The notes under the pieces are model-generated. The model made no database searches. It was not told where the DNA came from and saw only the letters and a list, made by a program, of their open reading frames with translations. The position numbers and the translations under genes are program-made. A DNA stretch of 64,000 nt from Acidiluteibacter ferrifornacis (GTDB lineage: Bacteria > Bacteroidota > Bacteroidia > Flavobacteriales_E > Vicingaceae). Where the stretch lies: contig NZ_WWNE01000006.1 in NCBI RefSeq assembly GCF_009909615.1, forward strand, positions 62,001 to 126,000, given 5' to 3'. Each line of letters starts with the position of its first letter. The stretch's first letter is position 1. Below, in pieces: positions 1 to 64,000 of this stretch.

Positions 1-1534
1 TGCAGAACAAGAAAAAGGAATTCAAAAATTTAATACCCTATTAAGTATAGTTAATTATGCCTATGTAGACACGGTGAATAATTCGCAAATGGTAGATAAT
101 GCGATTGTTGCCGTACTAAAAGAACTTGACCCTCACTCCGTGTACATACCCAAAGATGAACTTCAAAAAATGAATGAGCCTTTAGAAGGCAATTTCGAGG
201 GTATTGGGATCCAGTTCAATATTTTAAATGATACTATTACTGTAGTTTCTCCAATTTCAGGAGGACCCTCTGAAAAGTTAGGAATACAGTCAGGTGATAA
301 AATAGTGAATATCGAAGGTGAACTAGTCGCAGGTGTTAAAATTACCAATAGTGGCGTAGCTGATCGGCTAAGAGGTAAAAAAGGCTCGATGGTCAATGTT
401 GAGATTAAGAGGACAGGTGAAAAGAAATTATTATCTTTTGATATAGAACGAGATAAAATTCCAATTTTCAGTTTGGATGCTGCTTATATGGCCACTCCAG
501 AGATTGGATACATTAAAATAAATCGTTTTGCTAGAAATACAACTCAAGAGTTTGATGAGGCGCTTTTAAAATTGAAAAAAGAAGGACTAACTGACCTCAT
601 TCTCGACTTAAGAGGCAATGGTGGTGGTTACTTAAACACTGCTTTTACTTTAGCAGATGAATTTTTGGGAGATAAGAAATTAATTGTTTACACCGAAGGA
701 TTGAAACAAAGAAGAGAAAACTATGAAGCTACCAATAGAGGAAACTTTGAGAAAGGACGATTAGTCGTTTTGATTGACGAAGGATCAGCTTCAGCAAGCG
801 AAATTGTTTCAGGAGCTATTCAAGATTGGGACAGAGGACTAATAATTGGACGAAGGTCCTTTGGAAAAGGACTGGTACAAAAACCATTTCCTCTTCCTGA
901 CGGTTCAGCTGTTAGATTAACAACAGCTAAGTATTACACTCCTACAGGACGTTCCATTCAGAAGCCATATGAAGAAGGGAAAGACGCTTACTATAAAGAT
1001 ATTGTTAATCGATATAAACATGGAGAGTTATTTTCTTCTGATAGTATCAACTTTCCAGATTCCTTAAAATACTTCACCCCAAATCATAGAGTGGTATATG
1101 GTGGTGGTGGTATTATGCCTGATTTATTTGTGCCTATTGATACCTCACTTACTTCTGATTATAATTCTAAGCTAATTCGAACTGGCGCATACAATCAGTT
1201 TATATTAAATTACTTAGATAAGAATAGAAAAAAACTTTCAAATACCTATCCAACATTCAAAGAGTACAACTCTAATTTTGAGGTCAACAATGATTTATTA
1301 GAAGATTTTTACACATACGCTGAAAAAAAGAAAGACATTGAACGCAACTTAGAGGACATTGCAACGTCTGAGAGATTAATCAAAGTTCAATTAAAAGCAC
1401 TTTTAGCAAGAAACTTATTTGAAGTTTCAGAATACTTTGAAGTAATCAACGAGTTGAATGAAGCATACCAAGAAGCACTAAAAGTATTGCAGAATGACGA
1501 ATTCATGGGATTACTAGAAGACAATAAAAAATAG
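1..1534 (+). CDS. C-terminal processing protease, S41 family (5' end cut by window)
   Basis: Periplasmic or envelope serine protease of the Prc/CtpA family, which trims or degrades proteins from the C-terminus. The reading frame is open to the left edge (frame from base 2), so the gene starts outside the window; the GTG at 74 is internal. Counting from that GTG, the LDPHSVY motif lies at residues 18-24, a PDZ domain at about 40-125 (GIGIQF...GIQSGDKI), and the protease core follows. The catalytic Ser is in GSASASE (about residue 240) and the Lys in FGKGL (residue 265), a 25-residue spacing as in Prc. A helical tail of about 100 residues ends the protein. The substrate is unknown. The DUF1573 gene begins 41 nt downstream and may be co-transcribed. 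Confidence 0.93.
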   Translation, partial: AEQEKGIQKFNTLLSIVNYAYVDTVNNSQMVDNAIVAVLKELDPHSVYIPKDELQKMNEPLEGNFEGIGIQFNILNDTITVVSPISGGPSEKLGIQSGDKIVNIEGELVAGVKITNSGVADRLRGKKGSMVNVEIKRTGEKKLLSFDIERDKIPIFSLDAAYMATPEIGYIKINRFARNTTQEFDEALLKLKKEGLTDLILDLRGNGGGYLNTAFTLADEFLGDKKLIVYTEGLKQRRENYEATNRGNFEKGRLVVLIDEGSASASEIVSGAIQDWDRGLIIGRRSFGKGLVQKPFPLPDGSAVRLTTAKYYTPTGRSIQKPYEEGKDAYYKDIVNRYKHGELFSSDSINFPDSLKYFTPNHRVVYGGGGIMPDLFVPIDTSLTSDYNSKLIRTGAYNQFILNYLDKNRKKLSNTYPTFKEYNSNFEVNNDLLEDFYTYAEKKKDIERNLEDIATSERLIKVQLKALLARNLFEVSEYFEVINELNEAYQEALKVLQNDEFMGLLEDNKK

Positions 1535-1575
1535 TTCATAATTTTACACACAACTAACAATAAACTTTAATTAAA

Positions 1576-2100
1576 ATGAAAAACAACGTACTAATAGGAA
1601 TTGTAGCCGGAATCGGACTTTTGACCGTTATTAACTCTTACATGATTTTTACAGACAATGGTGTCGACTATCAAAAAACAGAAGCCGTAACACCAACTAA
1701 TAATATTGCAGCAACTCCTGCAAATCCAAATATGGATATCCAAAGTACTCCTGAAGTGCCTGCAGGTCCTTCTACTTCGATAAAATTTGAAGAAATGGAG
1801 CATGATTTTGGAACTATTGAACAAGACACAAAAAACACCAAGATTTTTAAGTTTACTAATACAGGTGAAAATCCATTGATAATTTCTAATGCAACTGGTT
1901 CGTGTGGATGTACCGTACCTAACTACCCAAGAAATCCAATCGCACCTGGAGAAACTGGAGAAATTGAAGTTGTTTATAGCCCAGGAAAACAGGTTAATCA
2001 ACAAACAAAAACTGTAAGTATAACAGCAAATACAGAGCCATCTACTACTGTCTTACGAGTTAAAGCAAATGTTAATCCAGGTGAGCAAACTGAGGGTTAA
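1576..2100 (+). CDS. DUF1573 domain protein, membrane-anchored or exported
   Basis: A 174-residue protein with an N-terminal hydrophobic segment (residues 4-26) that is either a signal anchor or an uncleaved signal peptide. A Pro/Ala/Thr-rich linker follows, then a DUF1573 domain at about residues 68-170. DUF1573 is an immunoglobulin-like (ASPM/SPD-2/Hydin-type) beta-sandwich, recognised here by HDFG near the start and the GSCGCT motif at about residue 112. Such proteins are abundant and exported in Bacteroidota; the biochemical role is not known. The gene ends just before a strong hairpin terminator at 2117-2154, so it is the last gene of its transcript. Confidence 0.85.
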   Translation: MKNNVLIGIVAGIGLLTVINSYMIFTDNGVDYQKTEAVTPTNNIAATPANPNMDIQSTPEVPAGPSTSIKFEEMEHDFGTIEQDTKNTKIFKFTNTGENPLIISNATGSCGCTVPNYPRNPIAPGETGEIEVVYSPGKQVNQQTKTVSITANTEPSTTVLRVKANVNPGEQTEG

Positions 2101-2116
2101 TAAAAAATACAATTAT

Positions 2117-2154
2117 AAAAACGCCTTTTTGATAAACAACAAAAAGGCGTTTTT
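2117..2154. terminator. Bidirectional intrinsic terminator
   Basis: A perfect 14-bp stem (2117-2130 pairing with 2141-2154) around the core ACGCC/GGCGT, with a 10-nt loop. It is followed by T residues on the plus strand and flanked by A residues on the left, which give T residues on the minus strand. It sits between the convergent DUF1573 and Omp85-like genes and should stop both transcripts. Confidence 0.9.
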
Positions 2155-2156
2155 TT

Positions 2157-3251
2157 TTAAAATGCCTCTCCGATGGTTAAATAAAATCCATTGGTATTTT
2201 GGCCAAATCCCATATCAAGTCGAATATTAATTTTGTCATCTTCATCTAGAGCAAACCTTATTCCTCCTCCATAGGATGGTTTGATAGATTCTAATCTAAA
2301 TTCACTAAATTCATTAGCAACTGCTGCTATTCCTCCGAAAGCTACTGCCCCTATTCTCCAAAAAAGTGGGACTCGGTATTCTCCTTGAAACACTAATAAA
2401 TTTTTATCTCTAAATCTTCCTTCGTAATAGCCCCTCATTTTCCTTCGACCACCTAATAGAGCCATTTCATTAAATGGTGGTTTCCCATACATATTTACTG
2501 CATAGGTATTCATTGCTAATACCTGATCTTTGAATATACTGATGTATTTCACATAATCTATCGAGATTTTAGTAAACTCAAAAGGACTGCCAAAATATTT
2601 GCCATTTTGAGTTAAAACCAATTCTAAATAAGTCCCTTTGGAAGGAAAGTTATAATTATCCCTAGTATCGTAGATGACAATTCCTCCTAAACTAGATACA
2701 ATTCCACCATTAGCACCCCTTACTTGTCCTTGATCCAATATTCCATTGGTTTCAACATCTCCTACATCATAATTATCAAACCAATACCGTATACCTGCAT
2801 AAACATTTTTCCGAACCAACTTCGTATAATTCAATCGAACCCTTGAGTAGTTCACTTCGTAGTTTTCTTCTGAAGTAGAATTCGTACTTGACCCTACACC
2901 CCAAAAATTATAGGTATAATCATAATAGCCAATTTCACCAAAAGAAAAATATTGATCATTCTTCCAATACAATTGAAACGGTAAATAAAACAAAGATTGT
3001 TTTTCTTGAGTATAGGCTCCACCCAATTGAAATTGCGAATTTCTAGCCGTTGGAGACTGTCCTTTAAACCGAAAAGAAAAAAATCCAACAGCACCGAATG
3101 CCCAGCGCGTTTCAGGAGTATAGTATACTACTGGAAGAGGTGTAAAATGAAATCGCTTCGTTGAGTCGGGTGTTTGATCTGACTTGTTGTCTTGCGAAAA
3201 AACTCCAAGACATAAAAGTAGTGAATACGATAAAAAGGAAAATTTCTTCAA
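2157..3251 (-). CDS. BamA/TamA-family (Omp85-type) outer-membrane beta-barrel protein
   Basis: A 364-residue protein with a Sec signal peptide (about residues 1-19, ending ...LGVFSQ). The mature part is almost all alternating beta-strand sequence rich in Tyr, Phe and Gly. It ends in Phe (TIGEAF), the C-terminal outer-membrane insertion signal. The end of the barrel (LGGRRKMRGYYEGRF, then a GIRFAL-like strand) resembles the Omp85/surface-antigen D15 barrel, whose RGY-type loop-6 motif matches the RGYYEGR here. No POTRA domains precede the barrel, so it is not BamA itself; a short BamA/TamA-like protein of unknown substrate is the best description. It stands alone between a terminator and the ubiD-like gene, 24 nt downstream of the latter. 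Confidence 0.8.
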   Translation of the reverse strand: MKKFSFLSYSLLLCLGVFSQDNKSDQTPDSTKRFHFTPLPVVYYTPETRWAFGAVGFFSFRFKGQSPTARNSQFQLGGAYTQEKQSLFYLPFQLYWKNDQYFSFGEIGYYDYTYNFWGVGSSTNSTSEENYEVNYSRVRLNYTKLVRKNVYAGIRYWFDNYDVGDVETNGILDQGQVRGANGGIVSSLGGIVIYDTRDNYNFPSKGTYLELVLTQNGKYFGSPFEFTKISIDYVKYISIFKDQVLAMNTYAVNMYGKPPFNEMALLGGRRKMRGYYEGRFRDKNLLVFQGEYRVPLFWRIGAVAFGGIAAVANEFSEFRLESIKPSYGGGIRFALDEDDKINIRLDMGFGQNTNGFYLTIGEAF

Positions 3252-3275
3252 AAGCGATCTTTTAGAGCAATGAAG

Positions 3276-5117
3276 TTAAATAATTCCATATAAAGAACCA
3301 CCCTTTTCTGCTAATCGGTCCACACTTTTTTCAACTTCTGGGTCTTTAACTAAAGGTGGGGCATGATGTGGTTTTGTTCGCGCATCAATAATGATTGCAG
3401 TTTTAGCTCCCCAATGCTTGTTCTCCATCGTTTCATTTACCCCATAAATATCATGAGATGGATTACTTTTTGTAAAAGTTTCCCAAAGAAAATTATTTAA
3501 CGTTTTAGCAGTAAAACTACTATCGTCAACAATTAGTATTAAAGGAAATTGATTCAATTCTTCATGATATAACTCAAGATACGCAGCTATTCTCCTTACT
3601 CTCCTTTTTTCTATTTCATAGCTTTCGAATGAAGCACCAGAAAAAGCAAGAACCCCTGGAATAACCGATCTAGGTGAAGCAAAATCTTCAGGAATGTTTT
3701 CAAATAACGGACAACCTTTTCCAAGTGTACGTTTCTTATCTCCTGAAGCCGCAACCACTAACTTTGAACCAGTGTTTAATCCATCACCACTATAATCTAA
3801 AGTGTCAATACTTGTTTTGGTATAGAAGTGAAAATCTCTCTGCAAGTCAATTCGTTCAAGGATTCCTATGAGAAACTCTGCCTCTTCATGAATATCCATT
3901 AAGGGGTTATCGGCTTTGTTAGCAATAAAGAGATATTTTGCTAAACTCAACTGACCTGTTCCTAAAATGTGATTTGCGATTGTCAATAGTTCCTTTGGAG
4001 CTTGATCTTTTAAATAAGGTGTATACCGCTCACTACCTATTGCAAAAAGCAGTGGGTGGACTCCTGCTGCATCTACAGCATGCACAGCATGTAACCCAGG
4101 AATTTCCTGTGGTATAGCTTCTCCAGTCATGTCATGAATTAATGCACCAAAACTCGTATCTTCTTGGGGTGGCCTTCCAACTACTGTAAATGGCCAAATA
4201 GCACCCTTGCGATGATAAACCTTTTTTACTTTCATCAACGGAAAGTCATGTTTTAAACTATAATAACCAAGGTGATCTCCAAAAGGCCCTTCAGGTTTAT
4301 TTTCATTTGGAAAGACCTCCCCAGTTATTACAAAGTCAGCTTCAGAAGAAATAGCGTAACCTTCCTTGTCATAACTATACCTAAACCTCCTAGCTCCTAA
4401 AGCACCTGCAAAAGTTAATTCTGAGATTCCCTCAGGCAGGGGCATTACAGCAGAGAAAGTATGCGCGGGAGGCCCACCCACAAAAATACTGACCTTTAAA
4501 GGCTGCCCTTTTTCATTAGCTTTGGTTTGATGCACACCAATACCACGATGCAATTGGTAGTGTAATCCTATTTCCTTATCCTGAATATAATCATTCCCAC
4601 CAAGCTGTATTCGATACATTCCCAAATTTGAATTCATAACACCAGGCTTATCAATATCTTCGCTATAAACGATAGGTAGCGTTACAAACGGACCTCCATC
4701 CATAGGCCAACATTGGATTTGAGGAAGTTTAGAAATGGAAGTTTCAAATTCTGTTACTGGGTTCTTACTAGTTTTCTTGGGAAGAGCCGTTAATGCTGTA
4801 AAAGGAACTGAAATATTTTTGATCGGATTTTTTAATGCAGAAAGCGGGTCTCCTTTTAATCGAATCAATTGTTCTACTTTAGAGATAGTATCTCTAAACA
4901 TAAATTTAGACCGTTCGACAGAACCAAATAAATTAGAAACAGCTTGAAATTGGCAGCCCTTTATATTTTCAAATAAGATGGCAGGACCATTATTCTCAAA
5001 AACTCTTAAATGTATAGCTGCCATTTCGAGATATGGGTCAACTTCTTCCTTTATTCTAATCAGATGACCATTTTTCTCTAAATCAATAATGCATTCTTGC
5101 ATGCTTTTGTAGCCCAT
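3276..5117 (-). CDS. UbiD-family decarboxylase
   Basis: A 613-residue enzyme of the UbiD family, which reversibly (de)carboxylates aromatic or unsaturated acids using prenylated FMN. The family signature PEGPFGDHLGYYS is present at about residues 276-288 and carries the conserved acid residues of the prFMN site. Other conserved blocks are NLGMYRIQ and IGVHQTKANEKG. Residues after about 500 extend beyond the roughly 490-residue E. coli UbiD, as is common in Bacteroidota homologues. The substrate cannot be assigned from sequence: menaquinone biosynthesis is possible, but no other men/mqn/ubi gene and no UbiX-type prFMN synthase gene is in the window. A TATATTTG -7 element lies 26 nt upstream of the start codon. 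Confidence 0.85.
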   Translation of the reverse strand: MGYKSMQECIIDLEKNGHLIRIKEEVDPYLEMAAIHLRVFENNGPAILFENIKGCQFQAVSNLFGSVERSKFMFRDTISKVEQLIRLKGDPLSALKNPIKNISVPFTALTALPKKTSKNPVTEFETSISKLPQIQCWPMDGGPFVTLPIVYSEDIDKPGVMNSNLGMYRIQLGGNDYIQDKEIGLHYQLHRGIGVHQTKANEKGQPLKVSIFVGGPPAHTFSAVMPLPEGISELTFAGALGARRFRYSYDKEGYAISSEADFVITGEVFPNENKPEGPFGDHLGYYSLKHDFPLMKVKKVYHRKGAIWPFTVVGRPPQEDTSFGALIHDMTGEAIPQEIPGLHAVHAVDAAGVHPLLFAIGSERYTPYLKDQAPKELLTIANHILGTGQLSLAKYLFIANKADNPLMDIHEEAEFLIGILERIDLQRDFHFYTKTSIDTLDYSGDGLNTGSKLVVAASGDKKRTLGKGCPLFENIPEDFASPRSVIPGVLAFSGASFESYEIEKRRVRRIAAYLELYHEELNQFPLILIVDDSSFTAKTLNNFLWETFTKSNPSHDIYGVNETMENKHWGAKTAIIIDARTKPHHAPPLVKDPEVEKSVDRLAEKGGSLYGII

Positions 5118-5142
5118 AAATCCAGTTCAATTTGATATGAAA

Positions 5143-5150
5143 CAAATATA
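5143..5150 (-). promoter_or_regulatory. -7 promoter element for the UbiD-family gene
   Basis: On the minus strand this reads TATATTTG, an exact match to the Bacteroidota sigma-A -7 consensus TAnnTTTG. No clear TTG -33 box is seen at 19-21 nt. The predicted transcription start would be near 5136, about 20 nt before the start codon. Confidence 0.5.
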
Positions 5151-5177
5151 AGATAGAAGAGTTTTCTAGAAGAAAAA

Positions 5178-5210
5178 AAAGGCCTAAAGTGTTCATCACG
5201 ATAGGCCTTT
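5178..5210 (-). terminator. Intrinsic terminator downstream of gltA
   Basis: A 9-bp perfect stem, AAAGGCCTA (5178-5186) with TAGGCCTTT (5202-5210), and a 15-nt loop. On the minus strand it is followed by a run of T residues (complement of 5172-5180). It starts 20 nt after the gltA stop codon and would end the transcript that carries carA, eno and gltA. Confidence 0.85.
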
Positions 5211-5229
5211 ATATATTATCTAAATTTTA

Positions 5230-6516
5230 TTATCTTTTTTCCATAGGAACGAAAGGTCTTAAATTTGCCCCTGTATAAATCTGTCTAGGACGACCAATTG
5301 GTTCTCCATTTTCTCTCATTTCTTTCCATTGTGCAATCCATCCCGGAAGTCTACCAATTGCAAACATTACAGTAAACATAGAAGTTGGTATTCCAATTGC
5401 TCTGTAAATAATTCCTGAATAGAAGTCTACATTAGGATATAATTTTCTTTCGATAAAATACGGATCACTCAATGCAACTTCTTCAAGACCTTTAGCAATT
5501 TCTAGAATTGGATCATTTATTCCCAATTTAGCCAAAACGTCGTCTGCAGCCTTTTTAATAATCTTCGCTCTTGGGTCAAAGTTTTTATATACTCTGTGAC
5601 CAAAACCCATCAATCTAAAAGGATCGTCTTTGTCTTTAGCTTTAGCCATATATTTTTTAACATCTCCACCATCTGCTTGAATAGCCTCTAACATCTCTAT
5701 AACAGCTTGATTCGCTCCACCATGAAGTGGTCCCCACAATGCATTAATACCACCTGATATAGAAGCATACAAACTAGCATGCGAAGAACCAACAAGTCTA
5801 ACAGTTGATGTAGAACAGTTTTGCTCATGATCAGCATGTAGAATTAACAACTTATCTAACGCACTTGCAACAACTGGATCTACTTTATAATCATCAGTTG
5901 GCAAAGCGAACATCATCTTTAAAAAGTTGGAGCAGTAGTCCAATCGATTATCAGGATAGTTAACAGGATGTCCAATTTCATTCTTATATGCCCAAGCCGC
6001 CATAGTTGGCAATTTGGCTAAAATTCTCAAGATACTAAGATTAACACCTTCTGCAGATCTATTCGGATCTAATGATTCAGGATAAAATGCTGTCAATGAA
6101 GAAACCAATGAAGATAAAACTCCCATTGGGTGAGCATTAGAAGGGAACCCATCTAAAATACTTTTAATATCTTCATGTATTAAAGTGTGATGAGTAATTT
6201 TTGATTTAAAGTTTTCAAGTTCTTTGGCAGTTGGTAACTCTCCATTAATCAATAAATATGAGACCTCTAAAAAAGTAGATTTTTCAGCTAATTCCTCTAT
6301 CGAATACCCTCTGTACCTCAAAATACCTTTTTCTCCATCTAGAAAAGTTATTGCGCTTTCTGTTGAACCAGTATTTTTAAATCCTGGATCTATCGTAACT
6401 AAACCAGATTCGGCTCTTAATTTAGCAATATCAATTGCACGCTCGCCTTCGGTTCCTTCAATAATAGGGAGCTGGTATACTTGGTCACCAACTTTAACTT
6501 CTACAAATTCAGACAT
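5230..6516 (-). CDS. gltA: Citrate synthase
   Basis: Condenses oxaloacetate and acetyl-CoA to citrate, the entry reaction of the TCA cycle, in the cytoplasm. The 428-residue length and the N-terminal beta-strand region (residues 1-50) fit the hexameric type II enzyme. Active-site blocks are present: HADHEQN, the GPLHGGANQ block with the catalytic His, GFGHRVYKNFDPRA, and the DFYSG block with the catalytic Asp. It is the last gene of the minus-strand block, 115 nt downstream of eno, so it may be read from the upstream promoters, have its own, or both; I saw no exact TAnnTTTG box in the gap. Confidence 0.97.
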   Translation of the reverse strand: MSEFVEVKVGDQVYQLPIIEGTEGERAIDIAKLRAESGLVTIDPGFKNTGSTESAITFLDGEKGILRYRGYSIEELAEKSTFLEVSYLLINGELPTAKELENFKSKITHHTLIHEDIKSILDGFPSNAHPMGVLSSLVSSLTAFYPESLDPNRSAEGVNLSILRILAKLPTMAAWAYKNEIGHPVNYPDNRLDYCSNFLKMMFALPTDDYKVDPVVASALDKLLILHADHEQNCSTSTVRLVGSSHASLYASISGGINALWGPLHGGANQAVIEMLEAIQADGGDVKKYMAKAKDKDDPFRLMGFGHRVYKNFDPRAKIIKKAADDVLAKLGINDPILEIAKGLEEVALSDPYFIERKLYPNVDFYSGIIYRAIGIPTSMFTVMFAIGRLPGWIAQWKEMRENGEPIGRPRQIYTGANLRPFVPMEKR

Positions 6517-6631
6517 ATATATAATTATGTTTAGAGTGTTATTTTTTCTTATTCAATTCTTACAAATAGCAATATCTGCAAGGCATTTTGGGTTTGCTAA
6601 TTTAGCCAACAAACCAGCAAATCACAAATAC

Positions 6632-9035
<2,404 letters not shown>

Positions 9036-9067
9036 AATAAGCTATAAAGTTTAAAAAATTACTCAAA

Positions 9068-9099
9068 AAAAAAGATAAAACTAACGTTTTATCTTTTTT
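9068..9099. terminator. Intrinsic terminator after rplQ
   Basis: A perfect 14-bp stem (9068-9081 with 9086-9099) with a 4-nt loop, around GATAAAAC/GTTTTATC. On the minus strand it runs into a T tract (complement of 9065-9073). It separates the ribosomal transcript ending at rplQ from carA-eno-gltA. Confidence 0.88.
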
Positions 9100-9119
9100 A
9101 TATTTTCTATGAAAGCCAA

Positions 9120-9617
9120 TTAGTCATTCTTTGTATTGTCAGACTCTTCAGCATTGTTTGTGCTCGTTTCAGCAGTAGTATCAGCAGCTTTTTTAGCACC
9201 ACCTCTACGACTTCTCTTTGGCTTAGCAGCTGCTTTTTCAGCACCGCCAACATAAAGATCATTGAAATCTACTAATTCCATCATACACATCTCTGCATTA
9301 TCACCTAAACGATTTCCAGTCTTAATGATACGAGTATATCCTCCAGGTCTGTTTGCGATTTTAGGTGCTACCTCCCTGAATAACTCAGAAACCGCATCTT
9401 TACTTCTAAGGTAACTAAATACAGTTCTACGCATGTGAGTTGAATCATCCTTTGACTTTGTAATCAAAGGCTCTACATATCCTCTCAAAGCTTTAGCTTT
9501 AGCCAATGTTGTATTAATTCTCTTGTGCTCAATTAAAGAACAAGCCATATTCGAAAGCATTGCTTTTCTATGACCACTTTTTCTACTTAAGTGGTTAACC
9601 TTTTTACCGTGTCTCAT
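9120..9617 (-). CDS. rplQ: 50S ribosomal protein L17
   Basis: Large-subunit protein near the exit tunnel. Residues 1-about 120 match L17 (start [25 protein letters not shown] block). Residues about 125-165 form an extra tail, first Lys/Arg/Ala-rich and then acidic. The whole protein is 165 residues against 127 in E. coli; tails of this kind are usual in Bacteroidota L17. It is the last gene of the ribosomal cluster, 5 nt downstream of rpoA and followed by a terminator. Confidence 0.98.
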
Positions 9618-9622
9618 TTTCC

Positions 9623-10615
9623 TTAGTCCTTATCTAATTTATACTTCGCTACATTCATACCGAAATGAAGACCCTTCTTTTCAACTAATTCGTCTAGTTC
9701 GGTTAATGATTTCTTTCCAAAATTTCTGAATTTCAATAGATCACTCTTATTGAAAGTTACAAGCTCTCCTAAAGTTTCAACATCTGCAGCTTTCAAACAA
9801 TTTAATGCTCTAACAGAAAGATCCATATCGACTAATTTGTTTTTCAACAACTGTCTCATGTGCAATGAATCTTCATCAAACTCTTCTACCGCTGATTTTT
9901 CTTCACTATCAATTGTAATCTTTTCATCAGAAAACAACATAAAGTGTTGAATTAAAATCTTAGCAGATTCTTTTAAAGCTTCTTTTGGGTGAATTGATCC
10001 ATCGGTTTCGATTGTTAAAACTAACTTCTCGTAATCCGTTTTCTGTTCAACTCTGTAATTCTCTATATTATACTTAACATTTTTAATAGGAGTATAGATT
10101 GAGTCTATTGGAATAACACCTACAACTGATTCAGGTAATGCATTCTCTTCAGAAGGAACATATCCTCTACCCTTATTAATAGTAATTTCGATAGTCAACT
10201 TAACAGATGTTTCCATGCTGCAAATCACTAAATCAGGATTCAAAACTTGAAAAGCTGATGTAAACTTACCGATATCACCTGCAGAAAAATTCTCTTGATT
10301 ACTTACTGTAATAACTACTTTCTCGCTATCAGTTCCTTCTATTTGTTGTTTAAAACGAACTTGCTTTAAGTTCAAAATAATTGAAGTAACATCTTCTACT
10401 ACGCCTTTAATAGTTGCGAACTCGTGATCAACTCCCTCTATTTTTAAAGAAGTTATCGCAAATCCTTCTAAAGAAGAAAGTAAAATTCGGCGAATAGCAT
10501 TACCAATAGTAATTCCATAACCTGGTTCTAATGGACGAAACTCAAATTGACCTTCGAAATCGTTAGATTCAATCATTATTACCTTGTCAGGTCTTTGAAA
10601 ATCTAATATTGCCAT
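9623..10615 (-). CDS. rpoA: RNA polymerase alpha subunit
   Basis: The 330-residue alpha subunit, which dimerises to nucleate RNA polymerase assembly and contacts upstream DNA and activators. The N-terminal domain (about 1-235) includes [12 protein letters not shown] flexible acidic linker is followed by the C-terminal domain (about 250-325) with VRALNCLKA, which contains the Arg equivalent to E. coli Arg265, and the helix-hairpin-helix [10 protein letters not shown]. It sits in the alpha operon between rpsD (27 nt upstream) and rplQ (5 nt downstream). Confidence 0.99.
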
Positions 10616-10642
10616 GTTTATTTTTTCTAGTGAATGAATAGA

Positions 10643-11248
10643 TTATTTAGAGTACAATTCCACGATAAGCTGCTCCTTGATGTTCTCAGGGATCTGCTCT
10701 CTTTCTGGAGAAATAATAAACTTCCCTTTCATAGAAGCATTATCCCACTCTAACCAATCAAAATTATTTTTTCTTGATGCCAAAGAAGCCGTAATCGTTT
10801 CTAAAGACTTTGACTTTTCTCGTACTTCAATAACATCTCCTGCTTTTACAGTGTATGAAGGAATGTTTACTACATTTCCATTAACAACGATATGTCTATG
10901 ACCTACTAATTGGCGAGCTGCACTTCTTGTAGGAGCAATTCCAAATCTAAAAACAACGTTATCTAAACGTGCTTCACAAAGCTTCAATAAGTTTTCCCCT
11001 GTAATACCTTTCAGTCTGTTTGCCTTTTCAAAGATATTAGCAAATTGTTTTTCAAGGATACCATAAGTATACTTTGCTTTCTGCTTTTCCATTAATTGAA
11101 TAGAATATTCAGATTGCTTTCCTCTTCTTTTATTAGGACCATGCTGTCCAGGAGGATAATTCTTTTTTTCTAACGCTTTGTCTGCACCAAAAATCGGTTC
11201 TCTGAATTTTCTTGCAATTTTAGATTTAGGACCTGTATATCTTGCCAT
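10643..11248 (-). CDS. rpsD: 30S ribosomal protein S4
   Basis: Primary 16S rRNA binder of the small subunit; in some bacteria it also represses the alpha operon by binding its mRNA. 201 residues, with the S4 RNA-binding domain at about 93-155 (RLDNVVFR...[13 protein letters not shown]). The N-terminal zinc-binding Cys cluster found in some S4 proteins is absent: there is no Cys in the first 60 residues. Gaps are 41 nt to rpsK and 27 nt to rpoA. Confidence 0.99.
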
Positions 11249-11289
11249 TTCTAATAATTATTTTTCTTGATAAAAATCTAAAGTATAAA

Positions 11290-11676
11290 TTAAACTCGTC
11301 TACGTTTCGGAGGACGACATCCATTGTGAGGAACTGGAGTTACATCAATAATTTCTGAAACTTCAATACCTGAATTATGAATTGTTCTGATAGCAGATTC
11401 TCTACCTGCACCAGGACCTTTTACATAAACCTTCACTTTTCTTAATCCAGCTTCATGTGCTACTTTAGAACAATCTTGCGCAGCCATCTGTGCTGCATAA
11501 GGTGTATTCTTTTTAGAACCCTTAAATCCCATTTTCCCTGACGAAGACCAAGAAATTACTTGTCCTGTAGAATTCGTAAGTGAAATAATTATGTTATTAA
11601 AGGTAGCGTGTATGTGCGCCTGCCCTACAGCTTCAACCTTAACTATTCTTTTCTTTTTCGCAGTCGATTTTGCCAT
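11290..11676 (-). CDS. rpsK: 30S ribosomal protein S11
   Basis: Small-subunit platform protein near the mRNA exit site. At 128 residues it is standard length, with the S11 core ([25 protein letters not shown]) and the conserved basic C-terminus [11 protein letters not shown]. It lies between rpsM (17 nt upstream) and rpsD. Confidence 0.99.
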
Positions 11677-11693
11677 CTTCTATACTTTATTTA

Positions 11694-12071
11694 CTATTTA
11701 GTAGCTTTCTTTTTGTTTGCAACAGTTTTCTTCTTTCCTTTTCGAGTACGAGCATTATTCTTCGTCTTTTGTCCTCTTAAAGGCAATCCAACTCTGTGTC
11801 TAACTCCTCGATAACAGCCAATATCCATTAATCGCTTAATGTTCAATTGAGTTTCTGATCTAAGAGCACCCTCTACTTTAATACCATCTGTGATAATCTT
11901 TCTAATTGCAGAAAGTTCATCATCGTTCCAGTCCTGAACTTTAGTATTCCAATCAACTTTAGCTTCAGTTAAAATATTCTGGGCAGTCTTTCTACCAATA
12001 CCATAAATGTAAGTTAAACCGATTTCACCTCTTTTGTTCTTCGGTAAATCTATACCTGCTATCCTAGCCAT
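11694..12071 (-). CDS. rpsM: 30S ribosomal protein S13
   Basis: Small-subunit head protein contacting tRNA and forming bridges to L5. 125 residues. It starts [25 protein letters not shown] and has the [23 protein letters not shown]-type signature in its C-terminal half, then a Lys-rich tail. It lies 25 nt downstream of rpmJ. Confidence 0.99.
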
Positions 12072-12096
12072 ATATGCTTAATTTATTTCTTAATTA

Positions 12097-12213
12097 CTAT
12101 CCTTGTCTTTGTTTGAACTTAGGGTTCTTTTTGTTGATCACGTAAAGTTTTCCCTTTCTTCTAACAATTTTGCATTCCGCACTTCTCTTCTTAATTGATG
12201 CTCTTACTTTCAT
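12097..12213 (-). CDS. rpmJ: 50S ribosomal protein L36, zinc-free form
   Basis: A 38-codon gene found by reading the gap between infA and rpsM: ATG at 12213, TAG at 12097-12099. The protein begins [20 protein letters not shown] and ends NPKFKQRQG, the typical start and end of L36. Of the four zinc ligands of the Cys-plus form (C11, C14, C27, H33) only Cys14 remains; the others are Ser11, Asn27 and Phe33, so it should not bind zinc. A promoter box (TAACTTTG) lies just upstream, at 12235-12242. Confidence 0.96.
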
Positions 12214-12228
12214 GTTTACCTATTTTTC

Positions 12229-12242
12229 GGGGCGCAAAGTTA
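12229..12242 (-). promoter_or_regulatory. Internal promoter upstream of rpmJ
   Basis: On the minus strand this reads TAACTTTG followed by CGCCCC. TAACTTTG is an exact TAnnTTTG -7 box. It lies in the 43-nt gap between infA and rpmJ and would start transcription about 16-20 nt before the rpmJ start, giving the rpmJ-rpsM-rpsK-rpsD-rpoA-rplQ segment its own transcript. No TTG -33 box is visible at 19-21 nt. The downstream CGCCCC almost repeats the sequence after the -7 box of the rpsL promoter. Confidence 0.6.
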
Positions 12243-12256
12243 TGATTTTTATTTTA

Positions 12257-12475
12257 TTATTTATACCTATAACTAATTCTTCCTTTCGATAAATCATAAG
12301 GTGACATTTCAACCTTAACCTTATCTCCCGGCAATAGCTTGATATAGTGCATTCTCATCTTCCCTGAGATATGTGCAATTATTTCATGCCCGTTCTCAAG
12401 TTCAACTCGAAACATTGCATTTGACAACGCTTCTACTATCACTCCATCTTGTTCTATTGACTTTTGCTTAGCCAT
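12257..12475 (-). CDS. infA: Translation initiation factor IF-1
   Basis: A 72-residue single S1/OB-fold protein that blocks the ribosomal A site during initiation and assists IF-2 and IF-3. The sequence from [11 protein letters not shown] to [10 protein letters not shown] is typical of IF-1 and full length. It lies 4 nt downstream of map and 43 nt upstream of rpmJ, the usual secY-map-infA-rpmJ order. Confidence 0.99.
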
Positions 12476-12479
12476 AAAT

Positions 12480-13262
12480 TTATTTCAATTGTTTATTTAA
12501 TGCTTCTTCAATATATTCATGTGTTGACAAAACTTCGGCTTTCCCTTTTCTCACAACTACATCATGCTCAAAGTGAGCTGATGGTTTGTTATCCGAAGTA
12601 ATTATTGTCCATCCATCTTTATCCTGACGAACTCCCTTACTTTTTAAGTTAATCATTGGCTCGATTGCAATCACTAAACCCTCCTTCAAAATCATACCTG
12701 AACCACGCTTACCGTAATTCGGAACTTCAGGTCCTTCGTGCAATTCTCTTCCTAATCCGTGTCCAACAAGTTCTCTAACTACACCATATCCTCTAGACTC
12801 GGCATGAGCTTGAATTGCGTATCCTATATCTCCGATACGATTTCCAGCAATAGCAGCAGCTATACCCAACTCAAGAGATTCCTTTGTCGTTCTAAGGAGA
12901 TTTTTGATTTCATCACTTACATCTCCAACTTCGAAAGTATAAGCAACGTCACCGTGAAAGCCATTCATAAATACACCACAATCCAAAGAAATGATATCTC
13001 CATCTTTTAGTGGCTTATTATTTGGTATACCATGCACAACGGCTTCATTCAAAGAAGCACACAATGTATTAGGAAAACCATTGTAATTTTTAAAACTTGG
13101 TACTCCACCATTGTCTCGGATAAATTCTTCTGCAATTTTATCCAGTTCCAATGTAGTTATGCCAGGTTTAACTAAAGGTGCTACCTCGGCCAATGTTTTA
13201 CCAACAAGTAAAGAACTCTGTCTTATTAATTCAATCTCTTCTTCTGTCTTCAAATAAATCAT
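12480..13262 (-). CDS. map: Methionine aminopeptidase, type I
   Basis: Removes the initiator Met from nascent proteins. 260 residues. The five metal ligands can be placed: Asp in SLDCGVF, Asp in FHGDVAYTF, His in [11 protein letters not shown], Glu in AIEPM and Glu in the EHDVV block. There is no N-terminal SH3-binding or zinc-finger extension, so it is type Ia. It lies 2 nt downstream of secY and 4 nt before infA, in the same operon. Confidence 0.98.
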
Positions 13263-13264
13263 TC

Positions 13265-14605
13265 CTAACCCGCCATATTAATGCTAGAACGACCTTTGAT
13301 TCTACCCGACTTCATCAATCCATCATAATGACGCATCAACAAATGACTTTCTATCTGTTGCAATGTATCTAAGATAACACCCACCATAATCAACAGCGAT
13401 GTACCACCAAAGAATTGTGCGAATTGAGCATTCACTCCAAAAATTCCCGCAAAAGCTGGTAAAATAGCTACCAATGCTAAAAATATAGATCCTGGCAACG
13501 TTATCCTTGATAATACATTATCAAGAAATTCTGCTGTTCTTTTACCAGGTTTTACACCAGGAATAAAGCCTCCATTCTTTTTCATTTCATCTGCCATCTG
13601 ATTAGGATTTACAGTTACTGCAGTATAGAAGTACGTAAATGCAATAATCATCAACGCGAATATAAAGTTATACCAGAATCCAGTATAATCACTTAAAGCA
13701 GCTGCAAAAGAACCAAGTGTTTCAGAATCACCGAAACCTGCTAAAGTTATAGGAATAAACATAATTGCTTGAGCAAAAATGATAGGCATAACACCCGCAG
13801 CATTAACCTTTAAAGGTAGATATTGTCTCACACCACCATATTGTTTATTACCAACAATACGTTTTGCATATTGTACAGGCACCCTTCTAGTTCCTTGAAC
13901 TAATAGAATAGTACCAACAATAATAACAAGTAGTAAAACTAGCTCTACAAGTAATATTACTAAACCTCCATCTTTTAATCTAGAAGCAAATTCAGCAACA
14001 AAGGCAAAAGGTAGATTTGCAATAATACCTATCATAATAATCAATGAGATACCGTTACCAATTCCCTTTTCAGTAATTCTTTCACCCAACCACATGACGA
14101 ACATTGTACCAGTGATCAAGATGATAACAGTAGTAAACCACCAAAAGAAAGTATCAGGTCTAACCATAGCTCCACCTCCTGTGAATTCAGGAACTTGAGA
14201 TGCGATGTACCCAGGCGCTTGAAAACCAACTATAGCAATAGTTAAAAAGCGAGTAATTTGATTGATTGTTCTTCTACCACTTTCTCCTTCTTTTTGTAAT
14301 TTCTGAAAATAGGGAATGGCAATTCCCAATAATTGAACTACAATTGAAGCACTAATATATGGCATAATTCCTAAAGCAAATATTGATGCTCTTGAAAAAG
14401 CACCACCTGCAAATAAGTCTAATAAACCTGCTATACCACCACCTGAACCGCTGTTAGCGATTTGTAGAGCCTCTGAGTCCACACCTGGGAGGACTACATA
14501 AGAACCTAATCTATATATCAATAAAAAACCTAGGGTATTCAAAATACGCACCCTAAGGTCTTCAATTTTAAAAATATTTTGTATTGTCTCTAGGAATCGC
14601 TTCAT
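13265..14605 (-). CDS. secY: Preprotein translocase subunit SecY
   Basis: Core channel of the Sec translocon in the inner membrane; exports the many signal-peptide proteins seen in this window. 446 residues with ten predicted membrane segments. Conserved blocks include the plug region after TM1, LGIMPYISASI, GIGNGISLII and VPVQYAKRIVG. It lies 7 nt downstream of rplO and 2 nt upstream of map, the normal spc-operon position. Confidence 0.99.
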   Translation of the reverse strand: MKRFLETIQNIFKIEDLRVRILNTLGFLLIYRLGSYVVLPGVDSEALQIANSGSGGGIAGLLDLFAGGAFSRASIFALGIMPYISASIVVQLLGIAIPYFQKLQKEGESGRRTINQITRFLTIAIVGFQAPGYIASQVPEFTGGGAMVRPDTFFWWFTTVIILITGTMFVMWLGERITEKGIGNGISLIIMIGIIANLPFAFVAEFASRLKDGGLVILLVELVLLLVIIVGTILLVQGTRRVPVQYAKRIVGNKQYGGVRQYLPLKVNAAGVMPIIFAQAIMFIPITLAGFGDSETLGSFAAALSDYTGFWYNFIFALMIIAFTYFYTAVTVNPNQMADEMKKNGGFIPGVKPGKRTAEFLDNVLSRITLPGSIFLALVAILPAFAGIFGVNAQFAQFFGGTSLLIMVGVILDTLQQIESHLLMRHYDGLMKSGRIKGRSSINMAG

Positions 14606-14612
14606 TTTGGAA

Positions 14613-15062
14613 TTAAATTAATTCTGCTTTACCACCTTTGGTTTCAATTGCTTCTTTTGCTGTTTTGGAGAATGCATGAGCATGTACTTCTACTGAAGCA
14701 TCCAATGTTCCTCTACCAAGTATTTTAACTAAACTGTTTTTAGAAGCAAACCCGTTATCGATAAATGCATCAAAATCAATTTTTGTTAACTTTTTTGAAT
14801 CTACCAGAGTTTGAAGAGTATCTAAGTTGATACCAACAAATTCCTTTCTATTAATATTAGTAAATCCAAACTTTGGAACTCGTCTTTGAAGTGGCATTTG
14901 TCCTCCTTCAAAACCAACCTTCTTAGAATAACCTGATCTAGATTTTGCACCTTTATGGCCTCTAGCAGCAGTACGTCCTTTACCAGAACCAATACCTCTA
15001 CCTATTCTTACTTTAGCACTTTTATTTGAACCTTCTGCAGGTTTTAGATTACTTAAATCCAT
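14613..15062 (-). CDS. rplO: 50S ribosomal protein L15
   Basis: Large-subunit assembly protein, 149 residues. The N-terminal Gly/Arg/Lys-rich extension (RIGRGIGSGKGRTAARGHKG) that enters the rRNA core is present, as is the PLQRRVPKFGF block. It lies between rpmD (12 nt) and secY (7 nt). Confidence 0.99.
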   Translation of the reverse strand: MDLSNLKPAEGSNKSAKVRIGRGIGSGKGRTAARGHKGAKSRSGYSKKVGFEGGQMPLQRRVPKFGFTNINRKEFVGINLDTLQTLVDSKKLTKIDFDAFIDNGFASKNSLVKILGRGTLDASVEVHAHAFSKTAKEAIETKGGKAELI

Positions 15063-15074
15063 TCTAAAAATATT

Positions 15075-15248
15075 TTAAATCTCTTCTACAGAGACAAGGT
15101 GTTTAACTTTATTAACCATTCCTAAAACTTGAGGAGTTCCCTCTACTTCTACAGATTGATTGTTTTTTCTTAAACCAAGAGCAATCAACGTTCTTTTTTG
15201 TCTCTCAGGTCTACCTATGTAACTTCTTACTTGTGTGATTTTAATCAT
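15075..15248 (-). CDS. rpmD: 50S ribosomal protein L30
   Basis: Small large-subunit protein with the fold MIKITQVRSYIGRPERQKRT...LGLRKNN. I chose the ATG at 15248 (57 residues) because it aligns with the usual L30 start and a GAGATGGGA sequence precedes it. An ATG at 15254 would add two residues. A TTG at 15263 would add five residues and lies only 3 nt from the rpsE stop codon, and is less likely. Confidence 0.95.
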   Translation of the reverse strand: MIKITQVRSYIGRPERQKRTLIALGLRKNNQSVEVEGTPQVLGMVNKVKHLVSVEEI

Positions 15249-15265
15249 TCCCATCTCTATCAATA

Positions 15266-15784
15266 TTATCCGTTAAAAACAGTATTCAAATCAACACCTC
15301 TATGCTTAGCAACTGTATAAGCGTCACGCATCGTAGCTAGAGCTTCAATAGTAGCTTTAACTACGTTGTGAGGGTTAGAAGAACCTTTTGACTTAGCAAG
15401 TACATCAGTAACACCTACACTCTCTAAAACTGCACGCATTGCACCACCGGCAATTACCCCTGTACCATGAGCAGCAGGCTTCAAAAATATCTGAGCACCA
15501 CTATACTTTCCGTATTGTTCATGAGGAACAGTACCGTTTACAATTGGAACCTTAATTAAGTTCTTCTTTGCATCGTCGATACCTTTAGCGATTGCTTCAG
15601 TAACTTCATTAGCTTTTCCTAATCCGTGACCTACAACTCCATTTTCGTTTCCTACCACAACTATTGCAGAGAAACTAAAATGTCTACCTCCTTTAGTTAC
15701 TTTAGTAACTCTTTGAATTCCTACAAGCTTATCTTTTAATTCGATTTCGCTTGACTTTACTCTTTTTATATTCGCGTTTGCCAT
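15266..15784 (-). CDS. rpsE: 30S ribosomal protein S5
   Basis: Small-subunit protein at the mRNA entrance, involved in decoding accuracy. 172 residues with the N-terminal double-stranded-RNA-binding-like domain ([26 protein letters not shown]) and the C-terminal domain ([19 protein letters not shown]). It lies between rplR (20 nt) and rpmD. Confidence 0.99.
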
Positions 15785-15804
15785 AATCTAATCCTATTTG
15801 CTAA

Positions 15805-16161
15805 TTAAAAGTTTAAGCCACCTTCACGTGCACCTTCTGCCAATGACTTAATTCTACCGTGGTATAAATAACCATTTCTATCAAAACTTACCGTTTCGAT
15901 TCCGGCAGCCTTTGCTTTTGCAGCAGCAGCTTTACCTACTAAAGCTGCCTTTTCTACTTTATTAGCTTTCGACTTTGCTATTTCAGCTTCAGATGAAGAG
16001 GCAGTCAACAATGTAGTTCCCGTTGCATCGTCAATAAGTTGAACGTAAATTTCCTTATTACTTCTGAATACAGACATTCTTGGTCTATCAGAAGATCCTT
16101 TAACGACCTTTCTAACTCTTCTCTTAATTCGAATTCTTCTATCTTTCTTTGATAAAGCCAT
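15805..16161 (-). CDS. rplR: 50S ribosomal protein L18
   Basis: Binds 5S rRNA in the central protuberance. 118 residues; basic N-terminus ([13 protein letters not shown]), [16 protein letters not shown] core and the [24 protein letters not shown] end. It lies 9 nt downstream of rplF. Confidence 0.99.
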
Positions 16162-16170
16162 GATTTAATA

Positions 16171-16725
16171 TTATTTAGAGGCTGATTTACCAGCTTTTCT
16201 TCTTAATTGTTCTCCTTTAAACTTAATTCCTTTTCCTTTATAAGGTTCAGGCTTTCTAAGTGATCTAATTTTTGCTGCTACTTGACCGATCAATTGTTTA
16301 TCGTACGATTCCAAAGTAACAGTAGGGTTTTGACCTCTTTCACTTGCTGTAGTAACTGAAACCTCTTCTGGAATTTCAAACACAATATTGTGAGAAAAAC
16401 CAAGAGATAACTCCAATCTCTGTCCTGTATTAGCGGCTCTGTAACCAACACCTACTAACTCTTGAACTGTTTTATAACCTTCAGATACACCAACAATCAT
16501 ATTGTTAATCAAAGATCGATATAAACCATGCATCGCTTTATGAGGCTTCTGCTCAGTTTGTCTAATCAATTCAACGTGACCTTCTTTCACTTCTACAGTG
16601 ATAGCGGTATCAACTTGCTGAGTTAAAACACCTTTCGGTCCCTTTACAGTAACTAAATTCTTATCAGAAACTGTAACTTCAACACCTTTTGCTATTTTAA
16701 CCGGAGCTTTTCCTATTCGTGACAT
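16171..16725 (-). CDS. rplF: 50S ribosomal protein L6
   Basis: Large-subunit protein near the sarcin-ricin loop. 184 residues with two repeated L6 domains and the C-terminal signature EPYKGKGIKF. It lies 20 nt downstream of rpsH and 9 nt before rplR in the spc-operon order. Confidence 0.99.
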   Translation of the reverse strand: MSRIGKAPVKIAKGVEVTVSDKNLVTVKGPKGVLTQQVDTAITVEVKEGHVELIRQTEQKPHKAMHGLYRSLINNMIVGVSEGYKTVQELVGVGYRAANTGQRLELSLGFSHNIVFEIPEEVSVTTASERGQNPTVTLESYDKQLIGQVAAKIRSLRKPEPYKGKGIKFKGEQLRRKAGKSASK

Positions 16726-16745
16726 AACTTAACTTATTTCAATTC

Positions 16746-17144
16746 TTAGTAAACGTAACATAAAACTTCACCACCAACTTTCAAATTATTAGCTTCTTTA
16801 TCGGTCATTACACCTTTAGAAGTTGAAAGAATAGCTACACCTAAACCATTAATTACACGTGGTAAATTATCTGATTGAGCATATTTACGAAGACCTGGCT
16901 TACTAACTCTTGTTAAATTTCTAATTGCTGATTCTTTAGAAACAGGGTGGTATTTCAAAGCAATTTTAATGTTCCCCTGAGTATTTACACCTTCTTCAAA
17001 TTTATAATTCAAAATATAACCTTTTGAATGAAGAATCTTTGTAATCTCTTTTTTCAAATTAGAAGCAGGTATGTCTACTACTCTATGTTTAGCAGCTACT
17101 GCATTTCTAACTCTTGTTAAATAATCTGATATTGGATCTGTCAT
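16746..17144 (-). CDS. rpsH: 30S ribosomal protein S8
   Basis: Primary 16S rRNA binder, 132 residues; in E. coli it represses the spc operon post-transcriptionally. The start MTDPISDYLTRVRNA and the end GLGVAILSTSKGVMTDKEA...GGEVLCYVY are typical. It lies 18 nt downstream of rpsN. Confidence 0.99.
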   Translation of the reverse strand: MTDPISDYLTRVRNAVAAKHRVVDIPASNLKKEITKILHSKGYILNYKFEEGVNTQGNIKIALKYHPVSKESAIRNLTRVSKPGLRKYAQSDNLPRVINGLGVAILSTSKGVMTDKEANNLKVGGEVLCYVY

Positions 17145-17162
17145 TTTTAAACTATTACAATA

Positions 17163-17432
17163 TTACCAACTAGCTTTTGTTACTCCCGGTATTAAACCAT
17201 AAGAAGCCATCTCTCTAAATTTTACCCTTGAAATACCAAATTGACGCATATATCCTTTTGGTCTTCCTGTTAATTTACATCTATTGTGTAATCTAACTGC
17301 TGAAGAATTTTTAGGTAATTTCTGTAATGCTTCCCAATCACCTGCCTCTTTTAAGGCAGCTCTCTTATCGGCATATTTTTCAACCAGTCTTTGTCTTTTA
17401 CGCTCTCTGGCTTTCATTGATTCCTTTGCCAT
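17163..17432 (-). CDS. rpsN: 30S ribosomal protein S14, zinc-free form
   Basis: Small-subunit head protein. The 89-residue length and the sequence [17 protein letters not shown] identify the long, Cys-minus form, with no CxxC pairs for zinc. It lies between rpsH (18 nt) and rplE (2 nt). Confidence 0.98.
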
Positions 17433-17434
17433 AA

Positions 17435-17998
17435 CTATGCTTCTTTATTAGTTTTCATAAATGGTAAACCAAACTCTTTTAATAAAGCTTTTGCTTCATC
17501 ATTTGTTTCAGCAGTAGTAACAAAAGTAATGTCCATACCGCTAATATTATTTACTTTATCAATATTGATCTCTGGGAAAATAATTTGCTCTTTAATACCA
17601 AGAGTATAATTACCTTTTCCATCAAAACCTTTATTACTGATTCCTTTAAAATCTCTTGTTCTAGGTAAAGAAACTGAAATTAGACGGTCTAAGAATTCGT
17701 ACATTCTTTCTCCTCTTAAAGTTACTTTAACACCAACAGGCATTCCCTTTCTTAATTTAAAGTTAGAGATATCTTTCTTGGAATAGGTAGCAATTGCTTT
17801 CTGACCAGTAATCATTGAAATCTCGTTAACTGCCGAATCAATTAATTTCTTATCCGATACGGCTTTACCAACACCTTGGTTGATACAAATCTTAGTTAAT
17901 TTAGGAATTTGCATTACACTTTTGTAATCAAATTGCTTCATCAAAGAATCCTTAATCGTTTCTTTGTACTGCTCTTTAAGTCTTGGTGAATAGTTCAT
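17435..17998 (-). CDS. rplE: 50S ribosomal protein L5
   Basis: 5S rRNA-binding protein of the central protuberance, contacting S13 and the P-site tRNA. 187 residues; the block from YSPRLKEQY to [26 protein letters not shown] and the FPEI(N)IDK region are typical. Its ATG overlaps the rplX stop codon by one base (TAATG), so the two are probably translationally coupled. Confidence 0.99.
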
Positions 17999-18318
17999 TA
18001 CTTAATTACCTCCCCTGATTTTTTGTTAAATCTTACTGTTTTTCCATCTTCTACTTTTCTACCAGTCTTAGCAGCGACTCCTTTAGAATCAACAACCATT
18101 AGGTTAGAAATATGAATAGGAGCATCTTGCTCAACGATACCACCTTGTGGGTTTGCAGCATTAGGCTTAGTATGTTTACTAACCTTTTTAATTTCATCGC
18201 CTTCCACTAAAGCTCTTTTGGTGTCAGGATAAACCTTAATAACTGTACCCATCTTATTTTTAGATTCTCCAGCTAAAACTTTTACTTTATCCCCTTTCTT
18301 TATATGTAACTTAGACAT
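17998..18318 (-). CDS. rplX: 50S ribosomal protein L24
   Basis: Assembly initiator protein of the large subunit with a KOW motif near the N-terminus ([13 protein letters not shown]). I place the start at the ATG at 18318 (106 residues), which aligns with the normal L24 N-terminus; an upstream TTG at 18336 in the same frame would add six residues not found in the family. Its stop codon overlaps the rplE start by one base. Confidence 0.96.
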
Positions 18319-18341
18319 AGTCTTATTAGATTTCAATTTAT

Positions 18342-18710
18342 TTATAATACCTCAGGTGCTAAAGAAACAATTTTCATAAATTGTCTATCTCTTAATTCAC
18401 GTGCAACAGGTCCAAATATACGAGTACCTCTCATTTCACCTGCAGCATTAAGAAGAACTACAGCATTGTTATCAAATCTGATATAAGAACCATCAGGTCT
18501 TCTTATCTCCTTTCTAGTTCTAACCACTACTGCTTTAGAAACTGCACCTTTTTTAATATTACCAGAAGGGATCGCACTTTTCACAGAAACAACTATCTTA
18601 TCTCCAATTCTAGCATATCTTTTTCCAGTACCACCTAAAACGCGAATACATAAAACCTCTTTCGCACCGCTATTATCTGCAACAGATAATCTTGACTCTT
18701 GCTGTATCAT
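18342..18710 (-). CDS. rplN: 50S ribosomal protein L14
   Basis: Large-subunit protein at the subunit interface, 122 residues. The start [19 protein letters not shown] and the end of the L14 signature ([20 protein letters not shown]) are diagnostic. It lies 1 nt downstream of rpsQ and 23 nt before rplX. Confidence 0.99.
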
Positions 18711-18711
18711 A

Positions 18712-18969
18712 TTACTTAACTCTTTCTATGATTTCTACTAATCTCCAGTTCTTACTCTTACTTAAAGGACGAGTTTCCATGATCTTTACAGTATCACCAA
18801 TATTACACTCATTCTTCTCATCATGAGCCATAAACTTGGAAGTTTTCTTAATAAACTTACCGTAAATTGGGTGCTTTACTTTACTTTCTACAGCAATCGT
18901 AATAGACTTCTCCATCTTATTACTAAGAACAACACCTATTCTTTCTTTTCTTAAATTTCTCTTTTCCAT
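18712..18969 (-). CDS. rpsQ: 30S ribosomal protein S17
   Basis: Primary 16S rRNA binder with an OB fold, 85 residues ([20 protein letters not shown], then the [16 protein letters not shown] end). It lies 13 nt downstream of rpmC, and its stop codon is 1 nt from the rplN start. Confidence 0.99.
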
Positions 18970-18982
18970 CGAAGTAATTTTC

Positions 18983-19183
18983 TTATTTAGCTACTTGAAG
19001 CTCTCTCTTCCTAATTTCAGTTTTTAGTCTAGCAATAGTTTTTCTAGCAACTGTTATTTGTTTTGGATTTTCCAAAGGAGAAACTGCATGACTCATCTTT
19101 AACTTTTCGATAAGTGTTACATTTTCTGCGAGCTGCTCTTGTAGATCATCTGTAGAAAGATTTTTTATATCTGCTTGTTTCAT
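18983..19183 (-). CDS. rpmC: 50S ribosomal protein L29
   Basis: A 66-residue two-helix protein at the tunnel exit, near the docking site for trigger factor and SRP. It starts [18 protein letters not shown], with the conserved [14 protein letters not shown] turn and an [12 protein letters not shown] end. It lies 17 nt downstream of rplP. Confidence 0.98.
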
Positions 19184-19200
19184 TTGTATCCTGTTTTAGA

Positions 19201-19620
19201 TTATGCTTTATAATCTCTTCTAACAATAAATTTAGTCTTAACCGGTAGCTTTTGTGCTGCTAACCTCATTGCTTCTTTTGCAACCTCTAAAGGCACACCA
19301 TCCGCTTCGAACAAAATACGGCCAGGCTTAATTGTCGCTACCCATAACTCAGGTGCTCCTTTACCTTTACCCATCCTTACTTCTGCAGGCTTCTTTGTAA
19401 CTGGCTTATCTGGAAAAATACGAATCCAAATTTGACCTTCTCTCTTCATGTATCTTGTTACTGCAATACGAGCAGCCTCAATTTGTCTAGCAGTAATCCA
19501 TGCAGCATCCATAGTTTTGATGGCAAAACTTCCAAAAGCAATCTCCGAACCTCTTCCGGCATTACCTTTCATTCTACCCTTCTGCATTTTTCTAAACTTC
19601 GTTCTCTTCGGTTGTAACAT
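19201..19620 (-). CDS. rplP: 50S ribosomal protein L16
   Basis: Large-subunit protein lining the A site, 139 residues. The [16 protein letters not shown] start, the [13 protein letters not shown] signature and the MGKGKGAPE loop are present. It lies 42 nt downstream of rpsC, one of the larger gaps in the cluster. Confidence 0.99.
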
Positions 19621-19662
19621 CTCTTTCTACTTTATTCTATCGTTACTTAAATCTTCGAAATA

Positions 19663-20388
19663 TTATTTTCTTTTCTTTCCTCTAAATCTATTTCCAGCAT
19701 CAGCTCTACCTTGACCACCTTTTGTTGGTTTGTTCGAACCTATGTTTGGTGATAAATCTCTCTTCCCGTATACTTCGCCTTTACAAATCCAAACTTTCAC
19801 ACCTATTCTACCATAAGTAGTATGTGCTTCCGCTAAAGCATAATCTATATCTGCTCTAAATGTGTGTAAAGGGGTTCTACCTTCTTTATAAGACTCTGTA
19901 CGTGCCATCTCAGCACCACCTAATCTACCCGCAGTAGAAATCTTAATTCCTTCAGCACCCATTCTAATTGAAGAGGCTACAGCCATCTTAGAAGCTCTTC
20001 TAAAAGAAATTCTTCCTTCGATTTGTCGAGCTACACTATCAGCAACTAATTGTGCATCTAATTCAGGACGTTTAATTTCAAATATATTTATTTGAACATC
20101 CTTTTTTGTCAACTTTTTTAACTCTTCACGAAGTTTATCAACCTCTTTACCACCTTTACCGATGATAATACCTGGACGAGAAGTGTTAATAGTAACAGTG
20201 ATTAACTTCAACGTTCTTTCAATAATAATTTTTGAAATACTAGCTTTTGCTAAACGCGCCATCAAATATTTTCTAATTTGATCGTCTTCTGCTAACTTAT
20301 CGCCGTAATTTCTACCGCCATACCAATTTGAATCCCATCCTTTGATGATTCCTAATCGATTGGCTATTGGATTTACTTTCTGTCCCAT
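19663..20388 (-). CDS. rpsC: 30S ribosomal protein S3
   Basis: Small-subunit protein at the mRNA entry pore with helicase function. 241 residues: a KH type-2 domain at about 40-110 ([16 protein letters not shown]) and a C-terminal S3 domain, with a basic tail rich in Gly and Lys. It lies 29 nt downstream of rplV. Confidence 0.99.
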
Positions 20389-20417
20389 TATATACTGATA
20401 TTCTTCGTAAACAATTA

Positions 20418-20813
20418 TTATTTCACACTATCAACAATGATAGTAACGTGGTTAGATCTTTTTCTAATTCTATGTCCTCTTCCTTGCGGAGCAGGTCTCA
20501 AACGCTTGAGCATACGAGCGCTATCAACTTTCACCATACTTACAACAAGTTTGTGGTCTTCTGGTCTCTCACCCTCATTCTTAGCTTCCCAGTTGGCAAT
20601 AGCTGAACGAAGTAATTTCTCCATTTTCCCTGCTGCATCCTTAGAACTAAACTGTAACATATATAAAGCTTTAGTCACTTCCTCGCCTCTGATCATATCA
20701 GCTACTAACCTCATTTTACGTGGTGAAGTAGGGCAATTCTTTAAACTAGCAAAACTTACCGTTTTGTTCGCTTCTTTTCTCTCGTTTGCTCGTAATCTTT
20801 TTCTAGCACCCAT
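20418..20813 (-). CDS. rplV: 50S ribosomal protein L22
   Basis: Large-subunit protein whose beta-hairpin lines the exit tunnel. 131 residues; the C-terminal hairpin region [22 protein letters not shown] is intact, without the deletions associated with macrolide resistance. It lies between rpsS (11 nt) and rpsC. Confidence 0.98.
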
Positions 20814-20824
20814 AGTTCAATTTT

Positions 20825-21106
20825 TTACTTTCTTCCTTTATCCTTTTTATTACCACCATGGCCTCTGTAAGTTCTTGTTGGAGCAAATTCTCCTAACTTA
20901 TGACCTACCATATTCTCTGTAACATAAACAGGAATAAATTTATTACCATTGTGCACTGCTATTGTTAATCCTACAAAATCAGGAGTAATTAAAGAGGCTC
21001 GTGACCAAGTTTTAATAACATTTTTCTTTCCTGAACTCTGTGCTTCTTCAACTCTTAGAGCTAATTTATAATGCACAAATGGTGGTTTCTTTAATGAACG
21101 ACTCAT
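20825..21106 (-). CDS. rpsS: 30S ribosomal protein S19
   Basis: Small-subunit head protein forming a complex with S13. 93 residues: [15 protein letters not shown] start, and the signature around [22 protein letters not shown]. It lies 13 nt downstream of rplB. Confidence 0.99.
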
Positions 21107-21119
21107 ACTCTAGCTGTTA

Positions 21120-21944
21120 TTATTTCTTTCTTCTCTCGATTATATACTTACTTGATTGCTTCTTAGGAGCTCTAGTTTTGTATCCCTTAGATGGCAAACC
21201 TTTTCTAGATCTAGGATGTCCTCCTGAAGAACGACCTTCTCCACCACCCATTGGGTGATCTACAGGGTTCATAACAACCCCTCTTACTCTTGGACGTCTA
21301 CCCAACCATCTTGATTTCCCAGCCTTACCTGAACGCTCTAACATATGGTCAGAGTTTGAAACAGCTCCAATAGTTGCCATACAAGTAGTCAAAATCATCC
21401 TGGTTTCACCAGAAGGCAATTTAATAACAACATACTTCTCTTCTCTTGCCACCAATTGAGCATAAGAACCAGCACTTCTTGCCATCTTACCACCTTGCCC
21501 AGGTCTTAATTCTATGTTATGAATAATTGTACCTAAAGGAATTTCTGAAAGTAACATTGCATTACCAACTTCAGGCTCAACACCCGGACCAGACATTACT
21601 GTTTGGTCAACTGCAATACCATTAGGAGCAACAATGTATCTCTTTTCACCATCAGCATACACTAACAATGCGATTCTTGCAGACCTATTCGGATCATACT
21701 CAACTGAAGCTACTCTAGCTGGAATGTTATGCTTATCTCTTTTGAAATCTATTACTCTATACTTTCGTTTGTGACCACCACCGATATAACGCATAGTCAT
21801 TTTACCAGTGTTATTTCTACCACCAGATTTAGACTTAGTAGCAATCAAACTCTTCTCTGGAGTTGACGTTGTAATCTCTTCAAAAGTCGAAGCGTATTTA
21901 AATCTTTGCCCCGGTGTAGTTGGTCTTAACTTCTTTACTGCCAT
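21120..21944 (-). CDS. rplB: 50S ribosomal protein L2
   Basis: Core large-subunit protein needed for subunit association and peptidyl transfer. 274 residues; [11 protein letters not shown] start, [23 protein letters not shown] core and the C-terminal block [13 protein letters not shown] with the conserved His. It lies 12 nt downstream of rplW. Confidence 0.99.
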
Positions 21945-21956
21945 CTTTACTTTCTA

Positions 21957-22247
21957 TTAAATATTACTGTAAAAATCAATTGTTTCTCCTTCTTCTAGAG
22001 TTACAATAGCTTTCTTAGTACTATTAGTTCTTCCTTCTACCCATCCTGTTCGGGTATATCTTGTCTTTTTCTTACCGAAAATATTCATGGTGTTTACATC
22101 TTTCACTGCAACACCATATGCTTTCTCAACAGCCTCTTTGATTTGAATCTTATTTGCTGCTTTATCAACAATAAATCCATATCTACCTAGACTTTCTGTT
22201 AGGTTAGTCATTTTTTCGGTAATTACCGGCTTTTGTATAATACTCAT
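21957..22247 (-). CDS. rplW: 50S ribosomal protein L23
   Basis: Tunnel-exit protein and main docking site for trigger factor. 96 residues: IIQKPVITEKMTNL start, FIVDKAANKIQIKEAVEKAYGV core. It lies between rplD (6 nt) and rplB (12 nt). Confidence 0.98.
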   Translation of the reverse strand: MSIIQKPVITEKMTNLTESLGRYGFIVDKAANKIQIKEAVEKAYGVAVKDVNTMNIFGKKKTRYTRTGWVEGRTNSTKKAIVTLEEGETIDFYSNI

Positions 22248-22253
22248 GGCTAT

Positions 22254-22880
22254 TTAGCTTAATAATGTTTGAATTGACTCTAAAGACCCTTCACTTAGCA
22301 AAATATTTGACGCGTTCATCAAATCATATGTACTTAAACCTGAAGCAGTTACTACTTTAGTGTTTTTCAAATTTCGGGACGACAAATATATGTTTTTATT
22401 TAAATCTGAAAGCACAATTAATGATTTTTTATCATTTACTTTCAAATTTTCTAGTATCGACTTGAATTCCTTAGTCTTAGGAGCATCAAAAGTGAAGTCC
22501 TCGATAATTGACAATCCACCATTCTTTGCTTTATAAGATAGTGCCGATTTTCTAGCTAATGCTTTTAATTTTTTATTCAATTTAAAGCTATAGTTTCTTG
22601 GTCTTGGACCAAAGATAGTACCACCGCCTTTAAAAACAGGAGATTTAATGCTACCAGCTCTAGCGGTACCTGTACCCTTCTGCTTCTTAATTTTCTTAGT
22701 ACTTCCAGTAACTTCAGCTCTTTCTTTAGCCTTACTTGTACCTTGTCTTTGATTTGCTAGATATTGTTTTACATCTAGGTAAATCGCATGATCATTAGGT
22801 TCAATACCGAAGATACTATCCGAAAGATTTACCTTCTTTTTGGTATCGCTACCCTTGATGTTCTTTACAGTTAATTCCAT
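22254..22880 (-). CDS. rplD: 50S ribosomal protein L4
   Basis: Large-subunit protein with a loop reaching into the exit tunnel. 208 residues; the loop region [20 protein letters not shown] and the [15 protein letters not shown] block are conserved. In E. coli L4 represses the S10 operon, but no matching leader can be judged here. It lies 21 nt downstream of rplC. Confidence 0.99.
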
Positions 22881-22901
22881 ATCGTGATTCCTCCGGATAT
22901 T

Positions 22902-23516
22902 TTACTTGTTAATAGTTACGATTGATCCTTTTGCACCTGGCACAGAACCTTTCAACACAATTAGGTTTTTCTCAGGATAAACTTTTACAACCTCTAAATT
23001 CTCAGTTGTAACTCTAACTCCACCCATTTGACCTGCCATTCTCATACCCTTCATTACTCTTGATGGAGTAGAAGCAGCACCAATAGAACCAGGAGCTCTT
23101 AACCTGTTGTGCTGTCCGTGAGTTTGACCACCAACACCGGCAAAACCATGTCTTTTAACAACCCCTTGGAAACCTTTTCCTTTAGAAGTCCCAGTTACAT
23201 CTACCCATTCGCCCTCTGCGAATAAAGAAACATCAACTGAATCTCCAACTTTTTTATCTTCAAAACCTTTAAACTCGATAGTCTTGATTTTTGGAGTTGT
23301 ACCTGCTTTTTTGAAATGACCTTTCATTGCAGCAGAAGTACGCTTCTCCTTTCTTTCTCCGTAACCTAATTGGATAGCTTCATAGCCATCAACTTCGGAT
23401 GTCTTTACTTGTGTTACGACACAAGGACCTGCTTCTATAACTGTGCATGGGATATTCTTCCCCTCGGCACTAAAAACGCTGGTCATACCTATTTTTTTAC
23501 CTATTATACCTGGCAT
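22902..23516 (-). CDS. rplC: 50S ribosomal protein L3
   Basis: One of the first proteins to assemble on 23S rRNA; its loop approaches the peptidyl transferase centre. 204 residues: [15 protein letters not shown] start, [20 protein letters not shown] loop with the conserved Gln, and [11 protein letters not shown]. It lies 25 nt downstream of rpsJ. Confidence 0.99.
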
Positions 23517-23541
23517 CCTATTGATTATAAATTATTACTAA

Positions 23542-23847
23542 TTATACTTTAATCTCAACATCAACTCCACTTGGCAATTCAAGTTTCATCAATGCATCTA
23601 CTGTTTTAGAAGTAGAACTATAAATATCTAACAAACGCTTGTAAGAACTCAATTGAAACTGCTCTCTTGCCTTTTTACTAACATGAGGAGACTTCAATAC
23701 TGTGTAAATTCTTTTGTGAGTAGGTAATGGAATTGGACCACTAACTACTGCGCCTGTTGACTTAACAGTCTTAACAATTTTTTCTGCTGATTTATCAACT
23801 AAGTTGAAATCGTAAGACTTTAATTTTATACGAATTTTTTGATTCAT
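23542..23847 (-). CDS. rpsJ: 30S ribosomal protein S10
   Basis: Small-subunit head protein, also NusE, the partner of NusB and NusG in antitermination. 101 residues: [20 protein letters not shown] start, [17 protein letters not shown] signature. It lies 17 nt downstream of fusA, with no promoter box between them, which supports one continuous str-S10 transcript. Confidence 0.99.
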
Positions 23848-23864
23848 TCTATTTATCTTAAATA

Positions 23865-25973
23865 TTAAGCTTCTACTTTTCCGTGAGCCTTGTCTATAAC
23901 TACTTTAGCAAGGTTTTGTGGCAACTGATCATAGTGTGAGAACTCCATAGAAGAAGTCGCTCTACCTGAAGACATCGTTCTTAATGAGGTTACATATCCA
24001 AACATTTCTGACAATGGCACCTTAGCTTTAATTACTTTAGCTCCATTTCTATCATCCATACCATCTACTTGCCCTCTTCTTCTATTCAGGTCACCAACAA
24101 TATCACCCATATACTCTTCTGGAGTTACAGCTTCCATCTTCATAATTGGCTCCAGAATTACGGGATTAGCTTTTGGCATTGCAGCTCTATAAGCCATCTT
24201 AGCTGCCAATTCAAATGATAATTGATCAGAATCCACAGGGTGGAAAGATCCGTCGTGTAAAGTAACCTTTAAACTATCAACAGGATATCCTGCAAGCACA
24301 CCGTTCTTCATTGCTTCTTTAAAGCCTTTCTCAACAGAAGGAATAAATTCTTTTGGAACGTTACCACCTTTTACTTCGTTTACAAACTCCAACCCTTCTT
24401 TTTCTACATCAGCAACTGCTTCTATTGTCACTTGTATGTCTGCAAACTTACCTCGTCCACCAGATTGTTTCTTATAAACTTCTCTGTGTTGAACAGCTCC
24501 TGTGATAGTCTCTTTATAATTTACTTGTGGTGCGCCTTGATTACACTCCACTTTAAATTCTCTTTTTAATCGATCTAAGATAATATCCAAGTGAAGCTCA
24601 CCCATTCCGCTTAATACAGTCTGACCAGAATCTTCATCCGTGTGAATAGTCAAAGTTGGATCTTCCTCAGATAATTTAGCTAAAGCCATACCCAATTTAT
24701 CAACATCCGCCTGAGTTTTTGGCTCAATAGCAATACCGATTACTGGATCCGGGAAATCCATAGATTCTAAGACAATTGGATGTGCTTCATTACAAAGTGT
24801 ATCTCCCGTTTTAATATCTTTAAATCCAACTAATGCAGCAATATCTCCCGCTTGTAATCTCTCAATTTGATTTTGCTTGTTCGCATGCATTTGAAAGATT
24901 CTTGAAATACGCTCTTTCTTACCAGTTCTAGAATTTAAAATATAAGAACCCGCCTCAAGAACTCCAGAATATGCTCTAGTAAAGCACAAACGCCCTACGA
25001 AAGGATCTGTTGCAATTTTAAATGCTAATGCAGCGAAAGGTTCATCTATACTTGGCTTTCTGCTTGCTGGTTGATCAGTATTTGGATTCACACCATCAAT
25101 AGCCTCAACATCCATAGGTGAAGGCAATAATTCCATCACATAATTCAGCATTGTTTGAACACCCTTATTCTTAAAAGATGAACCACACAACATTGGTACA
25201 ATCTTCATAGAAATAGTAGCCTCTCTTAATGCTTTTAAGATCTCATCCTCTGAAATAGAATTTGGATCTTCAAAATATTTCTCCATTAACGTGTCGTCAA
25301 ATTCAGCAATTGCCTCCAATAATAATTCACGGTAATGCGTAGCTTCTTCAATCATATCTTCTGGAACGTCGATTGTCTCATAGGTCATCCCCATATCCTC
25401 TTCATTCCAAATAATACCTCTCATGTTTAATAAGTCAACAACTCCTCTAAAGTTCTCTTCAGAACCAATAGGCAATTGTAAAGGAACAGCAGTACTACCT
25501 AACATCTCCTTCACTTGCTTACATACTTTCAAAAACTCAGCACCCTGACGGTCCATTTTATTTACGAAACCTAAACGAGCTACATTGTAGTTATTTGCCA
25601 ACCTCCAGTTAGTCTCAGATTGTGGTTCAACACCATCAACCGCACTAAATAAGAATACTAAACCATCTAATACACGCAAAGATCTGTTCACTTCAACAGT
25701 AAAGTCAACGTGTCCTGGAGTGTCAATAATATTAATATGGTATTGGTGATCTTTATAAGGCCAAAACACAGTAGTTGCAGCAGAAGTAATTGTGATACCT
25801 CTTTCTTGCTCTTGCTCCATCCAGTCCATAGTAGCTCCACCATCGTGAACCTCACCAATTTTGTGACTTACTCCTGAATAATATAAAATACGCTCAGTGG
25901 TAGTTGTCTTTCCAGCATCAATATGTGCTGCGATACCAATATTTCTGGTGTATTTAAGATCTCTTTTTGCCAT
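23865..25973 (-). CDS. fusA: Elongation factor G
   Basis: Translocation and recycling GTPase. 702 residues with five domains. G1 is [14 protein letters not shown]2 lies in the RGITI region, G3 is DTPGHVDF and G4 is NKMDR. Domain IV (about residues 485-610) has the loop that enters the decoding site. It lies between rpsG (25 nt) and rpsJ (17 nt). No tuf gene follows, unlike in E. coli, which is usual for Bacteroidota. Confidence 0.99.
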
Positions 25974-25998
25974 TGTATTATTTTCTTCTTGTGTAATA

Positions 25999-26469
25999 TT
26001 AGAATCTAAAATGAGAGAACGCCTTATTTGCTTCTGCCATTCTGTGAGTATCTTCTTTCTTCTTGTGAGAAGCGCCTTCTTCTTTAAAAGCAGCGATAAT
26101 TTCTCCAGCTAATTTATCAGCCATTGTTTTCTCGTTTCTTTTTCTCGCATATCCAATCATTGCCTTTACAGCCATTGACGTTTTTCTTTCGTCACGGATT
26201 TGCTGAGGAATTTGAAACGTCGCTCCCCCTACTCTTCTACTTCTAACCTCTACTTGTGGAGTTACATTCTCAACCGCTTTTTTCCACACTTCTAACGCAT
26301 TCTCATCTTTCAATCTCTCTTGAACAATATCAATCGCAGAATAAAATATTTGATACGCTATACTTTTCTTACCATCCAACATCATGTTGTTAACAAATCT
26401 TGTAACATCAACGTTATTAAATCTTGGATCTGGAAGAATTGGTCTACTTTTAGCTCTAGTCTTTCTCAT
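25999..26469 (-). CDS. rpsG: 30S ribosomal protein S7
   Basis: Primary 16S rRNA binder of the small-subunit head, contacting E-site tRNA. 156 residues: [19 protein letters not shown] start, [15 protein letters not shown] signature. It lies 35 nt downstream of rpsL. Confidence 0.99.
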
Positions 26470-26504
26470 GGTTTCTTACCTTAATACTTTTAAAGTCTTT
26501 TATC

Positions 26505-26879
26505 TTATTTTTTTGGTCTTTTAGCACCGTACTTAGATCTTCTTTGAGTACGTCCAGCAACACCAGCAGTATCTAAAGCCCCTCTTACGATGTGATAACG
26601 AACCCCAGGCAAATCCTTTACTCTACCACCTCTCACTAACACTATAGAGTGCTCTTGCAGGTTGTGTCCCTCTCCAGGAATGTAAGCATTCACTTCTTTT
26701 TGGTTGGTTAATCTTACCCTTGCTACTTTTCTCATCGCTGAGTTAGGCTTCTTAGGTGTTGTAGTATATACTCTTACACAAACTCCTCTTCTTTGAGGAC
26801 AAGAATCTAAAGCAGCAGATTTACTTTTCTTTTCAAGCTTTACTCTACCTTTTCTTACAAGTTGTTGAATCGTTGGCAT
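26505..26879 (-). CDS. rpsL: 30S ribosomal protein S12
   Basis: Decoding-centre protein and the first gene of the ribosomal supercluster. 124 residues. The two loops where streptomycin-resistance changes arise are wild type: Lys in [13 protein letters not shown] and Lys in [13 protein letters not shown], the latter with the Asp that RimO methylthiolates. A matched -33/-7 promoter lies about 40-80 nt upstream. Confidence 0.99.
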
Positions 26880-26921
26880 ACGTTATTATTTATATAAATG
26901 CACAAATTATCCCAAATTTTT

Positions 26922-26958
26922 GGGGACGCAAATGTACAAGATTTTTTATTTAAAGCAA
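26922..26958 (-). promoter_or_regulatory. Promoter of the rpsL-led ribosomal supercluster
   Basis: On the minus strand: TTG (26956-26958), 19 nt, then TACATTTG (26929-26936), an exact TAnnTTTG -7 box at the normal spacing. It is followed by CGTCCCC. The predicted start is near 26920, giving a leader of about 40 nt. The leader holds a short hairpin, CCCAAA paired with TTTGGG, just after the predicted start. Confidence 0.72.
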
Positions 26959-27124
26959 TGATGCAATTAATTTTTTTTAAATATTTTATGTAGTTTTTTT
27001 CTACACCGTTATTTAAAGCGCAAAATTCCACATTTTTTGATTCATTTCAAGACGAAAAAAAATCAAAATATCTCTTCTTAGAATTAAATCTTATCAATCG
27101 ACCCTAAAAAATTGACTGATTCCC

Positions 27125-27132
27125 TAATTTTG
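27125..27132 (+). promoter_or_regulatory. -7 element for the PcrA/UvrD gene, almost touching the start codon
   Basis: TAATTTTG is an exact TAnnTTTG match ending 5 nt before the ATG at 27138. With a start 5-8 nt past the box, the mRNA would have no leader or one of a few bases. No TTG -33 box is seen at the standard distance, so this could be a chance match. Confidence 0.4.
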
Positions 27133-27137
27133 TACTC

Positions 27138-29474
27138 ATGGATTATTTAGCAGGATTAAACGAAGCTCAGAAAGCTGCGGTTATAAATACAGAAGGCCCT
27201 ACTATGGTAATAGCAGGTGCAGGGTCAGGAAAAACTAGGGTGCTTACATTTCGTATTGCCCATATGTTGCAAAAAGGTGTTGACCCCTTTAATATTCTTT
27301 CTTTAACCTTTACCAATAAGGCTGCTAAAGAAATGAAGGAAAGAATTTCAAAAATTGTGGGAGGAAATGAGGCTAGGAATCTATGGATGGGAACTTTCCA
27401 CTCTATTTTCGCTCGTATACTCAGAAGCGAAGCTGAAAAATTACATTACCCCTCTAATTTCACCATATACGATTCTGCAGACTCTAAAAGCCTTATTAAA
27501 GATATTCTAAAGCAATTAGGACTCGATGACAAATCGTATAAACCTTCTCTAGTTTTAAACCGTATTTCTTCTGCTAAGAACAATTTAATTTCAGCACAAG
27601 CCTACCTAAACAATGTAACCATACAATCTGAAGATCGCCAAATGGGGAAACCTAAAATTGGTGAAGTTTATAAACTATATGAGCAACGCTGCTTCAGAGC
27701 AGGTGCAATGGATTTTGATGATTTATTATTCAAAACCAATATTCTATTGCGGGATTTTCCAGAGGTATTGCATAAATACCAGCACAGATTCAAGTATATT
27801 TTAGTAGATGAGTATCAAGACACCAACTATTCACAATACTTAATAGTTAAAAAACTCGCAGCAGTCAACGAAAATATTTGTGTTGTTGGTGATGATGCTC
27901 AAAGTATATATGCATTTAGAGGAGCGAATATTCAAAACATTTTAAATTTTGAGAAGGATTACCCAGATTTAAAAACCTTCAAATTAGAACAAAACTATCG
28001 ATCGACTAAAAACATCGTTAACGCTGCAAATTCAGCCATAAAAAACAACAAAGAACAACTGGATAAAGAGGTTTGGACAGCCAATGATGAAGGGACTAAA
28101 ATCAGGGTTAGTCATACCCTTACCGATAATGAAGAAGGGCGGATGGTAGCTAATTCCATATTTGAGACTAAATTAAATAATCAAGCTAGGAATGAAGATT
28201 TTGCCATACTGTATCGAACGAATGCTCAATCTCGTTCTATGGAGGAGGGATTAAGAAAGCAGGACATTCCTTACAAAATATATGGTGGTTTATCTTTTTA
28301 TCAGAGAAAAGAAATTAAAGATCTTTTAGCCTATTGTAGACTAGTCATTAATCCTTCCGACGAAGAAGCGATAAAAAGAGTAATTAACTACCCTACAAGA
28401 GGAATAGGTAAGACGACAATTGATAGAATCCTATTTGCTGCCTCTGAACAAGACACTAGTCTATGGAATATAATTAAGCAAATTAAAACCACTAATGTAG
28501 GTGTCAGTGCGGCCGTTCAAAATAAAGTAATGGATTTCGCTGTAATGATTAACAACTTTTCTAAAATGGTAGATAAGTTAAGCGCATATGATTTAGCTAG
28601 TAATATTGCACAGTCAACCGGAATTCTAAAAGAACATTTTTCGGATAAAACTCCGGAAGGTATAGCTAGGTATGATAACGTTCAAGAATTGTTAAATGGA
28701 ATCAAAGAATTTTGTGAAGATAAACCAGAAGGAGACACTTCACTAAGGACTTTGGATTTGTATATGCAAGACATTGCACTACTTACTGACATCGACAATG
28801 AAAATGAAGATGATAGAGATAAAGTAAGTTTAATGACCATACATGCGGCAAAAGGTCTAGAATTTCCTTATGTATACCTAGTCGGTTTAGAGGAAAATCT
28901 CTTCCCATCTCAGATGTCGCTAAACTCTAGATCAGATCTTGAAGAAGAAAGAAGATTGTTTTACGTCGCCATTACTCGTGCTGAAAAGCAAGTGAATATA
29001 AGTTATGCATCTTCGAGGTATAAGTGGGGTAATTTAATCAGTTGTGAACCGAGTCGATTCATCGAGGAAATTGACGAAAAGTATTTGGAGTATGACATGC
29101 CTCCTCAAAGAGTAGGTAAATCTAGCACAGGATTTGGAAGAACTACTGAGATTGAAAATAGACCAACACCTCAAGCTGGAAAAAAGACGATGATCTACAC
29201 TAAGAAAAAACAAGACCCTAGACCATCTGCAACGATAATTCCTCCAAGAAAGAAGATGGTAAAAGTCACTGATAACATTCCAGATGATCCATCATTTACG
29301 ACACTTGCAAATAATATTGAAATAGGATTTCGAGTTCAACATTTGCGATTTGGAAAAGGTGAAATCACTGCATTAGAGGGAACTCCTCCCAATGTTAAAG
29401 CGACGATTCTATTCGATCAGATCGGCGAAAAACAGCTATTGCTAAAATTTGCGAAACTGAAGATTATTAAATAA
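27138..29474 (+). CDS. ATP-dependent DNA helicase, PcrA/UvrD family
   Basis: A 778-residue superfamily 1A 3'-5' helicase for nucleotide excision repair and replication or transcription conflicts. Motif I is GAGSGKTRVL (about residues 27-36), motif II is VDEYQDTN, motif III is VGDDAQSIYAFRGA, motif IV is EQNYRST, motif V is MTIHAAKGLEF and motif VI is VAITRAEKQ. The C-terminal 55 residues (FRVQHLRFGKGEI...) form a Tudor-like domain like that with which PcrA/UvrD bind RNA polymerase. The start MDYLAGLNEAQKAAV fits the family, so the ATG is secure. It is divergent from rpsL. Confidence 0.95.
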   Translation: MDYLAGLNEAQKAAVINTEGPTMVIAGAGSGKTRVLTFRIAHMLQKGVDPFNILSLTFTNKAAKEMKERISKIVGGNEARNLWMGTFHSIFARILRSEAEKLHYPSNFTIYDSADSKSLIKDILKQLGLDDKSYKPSLVLNRISSAKNNLISAQAYLNNVTIQSEDRQMGKPKIGEVYKLYEQRCFRAGAMDFDDLLFKTNILLRDFPEVLHKYQHRFKYILVDEYQDTNYSQYLIVKKLAAVNENICVVGDDAQSIYAFRGANIQNILNFEKDYPDLKTFKLEQNYRSTKNIVNAANSAIKNNKEQLDKEVWTANDEGTKIRVSHTLTDNEEGRMVANSIFETKLNNQARNEDFAILYRTNAQSRSMEEGLRKQDIPYKIYGGLSFYQRKEIKDLLAYCRLVINPSDEEAIKRVINYPTRGIGKTTIDRILFAASEQDTSLWNIIKQIKTTNVGVSAAVQNKVMDFAVMINNFSKMVDKLSAYDLASNIAQSTGILKEHFSDKTPEGIARYDNVQELLNGIKEFCEDKPEGDTSLRTLDLYMQDIALLTDIDNENEDDRDKVSLMTIHAAKGLEFPYVYLVGLEENLFPSQMSLNSRSDLEEERRLFYVAITRAEKQVNISYASSRYKWGNLISCEPSRFIEEIDEKYLEYDMPPQRVGKSSTGFGRTTEIENRPTPQAGKKTMIYTKKKQDPRPSATIIPPRKKMVKVTDNIPDDPSFTTLANNIEIGFRVQHLRFGKGEITALEGTPPNVKATILFDQIGEKQLLLKFAKLKIIK

Positions 29475-29510
29475 CTCAGATATTGTAGTTTCAACTGAAA
29501 TCATTATTAT

Positions 29511-29518
29511 TACTTTTG
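29511..29518 (+). promoter_or_regulatory. -7 promoter element of the DUF4290-murA operon
   Basis: TACTTTTG, an exact TAnnTTTG box in the 67-nt gap after the helicase gene and 23 nt before the DUF4290 start. A TTG lies 25 nt upstream, further than the usual 19-21 nt, so the -33 element is unclear. Confidence 0.5.
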
Positions 29519-29541
29519 AAGCTGATTTTGAAAAATAAAGA

Positions 29542-30189
29542 ATGAATTATAACACATCAAGACCACACTTAATTATCCCAGAATATGGACGCCATATTCA
29601 AAAAATGATTGATTATGCAGTTGGTATAGAAGAAGAAAGTGAAAGAGAGAAAGTAGCTCATGCTATAATAAACGTAATGGGAACATTGAATCCACACCTT
29701 AGAGATGTTCCAGATTTTGCACATAAATTATGGGATCACCTGTTCATCATGTCTGATTTCAGATTAAAAGTTACTTCTCCATACCCGCTGCCCGCTGTTG
29801 AGGAGCTAATTGAGAAACCAAAGCACATGCCCTACCCTCAAAATGATATCCGTTTTAAGCATTATGGCAAAGGAGTTGAAAAGTTAATCAGTGCTGCGAT
29901 TGAAATGGAGGAAGGAGAAGAAAAGACCGCGCTAACTGTATCAATAGCAAACTTGATGAAGAAGTTTTATTTAAGTTGGAACCGAGACTCTGTTGACGAT
30001 AAAGTAATCTTGAACGATTTAAATAGACTTTCTAAATCCAAATTAACTTTACCTGAAGGGACAGAATTGGAGTCCACGCAAACCATCATTCAAAAAGCAG
30101 GACTAAATGCTCCTAAACAGAACTTTTCAAAGAAAGGAAAGAAACGTTCAAAGTCGAATAATAACAACTACAAAAAGAAAAAATATTAA
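29542..30189 (+). CDS. DUF4290 family protein
   Basis: A 215-residue soluble, helix-rich protein of the DUF4290 family (MNYNTSRPHLIIPEYGRHIQ start, a WDHLFIMSDF block). It is nearly universal in Flavobacteriales and often sits directly upstream of murA, as here (12 nt). The last 30 residues are a Lys/Ser/Asn-rich basic tail. The function is not known; the position suggests a role linked to cell-wall precursor synthesis or cell division, but this is inference only. Confidence 0.88.
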   Translation: MNYNTSRPHLIIPEYGRHIQKMIDYAVGIEEESEREKVAHAIINVMGTLNPHLRDVPDFAHKLWDHLFIMSDFRLKVTSPYPLPAVEELIEKPKHMPYPQNDIRFKHYGKGVEKLISAAIEMEEGEEKTALTVSIANLMKKFYLSWNRDSVDDKVILNDLNRLSKSKLTLPEGTELESTQTIIQKAGLNAPKQNFSKKGKKRSKSNNNNYKKKKY

Positions 30190-30201
30190 TACATCTAGCA
30201 C

Positions 30202-31509
30202 ATGGGCACTTTTGAAATAGAAGGAGGTAAACGACTAAAAGGAGAATTAATTCCGCAAGGAGCAAAAAATGAAGCATTGCAAGTTTTATGCGCAGTATTA
30301 CTAACTCCTGAAAAAGTAATCATTCGAAAAGTGCCTAATATTGTTGATGTTAATAAGCTTATAGATTTACTTCAAGATCTTGGAGTAAAAGTTGAGAAAT
30401 TGGGTCCTGAAGACTATTCATTTCAAGCAGACGATATTGACATTGAATACTTAAATAGTCAAACTTTCAAGAAAAAAGGAGCTAGTTTAAGAGGCTCTGT
30501 AATGATATTAGGACCTCTTTTAGCTCGATTTGGTAAAGGTTATATTCCTAAACCAGGTGGAGATAAAATTGGTAGAAGAAGATTAGATACTCACTTTTTA
30601 GGATTTGAAAAGTTGGGCGCTGAATTCGTTTACAATGAAAAGAGTAAGTTCTACAAAGTAAACGCTAAGAATCTTCAGGGTACTTATATGCTTCTGGATG
30701 AAGCCTCTGTTACTGGAACTGCGAATATTATTATGGCAGCCGTAATGGCAAACGGAGAAACAGAAATTTATAACGCTGCCTGTGAACCATATATTCAACA
30801 ATTATGTAAAATGTTGAATAAAATGGGAGCAAAAATTCAAGGAGTTGGTTCCAATCTATTAAAGATTACAGGAGTAAAGAACCTTGGCGGATGTGAACAC
30901 AAAATTTTACCGGATATGATTGAGATTGGTAGTTTCATTGGATTAGCCGCAATGACTCAATCGGAAATTACGATAAAAGATGTTTCTTATCCTGATTTAG
31001 GAAGAATTCCTTCCGTATTCAGAAGTTTAGGTATAAAAATCGAGTTGAGAGGCGATGATTTATTCATACCTGCTCAAAAAAGCTATGAAGTTCAGCCATT
31101 TATAGATGGATCAATTTTAACCATTGCAGATGCACCATGGCCCGGATTCACTCCAGATCTATTAAGTATTATCTTAGTAGTTGCTACTCAAGCTAAAGGA
31201 TCTGTTTTAGTTCATCAGAAAATGTTTGAGAGTCGACTTTTCTTCGTGGATAAACTAATTGATATGGGCGCTCAAATTATATTGTGCGATCCTCACAGAG
31301 CTACAGTGATTGGCATGGACAGAAAGACACCTTTGCGTGGTATTCAAATGACATCACCTGACATTCGTGCAGGAGTTTCTTTATTAATTGCTGCCATGTC
31401 TGCTAAAGGAAAGAGTACCATTCACAATATTGAACAAATTGATAGAGGTTACCAAAATATTGATGAGCGATTAAACGCATTAGGTGCTAGTATTAAAAGA
31501 ATTAATTAA
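30202..31509 (+). CDS. murA: UDP-N-acetylglucosamine 1-carboxyvinyltransferase
   Basis: First committed step of peptidoglycan synthesis: transfers enolpyruvate from PEP to UDP-GlcNAc. 435 residues with the inside-out alpha/beta barrel. The start FEIEGGKRLKGEL, the PQGAKNEALQ lysine, and the later DMIEIGSF and GMDRKTPLRG blocks are present. The catalytic-loop Cys (Cys115 in E. coli, PGGCAIG) is replaced by Asp121 in PGGDKIGRRR. Enzymes with Asp here are active but not alkylated by fosfomycin. It lies between DUF4290 and a thioredoxin-like gene, with 12-nt gaps on both sides. Confidence 0.97.
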   Translation: MGTFEIEGGKRLKGELIPQGAKNEALQVLCAVLLTPEKVIIRKVPNIVDVNKLIDLLQDLGVKVEKLGPEDYSFQADDIDIEYLNSQTFKKKGASLRGSVMILGPLLARFGKGYIPKPGGDKIGRRRLDTHFLGFEKLGAEFVYNEKSKFYKVNAKNLQGTYMLLDEASVTGTANIIMAAVMANGETEIYNAACEPYIQQLCKMLNKMGAKIQGVGSNLLKITGVKNLGGCEHKILPDMIEIGSFIGLAAMTQSEITIKDVSYPDLGRIPSVFRSLGIKIELRGDDLFIPAQKSYEVQPFIDGSILTIADAPWPGFTPDLLSIILVVATQAKGSVLVHQKMFESRLFFVDKLIDMGAQIILCDPHRATVIGMDRKTPLRGIQMTSPDIRAGVSLLIAAMSAKGKSTIHNIEQIDRGYQNIDERLNALGASIKRIN

Positions 31510-31521
31510 AAATTAAAAGTC

Positions 31522-32070
31522 ATGAAAAAGTTTTGGACAGTTTTTACTATTGTATGTTTCTCCGGTTTTATTTACAGCTTTATGCCGCAACCTGAGCCCA
31601 CTTTTGAAGGCGAAAATGTCGGTTTAAAAATTGGGAATATTGCTCCCAATATCTCTTTAAATGATCCCAATGGGAAAACGATAGAATTAAAAGATTTAAG
31701 AGGGCAATTAGTATTAATTGACTTCTGGGCAAGCTGGTGCAGACCATGCAGAATGGAGAACCCAAACGTAGTGGCCAACTACAAAAAATTCAAAGACACT
31801 AAATTCAAGAATGGAAAAGGTTTTACGGTCTATAGCGTTTCTCTAGACCGTGCAAAAGCGGCATGGCAAAATGCTATTATGCAAGATGGGTTGATGTGGT
31901 CAAATCATGTGAGCGATTTAAAATACTGGCAATCAGAAGCTGCCACTCTATATGGAATTAGATCTATTCCTGCAGCTTATTTGATTGATGGGGATGGAAT
32001 TATTATTGGTAAAGGACAATCATTAAGAGGTCAAGGCTTGTCCACCACCTTGAATTCCTTTGTAAAATAA
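31522..32070 (+). CDS. TlpA-like thioredoxin-fold protein, exported
   Basis: A 182-residue protein with an N-terminal signal peptide or anchor (about residues 1-20) and a TlpA/ResA/AhpC-TSA-type thioredoxin domain. The redox motif is WCRPC in DFWASWCRPCRMENP. A cis-Pro region (RSIPAAYLIDGDG) follows. Such proteins reduce or isomerise disulphides in the periplasm; the substrate is unknown. It is the last gene of the DUF4290-murA operon and is followed by a terminator. Confidence 0.88.
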   Translation: MKKFWTVFTIVCFSGFIYSFMPQPEPTFEGENVGLKIGNIAPNISLNDPNGKTIELKDLRGQLVLIDFWASWCRPCRMENPNVVANYKKFKDTKFKNGKGFTVYSVSLDRAKAAWQNAIMQDGLMWSNHVSDLKYWQSEAATLYGIRSIPAAYLIDGDGIIIGKGQSLRGQGLSTTLNSFVK

Positions 32071-32090
32071 AAAACTAACACAGTAAAAAT

Positions 32091-32118
32091 AAAAGACAGG
32101 TAGTTATATCTGTCTTTT
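32091..32118 (+). terminator. Intrinsic terminator after the TlpA-like gene
   Basis: A 9-bp stem, AAAAGACAG (32091-32099) with CTGTCTTTT (32110-32118), and a 10-nt loop, ending in TTTTTT on the plus strand. Confidence 0.85.
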
Positions 32119-32141
32119 TTGTATTTAAACATTTCGTAAAC

Positions 32142-32154
32142 TGTCAATTTGACA
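32142..32154. promoter_or_regulatory. Palindrome before grpE, possible stress-response operator
   Basis: TGTCAATTTGACA: a perfect inverted repeat (TGTCAA, one base, TTGACA) that ends 7 nt before the annotated grpE ATG. The near -7 box TCAATTTG lies inside it, and TTTG at 32118-32121 could be a -33 box at 22 nt. A protein bound here would block this promoter. It is not a CIRCE element. The assignment as a heat-shock operator is inference from the position. Confidence 0.45.
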
Positions 32155-32161
32155 CAATATT

Positions 32162-32770
32162 ATGTTTGGCAAAAGAATTGACAAAGGGTGGAAACGAATT
32201 ATAGATAGACTTAAGATGAAAGCAGAGGAAAATACCCAAGAAGAAGACGTATTGAAAAATGAATCGGCAGCGTCCGAAAATAGCACTGAGGAAGTAAAAG
32301 AAGAGGCCCCACAACTAACTCCGTTAGAAGAAATGGAGATTCAAGTTAAGGAGTTAAATGACAAATACCTCCGATTGTATTCTGAATTCGATAATTATAG
32401 AAAACGAACTCAAAAAGAGCGTTTAGAAATGATTCAGACCGCGGGAGAAGATGTTATAAAAATGATGCTTCCTATAATAGATGACTTTGAAAGAGCACAA
32501 AAATCAATGGATGAAAAAGCAGACTTTCAAATGTTAAAAGATGGGGTTGACTTGATTTATAATAAGCTTTTAAATAGCTTAGCTACTAAGGGATTAACTC
32601 CAATGTCTAGTTCTATTGGAGAAAAATTCGATAGTGATATTCAAGAAGCAATTACTCAAGTTCCCGCACCAAGTGAAGATTTAAAAGGTAAGGTGATTGA
32701 TGAAGTTGAAAAAGGTTATATGCTCAAAGAAAAGGTGATTCGTTTTGCGAAAGTAGTTGTAGGGCAATAA
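32162..32770 (+). CDS. grpE: Nucleotide exchange factor GrpE
   Basis: Releases ADP from DnaK in the Hsp70 cycle. The 202-residue ORF has a charged, disordered N-terminus, a long helical dimerisation region (residues about 55-100, LNDKYLRLYSEFDNYRKRT) and a C-terminal beta domain ending in VIRFAKVVVGQ. Two starts are possible. The ATG at 32162 adds an 18-residue basic segment (MFGKRIDKGWKR...). The ATG at 32216 gives the more usual MKAEEN-type start and a leader of about 60 nt. I give the longer form and cannot decide. dnaJ follows after 16 nt. Confidence 0.95.
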   Translation: MFGKRIDKGWKRIIDRLKMKAEENTQEEDVLKNESAASENSTEEVKEEAPQLTPLEEMEIQVKELNDKYLRLYSEFDNYRKRTQKERLEMIQTAGEDVIKMMLPIIDDFERAQKSMDEKADFQMLKDGVDLIYNKLLNSLATKGLTPMSSSIGEKFDSDIQEAITQVPAPSEDLKGKVIDEVEKGYMLKEKVIRFAKVVVGQ

Positions 32771-32786
32771 TTCTTAAAAAATTAAG

Positions 32787-33941
32787 ATGGCAAAGAGAGA
32801 TTATTACGAAGTTTTAGGTGTTTCTAAAAGCGCCTCTGAAAGTGAGATAAAAAAGGCATACCGTAAACTTGCTTTAAAATATCATCCGGATAAAAATCCA
32901 GATGATAAAGCAGCAGAAGAAAAGTTTAAAGAGGCTGCTGAAGCATATGAAGTGCTTAGTAACGCTGAAAAGAAGCAGCGATACGATCAGTTTGGTCATG
33001 CTGGAACGCAAGGTGCCGGTGGTTTCGGTGGCGGTGGCATGAACATGGATGACATATTTTCACAATTTGGTGACATTTTTGGCGGAGCTTTTGGAGGCGG
33101 TGGCGGATTTGGCGGCTTCGGTGGAGGTGGCGGAAGACGTCAACGTGTAAACCGAGGAAGCAATTTACGGGTGAAAGTTACATTGTCATTGGAAGACGTA
33201 GTGAATGGTGTAAAGAAAAAAATTAAACTCAATAAATATGTGAAATGTACCCCGTGCTCTGGTACTGGAGCTGAAGGTGGCAGCGGATTTTCTACGTGTG
33301 ATACCTGTAAGGGAAATGGGCAAGTAAATAGAGTAACCAACACATTTTTAGGTCAGATGCAGACCACCACCACTTGCCCAACTTGCGGAGGTGATGGAAA
33401 AATTATTACCAATAAATGTAATAAGTGTCATGGAGATGGAATAGAGAAAGGGGAAGAAGTAGTAGAAATCAATATTCCAGCTGGTGTTGAGCAAGGCATG
33501 CAACTATCCGTTAGTGGAAAAGGTAATATGGGCCCTAAAGGAGGAATTGCAGGAGACTTAATCGTAGTGATTGAAGAGGAAGAGCATGCTGATCTAAAAC
33601 GAGATGGACTCAATTTATTATATGATTTATACATTAGCTTTACCGACGCTGTATTGGGCGGAAGTGCAGAAATTCCAACTGTAGGCGGAAAGGTTAAGGT
33701 TAAAATTGAAGCAGGGACTCAAGGTGGAAAAGTTCTTCGACTTAAAGGAAAAGGAATTCCAGAATTGAACGGTTATAGAACAGGAGATTTACTCGTGAAT
33801 GTGAATATTTGGACTCCTCAGAAATTGTCGAAAAACGAAAAAGAAACCATCGAAAAATTAAAAGATTCCAAAAACTTCCAGCCACAACCCACAGAAAAAG
33901 ACAAAGGATTTTTCGAGCGAATGAAAGATCACTTTAGATAA
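32787..33941 (+). CDS. dnaJ: Chaperone DnaJ
   Basis: Hsp40 co-chaperone that delivers clients to DnaK and stimulates its ATPase. 384 residues: J domain (1-70) with the HPD motif in [10 protein letters not shown], a Gly/Phe-rich region (about 74-118), four zinc-finger repeats ([32 protein letters not shown]) at about 150-225, and the two client-binding beta domains. It forms an operon with grpE; dnaK is elsewhere. Confidence 0.98.
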
Positions 33942-33963
33942 ACACTTAGTTATTAATACGTAG

Positions 33964-33989
33964 AACGGCCTTAATATTTTAAGGCCGTT
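33964..33989 (+). terminator. Intrinsic terminator after dnaJ
   Basis: A 10-bp stem, AACGGCCTTA (33964-33973) with TAAGGCCGTT (33980-33989), a 6-nt loop, then a run of T residues. It lies 22 nt after the dnaJ stop codon. Confidence 0.9.
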
Positions 33990-34099
33990 TTTTTTGTTCG
34001 TTTTTAACATTTAATCCTTTATAAAGTTAAAAATCCAAAGAATTTATATCCGTATATTGTGATAATATTGCAATTGTTACAGATTGACTCACTACACTA

Positions 34100-36187
34100 A
34101 TGAAGCTAACTCTACAGCTATTCTTAACAATAGTTGCAATTCACGTATTGCAATTTCTCCCTAGCCTAGCCTTTGGTAATGTTCAAGACCCTATTCCTTT
34201 TACCACTATAATAAAGGATTTAGATATCTCGCATCAACTGTTTCACTTTGAGGACACCACCAACTCTTTAGACGTCACTTCTGTCAATCAACTATATAAA
34301 GAAGGGCATTTTAATCAAATTGACAAACCTTTTAAAAACTGGGAAAAAGAAAGTTTCAACCAATGGTTCAGACTAAAATTTCTAAATGAGGTTCCGAGTA
34401 TTCAAGATTGGATGTTGGCTGTAGAATACCCTCCGCTCGATACCGTTGAATTATATTATTTGGAAAATAACAAATGGAGTAAAATTCTTTTAGGCGGACT
34501 AACCAAAGCTTCCAACAGACGATTCAATAACAGATTTTATATATTTCCAATCAGTGTTCCTTACAAGAACATTGAGACTTTTTACCTGCGGGTAAAAACA
34601 GAAGGAGCCCTTCATCTTCCAGTGAAGGTTTATAACCCTTTCTATTTTTATGAAATAAACTTTAATCAAGAAGCCCCGTTTTTTATACTATATGGAATCA
34701 TCATCATTATGATGATTTACAATCTAATTATATACTTCTCTTTAAAAGATAAAACCTACCTCTATTACGTCTTTTTTACTGGTTCTTTATTTATATTTTT
34801 CAATTCTCTTCACGGACACTTATACCATTATGTGGTAGGAGAATTTCCCTATATTTCTAAGTTTACCAATACGATTTCGCTCTCCTTAATTGTTACAACA
34901 TCGTGCCTTTTTGCGCGGCAATTTTTTGGTCTTACCTCCAAAAATAAAATTTGGTTCTATTTAATGAATACAGGTATTGTTGTAGGGCTAATTAATATTG
35001 TCCTTACTCCTTTCCTTTCAACCGTCTCCTCTTTAATCAATGGCACCTTATTAATGCTAATATTCTCGACGATCATATTGGTATTCTCCATTAGAAGTGT
35101 AAAAAAAGGAGAATACTCTTCAACTGCTTTTCTAATCGGTTGGGTCGCATTTTATATTGGCACCTTCTGTCTATTACTTGAAAAAACAGGCTATTTGCCT
35201 TTTAATTCTATCACCTCTAACCTACCGGGAATCACTACTAGTACATTAGTTGCCCTGCTATCAATTGCATTGATTAATAAGTTTAGATTAATCAAAGAAG
35301 AAAAAGAGCGAGCACAGCTAAAAGCTTTGGAATTAGAAATTCAAACTAGTGAAAACCTAGATCGAAAAGTAAAAGAAAGAACTGTTGAATTAGAGAAACA
35401 AAAAGACATAGCCGAAACCATTAAAGAAGAACTACTCTCTAGTATCAACTATGCAAAAGGAATCCAAAAGTCGATCATGCCTCCACGCAGTGAATTGAAG
35501 AAATACTTTAAAGATGGATTTCTTTTATTTAAACCTAGAGACATTGTTAGTGGTGACTTCTATTGGTTGTATAAGACTAAAGATGATATTGTGCTGTGGA
35601 CTGTAGCCGACTCTACTGGTCACGGTGTGCCCGGAGCATTTTTAAGTATTATAGGAAATTTTCTATTGAATGAAGTAGCTGTAGACAAAGAAATCAATAC
35701 GACTAATAAAGTATTGGATTCCATGCGAAACTCTGTTATTAAAGCGTTGAGTAATAACTCTAAGCCAGACAAACAGCTGAAGGATGGAATGGACATGGTA
35801 TTTTGCGCATGGGATATGAAAACCAATCGATTGCAGTTTTCCGGTGCCAATAATCCACTCTATCTGATTCGGCAGAATGAGTTAATCGTTTATAAAACGG
35901 ATAGACAACCGGTGGGCTACCATTTAGGAGAAGCCACTCCTTTTACTGCCAGAGAAATTCAGCTAGAGAAAGGAGATAAAATCTATTTGTTCTCAGATGG
36001 CTATTACGATCAATTTGGAGGAGAAAAAGGCAAGAAGTTTAAAGTGACTAACTTTAGAAAACTCCTATTGAGCATTCAAGATAAACCAATGAGCGAGCAA
36101 CTAGACGAATTGCGAACCACTTTAGATTGGTGGATGGGAGACGAAGCTCAAATAGACGACATCTGTGTGATGGGCGTGGAGATTTAG
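34100..36187 (+). CDS. 7TM-DISM sensor with SpoIIE-type PP2C phosphatase domain
   Basis: A 695-residue signalling protein. Order of parts: signal peptide (1-about 25), extracellular 7TMR-DISMED2-like beta domain (about 40-185), seven membrane helices (about 192-400), a Lys/Glu-rich coiled coil (about 405-455), then a SpoIIE/RsbU-type PP2C domain to the end. The phosphatase metal-binding blocks are VADSTGHGVPGAF, FSDGYYDQFGG and the Asp pair in IDDICVMG. Such proteins usually dephosphorylate anti-sigma-factor antagonists; no partner gene is adjacent, so the target is unknown. It stands alone, with terminators on both sides. Confidence 0.9.
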   Translation: MKLTLQLFLTIVAIHVLQFLPSLAFGNVQDPIPFTTIIKDLDISHQLFHFEDTTNSLDVTSVNQLYKEGHFNQIDKPFKNWEKESFNQWFRLKFLNEVPSIQDWMLAVEYPPLDTVELYYLENNKWSKILLGGLTKASNRRFNNRFYIFPISVPYKNIETFYLRVKTEGALHLPVKVYNPFYFYEINFNQEAPFFILYGIIIIMMIYNLIIYFSLKDKTYLYYVFFTGSLFIFFNSLHGHLYHYVVGEFPYISKFTNTISLSLIVTTSCLFARQFFGLTSKNKIWFYLMNTGIVVGLINIVLTPFLSTVSSLINGTLLMLIFSTIILVFSIRSVKKGEYSSTAFLIGWVAFYIGTFCLLLEKTGYLPFNSITSNLPGITTSTLVALLSIALINKFRLIKEEKERAQLKALELEIQTSENLDRKVKERTVELEKQKDIAETIKEELLSSINYAKGIQKSIMPPRSELKKYFKDGFLLFKPRDIVSGDFYWLYKTKDDIVLWTVADSTGHGVPGAFLSIIGNFLLNEVAVDKEINTTNKVLDSMRNSVIKALSNNSKPDKQLKDGMDMVFCAWDMKTNRLQFSGANNPLYLIRQNELIVYKTDRQPVGYHLGEATPFTAREIQLEKGDKIYLFSDGYYDQFGGEKGKKFKVTNFRKLLLSIQDKPMSEQLDELRTTLDWWMGDEAQIDDICVMGVEI

Positions 36188-36218
36188 AAAACCCTATTTA
36201 CAGCGAGTTATCATAGAA

Positions 36219-36255
36219 AAAGAAAGGGCTTTAAATTAGTTGAAGCCCTTTCTTT
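36219..36255. terminator. Bidirectional terminator between the PP2C and T9SS genes
   Basis: A 13-bp stem (36219-36231 with 36243-36255) around AGGGCTT/AAGCCCT, with an 11-nt loop, between two convergent genes. The minus-strand side has the better T run (TTTTT), so it mainly serves the T9SS cargo gene. Confidence 0.75.
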
Positions 36256-36270
36256 CTGGGTTAGTCTAAT

Positions 36271-37248
36271 TTAATCTATTACTAAATTACCACTTTTAGT
36301 AAGCGTGGAATTACTAATCAGACGGTAAAAATAGATGCCTTGTTGCAGCTCGGTCAGTGAAATAATATGCTTTTGATGATCCCCATTTAACTGTTCCGTT
36401 AGTTGCAATTGCCCTAAAGTGTTGTACAACTCAAAGCGCCCATTTTCGTTAGAAGAAGCAGTAAATTCAACGGTAATTTGATCGTGTGCCGGATTGGGGT
36501 AAATGGAAAACTCTTCTTGTTTGTTTGCACTATTTTCTGCTACCCCTATCGAAGTAGTGATGCTATCGCAATGACCCAAATACAAATTATCAATGAAGTA
36601 GTAAGTGCCATAATAATTTGGATCCTTTCCTCCACCAACAAAAAATGTATCAATGCCCAAAGTATCGTTAAAATTACCAATAGTTAAATAGCGTTCCCCT
36701 CCGACTGCGGTATATTGAAAATTAAATTCTGTCCAATTGAGTTTATCGGTTATATAATTGGTGGGAGAAACAATCAACTGTGGCGTATAGGGTAGATTAA
36801 AATTAGATGTAGAGGATACTGCGGTATTGGACAAATAGATCCCAAGTTGACCTCTTGAGGCATGTGTCATTGAGTCAGGCAAATTAACATACAATTGCAT
36901 ACAATATGTTGAATCTTTGGTTAAATTATTTCTAAGTTTTGTTTGTATATAATCCCTCATCGAAGGTGGATTTCTAATTAACAAATACATAACAAGTCCA
37001 AAGTAAGAAGAACCGTTATAAGCATGCTGATTTCCAAAAAAATTTTGAGGGACAGTCCACTTAAACTGATTAAAAGGAGTATAATGTTCTCCAACACTAT
37101 TAAACCCACTGGGAGAAGTCCATTGTTTAGGAAATGTAAACCCCCCCCCATAACTAATCGTGTCCTCAAAACTTCCATTGGGGATTAAATTCTGTGCGGC
37201 GCAAGGCGCCACACAGAAGATAAAGATTATGATGATTAAATTTTTCAT
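36271..37248 (-). CDS. Secreted protein with T9SS type A sorting domain
   Basis: A 325-residue extracellular protein. Signal peptide (about 1-18, ...CAAQ); an N-terminal beta-rich domain (about 20-225) beginning NLIPNGSFEDT, with YFIDNLYLGHCDSI near its end; then a type A T9SS sorting domain (about 240-325) with FSIYPNPAHDQITVEF, YNTLGQL and the final SNSTLTKSGNLVID. The NGSFED start and the gross fold resemble carbohydrate-binding-like beta-sandwich domains, but the ligand is not known. The first domain is clearly paralogous to that of the protein encoded at 37698-39521. A degenerate copy of its own 3' end lies directly upstream, at 37250-37351. Confidence 0.88.
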   Translation of the reverse strand: MKNLIIIIFIFCVAPCAAQNLIPNGSFEDTISYGGGFTFPKQWTSPSGFNSVGEHYTPFNQFKWTVPQNFFGNQHAYNGSSYFGLVMYLLIRNPPSMRDYIQTKLRNNLTKDSTYCMQLYVNLPDSMTHASRGQLGIYLSNTAVSSTSNFNLPYTPQLIVSPTNYITDKLNWTEFNFQYTAVGGERYLTIGNFNDTLGIDTFFVGGGKDPNYYGTYYFIDNLYLGHCDSITTSIGVAENSANKQEEFSIYPNPAHDQITVEFTASSNENGRFELYNTLGQLQLTEQLNGDHQKHIISLTELQQGIYFYRLISNSTLTKSGNLVID

Positions 37249-37249
37249 A

Positions 37250-37351
37250 TTAGTCTACTATTAATTTGCCACTTTGAGTAAGCGTGGAATTACTAATCAG
37301 ACGATAAAAATAGACGCCTTGTTGCATGTCATTTAATTTTAATGTAACGTT
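37250..37351 (-). pseudogene. Remnant of a T9SS type A sorting domain
   Basis: On the minus strand, an open frame of 33 codons between stop codons encodes NVTLKLNDMQQGVYFYRLIS followed by NSTLTQSGKLIVD. It matches the end of the downstream T9SS protein. At DNA level 37250-37327 aligns without gaps to 36271-36348 with 9 mismatches in 78 bases. There is no start region, signal peptide or preceding domain, so this is the tail of a lost or rearranged gene. It ends 2 nt before the start codon of the next gene. Confidence 0.85.
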
Positions 37352-37697
37352 TTATTAGTTGTACTGACTTCATCCTTGTGTTCTTTTGGCTTGACCCAAA
37401 ATGAACCAAAAGATCAAGTCTTTGATTTTCCTTCTGCTGATTCCTTCCTAAAGTCTAAGACCTACGCCGGATCTCCTCAATTCTTCGGAGCTAGACGAAC
37501 TTACTAAGACTTTATTTCGAAATCCTTGAAGAAAACTCAAGGACAAATACCCTATGGCCATTTGATAAAAAACTGTTTTTTCTACTTTCAATTTTGTCAT
37601 CCAGAATATTTCGACTGCGCTCAATACAGGCTTTTTCGAGTTTACAATTTGCCACGTCCAAATAAAAGATAAAAAGGTAATGACCTCAAAAACAAAC
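37352..37697. repeat. Non-coding stretch with inverted repeats, probably repeat relics
   Basis: 346 nt with no credible gene. It holds interleaved inverted repeats: CTTTTGG (37383-37389) with CCAAAAG (37406-37412), and CTTGA (37390-37394) with TCAAG (37414-37418). A separate hairpin pairs TCCTTGA (37523-37529) with TCAAGGA (37537-37543). The section near 37608 (TTTCGACTGCGCTCAATAC) looks like the type of short dispersed intergenic sequence common in Bacteroidota. No other copy is in this window, so repeat status is inference. Confidence 0.45.
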
Positions 37698-39521
37698 CTA
37701 CCTCAACAAACTCAACGTCCCTTTATACGTTTCTCCATCGTGTGTGATGATGTAGAAATAAACAGCAGTAGCGCAGTTATTTCCATCCCATGAGGGATTG
37801 TTTTTCCAATGTGCCACTTTCATGCCCCATACATTATAAATAGTAATGTCTAATGGCAAGCCATTGGTATTTCCCAATTCCCAAGTATCATTGTTGCCAT
37901 CGCCGTTGGGGGTAAAAATGTTTGGAATAATTAACGCGCACGGTTCTACTAATACTTCTATTTTACTTCTTTCTTGCGCAACACAGCTATCTACTTCCGT
38001 TTCTATATAGAACGTTTGGTTGTTTTTTACTTTAAAGGAATAAGCAAACCCTTGAAAAAATGGGACAGTTGCTGTTTGAGAACTGTACCAATTGAGTGCA
38101 GAAATGTATTCCGGAAAATGGGGTACAATGGTTTCTGTAGTGTTTCGACAAAAACCAACTGAAGTATCTTTCAGTACAGGCGGATCATTCACTTCTACTT
38201 TTAAAGGTTCAGAATAATAATAATCACAAATTGAAAACCGATAGTAAGTCGTTTCTATTGGCTGATGGGTAGCAACAGTAGACTCATTTAGTGGAAGCCA
38301 ATCGATTTGGTTTATACTGTATTGCCATTGTGGGTCGCCTTTACTGTTTTCACTTTTTAATGCAACAGAAGTTCCAAAACAAATTAATGAATCGCTGCTA
38401 CTGATTGAACCAAGGGACAGATTATTGACAATGACTGTATCTAAAAAGTTGTTCGTAGTGTCTTCATCTGCTTTTAAGCGAGCCACTATTTTAAGTTGAT
38501 AAGACTGACCAATTATAGAAAGGTTAATTGGGTTTAAAGGGAATGAAATACTGCTGTCTTGCCCCAACAAATGGCCGTTGTGGTTAAATGAATTATTGCT
38601 TATTTCTTGCTGAAAGCTCTGTATCACATTTCCATTACCTAAAACTTCGGCAGAAATTACTAACGTATCTTTTGTAAAATCAAGGGAATCTACACCCTTA
38701 TTTTTTAAGGATAGATTGAATCCCGTATTCTTGGTATAACAAGCCGTTTCATTAAACAAAGAATTGATTGAAAGGTCTTTTTTCAAGGGAATACTATCAC
38801 AGTGGCTGAGCCACACATTATCAATGTAATAATAACTTCTTTTAAAATATAGCTCCTTGCCTCCGTTTTGCAAAGGCAATGTATCTACAAAACTATAAGG
38901 TCGAAAATTGCCTAGCGTAATAAACCGTTCACCACCTTGAGCGGTATATTGGAAGTTATATTCTATCCAGTTGACTTTATCCGTAATGTAAGTCATGGGA
39001 GAAACTATGATTTGAGGCGAATAATTCAAAACCTCTGGATTATTAGAGCTAATGGCATTATTGGAAAAGTAAATCCCCAATTGATTTCGAGAAGCCAATT
39101 GGCAAGAATCTGCCAAACTGATGTAAAATTGCAAACAATAAATACTGTCTTTTTTTAGCGTTTGTTTCAATCGGGCTTGTAAATACTCTCTTAAAACATC
39201 TGGGTTTGTTGCATACCCATTCAAGACTAATCCCATATAGGCTATACCTGTTTTCGGATATTGATAGCCAACAACATTTAAAGGCATTCCATTCGAAAAA
39301 AAACCTCCTGGCACCCCTATTTCCTTATTCTTTGGAGAGAAATAATCGGGACTTCCTTGATTGGCGGTTGTCCAATCTGTAGCTATATGATAATAATAAG
39401 GTGTCCCAGGAGGAATAGGAACAGTATCCTCAAAAGAATAATTCGGAATCAGATTTTGCCCTGAAGCATATGGGCAAAATCCAACTCCGAATAAAATAAA
39501 TATTGTGATTAATATTCTCAT
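37698..39521 (-). CDS. Secreted protein with T9SS type B (gliding-motility C-terminal) sorting domain
   Basis: A 607-residue extracellular protein. Signal peptide (about 1-21); an N-terminal domain (about 22-250) beginning NLIPNYSFEDT and ending near YYIDNVWLSHCDSI; one or two Ig/CARDB-like beta domains (about 260-370, LSLKNKGVDSLDF) and an Ig-like region (about 375-525); then a type B sorting domain (CHU_C, about 530-607) with IPNIFTPNGDGNND, YNVWGMKV and a final GTLSLLR. The N-terminal domain is paralogous to that of the neighbour at 36271-37248, but the sorting signal is of the other class. Function unknown; adhesion or polymer binding at the cell surface is a guess. Confidence 0.88.
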   Translation of the reverse strand: MRILITIFILFGVGFCPYASGQNLIPNYSFEDTVPIPPGTPYYYHIATDWTTANQGSPDYFSPKNKEIGVPGGFFSNGMPLNVVGYQYPKTGIAYMGLVLNGYATNPDVLREYLQARLKQTLKKDSIYCLQFYISLADSCQLASRNQLGIYFSNNAISSNNPEVLNYSPQIIVSPMTYITDKVNWIEYNFQYTAQGGERFITLGNFRPYSFVDTLPLQNGGKELYFKRSYYYIDNVWLSHCDSIPLKKDLSINSLFNETACYTKNTGFNLSLKNKGVDSLDFTKDTLVISAEVLGNGNVIQSFQQEISNNSFNHNGHLLGQDSSISFPLNPINLSIIGQSYQLKIVARLKADEDTTNNFLDTVIVNNLSLGSISSSDSLICFGTSVALKSENSKGDPQWQYSINQIDWLPLNESTVATHQPIETTYYRFSICDYYYSEPLKVEVNDPPVLKDTSVGFCRNTTETIVPHFPEYISALNWYSSQTATVPFFQGFAYSFKVKNNQTFYIETEVDSCVAQERSKIEVLVEPCALIIPNIFTPNGDGNNDTWELGNTNGLPLDITIYNVWGMKVAHWKNNPSWDGNNCATAVYFYIITHDGETYKGTLSLLR

Positions 39522-39543
39522 TCAGGTTATAAATAGTAGATAA

Positions 39544-39551
39544 CAAATATA
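39544..39551 (-). promoter_or_regulatory. -7 promoter element of the T9SS type B gene
   Basis: Reads TATATTTG on the minus strand, an exact TAnnTTTG match, 22 nt upstream of the start codon. No TTG is seen at the normal -33 distance. Confidence 0.45.
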
Positions 39552-39727
39552 AAGTATTTGAAATTGAGTAGATTCATTTAACTCTATAAAAATTGGATAT
39601 ATGCTACTGAACTTGAAAATGATTCATATCAATAACTTCATTTGATATTTATTCTTGCTTTAAACTAAAACTCTTTCCACTGCTGAAAAAATAACCTATA
39701 AATAATCTCAAATTTTATATAAACGGT

Positions 39728-39758
39728 TTTGCGCTCGAAATTGATTTGATTAGTTTAG
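39728..39758 (+). promoter_or_regulatory. Promoter of the ABC exporter-ppx-regulator operon
   Basis: TTTG (39728-39731), exactly 19 nt, then TAGTTTAG (39751-39758), one mismatch from TAnnTTTG. The predicted start is near 39764, about 15 nt before the ATG at 39779. This also argues against the in-frame TTG at 39746 as the start codon, because that codon lies upstream of the predicted transcript start. Confidence 0.55.
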
Positions 39759-39778
39759 ACCCATCAAATTCAATACTT

Positions 39779-40714
39779 ATGAGTAACCTATTAGTTGCTG
39801 ACAAAATAACCAAGAAATACCAATCTCATTTAGCATTAAATGAGGTCAGTATTGCAGTTCCTGGACAATCCATCTTTGGATTATTGGGCCCAAACGGAGC
39901 CGGAAAAACCAGCTTGATTCGGATCATTAACCAGATTACTGGTCCTGATAGTGGCAGCATCACTTTTGAAGGTAAACCACTTTCCAAAAAACACATCGAA
40001 CAAATCGGGTACTTGCCAGAAGAGCGTGGATTGTATAAGAAAATGAAAGTGGGTGAACAAGCACTTTACTTGGCTCAGCTAAAAGGCATGGAAAAGTATG
40101 AGGCGAAAACCAAATTGAAACATTGGTTCGAAAAGTTTGACATTGCACCTTGGTGGAATAAACGAATAGAAGAACTTTCAAAAGGAATGGCGCAGAAAGT
40201 TCAGTTTATTGTTACAGTATTGCACGAGCCTAAACTGCTCATTTTGGATGAACCGTTTAGTGGTTTTGATCCCATCAATGCCAATTTAATCAAAGAAGAA
40301 ATTCTACGATTGCGAGATAACGGAGCTACGATCGTTTTATCTACTCACAACATGAGCTCTGTAGAAGAAATTTGTGAGCACATTGCATTGATTAATCAAT
40401 CTAATGTGGTGTTGAATGGCGCAGTGAAGCAAATCCAACAGGATTTTAAAGAAGATATTTTTGAAGTCACTTTTAAAGGAAATAAAATTGCATTCACCAA
40501 CGCCATGTGGACTGGTGCGGAGTTATTAGATTCTAAAGAAAGTGACGGAATTACCACTTCAACCGTTCGTTTATTGAACAATCTAAAGCCAAATGACCTG
40601 CTAAAAGCTATATTGCCAGAAGTAGAAATATTAGGTTTAAGAGAGATAGTACCAACCATGAGCGAAATTTTTATCAAAAAAGTTCAAGAAAAAACAGGAG
40701 GGAATCATGAATAA
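39779..40714 (+). CDS. ABC transporter ATP-binding protein (ABC-2 exporter type)
   Basis: Cytoplasmic ATPase of an ABC-2-type exporter, 311 residues from the ATG at 39779. Walker A is LGPNGAGKTS, the signature is LSKGMAQKVQ, Walker B is LLILDEPFSGFDP and the switch His is in STHNM. The last 90 residues form a C-terminal domain of the DUF4162 kind. An in-frame TTG at 39746 would add 11 residues but lies before the predicted transcription start. It overlaps the permease gene by 8 nt. The export substrate is unknown; the pair resembles NatA/NatB-type systems. Confidence 0.93.
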   Translation: MSNLLVADKITKKYQSHLALNEVSIAVPGQSIFGLLGPNGAGKTSLIRIINQITGPDSGSITFEGKPLSKKHIEQIGYLPEERGLYKKMKVGEQALYLAQLKGMEKYEAKTKLKHWFEKFDIAPWWNKRIEELSKGMAQKVQFIVTVLHEPKLLILDEPFSGFDPINANLIKEEILRLRDNGATIVLSTHNMSSVEEICEHIALINQSNVVLNGAVKQIQQDFKEDIFEVTFKGNKIAFTNAMWTGAELLDSKESDGITTSTVRLLNNLKPNDLLKAILPEVEILGLREIVPTMSEIFIKKVQEKTGGNHE

Positions 40715-42032
40715 GACCGTTCTAATCATACAGAGAGAATACCTGACAAGAGTTCAGAAAAAGTCGTTTATCATCATGAGTATTCTGGGGCCACTTTTGA
40801 TTGCAGCCTTGATGATCGTGCCTGTTTGGTTGGCTACACAAGACGAAGACAAACAAATAATTGAAGTGGTAGATGAAACCTCACTATTCATCAATAAACT
40901 AGAAGATACTGAAAACTTGTCGTTTGACTATAAATTCAGATCTCTTAGTGAAGCCAAAAAAGACTTGTATTCGGCCAATACCACCGCTATTTTATTTATT
41001 CCTGATGTAGCGATTACTTCACCAAATACGATTCAGATTTTCTATAAGAAAAAGCCTAGCACTTCCTCTATGGGATATATCAAATCGGCTTTATCCAATA
41101 CAATAGAGGATAAAAAGCTACAGGACTTTTACAAAGTCAGCAAGGATGAAATCAATGCCATTAAAACTCCTGTAAGAATTGTAAGTAGCAAGCTAAAAGA
41201 AAGCGGCGAAGAACAACAATCAGGTGGTGGCGTAGCCATGGTTGTCGCATTTGCATCGGCTATTTTTATTTACTTCTTCATTTTCCTATTCGGCGTTCAA
41301 GTGATGAGAGGTGTCATTGAAGAAAAGACAAGCCGAATTGTAGAAGTTATTATTTCTTCTGTTAAACCATTTCAGTTGATGATGGGTAAAATCATTGGAA
41401 TCGCTTTGGTTGCCCTCACTCAATTTTTATTGTGGGTGGTGTTATCAACAGCTCTAATTACAGGAGTTTCTTCCATTTTTGCTGATGAATTCGCTGCAGC
41501 AGAAAGAAACAAAGCGACCATCGAACAAATGAATCCAGATGCGGCACAATTAAGCTTGGACAAGAAAGAGAATTTCATTGCAGAGGTTAAAAACAACATT
41601 GAAATGATCAATTTCCCCTTGATATTGGGCTGTTTCCTATTTTATTTTCTAGTAGGCTATTTGCTGTATAGTGCATTGTTTGCAGCGATTGGTTCAGTTG
41701 TAGATCAAGAAGCAGACAGCCAACAATTCATGATGCCGGTCACTATACCACTTATTTTCTCATTTGTGATTGCACAAAACGTGATGGACAATCCTGATGG
41801 ACCTCTCGCCTTTTGGACTTCTATTATTCCATTCACCTCCCCCATCATTATGATGGTTCGAATTCCTTTTGGCGTTCAATGGTGGGAACTAGCGTTGTCA
41901 ATGGGATTGTTGATATTGACATTTATTGGTGCCGTTTGGTTTGCTGCAAAAATTTACCGTGTAGGAATTTTAATGTACGGCAAAAAAGTGAGCTATAAAG
42001 AAATCGGGAAATGGTTGTTTTATAAAAACTAG
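40707..42032 (+). CDS. ABC-2 type transporter permease
   Basis: Membrane partner of the ATPase encoded just upstream (8-nt overlap). 441 residues: one membrane helix near the N-terminus (about 21-41), a large extracytoplasmic domain (about 45-175), then about five helices (from about 180 to 430) with the conserved GVIEEKTSRIVEVIISSVKP region between the first two. This NatB-like layout fits export of a small molecule, ion or peptide. The next gene (Ppx/GppA) starts 1 nt after its stop codon. Confidence 0.92.
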   Translation: MNKTVLIIQREYLTRVQKKSFIIMSILGPLLIAALMIVPVWLATQDEDKQIIEVVDETSLFINKLEDTENLSFDYKFRSLSEAKKDLYSANTTAILFIPDVAITSPNTIQIFYKKKPSTSSMGYIKSALSNTIEDKKLQDFYKVSKDEINAIKTPVRIVSSKLKESGEEQQSGGGVAMVVAFASAIFIYFFIFLFGVQVMRGVIEEKTSRIVEVIISSVKPFQLMMGKIIGIALVALTQFLLWVVLSTALITGVSSIFADEFAAAERNKATIEQMNPDAAQLSLDKKENFIAEVKNNIEMINFPLILGCFLFYFLVGYLLYSALFAAIGSVVDQEADSQQFMMPVTIPLIFSFVIAQNVMDNPDGPLAFWTSIIPFTSPIIMMVRIPFGVQWWELALSMGLLILTFIGAVWFAAKIYRVGILMYGKKVSYKEIGKWLFYKN

Positions 42033-42033
42033 A

Positions 42034-42966
42034 ATGAGAATAGCCATAATTGACATTGGTACGAATACCTTCAATTTATTGATTCAAGAAGTTGATAAAA
42101 ACACTACCACTTTACTTCACAAAGATAAAATCAGTGTGAAACTAGGGGAAGGTGGAATCAATGATGGAGTGATTCATCCTATTCCGTTTCAAAGAGGATT
42201 GGATGCAATTGGTGTTCATTTAGCAACGATCGATCAATTTCAGGTCGACAAAATTGTAGCTTTTGCAACCAGCGCTGTTCGGTCGGCAAAAAATGGCGGT
42301 GAATTTAAAGCAGCTATTTTTGATAAATATCATTTGTCGATTGAAATTATTGAAGGAGATCGAGAAGCAGAATTGATTTATAAAGGCGTAAAGGAGGCAT
42401 GCCCTCTAACTTCTAAAACCATACTCATTATGGATGTTGGAGGTGGCAGTACTGAGTTTATACTCGCCAATCAAGATGAGATATTTTGGAAGAAAAGCTA
42501 TAACATCGGAGCTGCTCGGTTATTGGATCGATTCAAACATTCAGAACCCATCACTAGTTCGGAAATTGAAAGCATCCAAGATTTTCTAGATTCACAATTT
42601 GCTGAATTAAAAGACGCAATGAAAAAATGGCCAACTGCTACACTAATTGGTTCATCAGGATCTTTTGAAACTTTAGCAGACATACTGGCCAATAAACATT
42701 TAAACAGAAGTATATTTGATTCACCCTTTACTTCTATACCTATGGATGTAAATCAACTGAAAGAATTATTTCCCGAAATTTTGAGCAAAAATATTTCTCA
42801 ACGAATGGAAATAAAAGGGATGCTAGAACTAAGGGTAGACATGATGGTTGTCGTAAGTATTTTCATCGAATATATCATCGACACTTTTCATATCAATGAA
42901 GTTATTTTATCTGATTATGCCATGAAAGAAGGCATATTGACGGAAGTTATACAAAAAGACATTTAA
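42034..42966 (+). CDS. Exopolyphosphatase / guanosine pentaphosphatase family protein
   Basis: A 310-residue Ppx/GppA protein with the ASKHA fold. The two phosphate-binding loops are IDIGTNTFNLLI (residues 5-16) and MDVGGGSTEFIL (about 132-143); the catalytic Glu lies in the IIEGDREAELIYKG block. It is the short form, without the C-terminal HD-like domain, and so may act on polyphosphate or on pppGpp. It is tightly linked to the ABC pair (1 nt) and the response regulator (4 nt), suggesting a shared stress context. Confidence 0.9.
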   Translation: MRIAIIDIGTNTFNLLIQEVDKNTTTLLHKDKISVKLGEGGINDGVIHPIPFQRGLDAIGVHLATIDQFQVDKIVAFATSAVRSAKNGGEFKAAIFDKYHLSIEIIEGDREAELIYKGVKEACPLTSKTILIMDVGGGSTEFILANQDEIFWKKSYNIGAARLLDRFKHSEPITSSEIESIQDFLDSQFAELKDAMKKWPTATLIGSSGSFETLADILANKHLNRSIFDSPFTSIPMDVNQLKELFPEILSKNISQRMEIKGMLELRVDMMVVVSIFIEYIIDTFHINEVILSDYAMKEGILTEVIQKDI

Positions 42967-42970
42967 GAAT

Positions 42971-44137
42971 ATGAGCTCGATATTAATTATAGATGATGAA
43001 CGCCCAATTAGAAGTGCAATGCGCGACATTTTGGAATATGAAAAATATAAAGTAGACGAAGCTGAAGATGGCGCTATTGGTATCGAAAAAGTGGCCGCTA
43101 ACAAATACGACTTGGTGCTTTGTGACATAAAAATGCCCAAGAAGGATGGATTAGAAGTCTTGACGCATATTTTAGAAAATCATCCAGATGTGCCTGTTGT
43201 CATGATTTCAGGACATGGAACCATAGAAACGGCTGTTGATGCCATTAAGCAAGGTGCTTTTGATTATATCGCTAAACCATTGGACTTAAATCGCTTATTG
43301 ATTACTGTTCGAAATGCGCTGGATAAAGGTGTTTTGGTAGAAGAAACCAATAAGCTTCGTAAAAAAGTTAATCAAAATAAATTGACTGACATTGTTGGTG
43401 AAAGTGCCGGAATTCAAGAGGTAAAAAACATGATTAACAAAGTAGCTGCTACAGATGCTAGAGTATTGATCACAGGAGGCAATGGAACAGGTAAAGAGTT
43501 AGTTGCAAGAAGTCTACATCAAAACTCTTCCCGTAAAAATGCACCATTTATTGAGGTTAACTGCGCTGCAATTCCATCAGAATTGATAGAAAGTGAATTG
43601 TTTGGACATGAAAAAGGTGCTTTTACTTCTGCAGTTAAGCAACGTAAAGGAAAATTTGAGCAAGCTGAAGGTGGCACTTTATTTTTAGATGAAATTGGAG
43701 ACATGAGCGCTTCAGCTCAAGCAAAAGTTTTACGGGCTTTGCAAGAGAATAAGATTACTCGTGTAGGTGGCGAAAAAGAAATCAAAGTCAATGTGAGAAT
43801 TCTAGCCGCTACCAACAAAGATTTAATCCAAGAAATCAAGGATAATAATTTTAGAGAGGATTTATATCACCGACTGAGTGTAATATTGATTCATGTACCT
43901 TCATTGAATGAACGAAAAGACGATATCCCGATTTTAGCAGATTATTTTCTTCAAAAAATTTGCGATGAGAACGGCATGCCAAAAAAGGAGTTTACCAAAG
44001 ATGGTTTAAAAGCTTTACAGGATATTAACTGGACGGGAAATATTAGAGAATTGAGAAACCTGGTAGAACGGTTGCTGATTTTAAGCGATCAACAAATTGA
44101 TGCCGTTACGGTAAACAAATACGCAAATCCGAAATAG
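42971..44137 (+). CDS. Response regulator with AAA+ sigma-54-activator domain, no HTH
   Basis: 388 residues. Receiver domain (1-about 120) with the acidic pocket DD at 8-9 and phospho-acceptor Asp52 in LCDIKMP. AAA+ domain (about 145-375) with Walker A GGNGTGKE, Walker B GGTLFLDEIGD and the sensor II region NIRELRNLVERL. The sigma-54 contact loop, normally GAFTGA, reads GAFTSA (residues 216-221). The protein stops about 20 residues after the AAA+ domain, so the Fis-type DNA-binding domain of NtrC proteins is missing. No histidine kinase gene is adjacent. It may activate transcription without specific DNA binding or do something else. Confidence 0.9.
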   Translation: MSSILIIDDERPIRSAMRDILEYEKYKVDEAEDGAIGIEKVAANKYDLVLCDIKMPKKDGLEVLTHILENHPDVPVVMISGHGTIETAVDAIKQGAFDYIAKPLDLNRLLITVRNALDKGVLVEETNKLRKKVNQNKLTDIVGESAGIQEVKNMINKVAATDARVLITGGNGTGKELVARSLHQNSSRKNAPFIEVNCAAIPSELIESELFGHEKGAFTSAVKQRKGKFEQAEGGTLFLDEIGDMSASAQAKVLRALQENKITRVGGEKEIKVNVRILAATNKDLIQEIKDNNFREDLYHRLSVILIHVPSLNERKDDIPILADYFLQKICDENGMPKKEFTKDGLKALQDINWTGNIRELRNLVERLLILSDQQIDAVTVNKYANPK

Positions 44138-44235
44138 CCAAATTGACTTATAAAGTCGAATTAGTTAATAAATAGTTCGATTCAAGACTATAAATTCTCC
44201 ATTATCGGCTTAAAATTGTACCATACAAATAGGAT

Positions 44236-45597
44236 ATGAAGGTACATTTTATTGCAATCGGAGGAAGTGCCATGCACAATTTAGCATTGGCTTTACATAG
44301 TAAAGGTTATACTGTATCAGGTTCTGATGATCAAATATTTGAACCTTCATACAGTCGTTTAGATAAAGTGGGAATTTTACCTACTGAAATGGGTTGGAGA
44401 CCAGAGTTAATCTCTTCCGATTTAGATGCAATAATCTTGGGCATGCATGCCAGAAAAGACAATCCGGAACTACTAAAAGCTCAAGAGTTGGGTTTGAAGA
44501 TATACTCCTATCCTGAATATATCTATGAGCAATCCAAAGACAAGCAAAGGGTTGTAATAGGTGGAAGTCACGGTAAGACTTCCATTACTTCGATGATTCT
44601 TCACGTATTGAATCATTTAAACATGCCTTTTGACTATTTAGTTGGAGCTCAATTAGAGGGGTTTGAACGAATGGTTCAGCTTTCTGATGCTCCACTGATC
44701 ATTTTGGAAGGAGATGAGTACTTGTCCTCCCCGATTGATTTAACTCCAAAGTTCTTGTGGTACAAGCCGCAGGTTGCTTTATTGAGTGGAATCGCTTGGG
44801 ATCACATCAATGTGTTTCCTACATTCGAAATATACAAACAACAATTTCAGCTATTTGCAGAGACCATCCAATCCAATGGAAGTTTGATTTACTTCTCAGG
44901 TGATGAGAATTTAAATAAAATAGCACAAAGTAATCTAGCAGAAGTAAATAGACTACCTTATCATACTCCAAATCACATTATAGAAAACGAACAAACCTTT
45001 TTAACTACACCAGGAGGAAATATTCCTCTAGCTATTTTTGGAAATCACAACCTACAAAACCTGGAAGGTGCTCGATTAGTTTGTCAAGAAATTGGAATTT
45101 CTTCAGAACAGTTTTATGAGGCGATACAGTCATTTAAAGGAGCTGCCAAGCGATTGGAATTGATAGGAAACAAATCGAAGACAACGGTCTATAAAGATTT
45201 TGCTCACTCCCCTTCTAAACTAAAAGCTACAGTGAATGCTGTAAAGAGTCAATATAAAAAAAGAAATGTAGTAGCATTAATGGAGTTGCATACATTCAGC
45301 AGCTTAAATAGTGAATTCTTACAACAATACAACGGAAGTATGAATGAAGCAGATGAAGCAATTGTTTATTATAATCCAAAAACCATTGCTCATAAAAAGC
45401 TAGATCCTATTTCTATTGGAGAAGTGAAAGCTGCTTTTGATCGATCTGATCTGAAGATCTATACTGATTCCAAACAACTACAAGCTGATTTACTCAGTAT
45501 GAACTGGGACAATAGTGTGCTGCTATTAATGACCTCAGGAAATTTTGATGGAGTCAATCTAAATGATTTTGGGCAAAAGATTATTGACACTGTTTAG
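44236..45597 (+). CDS. mpl: Mur-ligase family protein, Mpl type
   Basis: A 453-residue ligase of the UDP-N-acetylmuramate:L-alanyl-gamma-D-glutamyl-meso-diaminopimelate ligase type, which reuses murein tripeptide. N-terminal Rossmann domain (HFIAIGGSAMHNLALAL), central ATPase with P-loop GGSHGKTS (about 113-120), LEGDEYLSSPIDL and GIAWDHINVFPT, and a C-terminal ligase domain (KDFAHSPSK block). MurC is the alternative, but the start without the GIGG.GMS pattern and the DHINVF block favour Mpl. It lies 98 nt after the regulator gene and may have its own promoter. Its stop overlaps that of the convergent DUF4199 gene. Confidence 0.85.
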   Translation: MKVHFIAIGGSAMHNLALALHSKGYTVSGSDDQIFEPSYSRLDKVGILPTEMGWRPELISSDLDAIILGMHARKDNPELLKAQELGLKIYSYPEYIYEQSKDKQRVVIGGSHGKTSITSMILHVLNHLNMPFDYLVGAQLEGFERMVQLSDAPLIILEGDEYLSSPIDLTPKFLWYKPQVALLSGIAWDHINVFPTFEIYKQQFQLFAETIQSNGSLIYFSGDENLNKIAQSNLAEVNRLPYHTPNHIIENEQTFLTTPGGNIPLAIFGNHNLQNLEGARLVCQEIGISSEQFYEAIQSFKGAAKRLELIGNKSKTTVYKDFAHSPSKLKATVNAVKSQYKKRNVVALMELHTFSSLNSEFLQQYNGSMNEADEAIVYYNPKTIAHKKLDPISIGEVKAAFDRSDLKIYTDSKQLQADLLSMNWDNSVLLLMTSGNFDGVNLNDFGQKIIDTV

Positions 45598-46094
45598 TGC
45601 CCAAACCCTTTCATTTTTCGCACAAAGAAAGTTATTAGAGCAGAATAAAATCCTCCAATAATTAAGAAGATAACCAGTGAAACGGTACTTTGAAAGTAGG
45701 GTGATAATACAAACTCTCCAGCTTTCTGTACTTCTTCGATGTTGGTATTCCCTGCAGCTTCAGCTTCTGCTACTTTTTGTTGAAGCATAATGGTGAAGTA
45801 ATCAGGATCGATAAATGTATAATAAGAATAAATAAAAGCAGACATCAAGATCGCGTATAACGCTGTGACCTTCATGCCTGCTTTAAAGTCATCTACAAAA
45901 GCGGAAGTTCCTCCTACTTTCAGTTTATGATTTCGAATGGTGATAAAAATCGCTGTCATTAATAAAAAGACATAACCCAATCCTAGGTATAAATCAAAGT
46001 CAGTAAATTGCTGCCCGCTGAAAAAAATAATCATTTTCAACAGCACCGAAAAAACTGTAAACCAAACTGCAGTAGAAAAAACCGTCTTTGTCAT
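45594..46094 (-). CDS. DUF4199 family membrane protein
   Basis: A 166-residue inner-membrane protein with about four membrane helices (residues about 6-24, 34-52, 72-92, 130-155) and a short loop between the last two. It matches the DUF4199 pattern of Bacteroidota: conserved YxxDP..F after the third helix, here SYYTFIDPDYF. Function unknown. Its stop codon overlaps that of the convergent mpl gene by 4 nt. It is 30 nt downstream of rho and may be co-transcribed with it. Confidence 0.8.
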   Translation of the reverse strand: MTKTVFSTAVWFTVFSVLLKMIIFFSGQQFTDFDLYLGLGYVFLLMTAIFITIRNHKLKVGGTSAFVDDFKAGMKVTALYAILMSAFIYSYYTFIDPDYFTIMLQQKVAEAEAAGNTNIEEVQKAGEFVLSPYFQSTVSLVIFLIIGGFYSALITFFVRKMKGFGH

Positions 46095-46124
46095 TTAATT
46101 AAAAGTTTCAAGCGAAAACGTCTT

Positions 46125-47840
46125 TTAGCCGTTCATTGAAATTAAAAACTCTTCGTTATTTTTTGTTTTGGTAATTCTATCTTTCATGAATTCCATAGCT
46201 TCTACAGGGTTCATGTCCGCAATATGATTACGTAGAATCCACATACGTTGTACAATGTCTTTAGACAATAACAATTCCTCTTTACGAGTACTTGAAGAAA
46301 CAATATCAATAGCAGGGTATACTCTACGATTAGAAATTTTACGATCCAATTGAAGTTCCATGTTTCCTGTTCCTTTAAATTCTTCGAAAATTACTTCGTC
46401 CATTTTAGAACCTGTTTCAGTCAATGCTGTTGCAAGAATAGTCAAAGAACCACCATTCTCAATTTTACGGGCAGCACCAAAGAAACGTTTCGGCTTGTGC
46501 AATGCATTTGCATCAACACCACCAGAAAGCACCTTACCTGATGAAGGAGAAACCGTATTGTATGCTCTTGCCAATCTGGTAATGGAATCCAGTAAAATAA
46601 CCACATCATGGCCACACTCTACCATTCTCTTGGCTTTCTCCAAAACAAGATTAGCTACCTTTACGTGTCGTTCAGCAGGTTCATCAAATGTAGAAGATAC
46701 TACTTCAGCATTTACACTTCTAGCCATATCTGTTACCTCTTCTGGACGTTCGTCGATTAGTAAAATCAACAAATACACTTCAGGATGATTTGATGCAATT
46801 GCGTTCGCAACTTCCTTTAACAATGTTGTTTTACCAGTTTTTGGTTGAGCTACTATTAGCCCCCTTTGCCCTTTACCAATTGGTGTGAATAAATCTATCA
46901 CACGTGTAGACAAACCAGACTTTGCGTGACCAGTTAAGTTGAACTTTTCAAAAGGAAACAATGGAGTTAAATAATCAAAAGGGACTCTATCCCTAACGAA
47001 ATCTGGGGTTCTACCATTAATTTCATCAACCCTAATCAAAGGAAAATACTTTTCGCCTTCTTTTGGTGGTCTAACACTACCTCTAACTGTATCTCCAGTT
47101 TTCAAACCAAAAAGTTTTACTTGTGATTGAGATACATAAATATCATCAGGAGAGTTTAGGTAATTATAATCAGAAGATCTCAAGAAACCATAACCATCAG
47201 GCATCATCTCCAACACACCTTCACTTACAATTATTCCGTCAAAGTTAAAACCATAGTCGGCTTTAGACTTTTGATCTCTTCGCTGATTGTTATTATGATT
47301 TGTGTTATTACTGGAATTCCCATTCGAATTTTGGTTCGAATTCGAATTGTTGTTGTTGTTGTTGGATTTTCTTGGAGGTCGCTGCTCTTGTTGAGTTTCC
47401 TTGGAGCTGTTATTTTGCTCAGACTTAGGTTCTGATTTTTGTTGTTGCTGTTTATGTTGAGGAGTTGCTCTAGGCTTCTCTTCAGGAGGAGTTTCCTTTT
47501 TCTTGAAACGAATTTCTTTTCTTTCATTCTGTTGTTTAGGAGAATCCTTCTCAACAGTTTCTGGTTTAGAAACCTCTTCCTTCGCAGGCTCCTTAGTTTC
47601 TGGCTTATTCACCGAAGTACTTCTAGGCTTCCTGGCCCTTATCGGCTTTTCTGTTTCCGGAGACTTAGTAGCTTTCTTTTCAGTAGGCGTCTTTTTAAGA
47701 GGTTGAATAGCTTGTTGATCGAGTATTTGATAGACCAACTCTTCTTTTTTCAGCTTATTAGACTTTTTAATATCTAATTCTTTGGCAATTTCTTTTAATT
47801 CAATTACCGTCTTCTGATTTAACTCAAGAATGTCGTACAT
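46125..47840 (-). CDS. rho: Transcription termination factor Rho with long disordered insert
   Basis: RNA-dependent ATPase that terminates untranslated transcripts. 571 residues against 419 in E. coli. N-terminal Rho-N helical domain (1-45), an insert of about 150 residues (about 46-200) rich in Lys, Glu, Pro and Gln and then Asn, the cold-shock-like RNA-binding domain (about 205-280, PDGYGFLRS), and the ATPase ring: [11 protein letters not shown] (Walker A), [13 protein letters not shown], and the Q/R-loop region with [18 protein letters not shown] (GTT)5 run at 47349-47363, reading as five AAC codons, lies in the Asn tract. Confidence 0.97.
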
Positions 47841-47984
47841 TAATATGGAAATGTTGAAATAATAAATTTATAATTTGAAGTTCTTTTGGGAACAGACAAC
47901 GTGAGAACGTGTCATTAATTTAATACTCGAATCAAGAAAACTGAGTAAATAATCAATGCAATTATACTAATTTATTTAACACCA

Positions 47985-49013
47985 TTAAGATTTCAGTCGA
48001 TATATATTCTCGATAATCTCAACTACTTTTAAACCCTCTAAAGAATTGGTCGAAACAAAATTCCTCCCTTTAAGTGTTTCCACCACATTATCAATTACAA
48101 AGTGGTGGTTAGCCGCACTTCCCTTGTATTTACCATAATCGTTGGCAGGAAGCGTTTCTTCTAACTTAGGCATTTCATATCCTTCTATATTGCATACCTC
48201 CACCTCATTCATATATTGCCCACCGACTTTAATACTCCCTTTTTGACCGATTATGGTAATACTACTTTCTAAATTATTATTCCAAACTGCAGTAGAGTAA
48301 TTAATACTCCCTGCTCCTTGTTTTACGAAGTCGAAATGTATAATTCCGGAGTCTTCAAACTCAGTTGTTTTTTGATGATTAAAATCATAAAATTTGGCGT
48401 TAATGTTTTTAATATCACCAAATAACCAAAACATTGTATCGATGAAATGGCTAAACTGTGTAAACAATGTACCGCCGTCACTAGCTAATTTCCCTTTCCA
48501 ATAATTGGGGTCTCCACCTTTATAGTAATCATCATCTCGGTTCCAATAACAATTAATTTGAACCATATAAATTTCACCTAAAATTCCATCATCAACTACA
48601 CTTTTCAGCCATTGAGCGGGCGGACTATATCGATTCTGCATCACACAGAAGACCAGTTTGTTCCGTTTTAAGGCACGGAAAAGTACTTCCTCTGCGTCTT
48701 GTTTTGTGAGCGCCATTGGTTTTTCACAAACCACATGAAAGTTAGCGTCTAATGCATCAATTGATTGTTTTGCATGCTCACCATTAGGCGAACAAACATT
48801 CACTACATGTATTTCAGGATGATTCTTAAACATTTCTTGATGGGTTGTATAAACAGGAACTCCAAATTCCTGTCTCAATTCTTCGTGAACTGAAGTGTCT
48901 ATATCAGTTAACGCCACCAGTTTTGAATATTCATTCTTCACAACCATTGTAGCATGTCTTCTACCTATTCTTCCAGCACCAATTACAGCAAAATTTACTA
49001 TTCCTTCAATCAT
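47985..49013 (-). CDS. Gfo/Idh/MocA-family sugar dehydrogenase (WbpB/WlbA-like)
   Basis: A 342-residue NAD(P)-dependent oxidoreductase. Rossmann motif FAVIGAGRIGRRHA (residues 8-21), the family EKP block in VVCEKPMALT (about 97) and a C-terminal beta domain. The stretch GDPNYWKGKLASDGGTLFTQ and the sugar-contacting His-Asp (FSHFIDTM) resemble WbpB/WlbA, which oxidise a UDP-sugar acid at C3 during synthesis of diacetamido sugars. The substrate is not proven. It is divergent from galE and sits at the edge of the polysaccharide genes. Confidence 0.82.
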   Translation of the reverse strand: MIEGIVNFAVIGAGRIGRRHATMVVKNEYSKLVALTDIDTSVHEELRQEFGVPVYTTHQEMFKNHPEIHVVNVCSPNGEHAKQSIDALDANFHVVCEKPMALTKQDAEEVLFRALKRNKLVFCVMQNRYSPPAQWLKSVVDDGILGEIYMVQINCYWNRDDDYYKGGDPNYWKGKLASDGGTLFTQFSHFIDTMFWLFGDIKNINAKFYDFNHQKTTEFEDSGIIHFDFVKQGAGSINYSTAVWNNNLESSITIIGQKGSIKVGGQYMNEVEVCNIEGYEMPKLEETLPANDYGKYKGSAANHHFVIDNVVETLKGRNFVSTNSLEGLKVVEIIENIYRLKS

Positions 49014-49092
49014 AATACAACCCTATTTTAAAATATCGAAATTACAATAATTTAGATTTAATCTTAAAATTTTTTTAACAAATACTATTCAA

Positions 49093-49100
49093 TACTTTTG
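49093..49100 (+). promoter_or_regulatory. -7 promoter element of galE
   Basis: TACTTTTG, an exact TAnnTTTG box, ending 19 nt before the galE ATG. No clear TTG -33 box. Confidence 0.5.
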
Positions 49101-49119
49101 TGCTAAACAAAGTATAAAA

Positions 49120-50139
49120 ATGACTGTATTAGTAACAGGAGGAGCAGGATATATAGGTTCGCATACAATTATTGAATTAATTCAAAAAGGATATACAAAT
49201 ATTATCTCTGTGGATAATTATTCGAATTCTGAAGAAAGTACTTATAAAAGAATTGAATCGATCACCAATTACAAGATTCAGTATTATTCAATTGATCTGA
49301 CCAGCAAAATTGATTGTGAACGTCTTTTCGAAGAAAATGAATTTGATGCAGTGATACACTTTGCAGCATACAAATCCGTTCCTGAATCTGTTGAAAACCC
49401 TTTATCGTATTATCGCAACAACCTTAACTCATTAATTAACATTATTGATTGCTGTAATAAATACCATTGTAATCAATTAATCTTTTCTTCTTCTTGTTCT
49501 GTATACGGCAATTCAACGGAGTTACCAGTTACCGAAACAACCCCGCTTGGAATAGCTGAGTCTCCCTATGCTGAAACAAAATTTATTGGGGAAAGAATTA
49601 TTCGTGATGCCGTAAAAGCAAATTCAGAAATGAAGGCTGTGATTTTACGTTACTTTAATCCTGTAGGAGCACATATATCAGGAAAACTAGGAGAACCCGC
49701 ATCAGAACGCCCCAACAATTTAGTTCCTTTTATTACCCAAACTGCGGCTGGCTTAAAAGAAAAGCTAAAAGTTTTTGGAGGAGATTATAATACTCCCGAC
49801 GGGACGTGTATTAGAGATTATATTCATGTTTCAGATATTGCAGATGCTCACATACTTGCTTTAGAATACCTTACCAAAACCAATAACAACATAGAGGTAT
49901 TTAATCTTGGAACTGGTAAGGGAGTGACAGTGTTAGAAGTTATAAAAAGCTTTGAGTATGTAAATAAATTGAATCTCAATTATGAAGTTGTAGAGCGGAG
50001 AAAAGGAGACGTAGAAGCGGTATATGCTAACAATGATAAAGCTGTAAAACTTCTAGGTTGGAAGCCTAAACATAGCCTCAGTGAAATGATGGAAAGTGCT
50101 TGGAAGTGGCAACAAAACTTATTGGATGATCCAATTTAA
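49120..50139 (+). CDS. galE: UDP-glucose 4-epimerase
   Basis: Interconverts UDP-glucose and UDP-galactose (possibly also the N-acetyl forms), supplying surface polysaccharides. 339 residues of the extended SDR family: NAD motif VTGGAGYIGSHT (4-15), SSSCSVYG with the catalytic Ser, YAETK with the catalytic Tyr-Lys pair, and the RYFNPVGAHISG block. Its stop codon overlaps that of the convergent rlmH by 4 nt. Confidence 0.95.
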   Translation: MTVLVTGGAGYIGSHTIIELIQKGYTNIISVDNYSNSEESTYKRIESITNYKIQYYSIDLTSKIDCERLFEENEFDAVIHFAAYKSVPESVENPLSYYRNNLNSLINIIDCCNKYHCNQLIFSSSCSVYGNSTELPVTETTPLGIAESPYAETKFIGERIIRDAVKANSEMKAVILRYFNPVGAHISGKLGEPASERPNNLVPFITQTAAGLKEKLKVFGGDYNTPDGTCIRDYIHVSDIADAHILALEYLTKTNNNIEVFNLGTGKGVTVLEVIKSFEYVNKLNLNYEVVERRKGDVEAVYANNDKAVKLLGWKPKHSLSEMMESAWKWQQNLLDDPI

Positions 50140-50606
50140 TGGTGATACTTCTCCCCTTTAATGATTGTATGTGCCCGGTAAAGTTGTTCAAGAAAAAATA
50201 ATCGGACCATTTGGTGTGTTAGAGTCATTCTAGAAAGGCTAAGTTGGAGGTTCGCTCTAGCATAAACATCCTGACTAAAGCCAAAAGGCCCACCGATTAC
50301 GAAAATAACATTAGAAACACCAGAAACTTGCCATTTTTGAATTTGATTCGCGAATTGCTCAGATGAAAATGACTTTCCCTTATTATCCAACAGAACTAAA
50401 AAGTCTTGGTTTCCAATCGACTGCAAAAGCAACTTCCCTTCTTCATTTTTTTGCATGTCAACAGAAGCAAACTTTTGTTTTTTAGGCAACTCTAAAACAA
50501 TTGTCTCAAATCTTGCGTAATGTTTTAATCTACTCTCATATTCAACAAATCCTTTCGCGATGTAGTTATCCTTAGACTTATTGATTAGTATCAATGAATA
50601 TTTCAT
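50136..50606 (-). CDS. rlmH: 23S rRNA (pseudouridine-1915-N3)-methyltransferase RlmH
   Basis: SPOUT-class methyltransferase that modifies helix 69 of 23S rRNA. 156 residues, the normal length. The knot region has VIFVIGGPFGFS (SAM site) and the C-terminus has LSLSRMTLTHQMVRL and LYRAHTIIKGEKYHH, both diagnostic. A -7 box (TATATTTG) at 50674-50681 on the minus strand would give a leader of about 60 nt. Confidence 0.96.
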   Translation of the reverse strand: MKYSLILINKSKDNYIAKGFVEYESRLKHYARFETIVLELPKKQKFASVDMQKNEEGKLLLQSIGNQDFLVLLDNKGKSFSSEQFANQIQKWQVSGVSNVIFVIGGPFGFSQDVYARANLQLSLSRMTLTHQMVRLFFLEQLYRAHTIIKGEKYHH

Positions 50607-50673
50607 ATCGAAAAAACTATTTTGATTAACTTTAAAATCTGAAAGTAAAATCCCGGCTTGGCTTAATTTTTGT

Positions 50674-50681
50674 CAAATATA
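50674..50681 (-). promoter_or_regulatory. Possible -7 element of rlmH
   Basis: TATATTTG on the minus strand, an exact TAnnTTTG match in the 79-nt divergent gap between rlmH and the DUF4783 gene. It lies only 5 nt from the DUF4783 start on the other strand. Confidence 0.35.
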
Positions 50682-50685
50682 ACTC

Positions 50686-51078
50686 ATGAAATTTAAACAA
50701 TTACTTCCCCTCGTCTTTATTGTACTATTCTCTTTCCAATTTCTGTTTGGTCAAAGCAATTCTGAAATTTCAAAAGCGATTGCAACAGGCAGTGCAAAAG
50801 AGTTGGCGAAATACTTTAATGAAAACATTGATTTAAAAATTCCAGGTACAGACGGTGTCTTTAATAAGATGCAAGCAGAATTAATATTAAAAGATTTTTT
50901 TGTTCAAAATCCAATAGAAAGTTATGAAGTAAAACATGAAGGAAAGTCTAAAAATGAAGCGCACTATTCTATTGGAGAACTTATCCTCTCATCAAACAAA
51001 TACCGAACATACATTTTAATAAAAAAGCAAGAAAACTCTTTTAAAATAATCGAGTTTAATATTGAACTAGACGAATAA
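50686..51078 (+). CDS. DUF4783 family exported protein
   Basis: A 130-residue protein with a cleavable signal peptide (about 1-22, ...FQFLFGQ) and an NTF2-like alpha/beta domain (SEISKAIATGSAKELAKYF start, ILIKKQENSFKIIEFNIE end). It matches the Bacteroidota DUF4783 family, which is often found directly before nadC, as here (6-nt gap). Function unknown. Confidence 0.85.
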   Translation: MKFKQLLPLVFIVLFSFQFLFGQSNSEISKAIATGSAKELAKYFNENIDLKIPGTDGVFNKMQAELILKDFFVQNPIESYEVKHEGKSKNEAHYSIGELILSSNKYRTYILIKKQENSFKIIEFNIELDE

Positions 51079-51084
51079 CACCAA

Positions 51085-51918
51085 ATGACAATAGACCAAT
51101 TAATTAAAACAGCACTGCAAGAAGATATTGGCGACGGCGACCATTCTTCTTTATCATGTATTCCAAAAGATGCTGTTGGACGAGCGAAGCTATTAGTGAA
51201 AGAGCCAGGGATCCTTGCAGGTGTTAACATTGCTAAGCAAGTGTTTAAACAAGTTGACCCTCTTCTAACTTTTGAGCAAATATTGAATGACGGTGATGTG
51301 ATAAAACCCGGCGATATTGCATTTTATGTCGAAGGTTCCTCTCAATCTATTTTGAAAGGAGAGCGATTAGCTTTAAATTTTATGCAAAGAATGAGCGGAA
51401 TTGCTACTCACACTAATGAATTGGTCAAATTGGTTGGAGATCTTCCATGTAAGCTATTGGATACCAGAAAGACGACTCCAGGATTGCGAGAAATCGAAAA
51501 GTTGGCAGTAAAAATAGGAGGCGGAAGTAATCACCGTTTTGGTTTATACGACATGATTATGTTAAAAGATAATCATATTGACTATGCAGGAGGTATTTCT
51601 CAAGCGATCAACAAAACCAAAGAATATCTTGCTGAAAACAATAAAAAATTAAAAATTGAAGTTGAAGCAAGAGACCTAGACGAGGTAAAACAAATATTAC
51701 AAGTTGGAGGTGTGGACCGCATAATGCTTGACAACTTTAATTACACTGACTTAAAAAAAGCGGTGGAATTAATTGGAGTTTCTTCAGAAACAGAAGCATC
51801 TGGTGGGATTACAAGAGATACACTCAGAAATTATGCTGAATGCGGAGTGAATTTCATTTCAGTTGGAGCCTTAACTCACCAAATCAATAGCTTAGATCTA
51901 AGTCTGAAGGCCGTATAA
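51085..51918 (+). CDS. nadC: Nicotinate-nucleotide pyrophosphorylase (carboxylating)
   Basis: Quinolinate phosphoribosyltransferase of de novo NAD synthesis. 277 residues. The start IDQLIKTALQEDIGDGDHS, the substrate-binding block DTRKTTPGLRE, GGGSNHRFGLYDMIMLKDNHI, and the C-terminal VDRIMLDNF and EASGGI blocks are conserved. It lies 6 nt after DUF4783 and 2 nt before the YihY gene. Confidence 0.97.
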   Translation: MTIDQLIKTALQEDIGDGDHSSLSCIPKDAVGRAKLLVKEPGILAGVNIAKQVFKQVDPLLTFEQILNDGDVIKPGDIAFYVEGSSQSILKGERLALNFMQRMSGIATHTNELVKLVGDLPCKLLDTRKTTPGLREIEKLAVKIGGGSNHRFGLYDMIMLKDNHIDYAGGISQAINKTKEYLAENNKKLKIEVEARDLDEVKQILQVGGVDRIMLDNFNYTDLKKAVELIGVSSETEASGGITRDTLRNYAECGVNFISVGALTHQINSLDLSLKAV

Positions 51919-51920
51919 TT

Positions 51921-52880
51921 ATGATAGAAAAATTAAAGAATTGGGCGCTTAATCTTCCACTGGTTTCGTCTACAATCGCGCTTTCAAAAAGACTTGTGCT
52001 ACCAGGGTTTGATGGTCTTCCAATATATTATGTAGGAATATTTTTTTGGAATGGCATTCAAAAAGGCTTACTAGCCACCAAAGCGTCATCATTGGCCTTC
52101 AAGTTTTTTATGGCCATTTTCCCAACTATTATCTTTTTAGTTACATTGATTCCATTAATCCCAATTAATAACTTTCAATTAGAGTTATTGGCAATTTTAA
52201 ATGATCTACTTCCTACCACTGCATATAATTTTGCTGAAGAAACATTAATTGAAATAATTATTCAACCCAATCAGGGTCTGTTATCATTTGGATTTATTTT
52301 TGCAATTTACCTAGCAACCAATGGCTTAGATGGATTACTAACCGCATTTAAAGACAGTTACAATACCACATTTAAAAGAAGTGCAATAAAACAAAAGTTA
52401 TTAAGTGTACTACTCTTGTTCATTATCACACTTTTATTGATCATAGCAATTGCGGCAATCGTTAGCTCTGAAGTTATTCTTTATTATTTTCTAGACGAAA
52501 AGCAAATATTTGCGACCTACTTATTGATGGTTGGAAAATGGATTATCATAGCTGCACTTTGCTTTTTTGCAATCTCATTCATGTATTATATTGGTGGAAA
52601 CCGAGACATGAAATGGCGTTTTTTTAGTGCAGGATCAACTTTAGCAACTGTATTGGTGCTAATTGTATCCTTAGGATTTGCATTTTATGTAGATAACTTC
52701 GCCAATTATAACAAGATTTATGGTTCAATCGGAACATTAATTGTCATTATGCTTTGGATATACTTTAACTCCCTTGTCTTATTGATTGGTTTTGAATTAA
52801 ATGCTAGCATTCAGCAAGCAGGTTCAATTAGAGAAGTAAAAGATTCATTCGAGGACAATTCTCCTTTGGCAACAAATTAA
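51921..52880 (+). CDS. YihY/virulence-factor-BrkB family membrane protein
   Basis: A 319-residue inner-membrane protein with about six membrane helices (from residue 55 to 295) and the family pattern KASSLAFKFFMAIFP in the first and WIYFNSLVLLIGFELNA in the last. Once called RNase BN, but that activity belongs to another protein; the actual function is not known. It is the last gene of the DUF4783-nadC operon and overlaps the convergent flippase gene by 4 nt. Confidence 0.87.
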   Translation: MIEKLKNWALNLPLVSSTIALSKRLVLPGFDGLPIYYVGIFFWNGIQKGLLATKASSLAFKFFMAIFPTIIFLVTLIPLIPINNFQLELLAILNDLLPTTAYNFAEETLIEIIIQPNQGLLSFGFIFAIYLATNGLDGLLTAFKDSYNTTFKRSAIKQKLLSVLLLFIITLLLIIAIAAIVSSEVILYYFLDEKQIFATYLLMVGKWIIIAALCFFAISFMYYIGGNRDMKWRFFSAGSTLATVLVLIVSLGFAFYVDNFANYNKIYGSIGTLIVIMLWIYFNSLVLLIGFELNASIQQAGSIREVKDSFEDNSPLATN

Positions 52881-54352
52881 ATTCTTGACCTTATTTTTTG
52901 AAATAGACTTGAAATGTCTTCAGAAACATTTGATTTTAATATTAAAAAAATAAACAGCAATGCTATAATGCTAGACTTGTATAGAATATCAATAATATTA
53001 TTTCCGACATTGGGCAACAGACTTCCAACAAAGATTCCTACTAATACAATTGCAATCGTTTTAATAGTTTGACTATTGAACGGACTTAAGCCCATTTTTA
53101 GATAAATAAACAAAACCCTTACCACATTATAAGACACAGAGGAGATTAAAGTGGCAAAAGCAGCTCCATTTATTCCATATCTAGGTATGAAATAAAAATT
53201 TGTTCCAATACCTATTAAAACTAAAAAGGAAGAAGTTACTCCTTCAAATGGATAGTATTTCGAAGCATTAATAATTTGGCCATTTACTCCAGTAAGCATG
53301 TCAACTAGCCGAGTTATACCTAAAATCAGAATTACCATTTTTCCTGTTGCATACTCTTCTTTTTGGAACTCAAATACAGAATCGATGTTAACCCATAAAA
53401 GAGTAAACAATACACCACCAACTAAGAATTGATTAATAGAAGTCTTTTTATATAGTTCTGAAATTAAATCAAACCTCTTCTTTTTATAATTGTGGGCGAG
53501 GATTGGAAATGAAATTTTTACAATTGAAGTTGATGGAATAGTAATAAGTATGCAAAAGTAAAGAGCATTAGCATATATTCCTACAGCAGAGAGATTTAGC
53601 AAAAAAACAAGCATAATAATATCTAACTTAGACAGAACAATACCAGAAAGGTTAGTAAAAACTGTAAATAGGCTATACCTAAAATATATTTTACGCAGTT
53701 TCCTATTAAAAAACTGCCAGTCAATTTTCCACCGGAGTTGATTAGTATTCTTTAGATAGAAATAATAAATCAGTGAATTCAGCAAGTAAGAAAGGATAAA
53801 TCCAATAATAAATCCTTCAAAATCTATGACTTTAAAATAAAAGAGAACCAACAAAAAAGTAGTGACTATTTTATTTAAAACCTCTCTCAGGAAGGTAGAA
53901 ATAGACGTGTTGGAGTTTGCCTGGAGTTTTTGCTCAAATAGATTATTGATTAACATCAATAGTATTAATGGAAATAAAGACCAATAGTAATCTACAATTA
54001 ATGCACTTTTATCATAAAAATAGTGACTAATAATTGGTTGAAAAACAATTAATAAAATAGCAAAAACAACAAATCCTAAAAGAGAAACCAAAAAAGTAAG
54101 AGAAAATAAACCTTTATCATCTTTTGAAATGCCAGCGGTAAAGAATGGAAAAAAACGAACAAGGCTTCGACCGGTTCCAAACTGAGCTAGCATGGCTATA
54201 ATTACGGTAACGTCAAGTAATAATGAACGAAGGCCAAACTCTTCATAAGTGAATAATCTATTCATAAAAAGTGAAACATTTAGGAAACCTATTAATGCTC
54301 CTAAATAGCTACTGAATGATGATAGAGATGCTTGTTTTAAGACAATACCCAC
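52877..54352 (-). CDS. Oligosaccharide flippase family protein (Wzx/MATE-like)
   Basis: A 491-residue polytopic protein with about 14 membrane helices across its length, of the MOP exporter superfamily. The N-terminus (ASLSSFSSYLGALIGFLNVSLF) and the positively charged short loops fit Wzx-type flippases, which move lipid-linked oligosaccharides over the inner membrane. It marks the start of the surface-polysaccharide region. The sugar it carries is unknown. Confidence 0.85.
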   Translation of the reverse strand: MGIVLKQASLSSFSSYLGALIGFLNVSLFMNRLFTYEEFGLRSLLLDVTVIIAMLAQFGTGRSLVRFFPFFTAGISKDDKGLFSLTFLVSLLGFVVFAILLIVFQPIISHYFYDKSALIVDYYWSLFPLILLMLINNLFEQKLQANSNTSISTFLREVLNKIVTTFLLVLFYFKVIDFEGFIIGFILSYLLNSLIYYFYLKNTNQLRWKIDWQFFNRKLRKIYFRYSLFTVFTNLSGIVLSKLDIIMLVFLLNLSAVGIYANALYFCILITIPSTSIVKISFPILAHNYKKKRFDLISELYKKTSINQFLVGGVLFTLLWVNIDSVFEFQKEEYATGKMVILILGITRLVDMLTGVNGQIINASKYYPFEGVTSSFLVLIGIGTNFYFIPRYGINGAAFATLISSVSYNVVRVLFIYLKMGLSPFNSQTIKTIAIVLVGIFVGSLLPNVGNNIIDILYKSSIIALLFIFLILKSNVSEDISSLFQKIRSRI

Positions 54353-54432
54353 CTATTATAATTTAATGATGCATGACATAATTAAGAATAAAATGAATAA
54401 TTTTAAGCATTATTGTTGTTTAAATTAATTTT

Positions 54433-55233
54433 ATGTCATTCTTAGATTTAGCAAAGGCCTACACACATATTTCTTACGAAACTATAAAGGATCGTATGCA
54501 TTCTAAATCAGTTGAAAACTTATCAGAAGAGGATAAGCAAATTCTTTCCGATTTGGAATTAAATGGAGTAACTGTAATCCCTAATTATTATTCGGAAGAA
54601 AAGTGCGACCAAATCAAATCTGAGATTGACAATTTGATAAATGATGCTACTGTAAAGAAATGGGTCGATAAGGACGGATCAGATACGAGGGTATATGGGG
54701 CGCATAATCACTCTGATAAAATTATGGAATTTCATAAGGATCAATTCTTGACTCGTATTGGAGAGCAGTATACAAGATGTGAACTAATCAATTCTCATAC
54801 ATTGGGAGCTAGATTAGTTCCAACTCTTAACAATTTAGGATCTGGAGGGGGCTGGCATAGAGATAGCGTTTTCAGAATACAATATAAAAGCATTGTATAC
54901 CTAACCGATGTTACGGAGGAAAATGGTCCCTTTGAATATATATTGGGGAGTCACAAGATATCAACCATTTATAAATCTATAATTGAAAATAAATTTAATT
55001 CAAATCAAAACAGACTCGAAGAGGAACAAATTGAAAATTTTTTGAATTCCAATCAACACCTATATAAGCAGCTATATACTGCTAAAAAAGGATCAGTCAT
55101 CCTAGTGGACACGCGTGGAATTCATAGAGGCACACCAATAAAGGATGGTAACAGGTATGCACTAACAAATTATTTTATGCCCAAACATCATTATACAAAA
55201 GAAGTAGAAAAAAAATGGAAGCAGTTTATATAA
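54433..55233 (+). CDS. Phytanoyl-CoA dioxygenase (PhyH) family protein
   Basis: A 266-residue non-haem Fe(II)/2-oxoglutarate-dependent oxygenase. The double-stranded beta-helix carries the iron triad: His-x-Asp in GGWHRDSVF (about residues 142-144) and the distal His in DTRGIHRGTP (about 233). An Arg about 10 residues later (DGNRYALT) should bind 2-oxoglutarate. In polysaccharide regions such enzymes may hydroxylate a sugar or lipid, but the substrate is not evident. It is divergent from the flippase gene (80-nt gap) and convergent with the FkbM gene. Confidence 0.85.
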   Translation: MSFLDLAKAYTHISYETIKDRMHSKSVENLSEEDKQILSDLELNGVTVIPNYYSEEKCDQIKSEIDNLINDATVKKWVDKDGSDTRVYGAHNHSDKIMEFHKDQFLTRIGEQYTRCELINSHTLGARLVPTLNNLGSGGGWHRDSVFRIQYKSIVYLTDVTEENGPFEYILGSHKISTIYKSIIENKFNSNQNRLEEEQIENFLNSNQHLYKQLYTAKKGSVILVDTRGIHRGTPIKDGNRYALTNYFMPKHHYTKEVEKKWKQFI

Positions 55234-55244
55234 GTTCTCTTCCT

Positions 55245-56051
55245 CTAAAATTTAACAAATAAAAACTCAATTGAATAATACTTTGCATGACCTCGAGGAA
55301 TCTGGAACTCTCTATAATTTTCATATTTGAGTTTTTTTCTAACTTCATCTACTCTCTTAAAAAAATCATCAATTAAAGACTGGTCCTTCCTAGGTCTTTC
55401 GAATTCAACAACAATCTCTGTAGGAAAAATTCTTTGTTCAATCATTTGTTCAATAATTGGGAGAGCCGCCCCTTCAATATCAGCCTTAAATACATCAATG
55501 TGGTTATGTCCATTTTTCTGCATTAATTGATTGATAGTATAACATTCTGCATTAAAAGTTTTGCCATCATTCCCACTTGAATTGTCAATCAAACTTGAAG
55601 ACCCTCCATACTTAGGTTCGTAAAAGGTTAAGACTGTTTGCTCCGTCCAAACACCAAATGGAAAAAAGTAAAAATTAGAGTTCTTCTGAGACTTCATAAA
55701 CTCAATTGAAACAGGAGTAGGGTCATACATAAATACCTTACAGTTATATACTCGAGAAATATAGTTATCGAACCTTATATCATTCAGAATTCCTAAAGAA
55801 TAGACTATTGAATGGGGCCCCTTTTCAATTCTTTTATCCAAGAAATAATTACCCGCCTCGATATGATTATGGTCTATTAAAGGTATAGAATTTAAATAGT
55901 TTTTAGTACGAACTCTATCTTTATCAAAAATGTAAAATATATTGTGGTTCGCAACATATTTTATAATTCTATTTTTAATAGCTATATATCCATTAGAAAA
56001 AAGTGAACCATTTTTAATATTCGTTAAAACTTTGTTTTTTAAATCAGTCAT
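55245..56051 (-). CDS. FkbM family methyltransferase
   Basis: A 268-residue SAM-dependent methyltransferase. The C-terminal domain (about 70-265) has VYSLGILNDIRFD as a degenerate motif I, CKVFMYDPTP (acidic end of strand 2) and the FkbM signature VFKADIEGAALPIIEQM. The N-terminal 70 residues are basic and unassigned. FkbM enzymes O-methylate sugars or polyketides; here a surface sugar is likely. A palindrome TGGGAA-CA-TTCCCA lies 19 nt upstream of the start codon. Confidence 0.82.
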   Translation of the reverse strand: MTDLKNKVLTNIKNGSLFSNGYIAIKNRIIKYVANHNIFYIFDKDRVRTKNYLNSIPLIDHNHIEAGNYFLDKRIEKGPHSIVYSLGILNDIRFDNYISRVYNCKVFMYDPTPVSIEFMKSQKNSNFYFFPFGVWTEQTVLTFYEPKYGGSSSLIDNSSGNDGKTFNAECYTINQLMQKNGHNHIDVFKADIEGAALPIIEQMIEQRIFPTEIVVEFERPRKDQSLIDDFFKRVDEVRKKLKYENYREFQIPRGHAKYYSIEFLFVKF

Positions 56052-56475
56052 CTAATTGTTTTATAAGGAATGGGAACATTCCCAATTTATACAGTTTTAG
56101 AGCTGCCAAATTAAGGAATAAGTCTATTCTATCGATATGTCTTTCTACCATTTAATCATGAAATGTTATCTAAGGAAATAATTATCATTAAGATCTCTTC
56201 TTTTAAGAAATTATAAAACACTATAAATTGATTTATGCGTACGGTAAAGGTGATTAGATTTCAATAAGAAAATTCTATAAGCTAATATTCATTATATATT
56301 CCAATATTATTACTCCATTGATTAAATACTAAGGATGATTTTTTTTAGTCTAAATCATACAAAGGGATATTTTAGCATTAATTTCACAAAATATATATTA
56401 TGTAGTATCATAACAAAATAAAATATCCATAACCATTATATTGGTTAATAAGAAAGTCTAAAGAAATAACCCATC
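56052..56475. other. 424-nt intergenic region, no gene seen
   Basis: Very AT-rich divergent gap between the FkbM gene and the GT-B-like gene. I find no open frame with coding character, no tRNA and no clear TAnnTTTG box. The only structured element is the palindrome TGGGAACATTCCCA at 56071-56084, which may be an operator for the FkbM gene. Nothing else can be supported. Confidence 0.6.
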
Positions 56476-58338
56476 GTGAAGAAGTCTAAACTTTTAATAA
56501 TTGATTTAGTTTGTGATCAAAAAATCAACTTTGATGATTTCATAGATGATTATCCACAACAATTAACCGAAATTACCTATCTCAATGAAAATGAAACAAT
56601 CTTAAGACCGTACAAGGTTGTAGAACCCATTAACTTTAATAAAATTCACCAAGAAACCTATAATCAAGCATTTGATGAAGTTACAAAACTTGGAGAATTC
56701 ACTCTAAGTAATGGACTTTCTATTGCTGAAGAGTTAACATTAAACGATAAAAAAAGTTTGTGGTACTATTTCAGATTCATGCTGTTATACAAACATCGAA
56801 AAAGAATTTTTGAAGATAGAATTTATAGTGAAGCTATTTTACTTAACAAGGAGTATAAAAAAGTTGTTATCATCACATCTTCATCATATTTAAAAGGAAA
56901 AATAAATAAGGAAGTAGAAATAAAGTATTTGAATCAATCAGAAACGAAAGACTTTACCAATATTTTAAAATTTATGATTATATCTATTTGTAGATTTTTC
57001 ATAGGGTTGCCAAAGTTATTTTTGTTTTTCAAACCATTTAAACGCCATATTCTACTTTCGAATGCAAATTCAGAACAAAACATACTTTCTATTAAAGACT
57101 TTACAATTCAAAAGGGTGATCATTTTTGCGAGTATCTTCAAGATAAAATCGAATATGACACAGAGTATATAAATATCTCTGAGTATTTCCCTCCCAAACT
57201 CACGGATAGTAACAAAATAAAGCTTAGTGCACATTTCTTTAGAAGTAGACATAAAAATACAGTTTATATGGAGTCATTACTTTACCTCCAGTTTCTGAAT
57301 CCATTTTTCTATATTTCTTCTATAAAAGCCATATTAAAAATTTTCTATTCTTTTAAAAATATTCAGAAAGAAGAAAAGAAATACCCATTATTAGAGGAGT
57401 TCAAAAGCTATCAAAGATTATGCTATTTTATTGGTGTAAGAAAATCAGCAATTTATTGGATACTTAAATTTACTAATTACAAAACTGTTGCTTCAGTTAA
57501 TGAACATGACTCTCGGGTTAAGTCAATACTAGATGTAGCGACTTCACTAAAAATAAAAACTTTTGGTATTCAACACGGAGTTATACATTACAGACATTTA
57601 CACTATTGTTTCTCTAGTTTTGATTCTAGATTTCACCCATACCCCGATTACACTTTTGTATGGGGTGATTACTGGAATAAAGTACTTCAAAAAATTTCAA
57701 CCTATACCTCAGATGAACTTATTAATGTAGGGCAATTAAGGACAGATATAATACCTAAATTAAAAAATCAATATACCAACTTCATAAGTAACGATTGTAA
57801 AGACAGTAAAACCTTCACTATTCTATATCCTTCACAACCGTTATATGTTGGTGAGGAAGCTATGAGGGAAAAATTAGCAATTAGCATTCTTCAACTTTCA
57901 GTTGACCTACCAAATGTTCAGGTAGTTATCAAGCCTCACCCAAAAGAAAAAGACTGTGCAGAATTCTTTAATCAATTAGCCAGTAAATTAAATACTAAAA
58001 ATTTTGTAGTTCTAAATGAAGATTTATATAAAATGATTGCTACCTCGGATCTAGTAATTGTTTATAATAGCACAGTCGGTGCAGAAGCAATTTACTTTAG
58101 AAAACCTCTTGTAGTTATGAATTACGCCGATAACGATTTTAGTGGTTTTATCAAAAATAAGGTAGCAAAAGAGGTTAATAATTACGAAGAATTAAGACTT
58201 GTTACTCAACAAGTCATTACTCATAATCAAATAACTTCACCTGAAAATATAGATGAGTTTATAAAAGAGAGAGCTTTCAAAATCGATGGCGAGGTAGCAA
58301 AAAGAATTATTAATAATGTTAAGAATAAATCCCATTAA
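56476..58338 (+). CDS. Putative surface-carbohydrate biosynthesis protein, GT-B-like
   Basis: A 620-residue protein starting with GTG. I cannot name the family with certainty. Residues 1-about 170 are a unique charged region; 170-190 are hydrophobic; the C-terminal half looks like a GT-B fold: TFGIQHGVIHY (about 365), FVWGDYW, GQLRTDI, then ILYPSQPL, VVIKPHPKE (about 495) and the sugar-nucleotide-site pattern SDLVIVYNSTVGAEA. The QHG, KPHP and NST-x-x-EA motifs occur in capsule/teichoic-acid-type transferases and UDP-GlcNAc 2-epimerase-like folds. A polymerising or capping transferase for the local polysaccharide is a reasonable guess. Confidence 0.65.
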   Translation: MKKSKLLIIDLVCDQKINFDDFIDDYPQQLTEITYLNENETILRPYKVVEPINFNKIHQETYNQAFDEVTKLGEFTLSNGLSIAEELTLNDKKSLWYYFRFMLLYKHRKRIFEDRIYSEAILLNKEYKKVVIITSSSYLKGKINKEVEIKYLNQSETKDFTNILKFMIISICRFFIGLPKLFLFFKPFKRHILLSNANSEQNILSIKDFTIQKGDHFCEYLQDKIEYDTEYINISEYFPPKLTDSNKIKLSAHFFRSRHKNTVYMESLLYLQFLNPFFYISSIKAILKIFYSFKNIQKEEKKYPLLEEFKSYQRLCYFIGVRKSAIYWILKFTNYKTVASVNEHDSRVKSILDVATSLKIKTFGIQHGVIHYRHLHYCFSSFDSRFHPYPDYTFVWGDYWNKVLQKISTYTSDELINVGQLRTDIIPKLKNQYTNFISNDCKDSKTFTILYPSQPLYVGEEAMREKLAISILQLSVDLPNVQVVIKPHPKEKDCAEFFNQLASKLNTKNFVVLNEDLYKMIATSDLVIVYNSTVGAEAIYFRKPLVVMNYADNDFSGFIKNKVAKEVNNYEELRLVTQQVITHNQITSPENIDEFIKERAFKIDGEVAKRIINNVKNKSH

Positions 58339-58357
58339 TAATTCTTCTTGTAGTCAA

Positions 58358-58387
58358 AATCTTAGCTTTATAAAGCTTAGTAAGATT
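58358..58387. terminator. Possible hairpin terminator between convergent genes
   Basis: AATCTTA (58358-58364) pairs with TAAGATT (58381-58387), and an inner perfect palindrome GCTTTATAAAGC (58365-58376) extends the stem, with a TTAG bulge. There is no T run, so a terminator role is uncertain; the position between two gene ends supports it. Confidence 0.4.
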
Positions 58388-58446
58388 AAATAAATCAACT
58401 GTATTTATCCCTTCAAATTAAGAAACCTCAAATGTAAAATAAGTGG

Positions 58447-59211
58447 TTATTTTCTTTTTTTTGCTAGGACATATATTGAGTTATCCCCAACATATTCAGC
58501 AACTTTCACATCAAAATGTCGTCCTACAGATAGGTCAAATGCATTTAATTTTTTAAAATTGTGATCGGGTTTATTTTTTGATAGATAAAACGTCCAAGCA
58601 TGGTCATTGAACTTCTTGTTGATGTGAACCCCACTGTTCCATCTTTTACATGAATAAGCAGGTACGAGAAAGATTAATTGTCCTTCATCATTTAGCTTCT
58701 CATTCATTTGAGAAAAAATTAAATCTAAATCTTCTATATGCTCTAGGGTGTGTGATGAAAAAATAAAATCTACTAAAAAATCAAGCTCCGTTAAAGAGTT
58801 ATACTTTACAACACGATTAAAGCTATCCTTTTTGGCAAAATCTACAATGGGAATTGTCAAACTAATTGGACCATTCGCTCCTCCAAAATCAATTCCCTTT
58901 ATATTCTCATTAAAAATAATTGGTATTAATTGCTCCCGATATTGCCAAAGGCCTTTCCATCGCCAACCACCAAGAATTTTATGATGTTTCATATGTCTAA
59001 ACATAAAATTCTTAGTCCTTTGTTCTGCATCGTCGACAAATGATGTAAAATCCGCATTGGCATATGATGTCATTAATTCATCATAAGCTTTACTACTAAT
59101 AAATTTTTTAGTCAGGAGTTCTTTTCTTTTAGAGGCATAATAATTATTGACAAATACATTGTTATACCTCCATTTATGTACAGTCCCCTTAATCTTTTCA
59201 ACTAAATTCAT
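58447..59211 (-). CDS. Class I SAM-dependent methyltransferase
   Basis: A 254-residue protein. The SAM-binding region has GIDFGGANGPIS (motif I, about residues 105-116) and FIFSSHTLEHIEDLD (motif post-II, typical of Methyltransf_11 type). The N-terminal 90 residues are basic and helical. The acceptor is unknown; overlap with the synthase gene (ATGA, 4 nt) suggests that it acts on the nonulosonic acid or on the glycan that carries it. Confidence 0.8.
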   Translation of the reverse strand: MNLVEKIKGTVHKWRYNNVFVNNYYASKRKELLTKKFISSKAYDELMTSYANADFTSFVDDAEQRTKNFMFRHMKHHKILGGWRWKGLWQYREQLIPIIFNENIKGIDFGGANGPISLTIPIVDFAKKDSFNRVVKYNSLTELDFLVDFIFSSHTLEHIEDLDLIFSQMNEKLNDEGQLIFLVPAYSCKRWNSGVHINKKFNDHAWTFYLSKNKPDHNFKKLNAFDLSVGRHFDVKVAEYVGDNSIYVLAKKRK

Positions 59212-60269
59212 TTTCTAAACATATTAAATTGCAAAACTGTATCTTCATCTATATCTAATAAACTCTGCATTCCTATCAGACTCTTTATATACTCAGGTCC
59301 TATTCCATTTCCCGGTCTCTTCCATGTCAAGTCATTATATTCAATGATTTTACCTTTAGAGATCGAATTCTTAGCGACTAAACTTCTCCTAGCGTTCAAC
59401 CTAGAAACATTTTCTGTTTCAAGAGGCTTCTTTTCAAACGAACCCAATGTTGTAAATAAACTATCAACTTTTGAATTAAAATTTTTAAGGTCATATACAT
59501 CCATTGCATGATAATGGTCATTACCTTCTAAAGTCTTATCAAACGTAAAATGCTTTTCAATAATTTCTGCACCAAGAATACTTGCATGAAGACAAACGTC
59601 CATATCATTTGGAAGAGTATGATCAGAATATCCAATAATCTGTCTTGGAAATTTATGTTGCAAATCCTTAATCATACCTAAATTGGCATTTTTATTTAAT
59701 GTTGGATAGTTTAGCACACAATGCATTAGACCCAATGCATTTCCATTATTTTCGATCAATTCTACAGTCCTCTGGATCTCCCATAAGTATGCCGCTCCGG
59801 TACTAAGTAAAATCGGTTTATTATAATTACAAAGTTCTTCAATAAACGGCAAATTATTTAAGTCTGAGGAAGAAACCTTAAATACATCCATTAAATCATT
59901 TAAAAACCTAGCAGATTCTACATCAAAGGGGGTAGAGAGAAACTCTATCCCAGACTCATCACAGGCCCTTTTTAATAATTCATATTCTGACTTCCAAAAC
60001 TTATCATACTTTTTGAATAACTCAAACTGACTTCGTGTACTTTCTTTTGTGGTATCCCAATAGGAGGGGCTATTTTTTGAAGCTAAAGTTTCAGCCTTAT
60101 AAGTCTGAAATTTGATAGCATGTGCACCTCCTTCCGCTGCTTCATTAATCAATCTTTTAGCAAGATCTATAGACCCTTCATGATTAACCCCCGCCTCTGC
60201 AATAAAGTAAGGTTTTTGAACTCGATAATGATTGACTTCTCTTTTTTCTAAGATCTCAGCTAAATTCAT
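59208..60269 (-). CDS. N-acetylneuraminate synthase family protein (NeuB/PseI-like)
   Basis: Condenses PEP with a 6-carbon amino sugar to make a 9-carbon nonulosonic acid. 353 residues: TIM-barrel domain (about 20-275) with YFIAEAGVNHEGSIDLAKRL, HAIKFQTYKAE, FLSTPFD and EKHFTFDKTLEGNDH, then a C-terminal antifreeze-like SAF domain (about 285-350, ARRSLVAKNSISKGKII). Sialic, pseudaminic and legionaminic acid synthases share this plan; the PseG-like partner upstream favours pseudaminic acid. It overlaps both neighbours by 4 nt. Confidence 0.9.
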   Translation of the reverse strand: MNLAEILEKREVNHYRVQKPYFIAEAGVNHEGSIDLAKRLINEAAEGGAHAIKFQTYKAETLASKNSPSYWDTTKESTRSQFELFKKYDKFWKSEYELLKRACDESGIEFLSTPFDVESARFLNDLMDVFKVSSSDLNNLPFIEELCNYNKPILLSTGAAYLWEIQRTVELIENNGNALGLMHCVLNYPTLNKNANLGMIKDLQHKFPRQIIGYSDHTLPNDMDVCLHASILGAEIIEKHFTFDKTLEGNDHYHAMDVYDLKNFNSKVDSLFTTLGSFEKKPLETENVSRLNARRSLVAKNSISKGKIIEYNDLTWKRPGNGIGPEYIKSLIGMQSLLDIDEDTVLQFNMFRK

Positions 60270-61894
60270 TGAATATTATTTATTAAATTCTTAATCAAAT
60301 TCACTACTCTTTGTTTGCCTAATTTTAAATCTTCCTTTAACATCTTTTGCTGCATAGTTTGTCTTACTTTATAATCCAAGGAATACTTAAACTTAGCTAA
60401 AATATTCTCATTAGAAACAGTTAGTCCAAGTCCTAAATTGATAAAACCATATTTTTCTCCAGCAAAAAAGTGTGTTAATTCTCTTTCATTTTGAGCCAAT
60501 ACGATTGACGGAAGCCCCAGAATTGCAAGTTCATAAGTAGTTCTTCCTGCAGATGTAAAAACTATATCAGCTGACAACATGTACATTGAAATATTCTTTA
60601 CATTACTAAATACTTCTATATTGCTATAAACTTGAATACTATCAATGTACTTATATCCAAATCCGCAAACGACTTGAATTTTTATAGAATTCTGTTGACA
60701 GTATTCATATATTGATTGAATTACTTTTAGTGTTAAGTTATTTGGATCTACACCTCCAAATGCAATTAAAACCGTATTAACACTTCTTGATAATACTTTA
60801 ATTTCAGAATGAATGAACTCATCTCTTGCACAAAAATATTTTGGACCAAAATAATGATTCCTCAATTTTTCATTCTCAGGATATATTGCATTAAACACTA
60901 GATTAGCTTGCTTGGCACCATCCCCTAAATCCTCAAAATGAATCAAATAAACTCCATGATCTAAAAATTTATCAACATCTTCGACTTTCGTATCTAGTCT
61001 ATCACTTATGATTACATCAGGTAAGATTTTTAGTACTTCCTCTTGAATGTCATTAGTACTCTGAATCAAACACGGATAATTATTCTCCTTTATTTTTTCA
61101 TAGCCTAAAGCACTTTTACTATCACAAAAAAAGATTATTTCATGCTCTAGTATACTACTAGCAAGAATTAAAGAATTGTATATATGTCCTAACCCAATTT
61201 CGTTGTAGCCACTTACTAGGAACACTATTTTCTTTCGTTTTAAATAGAATTCACAAAGGCTCCAATCTTCATAATTATCAATATCAATAGTCTCCTTGGA
61301 TTCAAGTATATGTAATGAAACCTTCTTTCCAATTCGAGATTTTTCGGAAATAACAGATTCTCTACAAATTAAAAATCCTCCTGTTTCTGTATAACTTTTA
61401 GGAAGATACTGTCTATTCAATCTTTCATGATAATTAGGTACAAATTGTCCATTTGAAATACCCCAAGTAAGATGTGTTTCCTCTTTTGCTGATATTATTG
61501 TATCTACAGTATCATCATTGATCATTGACTCTATGGCTAATTCGATTGACTTACTAGTCAATAATGGTGAAGTAGGTTGCAGGGTAACGATTAAATCATA
61601 GTGCTTCTGTTCATATTTTGTGGCGGCTTTATAAGTATCATAAATCACTGCATCTAAAGTTATACTATCAAGAGATAAACTCAAATCTCTCTTAAAAACC
61701 TTTGCTCCAAACTTCTGAGAAATACTAAGTATTTCGTCGTCTTCAGAAGAAACATATACATCGCAGTTATACTTCACATGTAAACCATTTATAATTGAAT
61801 AATATATTAACGGTTTGCCTGCTAAAGACCTGACATTCTTGCGTGGAATCCCTTTCGATCCTCCACGAGCTGGTATTACAATTAAAATATTCAT
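60266..61894 (-). CDS. Fusion: CMP-nonulosonate synthetase (NeuA/PseF-like) + PseG-like hydrolase
   Basis: A 542-residue two-domain protein. Residues 1-about 222 are an acylneuraminate cytidylyltransferase: IPARGGSKGIPRKNVRSLAG (P-loop-like CTP site), VTLQPTSPLL and the TETGGFLI block. Residues about 224-542 are a GT-B protein like PseG, which removes UDP from a UDP-diacetamido sugar: the catalytic His is His237 in GLGHIYNSL, with LIHFEDLGDG, LIAFGGVDPNN and FTSAGRTTYELAILG. One chain would so carry steps before and after the synthase. The neuB-like gene overlaps by 4 nt. PseB, PseC and PseH are not in the window. Confidence 0.85.
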   Translation of the reverse strand: MNILIVIPARGGSKGIPRKNVRSLAGKPLIYYSIINGLHVKYNCDVYVSSEDDEILSISQKFGAKVFKRDLSLSLDSITLDAVIYDTYKAATKYEQKHYDLIVTLQPTSPLLTSKSIELAIESMINDDTVDTIISAKEETHLTWGISNGQFVPNYHERLNRQYLPKSYTETGGFLICRESVISEKSRIGKKVSLHILESKETIDIDNYEDWSLCEFYLKRKKIVFLVSGYNEIGLGHIYNSLILASSILEHEIIFFCDSKSALGYEKIKENNYPCLIQSTNDIQEEVLKILPDVIISDRLDTKVEDVDKFLDHGVYLIHFEDLGDGAKQANLVFNAIYPENEKLRNHYFGPKYFCARDEFIHSEIKVLSRSVNTVLIAFGGVDPNNLTLKVIQSIYEYCQQNSIKIQVVCGFGYKYIDSIQVYSNIEVFSNVKNISMYMLSADIVFTSAGRTTYELAILGLPSIVLAQNERELTHFFAGEKYGFINLGLGLTVSNENILAKFKYSLDYKVRQTMQQKMLKEDLKLGKQRVVNLIKNLINNIQ

Positions 61895-61978
61895 TATTCA
61901 AAAAATTTCAAAGCAGTGGAATAAGTAGTTTGCAAATAGATAAAAAAATAATTATATCGCAATCAACAATTTACAAAC

Positions 61979-64000
61979 TCATAATTGATACTTTCTTACG
62001 AAGAACAAAGAGATCACCCCAACAATAAGCATAAAAGACGCAACATAAGCCATTACTGAGCCCAGTTGATAAGAGTATGGTTCAAATACCATCACTATTT
62101 CACCCTGACCTTTAGGAATTTGAACTCCTCTTAACAAAAAGTCTACTTCGTGTATTTCTGTTTCATCTCCATTCACATAGGCCTTCCATCCCTTTTCATA
62201 AAAAATTTCAGAAAATACAGCAAATTGCTCACTTGAAGCATTGTAAGTATACTTAAGCTTATTGGGTAAATAGGACTCGATTTGGATAAAATCTCCTGGG
62301 TTTAAAGTATAGCTATTCTCTTTCAAATTAACAGAGTTAGTCGCCAATGCAATGCTTTTCAAATCATAATCTTTAAGTGCCAATATCACTGAATCTGAAT
62401 TAGGTAACACTTTGACGCCTTTTACAAACCATGCATTACCATTCGCATATGGATTCTCAATAAGTACTTGACCTTGACCTTGATCAGAATTAGTTACTCC
62501 AACTATGTACTTCGCGTTCAACATATTTACAACGTTCATTTGAGGCAAATAAGAGTTGGCCATCGCCTTTCCTCCTTGGGATATAGCCTGTTGCAGGGTA
62601 TATTGCTCTTGACCTAGATGGAAATCAATTAATTCTTGATACTTCTTCATTTTTGCGCCGTGATAACCACCCAAAGTTTTATGGAAGTAAGCTGTTTGCG
62701 CGTCTGCATCTAGTCTTGCCGATGTATTTAAAACTCTATAGTGAGTCTCCCTCATTAAGTTGCTAAACTTAATACCTTCTATGGTGCTGGGACTTAACCT
62801 GCCATGAGTACTCCCCTCTTGCTTTGTTCTAGCAACATACTGGTCTTCTAATTCCTTTATTTTAGGACTTTTAGTTACTTCTCTTTTATAAATCTCATAG
62901 TCTACTGGACCTGCTGCATATGGAGTGGCTAACTTTTCTTTTCTATCCCAAGCCAGAAACTCTCCTGTTTTAGACTTCTCATTATTTACATATCGTTTAT
63001 CATTTAACCACAAGTCTATTAGTACAAGACCAGTTAGCGACACAACAACTACCTTCCATTGGATTTTTTCTTTTAAAAATAATACCAATAACAACACAGC
63101 AACTACCAAGTATTTCAAACTACCAAAAGCACTTTTCTGAAAAACATCAACTCTATAATCTATTAAAGCATTACGAGAACCTTCTACAGTTTGTGGATTA
63201 ACTTGAGTACTCTGTTGGGTAAATTGTATTTCCTCGTTAGCAGAGGTAAAACTTAAAAAGTTTTCAGGAACAAGGGTAATAATCAAAAAGACAAATAGAA
63301 AGCCCCCAATGAATTTATATAACTTTCTCTGATTTGCAATAAATTCAGATTTTCGGCTAATAAGTTCATGTATAAATAAGGCTGCTAAGAAAGGAAATGC
63401 AAGTTCCACTAGAACCATAATAATTGTAACCGCTCTGAACTTATTGTACATTGGGAAGTAATCAATAAAAAGATCTGTAAACCACATAAAATTTTTACCC
63501 CATGCCAACATTATTGCCAAGATTGTGATTGCAAAGACTGGCCATTTTAATTTGTTTTTTACAAAAAACATAGCTAAAAAAGCTAATAAAAAAACAATTG
63601 CTCCAATATAAACCGAACCAGAAGTTCCAGGTTGATCTCCCCAATAAGTATTAATTATATTGCCATTATTCTGATATTCATTTACTAAATAATTGAAAAA
63701 TGTAGGATTCTCTGCCCTAAGCCTTTCTACCTCCTCTTGATTGCCGAGTACCGCTCCCGAACCGGGCCCTTTAGCATCGGGAATCAGTAATGAAAATGTT
63801 TCCTCCTTACCATAACTCCATCTTGTAATATAATCTCTATCTAATCCATTTTTGGCAATATCCTCTTGACCTGAATTCTTTGGAGATATTGTCAATTCTG
63901 ATTTCCCTCTTGTTGATACTTTGGAATATTCATATGTAGAAAATAAATTACCAAAGTTTGCCATCAAAGCAATAATTACAGCTGCTATGAGGTAAGAAGA
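61979..64000 (-). CDS. YfhO-family membrane protein (5' end cut by window)
   Basis: C-terminal part (674 codons visible) of a large polytopic membrane protein. The frame is open to the right edge of the window, so the TTG at 63967 is not the start. It has about seven membrane helices in the first 300 residues seen (after MANFGNLFSTYEYSK and a soluble loop with GPGSGAVLG), a beta-rich extracytoplasmic domain (about 330-610) and a last helix near the C-terminus (about 635-655). YfhO proteins glycosylate lipoteichoic acid in Firmicutes; in Bacteroidota the role is unknown. It lies 84 nt upstream of the CMP-sugar synthetase fusion, on the same strand. Confidence 0.85.
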   Translation of the reverse strand, partial: SSYLIAAVIIALMANFGNLFSTYEYSKVSTRGKSELTISPKNSGQEDIAKNGLDRDYITRWSYGKEETFSLLIPDAKGPGSGAVLGNQEEVERLRAENPTFFNYLVNEYQNNGNIINTYWGDQPGTSGSVYIGAIVFLLAFLAMFFVKNKLKWPVFAITILAIMLAWGKNFMWFTDLFIDYFPMYNKFRAVTIIMVLVELAFPFLAALFIHELISRKSEFIANQRKLYKFIGGFLFVFLIITLVPENFLSFTSANEEIQFTQQSTQVNPQTVEGSRNALIDYRVDVFQKSAFGSLKYLVVAVLLLVLFLKEKIQWKVVVVSLTGLVLIDLWLNDKRYVNNEKSKTGEFLAWDRKEKLATPYAAGPVDYEIYKREVTKSPKIKELEDQYVARTKQEGSTHGRLSPSTIEGIKFSNLMRETHYRVLNTSARLDADAQTAYFHKTLGGYHGAKMKKYQELIDFHLGQEQYTLQQAISQGGKAMANSYLPQMNVVNMLNAKYIVGVTNSDQGQGQVLIENPYANGNAWFVKGVKVLPNSDSVILALKDYDLKSIALATNSVNLKENSYTLNPGDFIQIESYLPNKLKYTYNASSEQFAVFSEIFYEKGWKAYVNGDETEIHEVDFLLRGVQIPKGQGEIVMVFEPYSYQLGSVMAYVASFMLIVGVISLFFVRKYQL

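Follow-up and report, generated by a model that had tools for sequence, protein, structure and literature searches.

Exchanged sorting tails and candidate scars of a lost operon partner in a dispersed family of T9SS-targeted proteins with a predicted jelly roll

Two neighbouring genes of Acidiluteibacter ferrifornacis carry one predicted binding domain under both T9SS tail classes in a single genome, with a mapped recombination breakpoint. The genes, A and B, lie on the minus strand of the window, the 64,000-nucleotide stretch of DNA analysed here. The preferred reading, with a probability of about 0.76, is that they belong to a dispersed adhesin-type family marked by scars of a former operon partner, in which C-terminal tails have been exchanged by recombination. 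Genes A and B would then carry different export-tag classes because the tag-bearing ends were exchanged. An earlier note on this DNA described the two paralogs, their differing tails and a tail remnant between them; that observation is confirmed, its interpretation is partly supported, and the history that emerges differs from the one proposed.

Gene A (36271..37248, minus strand) encodes 325 aa, with an N-terminus that is signal-peptide-like when read by eye, a jelly-roll N-domain (36553..37191, minus) and a type A T9SS tail of the operon-partner class (36271..36504, minus), whose last 77 bp are repeated at 37250-37326. Gene B (37698..39521, minus) encodes 607 aa comprising a signal peptide, an N-domain (38793..39455, minus), a middle part in which residues 246-446 match no Pfam family, an Ig_7 module (PF19081) and a type B tail. 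Over the first ~240 residues the two proteins are 44% identical (E 2e-61), a relationship far beyond generic beta-sandwich likeness and in keeping with the shared domain first described. The tail classes assigned in the earlier note also pass curated cut-offs. The C-terminus of gene A scores 48.8 bits against PF18962 (cut-off 27) and 48.6 against TIGR04183 (cut-off 23), and that of gene B, which contains the motif IPNIFTPNGDG, scores 50.8 bits against PF13585 (cut-off 27) and a marginal 38.8 against TIGR04131 (cut-off 35). Of the extra Ig-like modules that had been read into gene B, Pfam recognises one, the Ig_7, and does not recognise the others.

The shared N-domain is confidently modelled as a jelly roll. 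The AF2 model of gene A's domain has a pLDDT of 91.7 and a pTM of 0.90, and its PDB matches place it with galactose-binding-like folds of the CBM4, CBM16 and MAM type, together with HpiC1 cyclase and gingipain cleaved-adhesin jelly rolls (best Foldseek E 1.7e-6, highest Z 12.5). The likeness to these proteins lies in the predicted fold only, whereas sequence identity is ~9-19%. Profile search, suggested earlier alongside structure prediction, gave no Pfam match for gene A's domain (CBM_4_9, PF02018, and HpiC1-like, PF22825, were tested), and relatives of the domain gave weak matches to PF02018 in 7 of 44 cases and to PF22825 in 4 of 44, with a best E of 2e-4. The fold matches suggest that a binding role is likely, perhaps for glycans.

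The fragment between the two genes (37250..37351, minus) consists of 33 codons and a stop, its TAA (37250-37252) standing one base ahead of gene A's ATG. It is a genuine type A remnant, as had been claimed, although the count needs correction from 9 mismatches in 78 bp to 8 mismatches in 77 bp (89.6% identity to the 3' end of gene A). The three dispersed paralogs L002, L003 and L004 each begin directly behind an isolated type A fragment of 51-57 codons ending SGKLIIE-stop, and the A/B fragment has lost in frame 23 codons still present in those of L002 and L003. Used as a query against the whole genome, a related 56-aa tail fragment locates the A/B fragment at E 1e-6; a profile of partner tails built without sequences of the source genome locates it at E 1e-10. 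Such partner tail remains, ~33-57 codons long, stand directly before four of the five close N-domain genes of this genome.

The A/B fragment is best read as the scar of a lost operon partner because intact pairs exist in relatives, tail-only remains cluster at the end of the partner, and no partner body is found in the source genome. At G007, G016, G003 and L130 there is a pair of genes in which the N-domain gene comes second, behind a large type A-tailed protein of ~1,000-1,300 aa that overlaps it or ends within a few bases of it. The bodies of these partners are homologous to one another, and also to proteins whose genes precede N-domain genes elsewhere in Bacteroidota. Upstream of N-domain genes, the partner-tail profile matches in 27 of 34 cases within the bacterial family and in 28 of 59 elsewhere; for OmpA-type members the count is 0 of 18, and for control ORFs 28 of 480. 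Among 29 N-domain genes of the bacterial family, 14 have a partner tail without an adjacent body, retaining the last ~24-78 codons, and five have no upstream tail fragment; the 14 cases, which include three dispersed paralogs of the source genome, are not all independent. Under an even spread of breakpoints over partners of ~1,100 codons, such clustering would by estimate be very improbable, even with ten independent cases. The arrangement seen at G007, G016, G003 and L130, a partner directly upstream with its stop touching the next start, is absent from the source genome, where a search for the partner body returned only weak matches, all of them to the Ig-like repeats in one unrelated protein of 3215 aa. 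These observations point to a conserved two-gene unit across Bacteroidota, with a partner family mostly lacking a Pfam model, and the recurrent scar would be a record of such units breaking up.

The partner itself is probably a parallel beta-helix. Matches to beta-helix and to NosD families were each found in 2 of 14 members, and beta-helical enzymes head the structural matches. The assignment is called only probable because confidence in the model is medium (pLDDT 64) and the Foldseek matches are weak (best E 0.003). As a separate observation, large type A-tailed proteins reaching ~2,000 aa, with homology across Bacteroidota, lie upstream of N-domain genes at L140, L158, L172, L181, L187, L204 and other loci, and most of those scanned match no Pfam family except in the tail.

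Directly adjoining the fragment is a composite dispersed repeat (37352..37634, minus), which joins tail fragments at three loci of the source genome and matches the 3' flank of paralog L002 at 87%. The repeat occurs at ~20 places in the genome and contains a short palindrome; several copies, at C11, C16, C17, C18 and C21, are found no more than ~300 bp past the 3' end of T9SS tail genes. An isolated type A tail followed by this repeat (C21:19678-19806) was considered as a second tail swap and rejected, because complete related genes at C16 and C17 end in the sequence of which it is a decayed copy.

The N-domain family is dispersed: seven N-domain paralogs are scattered through the source genome. 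L002, L003 and L004 encode 596-597 aa from TTG starts, bear type B tails, share ~55% identity with gene A, and lie ~60 kb or farther from the locus or on another contig. The N-domain tree joins gene A to these three paralogs plus a decayed copy from the same-genus genome G001 (97/92), and pairs gene B with a gene located elsewhere in this sister species (100/100). Since their N-domains fall in separate clades and the seven paralogs are dispersed, A and B are not local duplicates, and the local duplication suggested by the earlier note is not borne out. The AU test rejects the five type B genes as a single clade on the N-domain tree (p 0.0012; for all six members of the genus, p 0.023), so the tail class and the binding domain have not descended together. 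Across the wider family in Bacteroidota, the tree shows many changes of tail class, although these labels are motif-based and some OmpA-type rows are mislabelled.

The sister species differ from the source genome in where these genes lie. Both same-genus genomes have dnaJ directly beside the ABC transporter with no copy of A or B between them, so the site in the window is new; this is the comparison with relatives called for by the earlier note. Conversely, the site corresponding to gene B's ortholog in G001 is empty in the source genome. Because each site is empty on the other side, these genes have moved between closely related species. A SpoIIE-type phosphatase gene (34100-36187) forms with A and B a block of ~5.5 kb (34100-39521) that is absent from both same-genus genomes. 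The G001 ortholog of gene B has one in-frame TAA inside its N-domain (L208 ~15308-15310), so this gene may be decaying or misread. At the L003 site of G001 (L110 ~2800-3300) there is a decayed copy in which a partial N-domain is fused to a type B tail end across a large internal deletion; checked for concerted evolution, its type B end is about equally close to all copies (19 of 42 vs 15-17 of 42).

Gene B is a mosaic. Identity to its G001 ortholog is 71% in the N-domain and 37-48% in Ig_7 and CHU_C, whereas identity to L002-L004 is 42% in the N-domain and 60-79% in the C-terminal module. A breakpoint near residue 444 gives a maximum chi-square of 89, a value reached in 0 of 1000 permutations. 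The module that follows it (37698..38189, minus), consisting of Ig_7 and CHU_C, runs on into the 3' flank, where gene B and L002 are 87% identical over 277 bp. Exchange of this module with dispersed type B paralogs is thereby demonstrated, and the proposal of sorting-module exchange between paralogs holds: gene B is mosaic, and tail classes do not follow the N-domain tree. A further event is suggested by a tandem array in G007. Copies b and c share a common junction and nearly identical flanks, yet differ at 11 of 72 positions in the tail fragment, and the copy c fragment differs once from the intact partner tail. A conversion tract that does not extend beyond the tail would explain this most simply; a search of the G007 genome for the donor of the odd fragment gave no other match.

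The tail of gene A also appears to come from outside its own N-domain family. Its last 30 residues have a mean alignment score of 73.9 with partner tails, compared with 36.2 when the tails of relatives' N-domain genes are used. On the tail tree, which is weakly supported because tails are short (30-75 aa), it groups with the source genome's own fragments (support 0.86-0.89). It would most simply have been copied from the partner tail upstream, and any partner-class tail could have been the source. Gene A may have kept type A throughout or may have regained it; either order is possible.

These strands can be joined in a provisional history. The ancestral unit would have encoded a large type A-tailed surface protein followed, start touching stop, by a jelly-roll protein with a T9SS tail. 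In the source genome the partner bodies are gone and terminal codons are left before N-domain genes, the A/B fragment being one such scar. Recombination in the tail-coding ends has reassorted sorting signals: gene B took on the Ig_7 and CHU_C end of the dispersed type B paralogs in place of its own, with the breakpoint near residue 444, and gene A would have acquired a partner-class tail, 90% identical to the scar ahead of it. A broader and rather unlikely extension is that T9SS tail-coding sequences are a recombination platform in Bacteroidota, with isolated tails and the repeats behind tail genes serving as homology for gene conversion. If true, this would allow repeated, selectable re-sorting of surface domains between the type A and type B routes.

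Other histories account for parts of these data. A local tandem duplication could have given three sister genes, the middle one lost save for its type A tail and one neighbour switched in class; the 90% identity of the fragment to gene A's tail would fit, and relatives do hold tandem arrays of N-domain genes. This scenario is improbable, since A and B fall in different clades and the site is empty in both sister species. Moreover, the fragment is of partner class and recurs before three unlinked paralogs that have no neighbouring sister gene, so that the lost third sister envisaged in the earlier note gives way to a partner tail. Inheritance without any exchange, A and B being old lineages each with its own tail, would suit N-domains that are old and diverged and a family in which tail classes vary widely in Bacteroidota. 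It is contradicted for gene B by the sharp breakpoint of a mosaic that runs into the 3' flank, and for gene A by its nesting among type B paralogs whose monophyly is rejected, and is highly improbable.

A further question is whether the tail fragments are scars or have been kept by function, as a translation-initiation or leader region, a short translated peptide or a homology platform for tail exchange. They turn up again in several genomes with a spacing of about -1 to +5 nt, and their differences are mainly synonymous (omega 0.27, p 5e-4, for L002r/L003r; 5 synonymous vs 0 nonsynonymous for 094b/094p of G007). Because copies share fragment boundaries, part of this divergence postdates isolation, which counts in favour of function. 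On the other hand, divergence inside intact partners or conversion from intact tails explains the low omega equally well, no consistent start codon is seen, the A/B fragment has lost 23 codons, and fragments are absent from 5 of 29 genes; retention by function is rather unlikely. It is scarcely probable that gene B and its paralogs lack genuine type B signals at their C-termini, leaving no real difference in sorting class. TIGR04131 is barely exceeded, L004 also passes TIGR04183 and a PorP/SprF gene is absent nearby, but PF13585 is clearly passed, the IPNIFTPNGDG motif is present, and 3 of 12 Flavobacterium johnsoniae type B substrates likewise have no linked shuttle gene (PMC12618676).

Under the preferred reading, with tail exchange by recombination, the two proteins would follow different export routes. 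The source genome encodes a T9SS (SprA, PF14349, E 1e-171) with about 110 type A and 26 type B tails. In published work PorV serves type A CTDs and PorP/SprF proteins serve type B CTDs, an unlinked PorP/SprF can be shared by orphan type B substrates, and a CTD swap alters the destination of the passenger (PMC12618676, PMC9143113, PMC10202324). The eleven PorP/SprF (PF11751) genes of the genome all lie away from gene B and from its three type B paralogs, so these four are orphan type B substrates. By analogy with this published T9SS work, the passenger of gene A would be handed to PorV and released or attached, and that of gene B to a PorP/SprF protein encoded elsewhere. Given the published CTD-class shuttles and swaps, A and B are expected at different destinations, and the F. 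johnsoniae swaps (PMC12618676) make it likely that tail exchange changed the export or anchoring route.

Gene A resembles known T9SS type A CTD proteins in exceeding the cut-offs of both PF18962 and TIGR04183, and differs from them in that its tail is like that of an operon partner rather than that of its own N-domain family in relatives. Gene B and L002-L004 resemble type B CTD proteins (PF13585 / TIGR04131) in passing PF13585. They appear to form a slightly atypical type B subfamily, because TIGR04131 is close to its cut-off and L004 passes both TIGR04131 and TIGR04183. Unlike type B proteins with PorP/SprF shuttles, gene B has no linked shuttle gene, a neighbour that this class commonly but not always has, and its C-terminal module has been exchanged among paralogs. 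No paper on natural tail-class exchange within a protein family, or on T9SS tail recombination, was found in the literature searched. The closest parallel is the set of swap experiments in F. johnsoniae, in which CTD class decides the destination of the passenger (PMC12618676). There, as here, the same passenger is joined to the other CTD class; those swaps were made in the laboratory with SprB, AmyB and RemA, whereas the exchange described here is natural and inside one protein family.
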